Of a stretch of DNA of 38,914 nucleotides, positions 1 through 38,914 are shown piece after piece. The notes beneath the pieces were generated by a model that had not been told where the DNA came from, made no database searches, and was given only the letters and a program-made list of their open reading frames with translations. The stretch lies in the NCBI GenBank assembly GCA_026985525.1, contig JALSQI010000041.1, positions 1-38,914 on the forward strand. Reading direction: 5' to 3'. The first letter of the stretch is position 1; each line of letters opens with the position of its first letter. The position numbers were made by a program, and so were the translations under genes. This DNA is from Archaeoglobaceae archaeon. GTDB taxonomy: Archaea; Halobacteriota; Archaeoglobi; Archaeoglobales; Archaeoglobaceae.

Positions 1-39
1 GAAGAGGTAGAAAGTGCAGATAGAGAAGTTCAAACTTGA
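1..39 (+). CDS. Possible C-terminal end of an unidentified gene
   Basis: Frame 1 is open from the window edge and ends at TGA 37-39, reading EEVESADREVQT. The other two plus frames contain stops within these bases. The peptide is charged and looks like an ordinary protein tail. It would run convergently into leuD, whose stop codon lies 4 bases further on. Too short to assign a function, and it could be chance. Confidence 0.3.
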   Translation, partial: EEVESADREVQT

Positions 40-42
40 GTT

Positions 43-540
43 TCAAACTTTTATATCTCCATAATTTTTAACATAGTTAACAAGTCCTCCAGCCTCGAGT
101 ATTCTAAGCATAACTTCCGGCATGGGTTTAGCCTTTATTTCTATACCTTTTGTTACATCTCTTATAATTCCCGATGAGAGGTCAACTTCTAACTCATCAC
201 CTTCGTCAATTTCGTCTGTATTTGCTATTAATACGGGCAAACCAACGTTTATAGCGTTTCTATAAAATATTCTCGCAAAAGACTTTGCAATTACTGCTGA
301 AACTCCAGCCAACTTGATTGCTAAGGGTGCGTGCTCTCTACTACTCCCGCAACCAAAGTTCTTTCCCGCGACTATAAAATCTCCCTTGCTGACTTTCTTA
401 GCAAATTCTGGATTTGCATCTTCCATGACGTGTTTCGCCAATTCAGGCAAGTTGCTCCTTAAATGGTAATACCTACCGGGGGTTATGTGGTCCGTAGATA
501 TGTCGTCTCCAAACTTCCAAGCTTTACCTCTAAGCATCAT
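43..540 (-). CDS. leuD: 3-isopropylmalate dehydratase-type small subunit (LeuD family)
   Basis: This is the swivel-domain subunit of the aconitase superfamily. With a separate large subunit (LeuC, not in the window) it isomerises isopropylmalate, citramalate or a related acid. The 165-residue length fits the archaeal family. The signature [14 protein letters not shown] starts near residue 63, and [16 protein letters not shown] follows. The substrate-specificity loop near residues 22-30 reads RYYHLRSN, preceded by STDHITP, unlike the YLVY-type loop of the Methanocaldococcus LeuD (MJ1277). An arginine in this loop recalls the YLRT of homoaconitase (MJ1271), so the exact substrate is uncertain. 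The protein starts with two Met codons and either could be used. GGAGAG lies just upstream. The citramalate/isopropylmalate synthase at 30304 is in the same general pathway but is not linked. Confidence 0.88.
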
Positions 541-815
541 ACTCTCCGCTAATCAAAATCAATTTATTTGTTTTTCCTGATTGCCCTACCAAAATTCTAT
601 TTCAAATTAAGTGATTACGACGATCTCTATAAAGATCATAAAGCCAAGACAAAAGATATATTTCAACAATAGCAAGATTCTTTTAGGTTATATCAAACCT
701 TTCTGAAAAGAGTAATGAGTTAATGAGTTCTTTTTTACCAAATACTCAATATTTTTACCTTAAGGTGCACGTGTTTTCGCCAAAGGTTTTTTAATTTTGA
801 GCTTAGCTCTGGTTT
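541..815. promoter_or_regulatory. Divergent leuD / sufC intergenic region
   Basis: 275 bases without a gene. On the plus strand a T-rich TATA-like element (787-798, TTTTTTAATTTT) is centred 24 bases before the sufC ATG, which has no good ribosome binding site, so sufC is probably leaderless. For leuD, a candidate element CTTTATAGAG lies on the minus strand around 627-636 inside a partly symmetric GATC-N8-GATC block. It is about 90 bases upstream, which would give leuD a leader carrying its GGAGAG site. An 8-base tandem repeat TAATGAGT x2 sits at 713-728. No small RNA or riboswitch is recognised. Confidence 0.45.
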
Positions 816-1580
816 ATGGAGTCGCTAAGAGTTATCAACTTGGGAGTTGAGGCAGGAAGGAAAAGAATTCTCGAAAATGTTAATCTATATATAAAAAATG
901 GACAGACTTTTATTTTGTTCGGTCCCAACGGTAGCGGAAAGTCATCACTACTCTCCGCAATAATTGGTCATCCCAATTACAGAATAGTCAAAGGCAGAAT
1001 TACTTTTAGAGGAGAAGACATAACGAATCTAAGCACAGACGAAAGAGTAAAAAGAGGAATTGGCATAGCTTTTCAAAACCCGCCGAGAGTTAGCGGAGTA
1101 AAACTAATAGACATGCTGAGGTTTTGTGCTAAAACGGCTGGTTTAAGTGGAGAGGAGGCTGAAAAGAGGATTGAAGAATGCGCGAAAATAATGGAAATGG
1201 AGGACATGTTAGATAGACCTCTAAACGAAGGGTTCAGCGGTGGAGAAGTAAAGAGATCAGAACTTTTACAACTCATGATACTTAATCCGGATTTCTTGAT
1301 GTTAGATGAGCCGGATAGCGGTGTTGACTTGGAAAACATATCGATAGTAGGCAACGCAATAAAAAAGCTCCTGGAGAGAGATAAAAAAGATAGAAAGAAG
1401 TCTGGATTGATAATAACCCACACAGGGCACATATTAGATTACGTTGATGCCGACTACGGAGTTGTGTTGTTTGACGGCAGGATTTCTTGCATTGGCGACC
1501 CGTACGAAATTCTTGAACACGTTAGAAGGTACGGTTACGAGGCTTGCATAAAGAAGTGTTTAGAGGAAAGGAGGTGTTAA
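816..1580 (+). CDS. sufC: Fe-S cluster assembly ATPase SufC (SmsC)
   Basis: ABC-type ATPase of the SUF iron-sulfur scaffold. It drives conformational change in its SufB partner in the cytoplasm. The 254 residues match the family. Walker A GPNGSGKS is at residues 36-43, a Q-loop FQNPP follows near 90, the signature FSGGEVKRSELLQ lies near 140, Walker B FLMLDEPDSG near 160, and the H-loop ITHTGH near 200. EVKRSELLQ is the SufC-specific version of the signature region and separates it from transport ATPases. The next gene, sufB, begins 1 base after the stop, so they are one transcription unit. The C-B pair without SufS, SufD, SufE or SufU corresponds to the minimal archaeal SUF-like (SMS) arrangement. 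Confidence 0.95.
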   Translation: MESLRVINLGVEAGRKRILENVNLYIKNGQTFILFGPNGSGKSSLLSAIIGHPNYRIVKGRITFRGEDITNLSTDERVKRGIGIAFQNPPRVSGVKLIDMLRFCAKTAGLSGEEAEKRIEECAKIMEMEDMLDRPLNEGFSGGEVKRSELLQLMILNPDFLMLDEPDSGVDLENISIVGNAIKKLLERDKKDRKKSGLIITHTGHILDYVDADYGVVLFDGRISCIGDPYEILEHVRRYGYEACIKKCLEERRC

Positions 1581-1581
1581 A

Positions 1582-2655
1582 TTGAAATTACCAGAGGACG
1601 TTAGCGAAAGAGCGAAGAGCGTTGGAGTAGAATTTAATCCAGAGAAAAGGGCTGCAAGCTTTCTCCAGATTGACCAAAATTCAAGCGTTTACAATTGGAT
1701 TGAAGGAGTTGAAGTTATGAGTATAAGAGATGCAATTGAGAAGTACGATTGGGTTAAAGACTACATGTGGAAAATAGTTAAAAGAGATAGGGATGAGTAC
1801 ACAAAAATGACAGCTGAAGATTTTAACGGTTATTTTATAAGAGCGTTACCTGATTCAAAAATAGATATTCCTGTAGAAGCTTGTCTTTACTTAAGGAGAG
1901 TTAAAGCTCAGAAGGTTTACAACTTAGTTATAGCTGAAGAAGGTTCCGAATTGAACATAATTTCGGGTTGTACTTCTCACCCTAATTCAGCTGGCATGCA
2001 CATAGGAGTTTCGGAGTTCTTTGTAAAAAAAGGTGCAAAACTAACTTTTACCATGATACACAACTGGCAGCCAGACATAGAAGTAAGGCCAAGGAGTGGT
2101 GTTGTCGTTGAGGAGGGGGGAGTTTTTGTAAGTAATTACGTCCTTTTAAGTCCCGTAAAGTACGTTGAAAGTTATCCAGTAGCTTATCTCAACAAAAACG
2201 CAAGAGCCTCATTCACGAGCCTGATAGTCGCTTACGAGGGATCAAAGATAGACGTTGGAAATCACGTAATTTTAAGAGAAAAAAGCAGTGCAGACATAAT
2301 ATCGAGGGCAATAAGCAAAGGGGGAACAGTCGTTTCGAGGGGAAGAATAACAGGAGAAGGTAGCGGTTGCAGAGGACATTTAGAGTGCAGAGGGCTTATG
2401 CTAAAAGAGGGGACGATATTAGCCATTCCTGAGTTAGAGGCAAAACATCCAAATGTAGATTTAAGCCACGAAGCGGCAGTTGGTAAAATAGCTGAAGAAG
2501 AGATATTTTACTTAATGGCGAGAGGTTTAAGCAGAGATGAGGCAACTTCGGCAATAATAAGAGGATTCTTAGACGTAGAAATAAAGGGATTGCCAGAATT
2601 TCTAAAAAGAGAAATAGAAAAAGCTGTAGAGATGGTTGGAGAGGACTTAATGTGA
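1582..2655 (+). CDS. sufB: Fe-S cluster scaffold protein SufB/SufD-like (SmsB)
   Basis: Beta-helix scaffold on which Fe-S clusters are built together with SufC. The protein has 357 residues, much shorter than bacterial SufB (about 490), as is usual for archaeal single SufB/D proteins. The C-terminal hallmark DLSHEAAVGKIAEEEIFYL and the following four-helix segment LSRDEATSAIIRGF are intact. Cysteines in GEGSGCRGHLECRG and the histidine of the DLSHEA motif are candidate cluster ligands. Translation starts at TTG 1582, set by GGAGGTG at 1570-1576 inside the end of sufC. Its last 9 bases overlap, convergently, the end of fqoI. Confidence 0.93.
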   Translation: MKLPEDVSERAKSVGVEFNPEKRAASFLQIDQNSSVYNWIEGVEVMSIRDAIEKYDWVKDYMWKIVKRDRDEYTKMTAEDFNGYFIRALPDSKIDIPVEACLYLRRVKAQKVYNLVIAEEGSELNIISGCTSHPNSAGMHIGVSEFFVKKGAKLTFTMIHNWQPDIEVRPRSGVVVEEGGVFVSNYVLLSPVKYVESYPVAYLNKNARASFTSLIVAYEGSKIDVGNHVILREKSSADIISRAISKGGTVVSRGRITGEGSGCRGHLECRGLMLKEGTILAIPELEAKHPNVDLSHEAAVGKIAEEEIFYLMARGLSRDEATSAIIRGFLDVEIKGLPEFLKREIEKAVEMVGEDLM

Positions 2656-3186
2656 ATCTTCTATTTCGACTAACTTTTCCGGTGAGTATTCTTTTTTCAG
2701 CTCCAACTTTTTCCCTTTTACCTCGTATTCGACGACGTATTCGTCTTCTCTCTCCTCCTCAGGAACGTCAGGCCCGTTAACCAATTTTTCAGTAGTTAGA
2801 AACATTTCATCAACGCTTTTGAAAGCCACATCCATAAAATTCGTTGACTTCCACGCACCCTTAGTGCATGTATCTTCACAGTAGTGGCAGAATATGCACT
2901 TAGCGTAATCGACGCAGGGATAGTACTTGCCGTTTGGAGCTTTTTTCATGTGTATTGCATTAGCTGGACAAACAAAGGCACATTGAAAACAGCTTATGCA
3001 CTTAGTAATGTCGAGAACTAACATGCCTCTGAATCCTTTTGGTCTCTTTCTCAACTCCCTTGGGTACTGTATTGTCATCCTACTAGGCTTTATCGCTTCT
3101 TTCAGTCCAGTACTAAAAGCTTCGAGGTGAAGCTTAACCCTCTCTACGAAGTCTGGAGAAGGTGGCTTTATTCTCAAAACACCCAT
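2647..3186 (-). CDS. fqoI: F420H2:quinone oxidoreductase subunit I (NuoI-like, 2x[4Fe-4S])
   Basis: Ferredoxin-type subunit that passes electrons to the N2-type cluster of FqoB. Two cluster motifs are seen: cysteines near residues 63, 66, 69, 73 (CISCFQCAFVCP) and 97, 100, 103, 107 (CIFCHYCEDTCT). The second lacks the usual proline after the fourth cysteine. I choose ATG 3186, which overlaps the fqoH stop as ATGA and is preceded at proper spacing by GGGGTGG. An in-frame GTG at 3195 would add three residues but leaves no ribosome binding site. The product is 179 residues, with an acidic, lysine-rich tail. It is the last gene of the fqo operon. In A. fulgidus fqoF follows here, but in this window the next gene is the convergent sufB. 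Confidence 0.92.
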   Translation of the reverse strand: MGVLRIKPPSPDFVERVKLHLEAFSTGLKEAIKPSRMTIQYPRELRKRPKGFRGMLVLDITKCISCFQCAFVCPANAIHMKKAPNGKYYPCVDYAKCIFCHYCEDTCTKGAWKSTNFMDVAFKSVDEMFLTTEKLVNGPDVPEEEREDEYVVEYEVKGKKLELKKEYSPEKLVEIEDSH

Positions 3187-4340
3187 CACAACCACCCCGT
3201 GACGTTAACAGCTCCAAGCCCAATTCCGGTAACGAGTGCAACTACTGCGAGTGCCATTAGTGTACTCCACCCTATTTTGAGTGCCTGATCAAGCCTGTAT
3301 CTGGCGTAAAAAGTTCTGAAGAAGACGAATATCATCATAAGTGCGATCGTTTTCAAGAACAGCCAAAAAGCGGGCGATAAATCACCTAACGGCGGAATAA
3401 ATGGACCGTTCCACCCTCCTAAGAACAATATGCTGAAGAGCATGCAGAGCAAGTACAGTTTCTCGTAAGCGAGAGTCATAACGACACCAAATATTATTCC
3501 CGTGTACTCTATGAATGGTCCGAACACAACTTCTTGATCAGCTTCAGGTATTTCGAATGGAAATCGAGAAGTAGCCATTGCTATTGCTACAAAGAAAGCT
3601 AAAGCTGCAAACGGATTCAGCACTATCCCTGGAACTACGCTTTGCTTATCAACTATGCTAAATGCGTTTGCACTGCCGTAAATTATTACCATAGACATCG
3701 CAGAAATTATTAAGACTACTTCGTAAGAAAAGTACATCATTGCTTCTCTTAAAGAACCAATGTAGGCGTATTTGCTGTTAGATGCCCATCCGATTGCAAC
3801 TATTATCATCGGTATTAAAGAAATCAAGGCTATAGCTACAGGTATTGAGTACGGAGTGTTTATTGCATAAATCGCTCCGGCAGGGATGACTAAAATTGGC
3901 AGCAGTACTGGAAGAAAAGTTATTAGGGGAAATTGCAGAAAGTAAGGTCTGTGAGCTTCTCTGTGAACTATAACTTCCTGGAAAAAGTACCTCATACCAT
4001 CCGCCATTGGCTGAATTATACCTCCAACACTCCTCGAAACTTCTAAGGGTCCGTAACGCCACTGTACTCTGGCAGTTACTTTTCTTTCAAACCATATTAT
4101 GAAGAGAATTGCAATCAATATACAGACTAAACCGGGAGCGAATAATACGGCAAAAAACGGCTTCCAGAACAGCAAAGCGACTATTAAGTTTAGTATCGGT
4201 ATTTTTGCGAACAAACTCGTTAAGGGAGGAATGTAAGCTATTTTACTCGCTGTGTGATACAGAACGACTTTTCTCGTTATCAGAGGTATTCCCACAGAAT
4301 TCTGTCTGAACATTTCTAACAGAGACTCGTAAGACAGCAT
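3186..4340 (-). CDS. fqoH: F420H2:quinone oxidoreductase subunit H (NuoH-like)
   Basis: Membrane subunit that forms the quinone chamber entrance and links the peripheral arm to the ion-pumping arm. The 384-residue length is typical. About eight hydrophobic segments are visible, with family signatures: WFERKVTARVQWRYGP (about 85-100), QPMADGMRYFFQE (about 109-121), the acidic FPFEIPEADQEVVFGPFIEYTG (about 260-282), and the late FRTFYARYRLDQ. The N-terminus has about 40 extra residues ahead of the first long helix. Its start follows fqoD by 9 bases with GGTGGTG as binding site. Its C-terminal Gly-Trp-Leu codons form the ribosome binding site of fqoI. Confidence 0.94.
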   Translation of the reverse strand: MLSYESLLEMFRQNSVGIPLITRKVVLYHTASKIAYIPPLTSLFAKIPILNLIVALLFWKPFFAVLFAPGLVCILIAILFIIWFERKVTARVQWRYGPLEVSRSVGGIIQPMADGMRYFFQEVIVHREAHRPYFLQFPLITFLPVLLPILVIPAGAIYAINTPYSIPVAIALISLIPMIIVAIGWASNSKYAYIGSLREAMMYFSYEVVLIISAMSMVIIYGSANAFSIVDKQSVVPGIVLNPFAALAFFVAIAMATSRFPFEIPEADQEVVFGPFIEYTGIIFGVVMTLAYEKLYLLCMLFSILFLGGWNGPFIPPLGDLSPAFWLFLKTIALMMIFVFFRTFYARYRLDQALKIGWSTLMALAVVALVTGIGLGAVNVTGWL

Positions 4341-4349
4341 AACACCACC

Positions 4350-5591
4350 TCATCTGTCTGCTTCAGGCGGGAAGTACCCAAAACTACCGTAAACAGCCTG
4401 CAAATCTGCCAACCTACAACCCTTCAAAGACTCCATAAATCCCTTCAAATAGTACCATCCGGGAGTTACCATTCTAAGCCTGTATGGTGCGTTGGACTTA
4501 CCATCGCTAACTATGGTGTAAAGTAGCGTCCCTCTTGAAGCTTCAGTAAGAGTTGTGAACTCTCCAGCTGGCAGAGTTAACCTTCCAAACATTCTAAAGA
4601 ATGCACCTTTGACTGAATCGAGTAGTTTTCCCTTAGTATCTACAGCTATTTTTCCTTCTGGCATATCTTTAAGAGCTTTAACGCACTGCCTGATTATTCC
4701 TATACTCTGCTGTATTTCGTTAACTCTTACGAGAAATCGGGAGTAAGAATCTCCGTCGTCTGCAACCACAATGTCCCAAGTTAGCTCATCGTACGCATCG
4801 TAAGGCTCAATAGCTCTAACGTCGTACTCTACACCACTTGCCCTTAAGAAGGGCCCAACTATACCGTACTTTATAGCTTCTTTTTTACTCAGAACTGCAA
4901 CGTCTTTCATTCTCGCTATCGTAACTGGATTCTTTATAAAGATTTTTTCAAAATCTTTAGATTTTTGTTGAATGTATGTCATTGCATCTGATATAAAGTT
5001 TAAAGTGCTTCTATCAACATCCCTTCTAACTCCTCCGGGAATGACATATGATGCCGTTATCCTCGCCCCGCTAACCCTCATGAGTATTTCACAAGTCAGC
5101 TCTCTCAAAGCAAAAGGCCACATGAAACCGGTAGTGTGACCGAGGAAGACTGAAAGAATTCCTGCATCGTATAAGTGCGTGCCTATTCTGCAAACTTCAG
5201 CCAACATAGTCCTTATGTACCTTGCCCTCTCAGGGACTTCCATGTCCAGAGCTTTTTCTATAGCCCTAACGTAGCCCAAACTAAAGTTAACACAATCCAT
5301 TATTGCCGGTCTTTCCACGAGGGGAATGTTTTGAACGTAAAGTCTGTTTTCAGCCAACTTTTCCATTCCTCTGTGAACGAATCCCGGATCAGGAATGACT
5401 TCTCTTATAACGTCTCCGTGAACTCTAACTATCAACCTCATGTGTCCGCTCCCGCCGTGCTGAGGCCCAACAAAAAGTACGAGCTCGTCTCCTTTCTTAG
5501 AAACTTCCCCTAACCAAGGAGGAACTGGTAATTCCAAACTCTCTATCTCAGCAGGAGGCTTTACGGGAACGGGAACAGAATACTCTTCCAT
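4350..5591 (-). CDS. fqoD: F420H2:quinone oxidoreductase subunit D (NuoD-like, 49-kDa type)
   Basis: Peripheral-arm subunit that lines the quinone site with FqoB, FqoC and FqoH. The 413 residues include GPQHGGSGHMRLIVRVHGDVI near 42-62, the RGMEKLAE and ERPAIMDCVNFS segments, EVCRIGTHL, GGVRRDV, and YGIVGPFLRASGVEYDVR. It ends FGYFPPEADR, the NuoD-type tail. The paired N- and C-terminal CxxC ligands of [NiFe] hydrogenase large subunits are absent, so this is a complex I-like, not a hydrogenase, subunit. It starts 4 bases after fqoBC, with GAGGGGTGA as binding site. Confidence 0.94.
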   Translation of the reverse strand: MEEYSVPVPVKPPAEIESLELPVPPWLGEVSKKGDELVLFVGPQHGGSGHMRLIVRVHGDVIREVIPDPGFVHRGMEKLAENRLYVQNIPLVERPAIMDCVNFSLGYVRAIEKALDMEVPERARYIRTMLAEVCRIGTHLYDAGILSVFLGHTTGFMWPFALRELTCEILMRVSGARITASYVIPGGVRRDVDRSTLNFISDAMTYIQQKSKDFEKIFIKNPVTIARMKDVAVLSKKEAIKYGIVGPFLRASGVEYDVRAIEPYDAYDELTWDIVVADDGDSYSRFLVRVNEIQQSIGIIRQCVKALKDMPEGKIAVDTKGKLLDSVKGAFFRMFGRLTLPAGEFTTLTEASRGTLLYTIVSDGKSNAPYRLRMVTPGWYYLKGFMESLKGCRLADLQAVYGSFGYFPPEADR

Positions 5592-5595
5592 AATA

Positions 5596-6672
5596 TCACC
5601 CCTCTAAAACGTAACTCGGTTCTTCAAGCTTGAAATCTTTCCTAAGTGGAGTTTCCACTTCTGGTGCTAACAAGAACTTGTTACCCATCCACGGATTTCC
5701 TTCGAACCAAACTCCAAAGAAGTCGTGCATTTCTCTCTCCTGATAGTCTATGGAAGGCCATATATCAATCAAACTCTTTATTCTTGGGTTTTCTCTCGAA
5801 ATTTCAACAGAAAATGTCACTATTACTGGCATAAGCTCTTTAACGCTGTAACTTGAAACAGAGCACTCCACTATGAACTTTTTCTCGTGCAAAACATCTA
5901 TCACGTTAAGAGATTTTACGTGGTCGAACCCCTCTTTCTCCAAAACTTCTGCTACCTTTCTATAAAACTTGGATTCAGATTTTATGTAAACTCTGTTTTT
6001 GTCGATAACGAATACTTCAGCAAACGGTAGTTTACTACTTAGCTTAGCAACAAGCTCTTTTCCAAATTCCCATTCAACTTCTCTCGGCTCTATTTTTATT
6101 TCTGGTTTTGGCTCTATTTTTAATGGAGGTTTTGGTGGTTTTCTCTCCTTTTCACCCTTACCAAGTATTTTTTCGAGGTCGGCTTCCCTAAACTCTGCAG
6201 TTGTTTTCGCTTCACCTCTTTCTATCTTTTTCTGCAAAGCCCTTATAGCAGAAATCAACCCTTCTGGCGTTGGAGGGCAGCCGGGAACGAAGTAGTCAAC
6301 TGGTATTATTTTCCAAGGTCTCGTTATGTGGTAGCTGTTCCAGAAAAGCCCACCTTCTATACCGCAAGCACCGATGAGTATTACGAATTTTGGATCAGGC
6401 ATCTGTTCCCACGTGATGCGAAGAGCTCTTGCCATTTTCTTCGTTATCGTTCCTTCAACGATTATTAAATTCGTCTGCCTCATCATTCCGAAGTTTAGAG
6501 AACCCCACCTCTCCGCATCGTACCCACTTGCGTAAGCGTGAGCTAACTCAACACCACAGCAGGAAGTTACCAAGTGAACTGCCCAAAGGCTCCACTTCGC
6601 ACCCCACTTTTTAACTGGAGCTATAACACCACTGCTGAGAAATTCTATGTTTTCAGCGTTAACGTCTTTCAT
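5596..6672 (-). CDS. fqoBC: F420H2:quinone oxidoreductase fused subunit BC (NuoB + NuoC)
   Basis: A two-domain fusion, as known for FqoBC of A. fulgidus. Residues about 20-160 are NuoB-like and carry the N2 [4Fe-4S] ligands: adjacent Cys38-Cys39 (TSCCGVELAHA), Cys103 (IGACGIEGG) and Cys132 (VPGCPPTPEG). Residues about 170-205 form a Pro/Lys/Glu-rich linker. The C-terminal part is NuoC-like and ends with the signature EREMHDFFGVWFEGNP plus PLRKDF. The domain passes electrons from FqoI clusters to quinone. Start ATG 6672 overlaps the fqoA stop (ATGA) and has GGAGGTGG upstream. Confidence 0.95.
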   Translation of the reverse strand: MKDVNAENIEFLSSGVIAPVKKWGAKWSLWAVHLVTSCCGVELAHAYASGYDAERWGSLNFGMMRQTNLIIVEGTITKKMARALRITWEQMPDPKFVILIGACGIEGGLFWNSYHITRPWKIIPVDYFVPGCPPTPEGLISAIRALQKKIERGEAKTTAEFREADLEKILGKGEKERKPPKPPLKIEPKPEIKIEPREVEWEFGKELVAKLSSKLPFAEVFVIDKNRVYIKSESKFYRKVAEVLEKEGFDHVKSLNVIDVLHEKKFIVECSVSSYSVKELMPVIVTFSVEISRENPRIKSLIDIWPSIDYQEREMHDFFGVWFEGNPWMGNKFLLAPEVETPLRKDFKLEEPSYVLEG

Positions 6673-7046
6673 TCTACCACCTCCTCTGCATAAGCAGCCT
6701 CACAGGCAAGCTTATATCCAACATATATCGCCGGAATTAACATTAGAAAAGATATTGCGAGTAGAGGTAAAGCTACTCTTAGTGGAGATAGAATAAACAA
6801 AAGTACTACTACTGGCTCAACTCCGAGAAACAGTAAGAGGTATCCCGTGTACTGCATCGGCAACGCGTATTTGGGAGTTAAATAAGGTAAATTACCAGAT
6901 TCGAACCTCTCAGTTTTAACAACAGAAGGCGTTTTGCTCGGAGTTAGAACCTTAGCAAGTATAACTATTACTGCATCTATGAAAATGCATAAGCCTATTA
7001 CTATCGCAACTATGACTATGTTGCTAACAACTCCCACATCAAACAC
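6669..7046 (-). CDS. fqoA: F420H2:quinone oxidoreductase subunit A (NuoA-like)
   Basis: Small three-helix subunit of the membrane arm beside FqoH. Three hydrophobic segments are visible, and the conserved loop between the first and second contains ERFESGNLPYLTPKYALPMQY, where the acidic/Gly pair E-S-G is typical of NuoA. The start is best placed at GTG 7046, one base after the fqoN stop: GGAGGTG at 7059-7053 sits six bases upstream. A TTG at 7061 in the same frame is part of that binding site and would overlap fqoN. The product is 125 residues. Its final codons GAG GAG GTG GTA GAA supply the ribosome binding site of fqoBC. Confidence 0.9.
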   Translation of the reverse strand: MFDVGVVSNIVIVAIVIGLCIFIDAVIVILAKVLTPSKTPSVVKTERFESGNLPYLTPKYALPMQYTGYLLLFLGVEPVVVLLFILSPLRVALPLLAISFLMLIPAIYVGYKLACEAAYAEEVVE

Positions 7047-7047
7047 A

Positions 7048-8283
7048 TCAAACACCTCCAATAATCATTTTTGCTACGCTAACAAACCAGTTGGGAGGAA
7101 TAAGAGTTATCAGCATAGCCGCACTGGCGACAAGAGCAATAGCCGTAACTTTTCCGGGAACTGTATCTCCAGCAAGGTTTCTGGCTATTCTGAGGTAATA
7201 CGGTATTGATATGGCAGAGTTAACTATAAGCAGAAATGCCAGCCACACAAGCCCAGCTCCAACGAGCGATGTGAGTATAAAGAATTTAGACCAGAACCCC
7301 ATTAGAGGTGGAAGTCCTATGAAGGATAGAGCTAACAAGTACATCAAAGGCCTCGAATTTCCATTTGTTTTTATGGATGCAAAGAAAGAAGCTTTTCCAA
7401 ATGCGTTGACTATTAGCTGGAGTAAAGCACCTGCAAACGCGAGGTATAGGTAGTTCTTAGAAGTAACTATTGAAAGAGTTGCGATAACGTAACCCATATT
7501 TGCCACTGTCGAGTAAGCCAGTATCCTTCCAGTCTCTTTAGCCGTTAAAGCCCCTATGTTTCCAGTAAACATAGATATGACTGCTATAAACGCCACGAAA
7601 ATCGTCAGATTGCTTAGCTGAGGCAATTCCGTTAAAAGTATAATCTTGTAAGCTGCAACGAAAGGAACTATCTTAGTTATCGAGGCTATTACGGATAAGG
7701 GCAAGGGGTCTGCTGCTGAGAACACATCCGGAACCCACTCGTGCATGGGTGCACATCCGACTTCCATACCAAGCCCAAGTATCAGCATTACGAATCCGAG
7801 AGTGTAAAGAGTAGGATCTCCAGCTTTGCTTGAGAACGTTAGCATTAGAGTACCAATTATAAACAGAACGGTAGCTAAGACCATGAAAACGATGTACTTC
7901 AAAGCCACATCAACCATAGGTCTATCTCCAGCAAATACCAAAGCGTAAGTTGGAACGGAGGCTATTACGAAAGCTGCAAGTATGAAAGCAACGTCGTTTG
8001 TATAGGCTATGTATATCGTTATCAGAGCTATTAAAGCTACGAGTGAGTAATCGACTCCGCTCATTTGATTTTCTTTAACACTCATGCTGAAAATTGTGAG
8101 AATGCCTATGGCTACAACTAACAAAACGTACATGAAAAGCTGAGTTGCCGCAGCTACCGGGAGTGCTATTACCAAAGCTAAAATGCTCACAGCTAAGGAA
8201 ATTCTACTATCCTTAATAGAGCAAACAGCTCCGAGAGTTATTAAGATTAAGGAAACTACCGATTGCAACATTAGTAGCATCAT
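7048..8283 (-). CDS. fqoN: F420H2:quinone oxidoreductase subunit N (NuoN-like antiporter subunit)
   Basis: One of three Mrp-antiporter-like ion-pumping subunits of the membrane arm. About twelve to fourteen hydrophobic segments are seen. The family region reads GMEVGCAPMHEWVPDVFSAA followed by PLPLSVIASITKIVPF, and the later helix carries the KASFF and GLPPLMGFWSKFF segments. I place the start at ATG 8283, overlapping the fqoL stop as TGATG-type coupling, because GGGGTGG lies at good spacing. The upstream in-frame GTG 8292 has no room for a binding site. The product is 411 residues, short for NuoN (about 480), probably from fewer N-terminal helices. Confidence 0.92.
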   Translation of the reverse strand: MMLLMLQSVVSLILITLGAVCSIKDSRISLAVSILALVIALPVAAATQLFMYVLLVVAIGILTIFSMSVKENQMSGVDYSLVALIALITIYIAYTNDVAFILAAFVIASVPTYALVFAGDRPMVDVALKYIVFMVLATVLFIIGTLMLTFSSKAGDPTLYTLGFVMLILGLGMEVGCAPMHEWVPDVFSAADPLPLSVIASITKIVPFVAAYKIILLTELPQLSNLTIFVAFIAVISMFTGNIGALTAKETGRILAYSTVANMGYVIATLSIVTSKNYLYLAFAGALLQLIVNAFGKASFFASIKTNGNSRPLMYLLALSFIGLPPLMGFWSKFFILTSLVGAGLVWLAFLLIVNSAISIPYYLRIARNLAGDTVPGKVTAIALVASAAMLITLIPPNWFVSVAKMIIGGV

Positions 8284-10190
8284 CACAACCACCCCAGCAT
8301 TGAAACTACTATTACCGCCATAACAAACGCAAGAGCTATTTTCATGTAAACTCTCAAGTATCCCACCTGTATCGACCTTATTCTCTTAGATACAGATAGC
8401 ATGAATTCTGGCAACCCAAAGTGGCAGAACCAGTCTATTGCTCTGTGAGTGTATTCTATGAGCTTTGATATTGCCCAACCTATGGATGGAACTATGAAGT
8501 CGTTTAGAGCTGGAAGGTACATTCTATCCCCGAGAAAAGTTCCAATAGGAGATAACGCCTTTATTCTTGGAACGACGAGTGCAAAGAGGTAAGTTGCTGT
8601 CACCCCCAAACCTACAATTAAAGAGCCCTTTTCGAGTCCAAACTCTAACAAGTGTCTTTCGACCAATGGATCAGTTCCAGTAACAATTCTGTAAAGCAGT
8701 AGAAATACCATAGACACTACACATGCATAAGCAAAAGGCATCAGCTTTTCTCCGTGTAGGTGAAGGTGGTACTTATCACCTTTCCAGAAGTTGAGGCTAA
8801 GGAACTTAGCTAAGAAAGCTGAGTACAGCAGTGAAGTCAGAATTAGCAAGTCGAGAGGTAAACTGCCTACCATCTCAACTAAGTGGTGCATTATACCATC
8901 CATTCCAGCCTTTACCCAGTAAGCAGTTAGAGGAGGTAAGCCTCCAAGAGCAATTGTGGCAATTATAGTTGCAACAAAGGCAGTTTTCATTTTCTTAGCC
9001 AAGTTGAGGTCTCCACAGCAGAACCTGTCGTGTGTTGCATGTATTAGGTGTCCTGCCACTAAGAAGAGCGTTGCTTTGGCAAAAGCGTGAGTTAGCAAGT
9101 ACCAAAAAGCAACTATTAGGGCTAACTTACCAAACCAATACGATGCTGCCGCACATCCAAACATCAAACCGAGACTTGACATCGTCGATGCCGCTAACAG
9201 GACTTTCCTCTCAAGACAGCCTATTGCTACTGAAGCACCGTAAAGGGCTGAGATTAAGCCTAAGAGAAGTACGAAGTAGTAGAGCATTTCAACGCCGGGA
9301 ACGGAGTGGAGAGCCCACGGGTGTATGTACCAGCTAATTCTTATGAACAGGTAAGTTCCAGCAGCGACCATCGTAGCTGAGTGCAATAAAGCACTAACAG
9401 TCGTTGGACCAGTCATAGCCGTCATGAGCCATTCGCTGAAAGGTAGCTGAGCGGACTTCGTAAATGGACCCATTAAAAAGCAAATCATCAAAAATAGAGT
9501 TCCTACGGCACCTATCTTTGAGAATAAAGCGCCCCAGTGAATCTGAGATATGTTTAGATTGCCCGTCAAAGCGTATATTGCTGCAACTGCAAAAAACATG
9601 GGCATATCTCCAACTCTTATCGTAGAGATAGCTCTCCACCCTCCGTAACTCGGTGGCCAGTACATTTTAAGAGGTCCTACTTTTCTACCCACAATTCCAA
9701 CGTAGGCTATTTCGTCGTCATCTCTAAACCAATGGCCTATTAAACCCCACGAAGCTAAACCTAAGCCTTCCCAACCTATGAGGAGCATTAGAAGGTTATC
9801 GCTGTAAACTACTAAGAGCATCGAGGCGGTGAACATGTTGAAGAAAAACCAGTACCATCCTAACCTATAGTCGTGCTTCATGTATTCTAAGCCGTATAAA
9901 CCTATCATGAATGCTATAAAAGCTGTCAAAGCCCCCATGTACTTGCTTAAATAGTCAAATATGAAAACGAAGTTCAGGTTGTAGTCGGGTAGCCAAGGAA
10001 TCGTATATGTTCCGTTTGGGTAAGTTAGAAGTATGTGGATAGCTATTAAGAATGAAATGAAGAGGCCGAACACTGAGAGTATAGGAAGCTTTCTCGCTCT
10101 TTCACTTCCCGGCTCCTTTACCCAGAAAAATGCTATGGGTAAACTGCATATTACGGGTGCAACAAACAATAAAACAATTTCCCAGTTCAC
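8283..10190 (-). CDS. fqoL: F420H2:quinone oxidoreductase subunit L (NuoL-like antiporter subunit)
   Basis: Distal ion-pumping subunit of 635 residues with about sixteen hydrophobic segments. The conserved core includes GWEGLGLASWGLIGHW near 140-155, TKSAQLPFSEWLMTAMTGPT near 245, LLHSATMVAAGTYLF near 263, and a His-rich LTHAFAKATLFLVAGHLIHA near 360. The last part contains a long amphipathic stretch (about 545-600) consistent with the lateral helix of NuoL. It starts at GTG 10190, overlapping the fqoM stop (GTGA), with GGGGGTG upstream. It ends Gly-Trp-Leu, whose codons build the fqoN ribosome binding site. Confidence 0.94.
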   Translation of the reverse strand: MNWEIVLLFVAPVICSLPIAFFWVKEPGSERARKLPILSVFGLFISFLIAIHILLTYPNGTYTIPWLPDYNLNFVFIFDYLSKYMGALTAFIAFMIGLYGLEYMKHDYRLGWYWFFFNMFTASMLLVVYSDNLLMLLIGWEGLGLASWGLIGHWFRDDDEIAYVGIVGRKVGPLKMYWPPSYGGWRAISTIRVGDMPMFFAVAAIYALTGNLNISQIHWGALFSKIGAVGTLFLMICFLMGPFTKSAQLPFSEWLMTAMTGPTTVSALLHSATMVAAGTYLFIRISWYIHPWALHSVPGVEMLYYFVLLLGLISALYGASVAIGCLERKVLLAASTMSSLGLMFGCAAASYWFGKLALIVAFWYLLTHAFAKATLFLVAGHLIHATHDRFCCGDLNLAKKMKTAFVATIIATIALGGLPPLTAYWVKAGMDGIMHHLVEMVGSLPLDLLILTSLLYSAFLAKFLSLNFWKGDKYHLHLHGEKLMPFAYACVVSMVFLLLYRIVTGTDPLVERHLLEFGLEKGSLIVGLGVTATYLFALVVPRIKALSPIGTFLGDRMYLPALNDFIVPSIGWAISKLIEYTHRAIDWFCHFGLPEFMLSVSKRIRSIQVGYLRVYMKIALAFVMAVIVVSMLGWL

Positions 10191-11629
10191 GGTGCAACAC
10201 CCCCAAGTAAAAGAATCTTAGCCACTCCAGCTTTCAAAGCGTTGAGAAGTATTGCGGCGAGAGGTGGAAATATGAAGAGTATAGAAATCACACCTATGAC
10301 GAATAGTGGCGTATCCAACAGTCTGTTTACTTTAACTTTCTCGTAACCAGCTGGTTTTCCACAGTAAATCCTCTTAAAAGTGTAGAAGCTGTACAGACCA
10401 GAAATTATGAATACGAATATCACCGCTAAGATTGCGGATACGTCAAATCCAAATGTGTCAACCAAGCCTTTCAGTATGAAGAACTCTCCAAACATTCCAA
10501 CTGTAAGTATTCCACCGAGATTCATGAACCCCAATAAAGCTGCGTTGGAAATCGTTGGAACGTATTCGTGCATTCCTCCCATTTTTGTTATATCCCTCAA
10601 ACCGTGATAGTTTGCTATTATTCCTCCAGCAGTCATGAAGAGAATAGCTTTGCCAAAAGCGTGAGAAATGTACTGAATTATTACAGCCATTATGCCGTAA
10701 GTACCTAAGCAGAACGCTATTAAGCAATACCCCATTTGAGATATCGTGGAAAAAGCGAGCAACCTCTTGTAATCGTTCTGTCTGAAAACCATAAACCCAG
10801 CGTATATACTCGATACGACTCCATATATGAATATTGGAACCATAAACTTCTTTATGAACCAAGGACTGATTAGGTAAGCTCTCAGAATTACGTAAGCTCC
10901 AAGACCAACAGTAAGTGGACTTAGCAAAGCACTAACGGGAGTTGGAGCTTCGGCGTGAGCCCAAGGTAACCAGACGTGGGGACCAAGTCCCGGAAGCTTA
11001 ATTATCATACCCAAGAATATCAATAGCCAAGCTGTAAATCCGATTTTAGCTATCGAATCGAACGCCAAACTACCATTAGTGGAGGCTACAAGCAAAAACC
11101 CAATTAAGGCTAACATTCCAGCAATGTGAGTCCATATAAAGTAGAGAGTTGCGACTTTTCTTCTGTCTCCATATCCGTACATGTAAATCAGCAGGAAAGA
11201 TGCCAACAAAGATATTTCCAGAAATATGTAAAGCATTATGAAGTTTCCGCTGAAAACAAGCCACAGCATTGAAGTTGCGTACAAATCGTAGAAGAATATG
11301 TACTTCCTGTATTCGCTTTCAAATTCCCTCCCCATCTCCTCAAAACGGTGTGCCATGTAGGGTAGAGAGTACAAAGCGACCATGGCTGAAACGAGGCATA
11401 TAGCGAGGGCAAAAGAGAAAGATATTTGATCTCCCAATATGTAAAACTCGCCTATTGGTTTCACTATGTCTATTATTGGCTGTTTTACGACCAAGTTTTC
11501 AGCTAAGCCATATATCGTGTAAACAAAAGGTATTAAGAAAGATATTGCAGAAACTGCTGTAGCAAGTTTTGGCCTCATTAAAGGTGCCAAAAACGTAATG
11601 ACGAGAGGTATTAAGAGAATTTCCAGCAT
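10187..11629 (-). CDS. fqoM: F420H2:quinone oxidoreductase subunit M (NuoM-like antiporter subunit)
   Basis: Ion-pumping antiporter-like membrane subunit of 480 residues. Around fourteen hydrophobic helices are visible. Diagnostic segments are FLEISLLASFLLIYMYG (with the conserved helix glutamate), KLPGLGPHVWLPWAHAEAPTP followed by VSALLSP, and YISHAFGKAILFMTAGGI. Its ATG shares one base with the fqoK stop (TAATG), and GGAGGTGAG within fqoK is the binding site. It lies between fqoK and fqoL as in A. fulgidus. Confidence 0.94.
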   Translation of the reverse strand: MLEILLIPLVITFLAPLMRPKLATAVSAISFLIPFVYTIYGLAENLVVKQPIIDIVKPIGEFYILGDQISFSFALAICLVSAMVALYSLPYMAHRFEEMGREFESEYRKYIFFYDLYATSMLWLVFSGNFIMLYIFLEISLLASFLLIYMYGYGDRRKVATLYFIWTHIAGMLALIGFLLVASTNGSLAFDSIAKIGFTAWLLIFLGMIIKLPGLGPHVWLPWAHAEAPTPVSALLSPLTVGLGAYVILRAYLISPWFIKKFMVPIFIYGVVSSIYAGFMVFRQNDYKRLLAFSTISQMGYCLIAFCLGTYGIMAVIIQYISHAFGKAILFMTAGGIIANYHGLRDITKMGGMHEYVPTISNAALLGFMNLGGILTVGMFGEFFILKGLVDTFGFDVSAILAVIFVFIISGLYSFYTFKRIYCGKPAGYEKVKVNRLLDTPLFVIGVISILFIFPPLAAILLNALKAGVAKILLLGGVAP

Positions 11630-11934
11630 TACAACTCACCTCCAGCCGTAACATCATCTGTAGAAAAGCTGTGGAATTTTTTGCTAAAAGTGACCATAGC
11701 AGCTATTAGTATCATTAGCTCCCCCCCGCTCGTGAAAATAGTTAGAACTGCAATTCCAAAAGCAGAAGTAATTAAGTTTTGAACCGTAAATAGGGGCATT
11801 AAAGCTAAGAATACTGCGCCAAACATTAATTCAAGAGATATGAGCAATCTAACGAGCTCTTTACTCGACATCGCCATTACATATCCTATCAACAGTATGG
11901 CAATAGAAGTGACTAACACCAAGTAAACCATCAT
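11629..11934 (-). CDS. fqoK: F420H2:quinone oxidoreductase subunit K (NuoK-like)
   Basis: Three-helix membrane subunit of 101 residues, the usual NuoK length. The second helix holds the conserved glutamate in ISLELMFGA, and the third holds GGELMILIAAMVTF. These acidic residues belong to the proton path. Two successive ATGs (11934 and 11931) are possible. The second overlaps the fqoJ stop and is better spaced from GGGAGGG. The final Gly-Gly-Glu-Leu codons contain the ribosome binding site for fqoM. Confidence 0.93.
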   Translation of the reverse strand: MMVYLVLVTSIAILLIGYVMAMSSKELVRLLISLELMFGAVFLALMPLFTVQNLITSAFGIAVLTIFTSGGELMILIAAMVTFSKKFHSFSTDDVTAGGEL

Positions 11935-12395
11935 ACGCCCTCCCTCCTAACGAACTTGACTACCGCAAGCATAAGCAGAATTGCTAAAGCGAAGAAGAAC
12001 AGTGCTAAAACTGCGTATTCTTCGACGAACGCTGAAACTGCAGAGCTGCTGAAAACAGAAGGGGCACTTTCAAACCCGAAAATCGAATTAAAAACGATTG
12101 CAAAAGTTATAATTGCTGGTAAAAACCATATAAAGTCGATCTGGAGTTTTGGTCTCGTATCCCTATACATAGCCGCTAAAGCAACCGTAACGGCACCAAT
12201 CGCACCGACGAATATGAAAGCTATTAGAACGAAGACTGGCTGAATGTTGTTCAGTGCGTACATTCCAGCGATCGTCAAAAGAGTTACTGACATAAACAGA
12301 GCTGAGTAGAACGTATCTTTCGTGAATAGAGCTGCAAATGCTGTTAAAACTGCAAAGCAGCACATAGCTATCAAAGCTAAGGATACAGTGTCCAT
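11931..12395 (-). CDS. fqoJ: F420H2:quinone oxidoreductase subunit J (NuoJ-like)
   Basis: First gene of the operon. The 154-residue membrane protein has about five hydrophobic segments; the third, FVLIAFIFVGAIGAVTVALAAM, matches the conserved NuoJ helix that carries the pi-bulge region (usual sequence VVYVGAVMVLF in bacteria). There is no ribosome binding site before ATG 12395. A T/A-rich element about 20-30 bases upstream suggests a leaderless mRNA. It ends REGV, and its terminal codons supply the fqoK binding site. Confidence 0.9.
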   Translation of the reverse strand: MDTVSLALIAMCCFAVLTAFAALFTKDTFYSALFMSVTLLTIAGMYALNNIQPVFVLIAFIFVGAIGAVTVALAAMYRDTRPKLQIDFIWFLPAIITFAIVFNSIFGFESAPSVFSSSAVSAFVEEYAVLALFFFALAILLMLAVVKFVRREGV

Positions 12396-12674
12396 GTGGC
12401 GAGCTAATTATTTAAATTAATAAACCTTACTATTTTTGCCCTTTCAAAATTAAGAATTTAAAGAAACAAAAAAGATTCAAAGCCGATTTTGTTTACAGAG
12501 ATTAGAAAAAGCCGCAAACAAAATTTAAAATTTCTAAGATCCAAATTAAACCAATATAGCTTATAATCTCAACGTTTTAATTACTGACACTACGTTCAAT
12601 TTGGAAATATAAGATAATGATAATTAGTAAATTACAATAGGTTTCGATAAATCTAAAAAAGCAAATGTCGAATT
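12396..12674. promoter_or_regulatory. AT-rich region upstream of the fqo operon
   Basis: 279 bases with no gene between fqoJ and the end of egsA, both on the minus strand. The part next to fqoJ (about 12406-12425) reads on the minus strand as TTTATTAATTTAAATAATTA, a likely TATA element for the operon, 15-28 bases before the start codon. The rest (12430-12674) is very AT-rich with short A and T runs. I see no hairpin, repeat family, small RNA or open frame in it. It may also hold the egsA terminator (T-rich on the minus strand). Confidence 0.5.
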
Positions 12675-13688
12675 TTAAACATTAGTTACCTCTATCGCTT
12701 TTTCAAAATCTCTTCTTTCAGGTTTTAATTCATCAAGAATTGTATATCTCGAAGGTCTTATGCTTTTTGCCTTTAAAAGAGCTTGAATCGCCTCCTCCTT
12801 TGAGATTCCAACATCTTTGAGTTTGACAACACAACCAAATCTCTCCATAGCCTGCCTAACTTTCATCCAATCGCCCTCATAAGCAATTTCGTGAAAGTAC
12901 TCCATGATTATAGTTCCTATCCCAACTTGTTCACCGTGCAAAGCTTTTCCAAAGCCAAGCATGTCTATTGCATGACTAAATTTGTGTTCAGCCCCACTAG
13001 CTGGTCTGCTACTACCAGCTATGCTCATAGCGACTCCACTCATTATAAGCCCTCTAACCAACTCATCTACTTCCGGAGTTTTTTCTAACAACATTTCAGC
13101 TGGCATATATGCTATGCTCGCTGCTATCTCAGAGTAATCAATTGGTTCAACATCCTTAGCAAGTCTCCAGTCTTTAACTGCAGTGATGTTCGATATTAAA
13201 TCTCCAAAACCCGCTCTTATAAGTCTGATGGGACAAAGAGAAATTACCGAAGTGTCTGCTATTACAGCCGAAGGTGGACGGGTAAAAATAGAGAAAACTT
13301 CTCCATTTCTAAAGCTTGCTACGGGTGAAGCTATTCCATCATGAGATGCCGTAGTTGGCACTGTTACGAGTGGAACGTTTAGCTCAGAAGACAGGATTTT
13401 TCCAGAATCTATAATCCTCCCACCACCGACTGCAATTACACAATCTACATCGCTATAACTTAATTTTGCGACGAGTTTCGATACTTCATCTCTTGGATTT
13501 CTTAGCGAGAAAACTTCAGATGGTTTAACTATCGACTCCACTTCTCTTCCGGCGAGTTCATAACTAATTTTACCGCATAGCATAACAACTCTTTCTGCTT
13601 TTAAACTTTCTACAAAAATTTTAGTTCTATCTAAAACTCCTTTACCTACTTCTACAAAGCTTGGAAGTTCAACGTGTCTGTGTTTCAT
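12675..13688 (-). CDS. egsA: sn-glycerol-1-phosphate dehydrogenase
   Basis: Reduces dihydroxyacetone phosphate to sn-glycerol-1-phosphate with NAD(P)H, the first step that fixes archaeal lipid stereochemistry. The 337-residue length is typical. The dinucleotide site GGGRIIDSGK spans residues 88-97, and PTTASHDGIASP (111-122) is the family signature. Zinc ligands are likely the Asp in FGDLISN, the first His of EHKFSH, and the His of ALHGEQVG. Start ATG 13688 overlaps the htpX stop (ATGA), with GGTGAG formed by the htpX tail, so the two are co-translated. Confidence 0.95.
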   Translation of the reverse strand: MKHRHVELPSFVEVGKGVLDRTKIFVESLKAERVVMLCGKISYELAGREVESIVKPSEVFSLRNPRDEVSKLVAKLSYSDVDCVIAVGGGRIIDSGKILSSELNVPLVTVPTTASHDGIASPVASFRNGEVFSIFTRPPSAVIADTSVISLCPIRLIRAGFGDLISNITAVKDWRLAKDVEPIDYSEIAASIAYMPAEMLLEKTPEVDELVRGLIMSGVAMSIAGSSRPASGAEHKFSHAIDMLGFGKALHGEQVGIGTIIMEYFHEIAYEGDWMKVRQAMERFGCVVKLKDVGISKEEAIQALLKAKSIRPSRYTILDELKPERRDFEKAIEVTNV

Positions 13689-14563
13689 ATCTCACCCATT
13701 CTAAGTTTTTCAGCGATCTCTTCCAATTTCCTAATCCTCTGCTCAACTGGTGGATGAGTTGAGAATAGAGACATTATTGTTTCGCCACTTATCGCCGGGA
13801 TTATAAAGAATGCGTTGAGTCCTTCGACTTTCTTCTTCTCTTCAGGCGGTATGTACTCCATCTTACCGCTTATCTTGAGCAGGGCGGATATCAAGTGTTC
13901 CGGCTTCCTTGTTATCAAAGCACTTCCCATGTCCGCTGCAAACTCTCTGTATCTGCTCAAAGCCATTATCAGTAAAAAGCTTACAAGCCAAACCAAGGAG
14001 GATATTGCAAACAGGGCTAAGGGTGCCAAATCATCTCTATCCCTATCATAACCCCACATCCCCATAAACATTGCCCACCTCATAACGAACCAAGCAAGAG
14101 TGGCTACGAAGCTCGCAATCGTAATTACCGCAACATCTCTGTGCTTTATGTGGCTTATCTCATGCCCCAACACAGCCTCTATTTCGTCTCTGTTGAGCGT
14201 GTTCAACAAACCGGTAGTAACTGCAACTGTAGAGTGGCTCGGACTTCTGCCTGTGGCAAAAGCGTTTGGAATTGGAGTTTGTACAATTGCAACTCTTGGC
14301 TTTGGTATTCCGGCTTTTGTCGCCAATTCTTCGACTATTTCATGTAGTTCAGGCATTTCATCTCTACTAACGATTTTAGCTCCAGAAGCAAGAAGAGCTA
14401 TTCTATCGGAGAAGTAATACTGAACGAAAAGCATGATTCCAGCGAAGAAGATTAAAAATGGTGTGCTTACGCCGTACATCCACAGTATAGTTAGAAACGC
14501 TAAGGTTAACAGAGCAAGAGCTGACATGGTTATCCACATTCTCAACTTCAAGCCCCAATCCAT
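13685..14563 (-). CDS. htpX: HtpX-family membrane zinc metalloprotease
   Basis: M48B peptidase that degrades damaged membrane proteins. There are two N-terminal membrane helices (about 8-30 and 33-52), the catalytic HEISH at 134-138 followed by KHRD, two further helices (about 145-170 and 185-205), and the third zinc ligand in the EFAAD motif near 211. The 292-residue length fits. It is the first gene of a two-gene unit with egsA. The start lies 24 bases from a TATA-like element shared with the divergent proC, and no ribosome binding site precedes the ATG, so the message is probably leaderless. Confidence 0.93.
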   Translation of the reverse strand: MDWGLKLRMWITMSALALLTLAFLTILWMYGVSTPFLIFFAGIMLFVQYYFSDRIALLASGAKIVSRDEMPELHEIVEELATKAGIPKPRVAIVQTPIPNAFATGRSPSHSTVAVTTGLLNTLNRDEIEAVLGHEISHIKHRDVAVITIASFVATLAWFVMRWAMFMGMWGYDRDRDDLAPLALFAISSLVWLVSFLLIMALSRYREFAADMGSALITRKPEHLISALLKISGKMEYIPPEEKKKVEGLNAFFIIPAISGETIMSLFSTHPPVEQRIRKLEEIAEKLRMGEI

Positions 14564-14611
14564 GAACGTAAAACGAAGGTGAGTTATATTAATTTTGACG
14601 TCGGAAAAAGT
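14564..14611. promoter_or_regulatory. Short bidirectional promoter between htpX and proC
   Basis: The start codons of htpX (minus) and proC (plus) are separated by only 48 bases. A single AT block, TTATATTAATTTT at 14584-14596, is the only TATA-like element. Its left part is centred about 24 bases from both ATGs and reads as a TATA-like element on each strand (TTATATTAA and TTAATATAA). This supports leaderless transcripts in both directions and the ATG 14612 start for proC. Confidence 0.45.
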
Positions 14612-15331
14612 ATGAGAATTGCGATTGTCGGTTGTGGAAACTTGGGAAGTGCAATAGCAAAAGCTCTGAGAGAGTACGAAGTTATAGCTATAAGAAGAGA
14701 TTTATCAAAAATAAAACTTGAATGTGAAAAGTCTTCAAAGATAAGTGATGCAAAAAAGTGTGACGTAGTAATTCTAACGCTAAAACCACAAGATTTCAGA
14801 GAAATAGAGATGGATTTTCAAGATAAAGTAGTGATAAGTTTTATGGCTGGTGTTAGCGTTGAAGAGTTGAAAAGAGTTAGCAAAAAAGTAGTTAGAGCGA
14901 TGACTACCTTAGCTGCTGAGTATGGAGAGAGTTTTGTTACGTATTGCTGTGAAGGCATTAGTCCAGATGAGGAGGAAAGAATTCTAAAAATTCTGAAAAA
15001 GCTTGGAGAACCCATAAAAGTTGACGAAGAAGTCGTTAATACTTCAACTGCATTTGCGAGTTCTATTGCTTTCGTTTCAGAGTTAATAGAAGCACTGACT
15101 TTTGCAGGAGTTAGGCAGGGAATTAAAAGAGATGTAGCTGAAAAATTGTCAATTCTAACGTTTCGTAGCTGCGTAAAGCTCGTTGAAAACTACGATTTTA
15201 GAAAATTAAAATACAGTGTTGCTACACCGGCTGGAGCTACTGTTGAAGGGTTAGCAAAGCTAATGGAGTGTAAAGCAGCCTGGTGCTTGCAAGAGGCTTT
15301 TTGTTCAGCCGCTAAAAAGTTTAAAAGCTAA
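14612..15331 (+). CDS. proC: Pyrroline-5-carboxylate reductase
   Basis: Makes proline by NAD(P)H reduction of pyrroline-5-carboxylate. The N-terminal Rossmann motif GCGNLGSAIAKAL begins at residue 8, LKPQ follows the second beta-alpha unit, and the C-terminal dimerisation domain ends with the signature ATPAGATVEGLAKL. I start at ATG 14612 (239 residues), directly at the Rossmann strand MRIAIVGCG. An in-frame GTG at 14579 would add 11 residues but would lie upstream of the TATA-like element. The protein is shorter than bacterial ProC (about 270). Its stop is 5 bases from the end of the convergent DUF2207 gene. Confidence 0.87.
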   Translation: MRIAIVGCGNLGSAIAKALREYEVIAIRRDLSKIKLECEKSSKISDAKKCDVVILTLKPQDFREIEMDFQDKVVISFMAGVSVEELKRVSKKVVRAMTTLAAEYGESFVTYCCEGISPDEEERILKILKKLGEPIKVDEEVVNTSTAFASSIAFVSELIEALTFAGVRQGIKRDVAEKLSILTFRSCVKLVENYDFRKLKYSVATPAGATVEGLAKLMECKAAWCLQEAFCSAAKKFKS

Positions 15332-15336
15332 AAAAA

Positions 15337-17202
15337 TTACCAGCCTCCAGCACCACCACCTCCAAATCCACTTCCACCTCCAAATCCTCCACCTCCAACT
15401 CCACCAAAGCTACTGCTATCTTTGGTAGAAGCAGCGGAGTAGAACGTGTGGAATCCTACAAAGATGTCGCTGTAATCCGTATCAATTTCAATGTCCAAAG
15501 CTTTCATAGCCTTTGCGACTTTATCTCCAACACCCAACGCCGTTCCATAAACCAACCATTCCTGCCACATTACTATATCCTCTGGAGCGTACTTCTTTAT
15601 CATAGCCATGTCCGATAGAAATCTGGCAAAAGCCCTCCACTGCAACCTTTCTTCGTATTCTCTTTCTTTCCACCTTCCAAAAAGCTGGGTGGGAGTTGCA
15701 AGGCAGGCTAAACTTTCGTAGAGAGTAGCTATTCCCATTGTTGCTGAGTACTGTTGGGGATAGACAAAGCTTACAGCAACTCCCGATATGGCAACTAAAA
15801 AGCTGAAAGCTAATAACTTGTATAAAGCCTTTTTACCTGAAACGTCTATAAATTCTTTTTCGACTTTTCTTTTGAGTTTTATTAAGTCACTACCTTGCAT
15901 TAGCATCAAGTTTTTGAGTTCAATTACCTCTTTCAAACCAGTTATCATAGATACCAAATCTTTCGTTTTTCTAAGATTTGCCGTGTCAAAAACTCCATCT
16001 TCAGAGTAGTTTTTAATGTAATCAAATACATTCCTTTCGTATTCGTCTTCTAACTCTTTTTCTTTGATAATTTTAATCCTGAGGTCTTTTTTCGAATTAC
16101 CATAAGTTTCCAGCTTAATTAACCCCATCTTTTCTAAGTTGAGTAAAGTAGCAAAGAAGCCATCAGCATCAAAAGTGAATGCATCACCTTTAAAAGCGAG
16201 GTTAACTACCCAAGGTTTTCTTTCATTATTTGGCACGTAACTCAGGAACTTGGGGACTGTAACTTTTATTTCCGAACCGTACTTAACGTAAATGTAGTAT
16301 ATTATTCCGGGAAATATAAGGGCTAATAGCACGTAAATGTAACTAATATTCTTAACAATTTTCATTTCCATTTCATAAAATTTATTTGCTGATACAGTTT
16401 TAGCCTGCACATTGCTTACTCTTTCCAAGTAACCGTTAACGGGTTTAGTCAAAAGCATTTCAACTTCTATCAATCCGTTTTCAGGACTTTTACCGGTAAT
16501 AATCCATCCATAATCAGTTTTCACAACTTTTGAATCTGGAAAGTGTACAAACAGCTCCTTCACTTCTTTCTGCGGGTCTAAAATCTTTAAAACTACTCTG
16601 TCGTATGGAACGTGTTCACTCGCCAGCTTTATGTTTACGTGATATAACTTACCATCAGTCTGGACTGGAGGAAATATTTCAAACTTGTACTTAACTTCAT
16701 AGTTTCCTGGGTTAAAGTGGTGTGAATTAACAATGCCTACTTCGTTCTTGCTTGCGTGTTCCCTTATTAACTCCCTCAGGTAGTGCGCATTGTATGCATC
16801 CCACAGATATATGTGTCCAAAGCAATCCACTGCGTATTCAGGATAACTACTGAAAATCGTTAGCAAAGTGTAGTGGGGCTCATTAGAACTGCTCTGAAAT
16901 AAGAGAGGAGCGTTAAACCTCCTGTAAAGAGCTCTGTACTTAGAAGTGTGTACGTGGTAAACGTAATCTTCTGTTAAGTAAAGATTAGAGCCTACTTTAA
17001 GCGTAGCAGAGTAGTCAGCTGTCAAAGGATTGCTAATTACGTTTACACCCATACCTTCATGAGAAAGCAAAAAAGCGAGAAAAACGATAACTGATATGCA
17101 GAGGAAGAGAGATATCAATTGCCCTTTTTCCTCAAGTTTTCTCGAAATAGCAAATAGAATTAATAAAGGTATCAGAGAAACGAGTGCAAATGCTAGAAAC
17201 AT
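15337..17202 (-). CDS. DUF2207-family membrane protein with Gly-rich tail
   Basis: A 621-residue membrane protein of unknown function. It has two N-terminal hydrophobic segments (about 1-20 and 28-48), an extracytoplasmic beta-rich domain (about 60-285), a membrane helix near 292-312, a cytoplasmic winged-helix-like domain (about 325-450), more helices near 470-520, and a tail made almost only of Gly, Phe and Ser ending GGAGGW. This architecture and tail are typical of DUF2207 (YciQ-like) proteins. It begins 10 bases after lemA with GGTGGTG as binding site, and DUF2207 and LemA are often neighbours. The role is probably at the envelope but unproven. Confidence 0.8.
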   Translation of the reverse strand: MFLAFALVSLIPLLILFAISRKLEEKGQLISLFLCISVIVFLAFLLSHEGMGVNVISNPLTADYSATLKVGSNLYLTEDYVYHVHTSKYRALYRRFNAPLLFQSSSNEPHYTLLTIFSSYPEYAVDCFGHIYLWDAYNAHYLRELIREHASKNEVGIVNSHHFNPGNYEVKYKFEIFPPVQTDGKLYHVNIKLASEHVPYDRVVLKILDPQKEVKELFVHFPDSKVVKTDYGWIITGKSPENGLIEVEMLLTKPVNGYLERVSNVQAKTVSANKFYEMEMKIVKNISYIYVLLALIFPGIIYYIYVKYGSEIKVTVPKFLSYVPNNERKPWVVNLAFKGDAFTFDADGFFATLLNLEKMGLIKLETYGNSKKDLRIKIIKEKELEDEYERNVFDYIKNYSEDGVFDTANLRKTKDLVSMITGLKEVIELKNLMLMQGSDLIKLKRKVEKEFIDVSGKKALYKLLAFSFLVAISGVAVSFVYPQQYSATMGIATLYESLACLATPTQLFGRWKEREYEERLQWRAFARFLSDMAMIKKYAPEDIVMWQEWLVYGTALGVGDKVAKAMKALDIEIDTDYSDIFVGFHTFYSAASTKDSSSFGGVGGGGFGGGSGFGGGGAGGW

Positions 17203-17212
17203 AGTTCACCAC

Positions 17213-17794
17213 CTAAACGTTCCAATCGAGTTCGGGTCTTCTCTCCACACTTTCTTCAAAGTGTAAGTATTCTAACTTCTTCAAACCCATTAAGCTTGCA
17301 ATTATGCCGTCCGGAATTATGTCCATTCTCGTATTGTATTCCTGAACTACATTGTTGTAAGTGTATCTCAAACGGGCAATTTCATCTTCAACAGACTTAG
17401 CAGAACTCATGAGTTCCTGCACAACGCTTGAAGTTTTAAGTTCTGGATAGTTCTCAACGCTAACAATTATGTTTCCTAACAAACCTCTCGTCTCAGCATC
17501 TATTTTTTGCAAATCCTGAGGAGTTGACGCTTTCATAACTTCAGTTCTCATCTTAGTCACTCTTTCAAAAGTATCTCTCTCGTATCTCGCGTAACTCTTA
17601 ACGGATTCGAGCAATTCGCTTAGTAAGTCGAGTCTTTTCTTCATAGCAACTTTTATCTGATTAAACGTTGCTTCAGCCCCATTTTTGAGTTGCTGAAATC
17701 TGTTGTATATAGCTCCAATGTAAATGGCTAATGCAAATACGATTAAAGCTATTATTACTAAAAAACCTATTGTTAGTAATGTTGACAGATTCAT
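17213..17794 (-). CDS. lemA: LemA-family membrane protein
   Basis: 193 residues. One N-terminal membrane helix (about 6-29) is followed by a long coiled-coil domain. The family signatures are YNRFQQLKNGAEATFNQIKV, then LDLLSELLESVKSYARYE, and the distal YNNVVQEYNTRM. The function of LemA proteins is not settled. The helix-bundle domain faces out of the cell in related proteins. It is the first gene of the lemA-DUF2207 unit. A TATA-like ATTTATAAAAGT (minus strand of 17813-17824) is centred 25 bases before ATG 17794, and no binding site is present, so leaderless. Confidence 0.9.
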   Translation of the reverse strand: MNLSTLLTIGFLVIIALIVFALAIYIGAIYNRFQQLKNGAEATFNQIKVAMKKRLDLLSELLESVKSYARYERDTFERVTKMRTEVMKASTPQDLQKIDAETRGLLGNIIVSVENYPELKTSSVVQELMSSAKSVEDEIARLRYTYNNVVQEYNTRMDIIPDGIIASLMGLKKLEYLHFEESVERRPELDWNV

Positions 17795-17812
17795 ATCGAT
17801 GCGGAAATATTA

Positions 17813-17824
17813 ACTTTTATAAAT
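17813..17824 (-). promoter_or_regulatory. TATA element of the lemA-DUF2207 unit
   Basis: The minus strand reads ATTTATAAAAGT, centred 25 bases upstream of the lemA ATG in a region that otherwise lacks a gene. Position and sequence fit an archaeal promoter with a leaderless transcript. Confidence 0.5.
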
Positions 17825-17832
17825 GTTTCGTT

Positions 17833-19311
17833 TTAACTAACGTTTTTGATAAAGTCTAAAGCCTTAGAGTAGATTCCAAAATTTAGTTCTTCATCCTGAA
17901 CGTAGCTCTTACCAAGCTTTGCAGCTATTTCAGCTTTTTTCAGCTCCCTACCGATGTAAGCTGCGTGATCAAGTCTGGAAATTAAGCCTAATTTTATCAC
18001 TTCTTTGCAAACGTTTTCAGCACTTCCCTTAACGGCAATTCCAGATTCGTGAAGTGCTACGATTTCTTCATCTAAAATAAAGATTCTGAAATCGCCTTTT
18101 GGATCTCTAACGAATCCAGAGGGTTTTGCGTTTACAATTGAGATTTCTTTTGAAATTTCTTCTTTTAAATCTTCTCTTACAACGACTTTTTCTTTCAACG
18201 CCAGTAAGTTGAGCCCTAAATCCTTTGGGGGTGTTTTTCTCAACTTTGCCGCTCTCGCCATGTAACTCGCTACCTTCAACTCTTTTACACTCCCCTTCGT
18301 CTTGTAACTCGCTTCAGTCGTAAAAAGAGCGTTTACTCCAATTTCTTCAGCTATAAAAGCTAAAAGAGCGTTAATTCCAGTAGAGTCCGCATCGCATAAC
18401 TCAGTTACATTTCCAGCCCCCATTAAAACTGGAGTTTCTCTATCAACAACTCTAAACTCGGCGTATCTCGAAAGAGAAGAGTACAACCTCAGTGGAAAAT
18501 CGAGTATGCAATCTGCAATTACGTTCTTACCCCTTTTCTTAGCGTAATCTACTAATTTTTTCAACTCACTCACATCTCTGCTAACGATTACTACTGCTTG
18601 TTCTTCTATCAAATCTAATGCCTTCAAGTTGTCTTTCGATACGCTCATCACCATGTGCACTCCAGCTTTAACTGCTCTGCGTATGATTTCGTAGCTAAAA
18701 GTATCAACGCTGACAGCATCACAGCAATCTAAAGCTAATTTAACAGCTTTTTCCGCCTTTTCAGCATCAGCAGATAAAGGGACGCCGACATCTATAACGT
18801 CAGCTCCACTTTCAAGATAGTACTCTATTTTACTGCTCAACTCGTCTCTACTCAATTCAGTCGCATCAACTATTTCTGCAACAACTTTCATCCTACCTTC
18901 TCCAATAACAACACTTCCAACCCTAACAGGATTTACTACCCCTTCTCTATCTCTATCCACCATTTCAACTACTTCTTCAGCAATAACCGATGAGAGCAAT
19001 TTACACGCAGGAGTTGTGTGGGAGAGTTCTATTTTATCTAAGTTTTTTAGAATCTTAGGTAAATCCGCAGTGTGTACACTACCAAGCCTTATCTTAACTC
19101 CAACCCTCTCTTCCAACTCTTTCCAGTTGCCCTTAGCATTACCGGGCAGTAAAACTAAATCGTAGTTGGAAAGAGGTGCTTTTTCCACATGTGCTGGTGT
19201 TATAAAAGCTGCAACGTCAACATCTGCAACAAAAACATCTACGTTAAAACCCTTTACAGCTTTTAGTACTTCTTCTTTCGCAAGTTTTCCAGTAATTACG
19301 AGAATCCTCAT
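17833..19311 (-). CDS. Dihydropteroate-synthase-like protein (TIGR00284 type)
   Basis: A 492-residue archaeal protein with a central pterin-binding TIM-barrel region, around YLESGADVIDVGVPLSADAE near 165-185 and DAVSVDTFSYEIIRRAV near 200-215. An N-terminal domain begins MRILVITGKLA. The best match from memory is the methanogen/Archaeoglobus family typified by MJ0107, thought to bind a methanopterin-type pterin. Its exact reaction is not established. I start at ATG 19311, which overlaps the pyrH stop (ATGA). A TTG at 19323 would overlap pyrH by 16 bases. It is the last gene of a five-gene operon beginning at 22719. Confidence 0.8.
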   Translation of the reverse strand: MRILVITGKLAKEEVLKAVKGFNVDVFVADVDVAAFITPAHVEKAPLSNYDLVLLPGNAKGNWKELEERVGVKIRLGSVHTADLPKILKNLDKIELSHTTPACKLLSSVIAEEVVEMVDRDREGVVNPVRVGSVVIGEGRMKVVAEIVDATELSRDELSSKIEYYLESGADVIDVGVPLSADAEKAEKAVKLALDCCDAVSVDTFSYEIIRRAVKAGVHMVMSVSKDNLKALDLIEEQAVVIVSRDVSELKKLVDYAKKRGKNVIADCILDFPLRLYSSLSRYAEFRVVDRETPVLMGAGNVTELCDADSTGINALLAFIAEEIGVNALFTTEASYKTKGSVKELKVASYMARAAKLRKTPPKDLGLNLLALKEKVVVREDLKEEISKEISIVNAKPSGFVRDPKGDFRIFILDEEIVALHESGIAVKGSAENVCKEVIKLGLISRLDHAAYIGRELKKAEIAAKLGKSYVQDEELNFGIYSKALDFIKNVS

Positions 19312-19979
19312 GGCTCTATCCAAGTTCCAGAAACTTTTCCTAAAACTGCTTTTTCTATGTTACCGGGAATGCCTTTAAACACGACAGTTCTTATACCACT
19401 CCTCTCAATTACCTTAGCTGCTAAGAGGTCAACTATATTGTTACTTCCAGCCATAGCTTCTCCTTTACTCACTATTTCAACTAATTCTTTCGCCTTCAAC
19501 TTTTCGTACTTAATAGCCGCAGGATTTTTCTTAGGATCGTCAGAGTAAACTCCGTCAACTGAAGTTGCATTGAGGAACATATCAGCTCCAACGTATTCTG
19601 CAAGCAAAGCAGCAGTAGCATCTGTGGTATGCCCCGGAAAAGTTCCACCCATAACTACGACTTTCCACAGTTTCGAAAGTTCTAAAGCTCTTTCAAACGT
19701 TTCCGGCACCTCTTTTGGAGCTGATTTAATGTGAATGGCAAAAAGCATGGCATTAAGCCTTGTAACTCCAATGCCTAAGGTATCGCACAAAACGTTGTTT
19801 GCGTTGACTTTTTTAGCTATTTCTATATAGTTTCTCGCAACTTTTCCACCTCCGACAACTACGAATACTTCGTGATTTTTTGAGATCCTTTCTATCTCCT
19901 CAGCAAAATCTTTCATGAGTTTGCACTCTGGAAAATCGCTCATCAAAACCGATCCGCCGAGAGATATCACGAGTTTCAC
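19308..19979 (-). CDS. pyrH: Uridylate (UMP) kinase, archaeal type
   Basis: Phosphorylates UMP to UDP. It is an amino-acid-kinase-fold enzyme of 223 residues. The phosphate-binding SLGGSVL is at residues 6-12, VVGGGKVAR at 40-48, GVTRLNAML in the UMP-binding part, and GGTFPGHTTDATAALLAE plus DGVYSDDPKKNP in the nucleotide-binding part. It is co-translated with the upstream permease gene (ATGA at 19979) and with the downstream pterin-binding gene. Confidence 0.94.
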   Translation of the reverse strand: MKLVISLGGSVLMSDFPECKLMKDFAEEIERISKNHEVFVVVGGGKVARNYIEIAKKVNANNVLCDTLGIGVTRLNAMLFAIHIKSAPKEVPETFERALELSKLWKVVVMGGTFPGHTTDATAALLAEYVGADMFLNATSVDGVYSDDPKKNPAAIKYEKLKAKELVEIVSKGEAMAGSNNIVDLLAAKVIERSGIRTVVFKGIPGNIEKAVLGKVSGTWIEP

Positions 19980-20974
19980 ATTCCATCCTCCTCCCCTAAG
20001 TTTTTAGCGATGAAATTGTAAAAAGCTGTGGCGATTGCTGTTAAAGTTGGAGCTATAAAAAATCCAGAAGCTCCTCCTGCAATAGCTCCTCCTATGAAAG
20101 ACAGAAGTATTAGCATTGGGTGTATTTTGCTCGCATAACCTAAGAAGTAAGGTCTCAGGAAAAGCTCAGGCAAGATGTACATAAAAACTACTCCAAAAAT
20201 TAAAAACCAAATTGCAAGTATAAAACTCTTAGTTGCAAGAAAAGCCGAAACGGGTAACAAAACCATCCACTCTGCGAATACAGGTATTAAAGCTGCTAAA
20301 AACATGAGTCCACTTAGAAGGGGGATGTAAGGCACGCCAAAAATTAGAAAGAAAGGAATGCTGAGTATTCCAACAATTATTGCAAAAGCAAAGTTACCAA
20401 ACCACAAAGAAATGAGAGTTTCATCTATAAGTATAAAAAGCTCTTTAAAGTTATCCCTATACTTGCGAGGTATTAAAGACAACATTGAATCTGCAAATCT
20501 TTCACCATCTCTCAAAGCGTAAAAGCAAACTACTGCGGAAATCAAGAAGTTCATAAAAAACATAGTAGCTTTTACCGTCAAATTTAAAGCTGAAAATTTA
20601 ATGTACTGCTTTGCATAACTTTCTACAGAAGGAATAGCTGAAATTACGTAAGCTACGTACTTCTCAGGCAGACCCGCCTCTCTCAAAGTATATGCTATTG
20701 AATAAGACAACTCCTTCTGATGCGTCAGCAAGTAAATTAGCTGATTTAATCCCTGCAGTATTCCGTAGAACATTAAAAATGAAATGGGAAGCAAAATCAA
20801 GACTGTAGAGATAGCACTCGATAGAGTTTCGCCAAATCTTAGCCTGTTTTTTATAGGCTTTGCGACGTATGCGAAAACTACGCCCATAACAACTCCGTTG
20901 AGTAATGGCGAATAGTAGTAAATTAGAAATAACGATAAAAGAGCTAAAATTATTAAAAATAATTTATTTTTCAT
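19976..20974 (-). CDS. AI-2E-family (PerM-like) transporter
   Basis: 332-residue membrane protein of the PF01594 family. There are hydrophobic segments at the N-terminus (4-22, 24-40, 57-77), a soluble stretch (about 85-130), and a C-terminal group of helices including LLSGLMFLAALIPVFAEW and the typical late segment ILLSFIGGAIAGGASGFFIAP. Members export small molecules or ions; the substrate here cannot be read from sequence. It starts 4 bases after the actin-like gene and overlaps pyrH by 4 bases, so it belongs to the operon that starts at 22719. Confidence 0.85.
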   Translation of the reverse strand: MKNKLFLIILALLSLFLIYYYSPLLNGVVMGVVFAYVAKPIKNRLRFGETLSSAISTVLILLPISFLMFYGILQGLNQLIYLLTHQKELSYSIAYTLREAGLPEKYVAYVISAIPSVESYAKQYIKFSALNLTVKATMFFMNFLISAVVCFYALRDGERFADSMLSLIPRKYRDNFKELFILIDETLISLWFGNFAFAIIVGILSIPFFLIFGVPYIPLLSGLMFLAALIPVFAEWMVLLPVSAFLATKSFILAIWFLIFGVVFMYILPELFLRPYFLGYASKIHPMLILLSFIGGAIAGGASGFFIAPTLTAIATAFYNFIAKNLGEEDGM

Positions 20975-20978
20975 CGTT

Positions 20979-21956
20979 TCAGCTTTCTCTCGTCTTGGCT
21001 GCGATAAGGCAACCTCTCGCTACGCTGAAGAGTGGATCTCTTGCAACCCTTATTTCAGAAACGTTAACCGGCAAGCCTATTTCACTTAACCTTTCCTCGA
21101 AAAGAGACTTAAAGCCTTTTGGCTTAGAAGTACCTCCTGCAAGGACTACTGGAAATTCTACCGCTGGTGGTGTTACCTCCGCCAACTTTCTCGCAAGAGT
21201 TTCCACGATGTTAGAGATCAATTGGTCGTAGTAAATTGCCAAAGCTCCTTCTACACTTCCAAGCTCAACTTCTTTTTTAAGTTCAAAGCCGCTTTCCTTT
21301 ATTGCACACACTTGCTCTCTCGACATTCCAGTAGCTTTTGCTACATTCTCATCAATCCAGTCTCCTCCCTTCGCTATGCTGAAAGATACTATTGGAGCTG
21401 CAAAATAAGCGGCAGTAACGTTCGTCATTCCAGCACCAAAGCTAACACCTATTCCAGTAAAACTCGTATCAGCTAATTCAGAGTAAACGACTGCCAACCC
21501 CTCGTCTATCACGTATGGTGTGTAACCTATTTTCTTTATCAGAGCCTCCATGGTTTTTCTGTGGTAGAGAACTTCAATATCCGAATCTATCGGTTTTGCT
21601 GGAGAAGATATGCAAACAGTCTCTCCAGCATACTCAGGAGTTCCAACGACTTTTTCAATTAGTAGCTTTATAATCGGAATAGCCTCTTTTTCTTCTGGGC
21701 TGAGTACTCCAGACTTCATAGGTCTCCTAGTACTCTTTTTGAAAACAGTAGCAAACCTCAAAGCATCATCTCCAAGCACGTAAATTTTATTACCTTTTAT
21801 CACGTAAGCTACTCTCGCGTTGTCCAGCATCATCTTCGTCATGTCGTTGTAGTCTAATTCAAGGAAAGCATTTCTCTGCTGAACGAAAACGATCTCGTCT
21901 CCTTCCATCTCGGAGCATATTATGTTCATAGTCCCGACATCCAAACCCTTGGACAT
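20979..21956 (-). CDS. Actin-like ATPase (ParM/MreB/FtsA superfamily)
   Basis: Member of the actin/Hsp70 ATPase superfamily, 325 residues, filament-forming size. Motifs in order: phosphate-1 GLDVGTMN at residues 4-11, an inter-domain segment VISEGLAV-like (VIDEGLAVVYSEL near 150), phosphate-2 GIGVSFGAGMTNV near 165-177, and the adenosine motif PVVLAGGTSKPKGF near 277-290. It is not a close match to any named family I know. I choose ATG 21956, which has GGAGGTGG six bases upstream, 13 bases after the preceding gene. A start at 22004 would overlap that gene and place the binding site inside the frame. It directly follows an unknown four-helix membrane protein. Confidence 0.8.
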   Translation of the reverse strand: MSKGLDVGTMNIICSEMEGDEIVFVQQRNAFLELDYNDMTKMMLDNARVAYVIKGNKIYVLGDDALRFATVFKKSTRRPMKSGVLSPEEKEAIPIIKLLIEKVVGTPEYAGETVCISSPAKPIDSDIEVLYHRKTMEALIKKIGYTPYVIDEGLAVVYSELADTSFTGIGVSFGAGMTNVTAAYFAAPIVSFSIAKGGDWIDENVAKATGMSREQVCAIKESGFELKKEVELGSVEGALAIYYDQLISNIVETLARKLAEVTPPAVEFPVVLAGGTSKPKGFKSLFEERLSEIGLPVNVSEIRVARDPLFSVARGCLIAAKTRES

Positions 21957-21969
21957 GAAAAACCACCTC

Positions 21970-22719
21970 CTAAGAAAGCTTACCTTTAATCTTACTCTCT
22001 TCAATCATTTTTAGTACCTTTGCAGCGTTATCAACTTCACCAACTTCTTTTTTAGCAACTCTTCTACCACCTTCTCTCAACATCTTAAGCTTTTCAGCTT
22101 CTGGAACTGAATCTTTAACCCTTACGACGTTACCTCTGTAATTTCCATCTTTTAAAGCTGAACCAACTACAAAGTTCTCTTTTGGTTCTACGATTTCTAT
22201 ATCTAACACTTTGTCAAAATCTGGCTCTATTAACTTTGCCTCTTCAATTTCTATGTCTTCTTCGATCTTCTTCCTTAGCTTCTTTTTCTCAGTGTAAGTC
22301 GTTTCCTTTCTAATCTCTATCCCCGGTGCTTTTTCGAGCAATCTCAAAACTGCCTCAGCAAAAGAGCTACTGAAAAATAAAACCAAGCCGAGAGCGTAGA
22401 GTATTGCTACGTAAATTACTTGAGGGTAATACCAGTATTCTGGATACATCAATACGAATAGTACGACAGCGAGAGTTGTTAGAGCAAAAGCGGCAATTGT
22501 TGCAGGTCTGTATCTCTTAAAACCGTACATTGCATTTACTCCGTATAGAGCCATTGGAATAGCTATTCCAATAATCACTCCAACGATTTCTATTTGAACT
22601 GGATTGGAATACCTGTTTACTTGAAAAATCGCTATCAGCGCAAGGCCTATCAGTATTAAGAATACACCAGCAGCGAAAATCATTGAAGGTAGATAGTACT
22701 CCCTGTCCCGCCGTCCCAT
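21970..22719 (-). CDS. Four-helix membrane protein with charged cytoplasmic tail, unknown
   Basis: 249 residues with no recognised family. Four hydrophobic segments are seen (about 11-32, 41-66, 72-93, 98-118), then about 130 charged residues with Lys/Glu-rich stretches (EKKKLRKKIEEDIEIEEA near 144-160) and a helical end. The positive RR near residues 3-6 suggests a cytoplasmic N-terminus and tail. It heads an operon with its own promoter and is followed 13 bases later by an actin-like ATPase, so it is a candidate membrane anchor or partner for that protein (inference). Confidence 0.75.
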   Translation of the reverse strand: MGRRDREYYLPSMIFAAGVFLILIGLALIAIFQVNRYSNPVQIEIVGVIIGIAIPMALYGVNAMYGFKRYRPATIAAFALTTLAVVLFVLMYPEYWYYPQVIYVAILYALGLVLFFSSSFAEAVLRLLEKAPGIEIRKETTYTEKKKLRKKIEEDIEIEEAKLIEPDFDKVLDIEIVEPKENFVVGSALKDGNYRGNVVRVKDSVPEAEKLKMLREGGRRVAKKEVGEVDNAAKVLKMIEESKIKGKLS

Positions 22720-22740
22720 TGAGCGAGAGTTAACAGGAAA

Positions 22741-22752
22741 GGATATAAAATT
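22741..22752 (-). promoter_or_regulatory. TATA element of the membrane protein / actin-like operon
   Basis: The minus strand reads AATTTTATATCC, centred 27 bases before ATG 22719, and no ribosome binding site precedes that ATG. It lies in the 47-base gap after queC and marks the start of a separate five-gene unit. Confidence 0.55.
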
Positions 22753-22766
22753 ATCGCTTTAACGTT

Positions 22767-23504
22767 TTAGTTTGAAATTGTTTTTTGCTTATCTTCTTTT
22801 TCGTACTTCCTATATTCCTTTACTGCAATTTCCCATTCACTTTCTGTTAAAAGGGGGTCTTTAACTTTGTTCAGAAGAAAAGCTTCTGTTCTCTCTAAGC
22901 ACGTACCACACTTCAAACAAGGCCTATCTCTACCCTCATAACAGCTCCAAGTCAACTCGTAAGGTACTTTAAGCTTCAATCCAAGAGAAACTACTTCAGC
23001 CTTGGTCATATCTACGAATGGTGCTTTTAATTCCACAGGAGTGAAAATAGTCGCGAGGTATATAGCTGAATCTAAAGCTTTAACGAATTCCTTTCTACAA
23101 TCCGGATATATTGCGTAGTCCGATTTGTGAGCTGCGTAGTAAACTTCACTCTCACCCATTTTAACAGCATAACCAGCTGCTATAGACAACATTATCATGT
23201 TTCTGTTTGGAACTACTGTTACCTTCTGCCTTTCGTCTGTGTAAAATCCATGAGGTACACTCTCATTCCCCGTAAGAGCTCCAGAGGAGATCAAATGAGA
23301 AATAGAAGAGATGTCAACTACTTCGTGATAAACTTCAAACCCAACCTCCTTAGCCTTTTTAACGATTTTCTTAGCATGCTCTATCTCTCTCCTATGCCTC
23401 TGCCCGTAGTCAAACGTTAAAGCGTAAACTCTTTTTCCTTCTAAACAAAGTTTCCACAACAGAGTTGTCGAGTCCAAACCCCCACTAAGAATCATAACGG
23501 GCAT
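22767..23504 (-). CDS. queC: 7-cyano-7-deazaguanine (preQ0) synthase QueC
   Basis: Converts carboxydeazaguanine to preQ0 with ATP and ammonia. In archaea preQ0 is inserted into tRNA position 15 and becomes archaeosine. The 245-residue PP-loop enzyme begins MPVMILSGGLDSTT, with SGGLDS as the pyrophosphate loop. The zinc site lies in CYEGRDRPCLKCGTC near the C-terminus, and HKSDYAIYPDCR is the substrate region. ATG 23504 has AGGTGA five bases upstream; a GTG at 23513 that overlaps the metG stop would lie inside that site. It is co-transcribed with metG. Confidence 0.93.
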   Translation of the reverse strand: MPVMILSGGLDSTTLLWKLCLEGKRVYALTFDYGQRHRREIEHAKKIVKKAKEVGFEVYHEVVDISSISHLISSGALTGNESVPHGFYTDERQKVTVVPNRNMIMLSIAAGYAVKMGESEVYYAAHKSDYAIYPDCRKEFVKALDSAIYLATIFTPVELKAPFVDMTKAEVVSLGLKLKVPYELTWSCYEGRDRPCLKCGTCLERTEAFLLNKVKDPLLTESEWEIAVKEYRKYEKEDKQKTISN

Positions 23505-23509
23505 AGGAA

Positions 23510-25498
23510 TCACCTAACTCTACTACCTACTGGAACTTCTCTTTCGGGGGTTAGCAACACAGCTTTTCCATCGACATCGGCAGCTAAAATCATGCCCCTG
23601 CTTTCAACACCCATGAGCTTTGCAGGTTTCATGTTTGCAACTACTACTACTTCCTTTCCCACTAATTCCTGTGGAGAGTAAGTTTCAGCAATTCCAGCAA
23701 CGATTTGCCTCACTTCGTCTCCGATGTCAACTTCCAGCTTTACAAGTTTCCTACTCTTTTTGATTTTTTCAGCCTTAACTATTTTTCCTATTCTTAAGTC
23801 TAACTTGGATAAGTCTTCCACTGTTACGACTTCAGCTTTTTTCATTTCAGCTCTTTTTATTCTTTCCTTCATAATTTTCTCCATCTCCTCTACAACTTCT
23901 TTTTCAACTTTCTTGAACGGTGGTTTTGGTTTTTTAATTACTCTTACTTTTTCTAACTCACAAACTCTATCCATTCTAAAATCTTCGAGACCGATAATTT
24001 CTGCAACTTCTTTCATAGTAAAAGGCAGAACTGGATAAGATAGCAAAACAAGAGCTTTTACCAAGTGCAAACAATTAGCTATAACCTTAGTACACTCCTC
24101 TACATCTCTTTTTATCAGTTCCCACGGTTCATTACTCTGGAAGTAATTGTTTCCAAAACTTGCAAGCTCCATAAAAGCGTCGCTCGCAACTTTGAAATCC
24201 CAGTTTTCAAGAGCTTTGATTATTTTATCTCTCGCCTTTTCAACAGCTTTTACTACTTCTTCATCAAACTCAGAAGTTTCAACATCCCCATTAAAGTTCT
24301 TCCACGCAAAGTAGGTAACTCTATAGATGAAATTTCCAAGATTTGCTATAAGTTCATTATTTACTTTATCCATAAAAACTTTCCACGAGAAGTTTAAATC
24401 TTTTTGATGAGATGTATAGTTAACTATGTAATACCTAAGGTAATCTGGATTAAAACCTCTGTTTAGGTAATCGTCTTCAACCCAAACGACGTATCCTCTC
24501 GATTTAGAGAAAGTTTTTCCTTCGACTTTAACCATTCCGCTCGCCACGATCGCTGAGGGCAAAGCAAAATCAGCCCCTTTAAGCATAGCAGGCCAGAATA
24601 TGCAGTGGTGATAGACTATGTCCAAACCTATGAAGTGAGTTATATCCCCCCACTTAATTTGATCTTTCTTAACGCCTTTTATCCATATTTCTTCCCAATC
24701 ACACTTTTTCTCCTTACAAGCCTCTCTCGTGTAAGAAATGTATCCTATGGGTGCATCAACCCAAACGTAAACTACTAAGTTTTCTCCCGGAAATCTTACT
24801 CCCCACTCCAGATTTCTTGTTATACACCAGTCCTTTAATTCCTGCCTAACCCACTGCTTGGCGTAGTTAAGAGCGTTCTCCGTTCCTTTAACCCTATCTA
24901 AGTAGTTTAGCAAGAACTCCTTAAAAGCAGTTAACTTGAAGAAGTAATGTTTCTGTTTTCTAAACTCAGCTTTACTCCCGCATATTTTGCATCTTGGATC
25001 TTTTATCTCTCCCGGCTCTAAGTACCTTCCGCAACCCTGATCACATTCATCTCCTCTCGCTATGGCTCCGCAATAAGGACATATCCCTTCAACGTATCTG
25101 TCGGGCAAAAACCTCTTGCACTTCGGACAGTATGCAAGCTCTATTTCCTTAGAGTAAACGTAACCATTTTCTATCAATTTTTTTACGAAATTCTCCGTCA
25201 TTTCGTGGTGATAATCACTGTCAGTCCTCCCAAAGTAGTCAAATTCAACGCCAACCGCAGAAAACACTTTTTTAAAGTGTTCGTGATACCTATCCACAAG
25301 TTTTCTCGGCTCCACACCTTCTTTTTCGGCGTTAACGACTATGGGCGTTCCGTGACAATCACTCCCGCATATGAACAAAACTTCTTCACCCATCATTCTC
25401 AGATATCTAACGTAAACGTCCGCTGGAACGTACGTTCTCAAGTGTCCTATGTGAGCCTTACCATTAGCGTACGGCAGACCACAAGTTATGAGCTTCAT
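23510..25498 (-). CDS. metG: Methionyl-tRNA synthetase with C-terminal tRNA-binding domain
   Basis: Class I synthetase charging tRNA-Met, 662 residues. HIGH is at 16-19. A double zinc-knuckle region spans about 123-175 (CPKC, CPYC, CDQGC, CKIC). The KMSKS loop reads TFSKS near 335. The anticodon-binding helical domain follows, then a Lys-rich linker (about 520-555) and an OB-fold EMAP/Trbp111-like domain (from DLRIGKIVKAEKI) to the end. The start ATG is 28 bases from a TATA-like CTATATAC on the minus strand of 25523-25530, so it is probably leaderless. Confidence 0.96.
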   Translation of the reverse strand: MKLITCGLPYANGKAHIGHLRTYVPADVYVRYLRMMGEEVLFICGSDCHGTPIVVNAEKEGVEPRKLVDRYHEHFKKVFSAVGVEFDYFGRTDSDYHHEMTENFVKKLIENGYVYSKEIELAYCPKCKRFLPDRYVEGICPYCGAIARGDECDQGCGRYLEPGEIKDPRCKICGSKAEFRKQKHYFFKLTAFKEFLLNYLDRVKGTENALNYAKQWVRQELKDWCITRNLEWGVRFPGENLVVYVWVDAPIGYISYTREACKEKKCDWEEIWIKGVKKDQIKWGDITHFIGLDIVYHHCIFWPAMLKGADFALPSAIVASGMVKVEGKTFSKSRGYVVWVEDDYLNRGFNPDYLRYYIVNYTSHQKDLNFSWKVFMDKVNNELIANLGNFIYRVTYFAWKNFNGDVETSEFDEEVVKAVEKARDKIIKALENWDFKVASDAFMELASFGNNYFQSNEPWELIKRDVEECTKVIANCLHLVKALVLLSYPVLPFTMKEVAEIIGLEDFRMDRVCELEKVRVIKKPKPPFKKVEKEVVEEMEKIMKERIKRAEMKKAEVVTVEDLSKLDLRIGKIVKAEKIKKSRKLVKLEVDIGDEVRQIVAGIAETYSPQELVGKEVVVVANMKPAKLMGVESRGMILAADVDGKAVLLTPEREVPVGSRVR

Positions 25499-25518
25499 GT
25501 ATTAGCGAAAAAACATAA

Positions 25519-25532
25519 GGGTATATAGATTT
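25519..25532 (-). promoter_or_regulatory. TATA element of metG-queC
   Basis: The minus strand reads AAATCTATATACCC, centred about 28 bases before the metG ATG. The 80-base gap also contains AAAAGTTTTAGC (25545-25556) about 28 bases before the nnr ATG on the plus strand, so the two divergent genes seem to have separate elements. Confidence 0.5.
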
Positions 25533-25578
25533 CACCTACCGGCGAAAAGTTTTAGCCTAAGCTATTAGGGTTTTAATT

Positions 25579-27006
25579 ATGGTCGTTAGAGAGGCTGTAA
25601 AGTTGATTTCGCTTAAAGAAACTATTACTTCAGCAGAAATGAATGCAACCGATTTGAACTGCGAGTACTACGGTCTTTCGAGATTGCAATTAATGGAAAA
25701 TGCTGGAAGAGCTGTTGCAGAAGAGATAAAAAAGTTCAAACCTGAAAAAGTTGTAGTTTTTGCAGGAACGGGGAACAACGGAGGAGACGCGTTCGTCGCT
25801 TCGAGGTTTCTCTCAAACGAGAGCGAAGTTGAAATTTACGTCTTAGGGAAGGAAGTGAAGACTGAAATAGCTAAGAAAAACTTGGAACTCGCAAAACTTT
25901 CTGGAATTGAAGTTAAAGTTGCAAACACACCTGATAAACTTCCAGAAAAGATAGAAGCGGATTGCGTAGTTGATGCAATGTTGGGGAGAACGAAAGGTAA
26001 GTTAAGAGAACCATACTCTTCCACCGTAGAGCTAATAAATTCGACTAAGGCTACAGTCGTTGCTATAGATGTACCAACAGGAGTAAATCCAGACACGGGA
26101 GAATTTGAAAAAGCTGTCAAAGCAAACGTAACCGTTACATTTCACAGGTTAAAGCCTTGTTTTCTAAAACCAGAAGTAAAAGAATACGCCGGAAAAGTCG
26201 TAGTTAAAAGCATAGGTATTCCTCCAGCAATAGAAGTGCTTTCGGGACCGGGAGATGTCAAGTTAGCTTTTAAGAGAGACGAATTTGGACATAAGGGAAA
26301 GCATGGGAGAATTTTAGTCGTTGGGGGTGGTCCGTATAAAGGAGCTCCATTCCTATCGGCTATCTCAGCTCTAAAAGCTGGAGCAGACCTCGTTTTCCTT
26401 GCAGTTCCTTCAGAGATAGAAAAAATAGTTTCATCCTATTCTCCAGAAATAATAGTCAGAGGTTTTAACAGTCCGGAAGAGCTAAACTTCAAAGTAGATG
26501 TGGCAGTAGTTGGAATGGGGATGGAAGAAAAACTCGCAAAAGAGGTATTAGAAGTGTTGAATTGCGAGAAATTCGTTTTGGATGCAAGTGCAATACCATA
26601 CTTCGAACTCATCGAAGGAAAAGAAGTAATTTTAACACCACATAGGGGAGAGGCTAAGAAGTATCTACGAATAGACAGTGCAGAAGAACTCGTCTCTTTT
26701 GCAAAGGAGAATGGCTTAACAGTTCTGCTGAAAGGAAAAGTAGATTTTATAACGGACGGAATTAACGCTAAGGTAAACACAAGCGGTAACTCAGGAATGA
26801 CAGTTGGAGGAACAGGAGATGTCTTAGCCGGGATATGTGGGGCTATGCTTTCAAATTCGAGTGCTTTTAAAGCTGCAGTAGCATCTTCATTTCTCTGCGG
26901 ACTCGCCGGAGATTTGAGCTTTGAGGATAAAGGGTATTGCCTAACGGCAATGGATGTCGTGGAAAAAATACCTTCAGCTGTAAAGAGATGTCTCGAATTT
27001 AGTTGA
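25579..27006 (+). CDS. nnr: Bifunctional NAD(P)H-hydrate repair enzyme
   Basis: Repairs damaged NAD(P)HX: an N-terminal epimerase and a C-terminal ADP-dependent dehydratase. The 475 residues divide near 220. The epimerase half carries LQLMENAGRAVAEEI (about 36-50), GTGNNGGDAFVASRFL (about 64-79) and IDVPTGVNPDTG (about 152-163). The dehydratase half starts around GHKGKHGRILVVGGG and contains DASAIPYFE, LTPHRGEAKK and the catalytic GMTVGGTGDVLAGICG. There is no ribosome binding site before ATG 25579. It is the first of two plus-strand genes before the tRNA, though the next gene appears to have its own promoter. Confidence 0.95.
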   Translation: MVVREAVKLISLKETITSAEMNATDLNCEYYGLSRLQLMENAGRAVAEEIKKFKPEKVVVFAGTGNNGGDAFVASRFLSNESEVEIYVLGKEVKTEIAKKNLELAKLSGIEVKVANTPDKLPEKIEADCVVDAMLGRTKGKLREPYSSTVELINSTKATVVAIDVPTGVNPDTGEFEKAVKANVTVTFHRLKPCFLKPEVKEYAGKVVVKSIGIPPAIEVLSGPGDVKLAFKRDEFGHKGKHGRILVVGGGPYKGAPFLSAISALKAGADLVFLAVPSEIEKIVSSYSPEIIVRGFNSPEELNFKVDVAVVGMGMEEKLAKEVLEVLNCEKFVLDASAIPYFELIEGKEVILTPHRGEAKKYLRIDSAEELVSFAKENGLTVLLKGKVDFITDGINAKVNTSGNSGMTVGGTGDVLAGICGAMLSNSSAFKAAVASSFLCGLAGDLSFEDKGYCLTAMDVVEKIPSAVKRCLEFS

Positions 27007-27009
27007 CGA

Positions 27010-27022
27010 AAAATTTTTAACG
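27010..27022 (+). promoter_or_regulatory. TATA element of the thioredoxin-like lipoprotein gene
   Basis: AAATTTTTAAC lies 4-16 bases after the nnr stop and is centred about 27 bases before ATG 27043. No Shine-Dalgarno sequence is present, which fits a leaderless transcript separate from nnr. Confidence 0.4.
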
Positions 27023-27042
27023 ATTTTATTGAGATTTAAGTT

Positions 27043-27567
27043 ATGGATAAATTAGGGAAAATTATGATTTTAATCGCACTTTCAGCTTTTTTAATTGGAT
27101 GTGCTCAAAACAATGCTCAGAACGGTGCGTATAACGAGAGTTCGTACAAAAAAATGCAAGTTTTCTTCTACTACGAAACTGGATGCCCCAACTGTAAGAT
27201 GATAGAACCTTACATGAAGTACCTCAAAAAAGAGTATGGAAAGGAAATAGATTTTCACTTCTGCAATTGGGATAACAGAACTAAGTGGAGTAACGTTGAA
27301 AGAAAAGTATTTTCAGAAACGAATCCCTACGGATTTCCAGCTGTAGTAGTTATAAACGGAAAAGAAAGAAAAGTTTACATAGGCTGGTATGCTATTGGTG
27401 AAAACTTTACAGCTTACCTAAATGGGCAAGGATACAAAGTAAAAGCTTTCTACAACAAAACATCATACAACGTCGCTGAATGTCTAAACTGCCACGCTGA
27501 AAAGCACATACCGCCCCCATCAAAGTACAACTGTACTTACTGCTGCCACATGCACGGTAAAACTTAA
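27043..27567 (+). CDS. Thioredoxin-fold lipoprotein with C-terminal CxxCH motif
   Basis: A 174-residue exported protein. The signal helix (about 5-19) ends in the lipobox LIGC with Cys20, so it is probably lipid-anchored outside the membrane. A thioredoxin-like domain follows, with the redox pair CPNC at 48-51 and the typical Pro after GF at 99. The last 30 residues are separate from the fold and hold CLNCH (147-151), a heme-c type CxxCH motif, and CTYCCH (164-169), which gives CxxC and CxxxCH spacing. This tail could bind heme c, another metal, or act as extra thiols. No named family fits the combination. tRNA-Ala follows, and its promoter overlaps this gene's stop. Confidence 0.75.
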   Translation: MDKLGKIMILIALSAFLIGCAQNNAQNGAYNESSYKKMQVFFYYETGCPNCKMIEPYMKYLKKEYGKEIDFHFCNWDNRTKWSNVERKVFSETNPYGFPAVVVINGKERKVYIGWYAIGENFTAYLNGQGYKVKAFYNKTSYNVAECLNCHAEKHIPPPSKYNCTYCCHMHGKT

Positions 27568-27571
27568 TTAG
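27560..27571 (+). promoter_or_regulatory. TATA element of tRNA-Ala
   Basis: AAACTTAATTAG is centred 30 bases before the tRNA 5' end and overlaps the stop codon of the preceding gene. The spacing fits an archaeal tRNA promoter. Confidence 0.4.
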
Positions 27572-27595
27572 CAAAACGAAGTTACGCTAAGTTGG

Positions 27596-27667
27596 GGGCT
27601 CGTAGCTCAGGGGCAGAGCGCCGCCTTCGCAAGGCGGAGGCCGCGGGTTCAAATCCCGCCGAGTCCA
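27596..27667 (+). tRNA. tRNA-Ala (anticodon CGC)
   Basis: A full cloverleaf can be drawn. The acceptor stem GGGCTCG/CGAGTCC contains one wobble pair that is exactly G3:U70, the identity element of alanine tRNA. The D stem is GCTC/GAGC. The anticodon stem CCGCC/GGCGG carries loop TTCGCAA with anticodon CGC at 27628-27630. The T stem GCGGG/CCCGC has loop TTCAAAT. The discriminator base is A. No intron is present and CCA is not encoded. It reads GCG alanine codons. Confidence 0.95.
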
Positions 27668-27670
27668 CTA

Positions 27671-27675
27671 TTTTT
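27671..27675 (+). terminator. Oligo-T terminator after tRNA-Ala
   Basis: TTTTT lies three bases past the mature tRNA end (CTA then T5). Archaeal RNA polymerase commonly stops in such T runs. It abuts the stop codon of the opposing protease gene at 27676. Confidence 0.45.
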
Positions 27676-29187
27676 CTAAATAGTTTTGAGATACGGTGTT
27701 AAGTTTGGGATTACTACTGACAAAGCTAAGGATACGAAAATAAGGTAGGCTAAGAACTTAACGACTTTTTCAGCTACTTTTTCACCTGAAAAACCAAATT
27801 TATTCGCTATCCAAACCAACACTTCGTATAAAACTCTACCCCCGTCCAGAGGTATTGCTGGCAAACAGTTGAAAAGACCAACGTAAAAGTTAACCCAGCA
27901 TATCCAGTAGAGAGCAGTGAGAATTACGAACAATGTACTTCCGAAAACCATAGGCTTGAAGTACTTTGTTACACTACCAGTAAAACCCTTAAAACCCATC
28001 AAAGGCATGGCTACCAACAAAAGCCAGCCTCTAACACTCTTAAGCTCAGACGGTATGCTTTTTAGCTCGTCGAGTAAAACTTTACTGTAACCAAGAGTAA
28101 GACCTGAAACGTATCCGTAAACTTCAACACCGAGAAAACCCGAATTCGAATAAGGCGATTTTACAAGCCTGACTTTTATAACTTCTCTCTTACCTTTGTA
28201 GTAAACGTGAAGGGTTAAAACTTCTCCCGGTTTGGTTTTCGACATGTACTTCTGAAAAGCGTAGAGGTTTGGCGTGTAAGTTTCGTTTATCATATAAATT
28301 ATCATGCCCGGCTTTATTCCAGCTTTCTCTGCTGGATAATTTTTGTACAGTCCCACTACTTTTACTCCACAGACTCCGTGAAGTTTATAAATCCCGCTTT
28401 CTGTCCTAACAACAATTGTACCGGATTCAATCGTTTTTTCAAGAGCCTTAGCCACATCAGCGGGGGTTGAAACGTTAACTCCGTTTATGCTGTAAACTAT
28501 CTCTCCAGCGTGCATTGTAGTATTGGAATTAGAAGTATTTGCTACGAAGACAACTGGTTGCAAAAAGTTAAGTAAAAGTAAAAAGAGGATAAAAGCTATT
28601 GTAGCAACTGCAAAATTGCTTATTACGCCGGCAGAAAATATCCTCACTTTCTGAATTCTACTCGCCTTTTTTTCCAATTCTTCTTCGTCTGGCTCCGCAA
28701 AACCACCAATTGGTAAGAGTAGCATTAATAAACCCAAAGCTTTAACTTTTATACCTTCAACTCTGCAGAGTATTGCGTGACTGAACTCGTGAACTACAAG
28801 AGTTACGATTAACCCTATTAAAAGGTAGAGAGGAGGAAAAAGCGTATTTACCCACGGAATTAATAGTACGTTTCTCGGAGAAGTAAGCTGTGACGGAGGC
28901 GGAGGAGATTTTACCATCATCACGTCCATTAAAACGATTAAAGCGAACATGAAAACCATTCCAGCAAAAACAGATGGAATACCAGCAGTAGAGATTACTC
29001 TCCAGAATTTCTTTGGCTTAGAAATTTTTTCGAGAATTCCAAGACCTTTTTTAGTTCTTACTATTAAAAGAGGGCCATAATTGCTTATCTCGTATTTTTC
29101 CAACACCCCTTTACTCCTTAAAACTTCCACGCAAATCCAGTATGAGATGAACACTATTAGCGCAATACCTTCCAAGCTGATCCGCAT
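27676..29187 (-). CDS. Site-2-protease-like membrane metalloprotease with PDZ domain
   Basis: M50-family intramembrane peptidase, 503 residues. Helices lie near 6-22, 68-90 and 116-140, and the last of these holds the zinc motif HEFSH at 133-137. The segment GGFAEPDEEELEKKASR with SAGVISNF (162-191) is typical of archaeal members. A periplasmic-side PDZ region spans about 225-335, including AGIKPGMIIYMIN. Then come further helices and the second motif NCLPAIPLDGGR at 440-451, whose Asp448 completes the zinc site. The family cuts membrane-anchored regulators. The start ATG is preceded by a palindrome and a TATA-like element (see finding). Confidence 0.93.
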   Translation of the reverse strand: MRISLEGIALIVFISYWICVEVLRSKGVLEKYEISNYGPLLIVRTKKGLGILEKISKPKKFWRVISTAGIPSVFAGMVFMFALIVLMDVMMVKSPPPPSQLTSPRNVLLIPWVNTLFPPLYLLIGLIVTLVVHEFSHAILCRVEGIKVKALGLLMLLLPIGGFAEPDEEELEKKASRIQKVRIFSAGVISNFAVATIAFILFLLLLNFLQPVVFVANTSNSNTTMHAGEIVYSINGVNVSTPADVAKALEKTIESGTIVVRTESGIYKLHGVCGVKVVGLYKNYPAEKAGIKPGMIIYMINETYTPNLYAFQKYMSKTKPGEVLTLHVYYKGKREVIKVRLVKSPYSNSGFLGVEVYGYVSGLTLGYSKVLLDELKSIPSELKSVRGWLLLVAMPLMGFKGFTGSVTKYFKPMVFGSTLFVILTALYWICWVNFYVGLFNCLPAIPLDGGRVLYEVLVWIANKFGFSGEKVAEKVVKFLAYLIFVSLALSVVIPNLTPYLKTI

Positions 29188-29194
29188 TAAAATG

Positions 29195-29221
29195 CGTTTA
29201 CGATAAACGTTAATTAAATTT
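29195..29221 (-). promoter_or_regulatory. Promoter and palindromic operator candidate of the M50 protease
   Basis: The minus strand carries AAATTTAATTAAC (about 29208-29220), a TATA-like element about 27 bases before ATG 29187. Between it and the start is the perfect inverted repeat CGTTTA-CGA-TAAACG at 29195-29209. A second small palindrome GCATT-AA-AATGC (29184-29195) spans the start codon. The position suggests a repressor site, which is inference. Confidence 0.45.
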
Positions 29222-29227
29222 GCTGAG

Positions 29228-29240
29228 AGTTTTTAAAGCG
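29228..29240 (+). promoter_or_regulatory. TATA element of cutA
   Basis: GAGTTTTTAAAGC is centred 24 bases before ATG 29258, with no ribosome binding site at the ATG. It is separate from the protease promoter on the other strand. Confidence 0.45.
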
Positions 29241-29257
29241 AGTGCAGACTGAACTCT

Positions 29258-29566
29258 ATGAGCCTCGCGTTTGTTTACGTAACGTGTTCGAGCCTTGATG
29301 AGGCGAGAAATATTGGAATAAAACTCGTAGAAGAAAGGTTGGCTGCATGCGTCAACGTATTTCCAGTGAACTCAATATACCTGTGGGAAGGGAAGGTTAA
29401 AGGAGCTCTCGAGTTTGCTTTGATAGTGAAAACAACTGAGTCGAAGTTTGAAGAGTTGAAAAAGAGAATTAAAGAGTTGCACAGCTATCAAAACCCGTGC
29501 ATAGCTTTGTTAAGAGTTGAAGCAACAGAAGAGTTCGAAAACTGGATAAAAAGCGTAGTAAAATGA
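29258..29566 (+). CDS. cutA: CutA1 family protein (divalent cation tolerance)
   Basis: Small trimeric ferredoxin-like-fold protein of 102 residues. Family signatures: FVYVTCSSLDEARNIGIKLVEERLAACVN starts at residue 5 (only key parts cited), then IYLWEGKV, the KTTESKFEELKKRIKELHSY region, and a final WIKSVV. The usual HSYEVP reads HSYQNP here. The true function of CutA1 in archaea is not settled; metal binding has been reported for the family. Its stop overlaps the start of the next gene (ATGA), so the two are co-translated. Confidence 0.93.
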   Translation: MSLAFVYVTCSSLDEARNIGIKLVEERLAACVNVFPVNSIYLWEGKVKGALEFALIVKTTESKFEELKKRIKELHSYQNPCIALLRVEATEEFENWIKSVVK

Positions 29567-30264
29567 GACCTAAAACAGCTACTTTTGGGGAGAGAAGAGT
29601 AGTCGAATACTGCAAAGAAAGGTGGAAAATACTTAGAGAAAAGAGAAAAATAGCTAATAAAATAATGAGTGAACTGGAAAAAGCGGGAATACCTTCAATA
29701 GTTTACGGAAGCGTTGCAAGAGGTGATGTGAAAGAAAAAAGCGATGTTGACGTATTTATTCCAGTGAAAATTCCGTCTTACAAAATAGAGATAGCTATCG
29801 AGGACTGGATCGACAGAAGGATAGTTCAGGCTACTCCGAACTATGCAATAAAAGGAGAGATCATAGTGGACGAGGGTGTTAGCGTTAGCTTCCCCCTCGT
29901 AAAAATGAAGGATAGGGAGATAGACTTCTACAAATTTGGAGGGTGTTTAAGCATAGAGCAGTTAAGAAAAAACGAAAGAGTGGTGGGAGTTGACAAAAGG
30001 CTTGTAATGATAATTCCAAATGAAAAAGGACACGAAGAAGTGCCAATAAACGAGTTGTATCCAAATGAAGTTGCGAAAAGACTTGGTGTAGGCTTAGAGA
30101 TAGTCTTGGAGAGGATAAGAGTTTTGGAAAGGAGGAGAGACGTTGGAAGAACTGGCGTATTTCTTCTACATTCCGTACCACCCGGAGAAAGCTTCGAGTC
30201 AGAACTAAAAGAAATAGCGAAGAGAAAGCCGGCAGTAAGAAAACTGATAGAGGATAGATCGTGA
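29563..30264 (+). CDS. Predicted nucleotidyltransferase (COG2413-like)
   Basis: 233 residues of the pol-beta/MNT nucleotidyltransferase superfamily. The active-site motif reads GSVARGDVKEKSDVDVF at 49-65, with GS at 49-50 and the metal-binding Asp61 and Asp63. The third carboxylate could be in REIDFYKF near 123. The N-terminus is basic and the C-terminal third (about 160-233) is a charged helical region of unknown role. It is longer than toxin-antitoxin MNT proteins and has no HEPN partner. I know it only as an uncharacterised archaeal family. It is coupled to cutA by a 4-base overlap. Confidence 0.78.
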   Translation: MRPKTATFGERRVVEYCKERWKILREKRKIANKIMSELEKAGIPSIVYGSVARGDVKEKSDVDVFIPVKIPSYKIEIAIEDWIDRRIVQATPNYAIKGEIIVDEGVSVSFPLVKMKDREIDFYKFGGCLSIEQLRKNERVVGVDKRLVMIIPNEKGHEEVPINELYPNEVAKRLGVGLEIVLERIRVLERRRDVGRTGVFLLHSVPPGESFESELKEIAKRKPAVRKLIEDRS

Positions 30265-30274
30265 ACAGAAAAGA

Positions 30275-30286
30275 AATTTATATCTC
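30275..30286 (+). promoter_or_regulatory. TATA element of the citramalate/isopropylmalate synthase gene
   Basis: AATTTATATCTC is centred 25 bases before ATG 30304, and no Shine-Dalgarno sequence precedes the start. This is a typical strong archaeal promoter with a leaderless mRNA. Confidence 0.55.
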
Positions 30287-30303
30287 ACAACTCACTTGCC
30301 GGT

Positions 30304-31779
30304 ATGGGTAAAGTAAAAGTTTTAGATACGACTCTAAGAGATGGTGAGCAAACACCCGGACTTAGCCTCAGCATAGAGCAGAAAAAAATGATTGCTGAGG
30401 CTTTAGATAGCCTTGGTGTTGACGTAATAGAAGCCGGAACTGCAATTGCATCCAAAGGCGAGTTTGAAGCAATAAAAGAAATTTCTTCCTTAGATTTGAA
30501 TGCTGAAATTTGTAGTTTTTGTAGGATTAAAGAAGTCGATATAGATGCTGCTGCTGATGCGGGAGCTGATTCAATATTTATGGTCGCCCCCTCATCTCCC
30601 ATTCACATATCAACAAAGTTTCCGGGAAAAAGTGAAGAAGATGTAATAGATATGTCCGTAAAAGCAGTAGAGTATGCAAAAGAGAGGGGTTTAATAGTGG
30701 AATTTGGAGGAGAAGATGCTTCGAGAGCAAACTTAGACTTCATAAAAAGACTTTACAAAGAAGTGCTGGATGCAGGAGCTGATAGGCTGACTTACACTGA
30801 TACCGTTGGAGTTATGACTCCAGAAAAGTGCGAAAGCGTTATAAGAGAACTTAGAAAAGAGTTCAAAGACGTTGACTTAGCCATACACTGCCACGATGAC
30901 TTTGGTTTAGCTACCGCAAATACGATTTTTGCTGTAAAAGGAGGGGCTAATGAGGTACACGCAACTATTAATGGTCTTGGAGAGAGAGCTGGAAACGCGG
31001 CACTTGAAGAAGTAGTAACAGTCCTCAAAATACTTTACGGAATAGAAACAAACGTCAATCTCAAAAAAATTTACAGAACGGCAAAACTCGTAGAAAAAAT
31101 AACTGGAATAGCAATTCCACCAAACAAAGCAATAGTTGGAGACAACGCTTTCACTCACGAAAGTGGAATACACACTTCGGCTATTTTGAAGAATGCTTCT
31201 GCTTACGAACCAATAACTCCAGAAACGGTTGGTAGGGAGAGACACCTCGTATTAGGAAAACACGCTGGAAAAGCGAGTGTTGAGGCTGTGATGAAAGAGC
31301 TCGGTTACAAAGCTACGAAAGAGCAGATGGAAGAAATACTAAGAAGGATTAAAGAAATTGGGGATAAAGGCAAAACTGTTACCGATGCAGACGTGAGAAC
31401 GATAATAGAGACAGTACTACAGATAAAAAGGGAGAAAAAAGTTATTCTCGAAGACTTATCCATAGTTAGTGGTAAAAACGTAATGCCAACTGCGAGTGTT
31501 AAGTTAAAAATAGACGGAAAAGAAGTTATAGAAGCTGCAGTCGGTACGGGCCCAGTGGATGCAGCTATAAACGCTATAAAAAAGGGTGTTAGAGAATTCG
31601 CAGACATAGAACTCGTAAGCTATAGAGTAGATGCAATAACGGGTGGAACGAATGCACTCGTAGATGTCATAGTTCAACTTAAAAGGGGAAACAAAATAGT
31701 CACGGCGAGAGGTGCGAGAACAGACATAGTCATGGCTTCAGTAGAGGCTATGATGGAGGGACTTAACATGTTGATTTGA
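30304..31779 (+). CDS. cimA: (R)-citramalate synthase or 2-isopropylmalate synthase
   Basis: Condenses acetyl-CoA with pyruvate (CimA) or 2-oxoisovalerate (LeuA). The 491-residue length equals that of the Methanocaldococcus CimA. The HMGL-like catalytic barrel contains DTTLRDGEQTPG at 8-19, the metal site HCHDDFGLATANT near 198, NGLGERAGNA near 222, and GDNAFTHESGIH near 280. The C-terminal LeuA regulatory domain (from about 375) is complete, so feedback control is expected. The strand-2 motif reads IEAGTAIASKGE, closer to CimA (IEAGSAITSKGE) than to the EAGFP of LeuA, so I lean to CimA. LeuA remains possible. Confidence 0.78.
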   Translation: MGKVKVLDTTLRDGEQTPGLSLSIEQKKMIAEALDSLGVDVIEAGTAIASKGEFEAIKEISSLDLNAEICSFCRIKEVDIDAAADAGADSIFMVAPSSPIHISTKFPGKSEEDVIDMSVKAVEYAKERGLIVEFGGEDASRANLDFIKRLYKEVLDAGADRLTYTDTVGVMTPEKCESVIRELRKEFKDVDLAIHCHDDFGLATANTIFAVKGGANEVHATINGLGERAGNAALEEVVTVLKILYGIETNVNLKKIYRTAKLVEKITGIAIPPNKAIVGDNAFTHESGIHTSAILKNASAYEPITPETVGRERHLVLGKHAGKASVEAVMKELGYKATKEQMEEILRRIKEIGDKGKTVTDADVRTIIETVLQIKREKKVILEDLSIVSGKNVMPTASVKLKIDGKEVIEAAVGTGPVDAAINAIKKGVREFADIELVSYRVDAITGGTNALVDVIVQLKRGNKIVTARGARTDIVMASVEAMMEGLNMLI

Positions 31780-31788
31780 AACGAAAAA

Positions 31789-31799
31789 GATAAATTTAC
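31789..31799 (+). promoter_or_regulatory. TATA element of the GTPBP1-like gene
   Basis: GATAAATTTAC is centred 23 bases before the GTG start at 31817. There is no ribosome binding site, so the GTG may be read from a leaderless mRNA. Confidence 0.4.
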
Positions 31800-31816
31800 T
31801 TGGGTTTACTTTCATC

Positions 31817-33397
31817 GTGTCTAACAGATTGTTTTTACTCCTTAAAAAAGGTGAAGGAGAAAATGTAGAGTTTAAAGAATTTTTGAATTCGTACCATTTA
31901 AAGGAGGGGAGGTTTCAATCTCTCGCCTGTCAGATGAGTCACAGGCTGATAATGGGAAGAGGTAAAGCTATATACGTCATAGGCGTATCAGATAGTGGAG
32001 AATTAAAAGGAATTGATGAAAAGACGTTTGAAGAAACTGTAAATGTTTTAGAAAAACTTGCCAAGGAAGTGGAGGCAAGAATAAGCTCAATTGAAAAATA
32101 CGAAGTGGAAAAAAACAGTTTTGTTGGAATAGTAGAGATACAGAAGAATAGTAACGGAAAGGAGAGAGTACTTATTGGTACTGCAGGGCATGTTGACCAT
32201 GGAAAAAGCACCTTAGTCGGCTGTCTTATAACTGGGAGAGCTGATGATGGAGACGGTTCTACGAGAATATACTTAGACGTACTCAAGCACGAGATAGAGA
32301 GGGGATTGAGTGCGGATTTAAGCTTTGCAGTCTTAGGTTTTAAAGACGGGAAGCCTATAAGGATGAAAAACCCATTAAACAAAAGAGAAAAAGCAGAAGT
32401 CGTAGAAAAAGCAGAAAAACTCGTATCCTTCGTAGATACAGTTGGCCACGAGCCATGGCTTAGAACGACTATAAGAGGATTGTTAGGACAAAAAATAGAT
32501 TACGGTTTGCTCGTAGTAGCTGCAAACGACGGAATTACAAGAACGACAAAAGAACACCTTGGAATTCTGCTCGCTATGGAATTACCAGTTATAATAGTCG
32601 TTACAAAAGCGGATATGGTCAGCGAGGAAAAGCTAAAAGGTGTAATTTCTTCCATATCTTCTTTGCTAAGGAGCGTTGGAAGGTTGCCATACAGAGTTGA
32701 GAGTGAAGAAAGTGCTGTAAAAGCTTCAAAACTCGTGTTTTCAAAACCAGTAGTGCCAGTTGTTGTGACTTCAGCCGTAACTCTTGAAGGCTACAACGTG
32801 CTTGAAACTTTGCTCTACAACTTAAAGTCGAGGAAATTTACAAAAGAAGATTTCTTAATGTATATAGACAGAATATACAGAGTTAGTGGAGTTGGAACGG
32901 TAGTTAGTGGATGCATTAGATCAGGAGAGTTAAGAGAAGGAGATGAAGTATTTTTAGGGCCGTTTCACGACGGATCTTTTAAAAAGGTTAGAGTTCAAAG
33001 CATGGAAATGCACTACTACAGAGTCGAAAAAGCCGAGGCTGGGGACATAGTTGGAGTCGCAGTGAAAGGGGTAAAGTACGAAGAAATAGAGAGGGGAATG
33101 GTTCTATCTAAGAAAGAACCAAAGGCAATAAGAGAGTTTGATGCAAAAGTCATAGTTTTCGCCCACCCTACAAGAATTAAAGTAGGATATGAACCGGTTG
33201 TACATGTAGAAACGATAGCGGAAACTGTTGTTTTCAAAGAAATAGATAGAGATTACTTGAAAGCCGGGGATAGAGGATTTGTCAAAATGATGTTTAAGTA
33301 CAGACCTCATTACGTTTTCGAGGGACAGAAGTTCATTTTTAGAGAGGGCAGGAGTAAAGGCGTTGGAGAAATAGTAAAAACGTATGAATTGGCATGA
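31817..33397 (+). CDS. GTPBP1-like translational GTPase
   Basis: 526 residues, related to elongation factor Tu and eukaryotic GTPBP1/GTPBP2 (COG5258). An N-terminal domain of about 115 residues contains NVEFKEFL and AIYVIGVSDSGELKGID, as in GTPBP1. The GTPase domain has G1 GHVDHGKS at 124-131, DTVGHE at 207-212 as G3, TKAD at 263-266 as G4, and TSA near 318 as G5. Two EF-Tu-like beta barrels follow (IYRVSGVGTVVSG onwards). The start is GTG 31817. Eukaryotic relatives act in ribosome rescue or mRNA decay; the archaeal role is not known. It is coupled to a DUF72 gene by a 4-base overlap. Confidence 0.86.
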   Translation: MSNRLFLLLKKGEGENVEFKEFLNSYHLKEGRFQSLACQMSHRLIMGRGKAIYVIGVSDSGELKGIDEKTFEETVNVLEKLAKEVEARISSIEKYEVEKNSFVGIVEIQKNSNGKERVLIGTAGHVDHGKSTLVGCLITGRADDGDGSTRIYLDVLKHEIERGLSADLSFAVLGFKDGKPIRMKNPLNKREKAEVVEKAEKLVSFVDTVGHEPWLRTTIRGLLGQKIDYGLLVVAANDGITRTTKEHLGILLAMELPVIIVVTKADMVSEEKLKGVISSISSLLRSVGRLPYRVESEESAVKASKLVFSKPVVPVVVTSAVTLEGYNVLETLLYNLKSRKFTKEDFLMYIDRIYRVSGVGTVVSGCIRSGELREGDEVFLGPFHDGSFKKVRVQSMEMHYYRVEKAEAGDIVGVAVKGVKYEEIERGMVLSKKEPKAIREFDAKVIVFAHPTRIKVGYEPVVHVETIAETVVFKEIDRDYLKAGDRGFVKMMFKYRPHYVFEGQKFIFREGRSKGVGEIVKTYELA

Positions 33398-34128
33398 TAA
33401 TCGGGTGTTGCGGTTTTTGTACGTCAATGAATAATTACTTCAAAGAGTATAGAGCAGTTGAAGTTCAGAAGACGTTTTACAAACCTCCGGGAGTGGAAAC
33501 TGCAAAGAGGTGGAGGAGAGAAGCTGACAAAGTAAACAGTGAATTTGAATTCACAGTCAAAGCTTGGCAGTTAATAACACATCCACCTTCAAGTCCAACT
33601 TACAGAAGGGCAAACATTTCTGTAAAGCTCTGCGGTTATTTCAGGTTAAACAAAACGGTAATAGAGGCTTGGGAGAAAACTAAGGAAATAGCTGACATTC
33701 TAAGAGCAAAAGTAATCGTATTTCAAACTCCTTTTTCTTTTAAAGATAGAGAGGAGAACGCCAAGAGAGTCGTTGAATTCTTCTCAACTATAGAAAATGG
33801 ATATTACTTCGTCTGGGAGGCGAGGGGTTGGAGTAGCAAAAGCGTTAGAGAAGTCTGCGAGAGAGCGGGATTGATTCACTGCGTTGACCCTATGGTTGAA
33901 GATCCAGCTATTGAAAGAGAAGTTATGTACTTCAGATTGCACGGCCATTCTCCAGATTGCAGGAATAAACCGTACGGCAAGTTGAACTACAGACACGTTT
34001 ACAGTAAAGAAGAATTGGAATGGTTGAAAAACTATTTAAAAAAGTTTTCTGGAACTATTTACGTTATGTTCAACAACACCAACATGTGCAAAGACGCTAA
34101 GAAGTTCGAAAAAATTCTTACGATATGA
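33394..34128 (+). CDS. DUF72 family protein
   Basis: 244 residues of the PF01904 family (YecE-like TIM barrel), whose biochemical function is unknown. Signatures are the N-terminal IGCCGFCTSM, where other members have IGTSGW, VQKTFYKPPGVETAKRW, FEFTVKAWQLITHP, the barrel segment VIVFQTPFSF, and YFRLHGHSPDC, where members usually have RLHG. The first Cys pair is unusual for the family. Its ATG overlaps the GTPase stop (ATGA), and its last 11 bases overlap the convergent ACT-domain gene. Confidence 0.87.
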   Translation: MIIGCCGFCTSMNNYFKEYRAVEVQKTFYKPPGVETAKRWRREADKVNSEFEFTVKAWQLITHPPSSPTYRRANISVKLCGYFRLNKTVIEAWEKTKEIADILRAKVIVFQTPFSFKDREENAKRVVEFFSTIENGYYFVWEARGWSSKSVREVCERAGLIHCVDPMVEDPAIEREVMYFRLHGHSPDCRNKPYGKLNYRHVYSKEELEWLKNYLKKFSGTIYVMFNNTNMCKDAKKFEKILTI

Positions 34129-34618
34129 CTATCTTTTCAACTCCATCAACTTCGAGGAACTCGTCAACGAGCTTTCCCGGTATTTTTGAGTCTGTAACAA
34201 TCGTCAGCTTGGATTCGACACTTATTTCCGGGTCCTCGCCCAATATGTACCTTATAGGTATTCCTTCCCTAGCAAGTATCCCCGCTATCGCGGCAACTAT
34301 GCCGACTTTTTGGCTTTCAGCGTAAACTTCTAAGACTCCGCACCCCATGATTCTCGCAACCTCAGCTATGTTTGCTACGGGCTTTAAAGCTGAAAAAACG
34401 CTCCTAAGCTCTTCATCGCTTTCTATGTTCTGTATAGCTGAAATCACTACTTTCCTATCAACACCTATTGCCTCAGCTATTTTAGCAGGAACCAGTTCTA
34501 TATTGCCACAATAAGCCTTTCCGTTTCTAACGCTTATTCCAAGTTTCAAGAATTCCTTAGCAACCACTATTTGAGATGGGTATCTTTCAAACTTTTCTAC
34601 TATCTTGCTCCACATCAT
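34118..34618 (-). CDS. ACT-domain regulator of amino acid metabolism (COG2150-like)
   Basis: 166 residues. The N-terminal half (to about 75) is helical with a possible helix-turn-helix around LVPAKIAEAIGVDRKVVISAI. The C-terminal half is an ACT-like fold: VYAESQKVGIVAAIAGILAREGIPIRY and then LTIVTDSKIPGKLVDEFLEVDGVEKIVI (key parts cited). Archaeal proteins of this layout are annotated as predicted amino-acid-responsive regulators; the ligand and targets are unknown. Start ATG 34618 (or 34615) lies 12 bases from the kptA start. A TATA-like TTTATCTTTATTC lies on the minus strand at 34637-34649, inside kptA. Confidence 0.78.
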   Translation of the reverse strand: MMWSKIVEKFERYPSQIVVAKEFLKLGISVRNGKAYCGNIELVPAKIAEAIGVDRKVVISAIQNIESDEELRSVFSALKPVANIAEVARIMGCGVLEVYAESQKVGIVAAIAGILAREGIPIRYILGEDPEISVESKLTIVTDSKIPGKLVDEFLEVDGVEKIVIS

Positions 34619-34630
34619 TCAACCGTTAAT

Positions 34631-35200
34631 GTGAATAAAGATAAAATCGTTTCCAAATACGTGATAGGTAAATTCCTAAGTGGTTTGCTAAGACACTTCC
34701 CCCACAAGTTTGGGATAAAGCTGGATAAGTTCGGCTGGGCAGATTTAGATGAAGTTGCAAAAGTAATAGCGACTAAGTACGGAATTGAAAAAGATGAAGC
34801 AATGAAATTGATAGAGAAAACAGTAAAACAGGACGAAAAAGGAAGGTTTGAACTAAAAAATGGAAAAATTAGGGCTAAATACGGGCATAGCGTTAAAGTG
34901 GAAACGAGGTGGAGCGATGGTGGAGAAATACCTAAGATACTATATCACGGAACGAGTAGAAAGGCGATTCAATCGATTTTGAAGGAGGGAATTTTGCCCA
35001 TGAAGAGGAGAGAAGTTCACCTCAGTTCTACATACTCTGAAGCTTTTGAAGTTGGAAAGCGATACGATAGATACCCAGTCGTGTTAAGAGTAAACGCAAG
35101 AAAAATGATTGAAAATGGATATGAAATACGGAAGAAAGGTAAGGTTTTTACAACAGATTACGTACCTCCAGAATACATCGATGTAGAAAAAGGTAATTAA
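34631..35200 (+). CDS. kptA: RNA 2'-phosphotransferase Tpt1/KptA
   Basis: Transfers a 2'-phosphate from RNA to NAD+. The 189-residue protein has the N-terminal winged-helix part LSGLLRHFPHKFGIKLDKFGWAD, with the catalytic Arg in LLRH, then IRAKYGHS (His in GHS), YHGTSRKAIQSILKEGI, and VHLSS. NAD-binding residues are in these motifs, and all appear present. I choose GTG 34631. An ORF extending to 34571 would run through the opposite-strand ACT gene and adds a non-family peptide. Archaeal tRNA splicing does not leave a 2'-phosphate by the yeast route, so the natural substrate is uncertain. Confidence 0.88.
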   Translation: MNKDKIVSKYVIGKFLSGLLRHFPHKFGIKLDKFGWADLDEVAKVIATKYGIEKDEAMKLIEKTVKQDEKGRFELKNGKIRAKYGHSVKVETRWSDGGEIPKILYHGTSRKAIQSILKEGILPMKRREVHLSSTYSEAFEVGKRYDRYPVVLRVNARKMIENGYEIRKKGKVFTTDYVPPEYIDVEKGN

Positions 35201-35206
35201 AGATAC

Positions 35207-35773
35207 TTATAGTATTCCCCTGTAGTGAATTGTTGCAGGACAACCCAAGCACCTCTCAGCAACGTATCTGCTACAGCTCGCACAATGCACACCGCAAGGA
35301 GCTTTTTCTAAATTCTTCTCAGGAATTACGTTTATGTCGAAGTAAGGGCTATAGTAAACGTCTTGAACTGGATAAATTTCAAACCTTTTTATACCCTTTT
35401 GATTCCTCAAAGAGCATTTTTCTAAGCTCATGCTTTCAAGCGTGTTGTAATCTTCAGCTATTACGAGTGCAAATAGGTTATAAGAACCGGTCGTTACGAA
35501 AAATCTTAACACTCTCGGACAATTCCTAAACCTCTCTATTGTACTCTCTATCGCCTCTGCACTTTCCATTTCAACTGCCAATACTGCTAATTTGATCCCA
35601 AGCTTTTCCACATTAAGCATCGATCTTATTTTTAGAATTTCACTTTTTTCTAGTTTTTCCGCTCTCTTTTTTACGCCCATTACTGAAAATCCTATTACCT
35701 CTGCTATTTTAGACAACGGCACCCTTCCATTCTCCTGCAACATCGAAATTATTTTCCTATCTTTCTCATCCAT
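35207..35773 (-). CDS. Lrp/AsnC-type regulator with cysteine-rich tail
   Basis: 188 residues. An AsnC-type winged helix-turn-helix is at 1-50 (DEKDRKIISMLQENGRVPLS, then IAEVIGFSVMGVKKR). A RAM-like ligand domain is at about 58-140 (VLAVEMESAEAI, FFVTTGSYNLFALVIAED). A tail of about 30 residues carries Cys160, Cys164, Cys167, Cys175 and Cys178 in a C-x3-C-x2-C-x7-C-x2-C pattern. Such a tail could bind a metal or Fe-S cluster and make the regulator redox- or metal-responsive (inference). Its TATA-like GTTTATC lies at 35799-35805 on the minus strand. The start ATG has no binding site. Confidence 0.85.
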   Translation of the reverse strand: MDEKDRKIISMLQENGRVPLSKIAEVIGFSVMGVKKRAEKLEKSEILKIRSMLNVEKLGIKLAVLAVEMESAEAIESTIERFRNCPRVLRFFVTTGSYNLFALVIAEDYNTLESMSLEKCSLRNQKGIKRFEIYPVQDVYYSPYFDINVIPEKNLEKAPCGVHCASCSRYVAERCLGCPATIHYRGIL

Positions 35774-36032
35774 CGGTTTATTTTGTAAACAATATGTAAG
35801 ATAAACTTTTCTAAATTTGTTCGATTGTTGTCGTTAAATGACATTGTTCAGAGAAGACAATTTATTAACGAATTAGACGTTTAACGTTATTAAACTAAAA
35901 AATTTAAAACACCATTTCTAATTTTTAATAAGTTAGAACTTTGTAACAATAATTCATTAAATTTCGACCAAACAGTATAGTATTCGCAATTAGACATCAA
36001 AAAGCAATTATACTTCAAAGTAGAATTATTAA
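35774..36032. promoter_or_regulatory. AT-rich divergent region between the Lrp-like gene and pus10
   Basis: 259 bases without a gene. The Lrp-side promoter lies at about 35795-35810. On the pus10 side, AATTATACTT (36007-36016) is centred about 22 bases before ATG 36033, which lacks a ribosome binding site. The middle (35820-35960) holds several imperfect repeats of GTTAA/TTAAC type, for example TTAACGAATTAGACGTTTAA around 35863-35882, that could be Lrp binding sites. No RNA gene or open frame is recognised. Confidence 0.4.
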
Positions 36033-37142
36033 ATGATGGAGTTATGCGAAAAGTGTTCCGTTAGAGCCAATGTCAAGTGCAAAATAGTTAGCGAGAGGGA
36101 GTGCGTTTACTGTTGCGGACTTTTCAGCAAACTCAAAAGAATTGGGAAAGAAATATCCGAATTTTTAAAAGAATATAACGTAAAAACGATTGAAATAGGG
36201 TGCAAAATGAAGGGTAGCATTAAAGAGTTAGAAGAGTTGTTAAAAGTGGAATCGAGCATAAAAGAAGAAGTAAAAAAAGAACTTTCAAGAATTTTAAGCG
36301 AATTTAAAGTTGCAAGACTTGCCGATGCAATTGTAACAGTTAATGCTGAAGACTTAAGCTACAGCATAAGAATAAATCCGATCTACATATACGGTAGATA
36401 TATCAAAAGAGTTAGAAACATTCCTCAGACGAGGTGGATATGTTCTGCTTGTAAAGGCAGAGGTTGTCAAGTTTGTGGGTTTACCGGTAAAAAATACGAC
36501 ATGTCAGTAGAAGAATACATAGGTCTTCCAGTATTAGATATTACTAAGGGAAAAGATGCAATACTGCACGGGGCGGGAAGAGAAGACGTTGATGCAAGAA
36601 TGCTGGGAAAGGGTAGGCCATTCATACTCGAAGTTAGAGAGCCAAGAATTAGAGAAGTTGACTTAAAAGAACTTGAAAGGGCTGTAAACGAATTTGCAAA
36701 AGGAAGAGTTTCGGTAAAATTTTTCGGTTTTGTTAGACCAAAACACGTTTCCGAGCTAAAAACTGGAAATTACAAGAAAGTTTACAGGGCGTTAGTTGAA
36801 TTTGAAAGAGAAGTGGATAAAAAAGAGCTCGAAAGAGCACTTGAAAAGCTAAGTTACAGAGAAATAGAGCAGTTCACTCCCGAAAGAGTTGAGCACAGAA
36901 GAGCAAACATTTTAAGAAAGAGAAAAACTTACGGAATTAAACTACTACTGCACAGAGGAAAAAGAGCAGTAATAGTCATAGAGGCAGATAGTGGACTATA
37001 CATAAAAGAGCTCGTCAGCGGAGATAAGGGAAGGACAAAACCAAGTTTGTCGGAAATTTTAAATAACCCCTCACGGGTTGTCAGGCTTGACGTAATCGAT
37101 GTGATGGGTGGATTAAAGTTCGACCCTTATTCAGGAGGTTGA
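36033..37142 (+). CDS. pus10: tRNA pseudouridine synthase Pus10
   Basis: Makes pseudouridine at positions 54 and 55 of archaeal tRNA. The 369 residues include an N-terminal Cys-rich THUMP-type region (Cys5, Cys8, Cys16, Cys24, Cys27, Cys28), a second zinc-like group [13 protein letters not shown] at 137-149, and the catalytic motif [14 protein letters not shown] near 179-192, in which Asp187 is the likely catalytic residue. GRPFILEV and [18 protein letters not shown] follow as in the family. Two Met codons begin the frame. The ribosomal L21e gene starts 4 bases after it, with GGAGGT in its end. Confidence 0.95.
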
Positions 37143-37146
37143 AAAA

Positions 37147-37443
37147 ATGGGCTGGAAATCTCACGGTTTCAGGTTCAAGTCGGGTAGGAAATTGAGAAAA
37201 GGAGTTAGAGAGAAGGGTGTGAAGATAAGGAAAGTACTACAAACTTTCGAAGTTGGCCAGTACGTTCACATAGACATAGAACCGGCTGTTCACAAAGGAA
37301 TGCCTCACCCCAGATTCCAAGGTAGAACAGGAATAGTAGTTGGGCAGAGAGGGAGAGCTTACTTAGTACAGGTGAGAGATGGCGGAAAGATGAAAACTTT
37401 AATAGTAAGGCCCGAACACCTCAAGCCCCAGAAGGGGAGTTAA
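37147..37443 (+). CDS. rpl21e: 50S ribosomal protein L21e
   Basis: 98-residue basic ribosomal protein. The N-terminal [39 protein letters not shown] and [19 protein letters not shown] are conserved L21e segments. Start ATG 37147 has GGAGGT seven bases upstream. It is adjacent to rpo4, an arrangement common in Euryarchaeota, and lies in a plus-strand unit of closely packed genes. Confidence 0.97.
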
Positions 37444-37445
37444 AC

Positions 37446-37799
37446 ATGGGCTTCAAGAAAGTTTTAGATTTTGAATACATAACCATTTCAGAAGCAAAAG
37501 AAGTGATGGATAAAATAGTAGAGGAGAGAAAGGCTATTTCCGAGCTAACTTTTGAAACGAGAAGGGCTTTAAAACACCTCACGCTTTTTTATAGAATTCC
37601 TGCTGAAAAAGCAAAGGAGCTTGTTTCGGAATTAGAGAAACTTCCACAAGTTGGGAGAAGAGATTTAGCCGTAAAAATTGCAGACATTCTCCCAAGAGTT
37701 AGAGATGAAGTCAGATTGATATACGCAAAAGAGAGAACTACTCTAACTACCGAACAAATAGACGAAATCTTAGAGGTTGTCAAAAAGTACAGGACATGA
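37446..37799 (+). CDS. rpo4: DNA-directed RNA polymerase subunit Rpo4 (RpoF)
   Basis: 117-residue homologue of eukaryotic Rpb4, forming the polymerase stalk with Rpo7 (not in this window). The sequence has the SEAKEVMDKIVEER helix, LTFETRRALKHLTLF and the C-terminal IADILPRVRDEVRLIYAKER with EQIDEILEVVKKY, as in the family. GGGGAGT precedes the ATG. The stop overlaps the next gene by 4 bases (ATGA). Confidence 0.95.
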   Translation: MGFKKVLDFEYITISEAKEVMDKIVEERKAISELTFETRRALKHLTLFYRIPAEKAKELVSELEKLPQVGRRDLAVKIADILPRVRDEVRLIYAKERTTLTTEQIDEILEVVKKYRT

Positions 37800-38725
37800 T
37801 TTCACTCCTCAGCCGACTTGAGTTTTTAGCCATTCACGTAATACCAATTTTAGTTACTGCAATAATTGTTGCAAACGTTTTAAACGAGCTTGGAATTATA
37901 GAAAGAATTTCGTGGATAATAAAACCGGTCGTAAGTTTTGCTAACTTATCTCCAGAAAGCGGTTTGGCTGTAATAACGTACATCGCAAGTGGTAACGCTG
38001 GAAGTGCAATGCTTTCTTCATTTTATGAGCAAGAGATTATAGGAGAAAGAGAAACGATAATTGCTTCTTTCGTAAGCAGTTTTTTTAGTTTTTTAAACCA
38101 CCTCTTCGTTTACTTCATCCCAGTTGTTATACCTTTACTTGGAATTAAAGCAGGCTTACTCTACATTTCTGCAAGAATGTTTATAAGTCTTTGCGTAACG
38201 CTAACGGCAATTTTAGCGGGACATTTTTTGCTAAAAAATAAAAATTACGAAAAGAGTAATTACAAAAAAGCTAAAAAAGAGATGAAAGATTTTAAAATTG
38301 GAGTTAGAGAGGGTATTAAAAAGGCTTTTAGAGTTCTAAAAAAGATAATACCAAGGTTAGTATTCGTATATACGGTAGTAACTATTTTAATGGAATACAA
38401 CGTATTGAAACCACTTGAAAATTTCAAAATCTTAGGTTTACCCGGTCAAGTCTCTGCAATAGTTGCAGCAGGTATAGCTGATACGACTTCAGGCTTTGCC
38501 GCTGCGGGTTCTATGCTTGCAAGCAATGCAATTACACCTATACAAGCAGTTGCAGCTTTACTGCTTACGAGCATAATATCTATGTCCGTAATTTTTGTTA
38601 GACATTCTTTGCCTGGCAGAATAGCTTACTTTGGATTTAAGTTAGGAGTGAAAATAGCAGTTATAAGTTCCATACTAAACATACTCTACACAGCAATAGT
38701 GTTGTTAGTTTTGTTACACTGGTGA
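37796..38725 (+). CDS. Nucleoside-recognition (GATE) domain membrane protein
   Basis: 309 residues with about eight hydrophobic segments. Two repeated gate-like halves are visible: about 10-125, containing LGIIERISWIIKPVVSFANLSPESG and AVITYIASGNAGSAML (key parts), and about 190-305, containing GLPGQVSAIVAAGIADTTSGFAAAG. A basic cytoplasmic loop (about 148-185) joins them. The family is related to SpmA/SpmB and nucleoside transporters; the transported molecule is unknown. It is co-translated with rpo4, but a functional link to RNA polymerase is not evident. Confidence 0.8.
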   Translation: MISLLSRLEFLAIHVIPILVTAIIVANVLNELGIIERISWIIKPVVSFANLSPESGLAVITYIASGNAGSAMLSSFYEQEIIGERETIIASFVSSFFSFLNHLFVYFIPVVIPLLGIKAGLLYISARMFISLCVTLTAILAGHFLLKNKNYEKSNYKKAKKEMKDFKIGVREGIKKAFRVLKKIIPRLVFVYTVVTILMEYNVLKPLENFKILGLPGQVSAIVAAGIADTTSGFAAAGSMLASNAITPIQAVAALLLTSIISMSVIFVRHSLPGRIAYFGFKLGVKIAVISSILNILYTAIVLLVLLHW

Positions 38726-38729
38726 GAAA

Positions 38730-38914
38730 ATGAAGCCTGAATACACAGCTTACGCAATAACCTTAATTGGAGTTATGGGGGTTTCAGCAATAACTCCCGG
38801 ACTGCCAGAAATTGCGAGGACTTTTTCCATCAGTTCAGCAGAAGTTAGCATGCTAATAACTTTTTTTACTTTACCGGGTGTGTTTTTCTCTCCGTTAACT
38901 GGGTTAATAGCTGA
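38730..38914 (+). CDS. MFS transporter, N-terminal part (cut by window edge)
   Basis: Starts at ATG 38730, four bases after the preceding stop, with GGTGAG overlapping that stop as binding site. The 61 visible residues begin MKPEYTAYAITLIGVMGVSA and contain ITPGLPEIARTFSIS, a typical first-loop segment of drug-efflux-type major facilitator proteins (first helix, then P-x-L-P-x-I). The second helix follows with PLTGLIA at the edge. The substrate cannot be said. Confidence 0.8.
   Translation, partial: MKPEYTAYAITLIGVMGVSAITPGLPEIARTFSISSAEVSMLITFFTLPGVFFSPLTGLIA

Follow-up and report, generated by a model that had tools for sequence, protein, structure and literature searches.

What is made by the two adjacent genes, one for an actin-like ATPase and one for a membrane protein, that lie together in this stretch of Archaeoglobaceae DNA (38,914 nt in full, hereafter the window), and do their products work together? 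The initial annotation had described a 249-residue protein with four membrane helices and a charged tail, followed 13 bases on by a 325-residue actin-superfamily ATPase, and had suggested that the two, neither of which seemed to fit a named family, might form an undescribed cytoskeletal or shape module. The features on which the analysis turns are these:

22741..22762 (-): BRE/TATA-like promoter element TTAAAGCGATAATTTTATATCC, near-identical and at equal distance from the ATG in five congeneric genomes
21970..22719 (-): DUF7139 membrane protein gene, 249 aa, PF23600 match, predicted four TM helices and a tail
22327..22719 (-): four-TM module, residues 1-131, AlphaFold2 helices, predicted N-in/C-in
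21973..22326 (-): cytoplasmic tail, residues 132-249, a volactin-specific module by the tail profile
20979..21956 (-): volactin orthologue (actin-like ATPase), 325 aa, PF25216 match, ATG at 21956
21924..21947 (-): phosphate-1 motif GLDVGTMN, residues 4-11, Asp6 invariant in 81 of 81 sequences
21420..21443 (-): phosphate-2 motif SFGAGMTN, residues 172-179, Ser172 and Asn179 invariant in 81 of 81
21129..21146 (-): adenosine motif VLAGGT, residues 271-276, GG invariant in 81 of 81

Identity of the actin-like ATPase

The ATPase matches the Pfam Volactin profile (PF25216) along nearly its whole length, with residues 1-320 aligned to profile positions 1-321 (449 bits, E = 1.5e-134, cut-off 35). The MreB_Mbl profile (PF06723) also scores above its cut-off of 27, at 44.4 bits, which is one tenth of the volactin score, and the NCBIfam mreB model reaches only 35.7 against a cut-off of 365.75; MreB is thus not the best full-length match. 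Scores fell below the cut-offs for salactin (PF25229, 14.6 bits against 27.1), for the crenactin NCBIfam equivalog (13.5 bits against 630) and for FtsA (Pfam, 19.5 bits against 31.8). A DnaK-like protein or a 2-hydroxyacyl-CoA dehydratase activator, either of which would have placed the ATPase in a non-filament family, had been named as the identity that would overturn the proposal, and no such match occurred: CoA_E_activ scored 15.1 bits against a cut-off of 125.4 and DDR 13 bits. Based on these profiles, the window ATPase is an added member of the named volactin family and not an unknown ATPase, and the statement that neither protein fits a named family did not survive. The three nucleotide-binding motifs that had been read from the sequence are all present.

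Volactin (VolA, HVO_2015) was described in Haloferax volcanii in 2024 as a protein that forms dynamic, shape-controlling actin filaments and is required for timely disk formation (PMC10869688). These filaments are reported to meet the membrane by their tips, not lengthwise, and their binding factors are called unknown (PMC10869688). Volactin also influences tissue-like multicellular development (PMC7617734). All of the experimental evidence for polymerisation, contact of filament tips with the membrane and a role in shape comes from the Haloferax volactin (PMC10869688).

Among solved structures, those of MreB and MamK come closest in fold to the AlphaFold2 model of the window ATPase (pLDDT 91), and PilM and FtsA are also among the matches of the fold and sequence searches. 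Ser172 and Asn179 align with Asp residues in MamK, and haloarchaeal volactins, with those of Haloferax among them, have the same substitution. With Ser and Asn in the phosphate-2 motif in place of the Asp of MamK, volactin may arrange its catalytic metal in its own way. The lack of this Asp, together with the recovery of PilM and FtsA in both kinds of search, could mean that the ATPase does not polymerise outside the haloarchaea and acts there as an adaptor of the PilM/FtsA kind, which simply binds a peptide in its partner's tail. We consider this improbable, since the closest relatives in sequence and fold are the polymerising MreB and MamK, since the same Ser and Asn occur in Haloferax volactins, a relative of which assembles into filaments in the cell (PMC10869688), and since identity to the window protein across the volactin family is 50-97%.

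Some haloarchaea encode a giant second volactin (L143:5078-8641, L144:4880-8434 and L145:5085-7412). In these proteins, of 775-1187 aa in total, an N-terminal volactin domain (206-393 bits) precedes a coiled-coil-like stretch of 450-850 residues, an unusual actin fusion.

The membrane protein and the layout of the locus

The membrane protein matches PF23600 (DUF7139) at 47.4 bits, above the cut-off of 30, and the domain is matched by all 40 of the aligned homologues, the window protein included (E ≤ 0.01). To our knowledge, DUF7139 is a family name to which no function has been attached. The four membrane helices claimed initially hold up: there are four hydrophobic segments, and AlphaFold2 predicts four confident helices at residues 3-32, 40-64, 71-91 and 100-130 (pLDDT about 83-96). 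A positive-inside pattern in 38 of the 40 homologues places the N-terminus, the middle loop and the tail on the same, cytoplasmic side. The tail is charged and mostly disordered, with three short helices (142-162, 206-215 and 226-245) predicted by AlphaFold2 at low confidence in the window protein; a hydrophobic-moment test did not find these helices to be significantly amphipathic.

The domain also occurs with other C-terminal partners, namely CHAD in Methanosarcinaceae-type genomes, a long array of DUF1508 repeats in haloarchaea, and a type II/IV secretion ATPase (T2SSE) in one Archaeoglobaceae genome; examples of such fusions are found at L133:2619-5525, L141:3644-5449, L142:5046-6869 and L212:1-2166. 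These domain arrangements are as expected if DUF7139 is a membrane module with a partner determined by the cytoplasmic C-terminus, the volactin-linked tail being one version.

The main rival to an anchoring role reverses the direction of control: volactin, acting as a switch or scaffold driven by ATP, would position or gate the DUF7139 protein, whose own membrane activity could be, for example, sensing, transport or lipid handling. The fusions to CHAD, DUF1508 and T2SSE suggest that the function of the domain may exceed anchoring, the DUF7139 gene is the first of the pair, and a plain anchor would not require four membrane helices, so that the protein may have another activity. Against this, the DUF7139 protein shows no evident catalytic or channel-like motif, and the only invariant residues among the 40 homologues are F88, G111 and two tail leucines. 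Similarly, sequence and fold searches of the PDB with the membrane protein gave nothing significant, with no structural match below E 0.35. On this evidence we think it unlikely that control runs from volactin to an activity of the membrane protein, and we favor a membrane partner that serves the filament.

The shared TATA box that had been claimed for the two genes is real. The block TTAAAGCGATA-nn-TTTATAT, at about 22743-22762, lies ∼27 nt 5′ of the ATG of the DUF7139 gene and is kept in five further congeneric genomes, in which the surrounding DNA is not kept. The stop of the DUF7139 gene is separated from the volactin ATG by 13 nt in the window. A gene for an AI-2E-family transporter begins 4 nt 3′ of volactin and is followed by a UMP kinase gene with a 4 nt overlap, while queC lies 5′ of the pair; the arrangement of volactin, transporter and UMP kinase genes fits an operon within this genus. 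We considered the transporter and the UMP kinase as members of the module and dropped them, as they adjoin the pair only in close relatives. Elsewhere in the window (15337-17794), the list of open reading frames includes a LemA-like gene and then a gene for a 621-aa membrane protein, whose Gly-rich C-terminus resembles DUF2207 proteins.

Association of volactin with the DUF7139 tail across archaea

That the pair might be confined to this genome had been set as a second test, and this was not the case. A scan of prokaryotic genomes yielded 276 volactin relatives, of which the best 80 were analysed as named loci. These 80 come from Archaeoglobaceae, Methanophagales (ANME-1), Methanosarcinaceae and Argoarchaeum, from metagenome-assembled genomes titled Thermoplasmatota (an assignment by title only) and from haloarchaea, including eight Haloferax loci. 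The DUF7139 gene is directly upstream of volactin on the same strand in 69 of these best 80, with a gap of -17 to 308 nt (median 78). In the remaining 11, DUF7139 is 0.4-2 kb upstream (four loci) or downstream (two), the contig ends (four), or there is none within 5 kb (one). Thus, among the loci of the best 80 that are not cut by a contig edge, 75 of 76 have DUF7139 within 5 kb of volactin. In Haloferax, a tailed DUF7139 gene is upstream of volactin in seven of the eight loci, and the eighth begins at a contig edge.

We also surveyed 295 genomes of the phylum, in 69 of which volactin scored above its cut-off and in 94 of which DUF7139 was matched. A co-occurrence search of this kind had been proposed at the outset, and its result is that a tailed DUF7139 protein is found in all 68 genomes with an intact volactin, encoded next to it in 59 and elsewhere in the genome in 9. 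The nine genomes that keep both genes apart indicate that the link between volactin and DUF7139 is not only one of map position. The suggestion that the genomes with separated genes are Haloferax was rejected, as the named Haloferax loci show the pair adjacent. The 69th volactin genome (G134, family f5) holds volactin fragments with in-frame stops and frame changes (G134:C75:129-701, L236) and has no DUF7139 anywhere, an apparent joint loss of the pair.

To separate the tail from the membrane domain, profiles of each were built from the volactin-linked DUF7139 proteins. All tailed DUF7139 proteins score at least 51 bits with the tail profile. Since this profile was itself made from volactin-linked sequences, part of their high scores is built in, and the weight of the test lies with the separated copies and with the zero scores of other proteins. 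In all, 54 DUF7139 proteins of other contexts (a few loci being counted twice and some coming from the same genomes as volactin-linked copies) match the membrane domain and have a tail score of zero. In a tree of the membrane domain only, the separated copies fall inside the volactin-linked haloarchaeal clade. Among the 26 genomes with DUF7139 and no volactin, no tail was found in any protein that could be classified (all but a few very weak DUF7139 matches, L166-L171); six of these 26 have salactin, and their DUF7139 proteins are without the tail. The similarity between the tails of haloarchaea and those of the other lineages is weak but collinear (hhalign probability 50%, E 1.6e-4).

Gene order can persist through vertical inheritance, and a common history alone might explain why the two genes are neighbors, without any link in function. 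We regard this as very improbable. Clustering of neighboring genes revealed no other partner of the pair conserved beyond close relatives, all other neighbors being shuffled; the co-occurrence holds in the nine genomes with separated genes; and the pair is jointly present or absent within single genera (in g6, G010 has both genes and G021 neither; in g11, G015 has both and G218 has neither an intact volactin nor DUF7139). Chance adjacency is effectively excluded. A functional partnership of the two proteins is well supported by this genomic evidence, which also bears out the initial pairing of an actin-superfamily protein with a membrane protein, probably as a cytoskeletal or shape module.

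The volactin family and the DUF7139 name were already known, and the pairing remains the only undescribed part. The description of the system as undescribed therefore fails for the ATPase, published in 2024, and stands for the pairing alone, which is absent from the main texts searched; an earlier mention is possible, for instance in a preprint or in a supplementary note of PMC10869688, a paper that flags hvo_2013-hvo_2020 there as a shape-related region.

A proposed membrane partner for volactin, and known systems

We propose a two-component archaeal actin module in which volactin would be the ATP-dependent filament protein and the DUF7139 protein its dedicated membrane partner, with four helices in the membrane and both ends in the cytoplasm. 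The long charged tail, with its three short conserved helical segments, would contact volactin, and the protein would probably capture, nucleate or regulate filament ends at the membrane, such that volactin cables could reach across the cytoplasm and influence cell shape. We think it reasonably likely that the DUF7139 protein anchors volactin filaments at the membrane via its tail and may nucleate or regulate them. That the two proteins bind one another, that filament tips are anchored in this way and that the module acts on shape in Archaeoglobaceae are inferences, as are the direction in which the interaction works and its chemistry.

Genes for tubulin-type proteins lie beside the pair in two lineages: ftsZ is directly upstream of it in an ANME-1-type lineage, and cetZ is ∼0.6 kb downstream of volactin in the eight Haloferax loci. 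Two FtsZ proteins are encoded elsewhere in the window's own genome. A broader version of the proposal is that tailed DUF7139 is a dedicated receptor that captures or nucleates volactin tips, that it is ancestral to Archaeoglobi, methanogens, ANME archaea and haloarchaea, and that it links the actin with the tubulin-type cytoskeleton; we offer this tentatively, as a conjecture with somewhat less than an even chance of being right.

Volactin belongs to the very small number of archaeal actins whose role in the cell is known, and the attachment of its tips to the membrane is the gap that this partner may fill: DUF7139 is the best candidate for the factor tying volactin filaments to the membrane, and in Haloferax the matter becomes a single-gene question. 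The partner tracks volactin across deep archaeal lineages and adjoins it in the genetically tractable Haloferax. This distribution suggests that a shape-related actin module arose before the haloarchaea did and operates in hyperthermophiles and methane-cycling archaea.

Several known systems resemble the pair in part. PilM-PilN and FtsA are cases in which an actin-fold protein is tied to the membrane via a short peptide or helix, and the proposed module has in common with them an actin-fold protein tied to the membrane; the window ATPase differs from FtsA in that it is not a member of that family by its Pfam score. The bacterial MreB-RodZ and MamK systems provide the nearest folds (MreB and MamK) and the same logic of an actin with a membrane protein. 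RodZ, however, is a single-pass helix-turn-helix protein unrelated to DUF7139; neither the membrane protein nor any of its 39 homologues matched a helix-turn-helix family, which sets it apart from a RodZ-like anchor. The mode of contact differs as well, in that volactin filaments meet the membrane by their tips (PMC10869688).

Salactin, the haloarchaeal DNA-partitioning actin, is also an actin-like archaeal ATPase, but its profile match to the window protein is sub-threshold and it is not accompanied by tailed DUF7139. In Archaeoglobaceae, salactin has its own operon, in which the gene of the salactin homologue precedes those of a coiled-coil protein and a ParA/MinD-like ATPase (L015:880-3356, L017:883-3260 and also L016), an arrangement that fits the reported role of salactin in DNA partitioning. 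The salactin profile scores above its cut-off in the H. volcanii control genome; a 2025 paper gives volactin as the sole identified actin homologue of this species (PMC7617734).

H. volcanii volactin differs from the Archaeoglobaceae protein in the acidic C-terminal tail of haloarchaeal volactins, which the latter lacks, and the published main text names no membrane partner for it (PMC10869688). The two nevertheless belong to one family over their full length, share the same motifs and, in Haloferax as in the window, have a tailed DUF7139 gene upstream.
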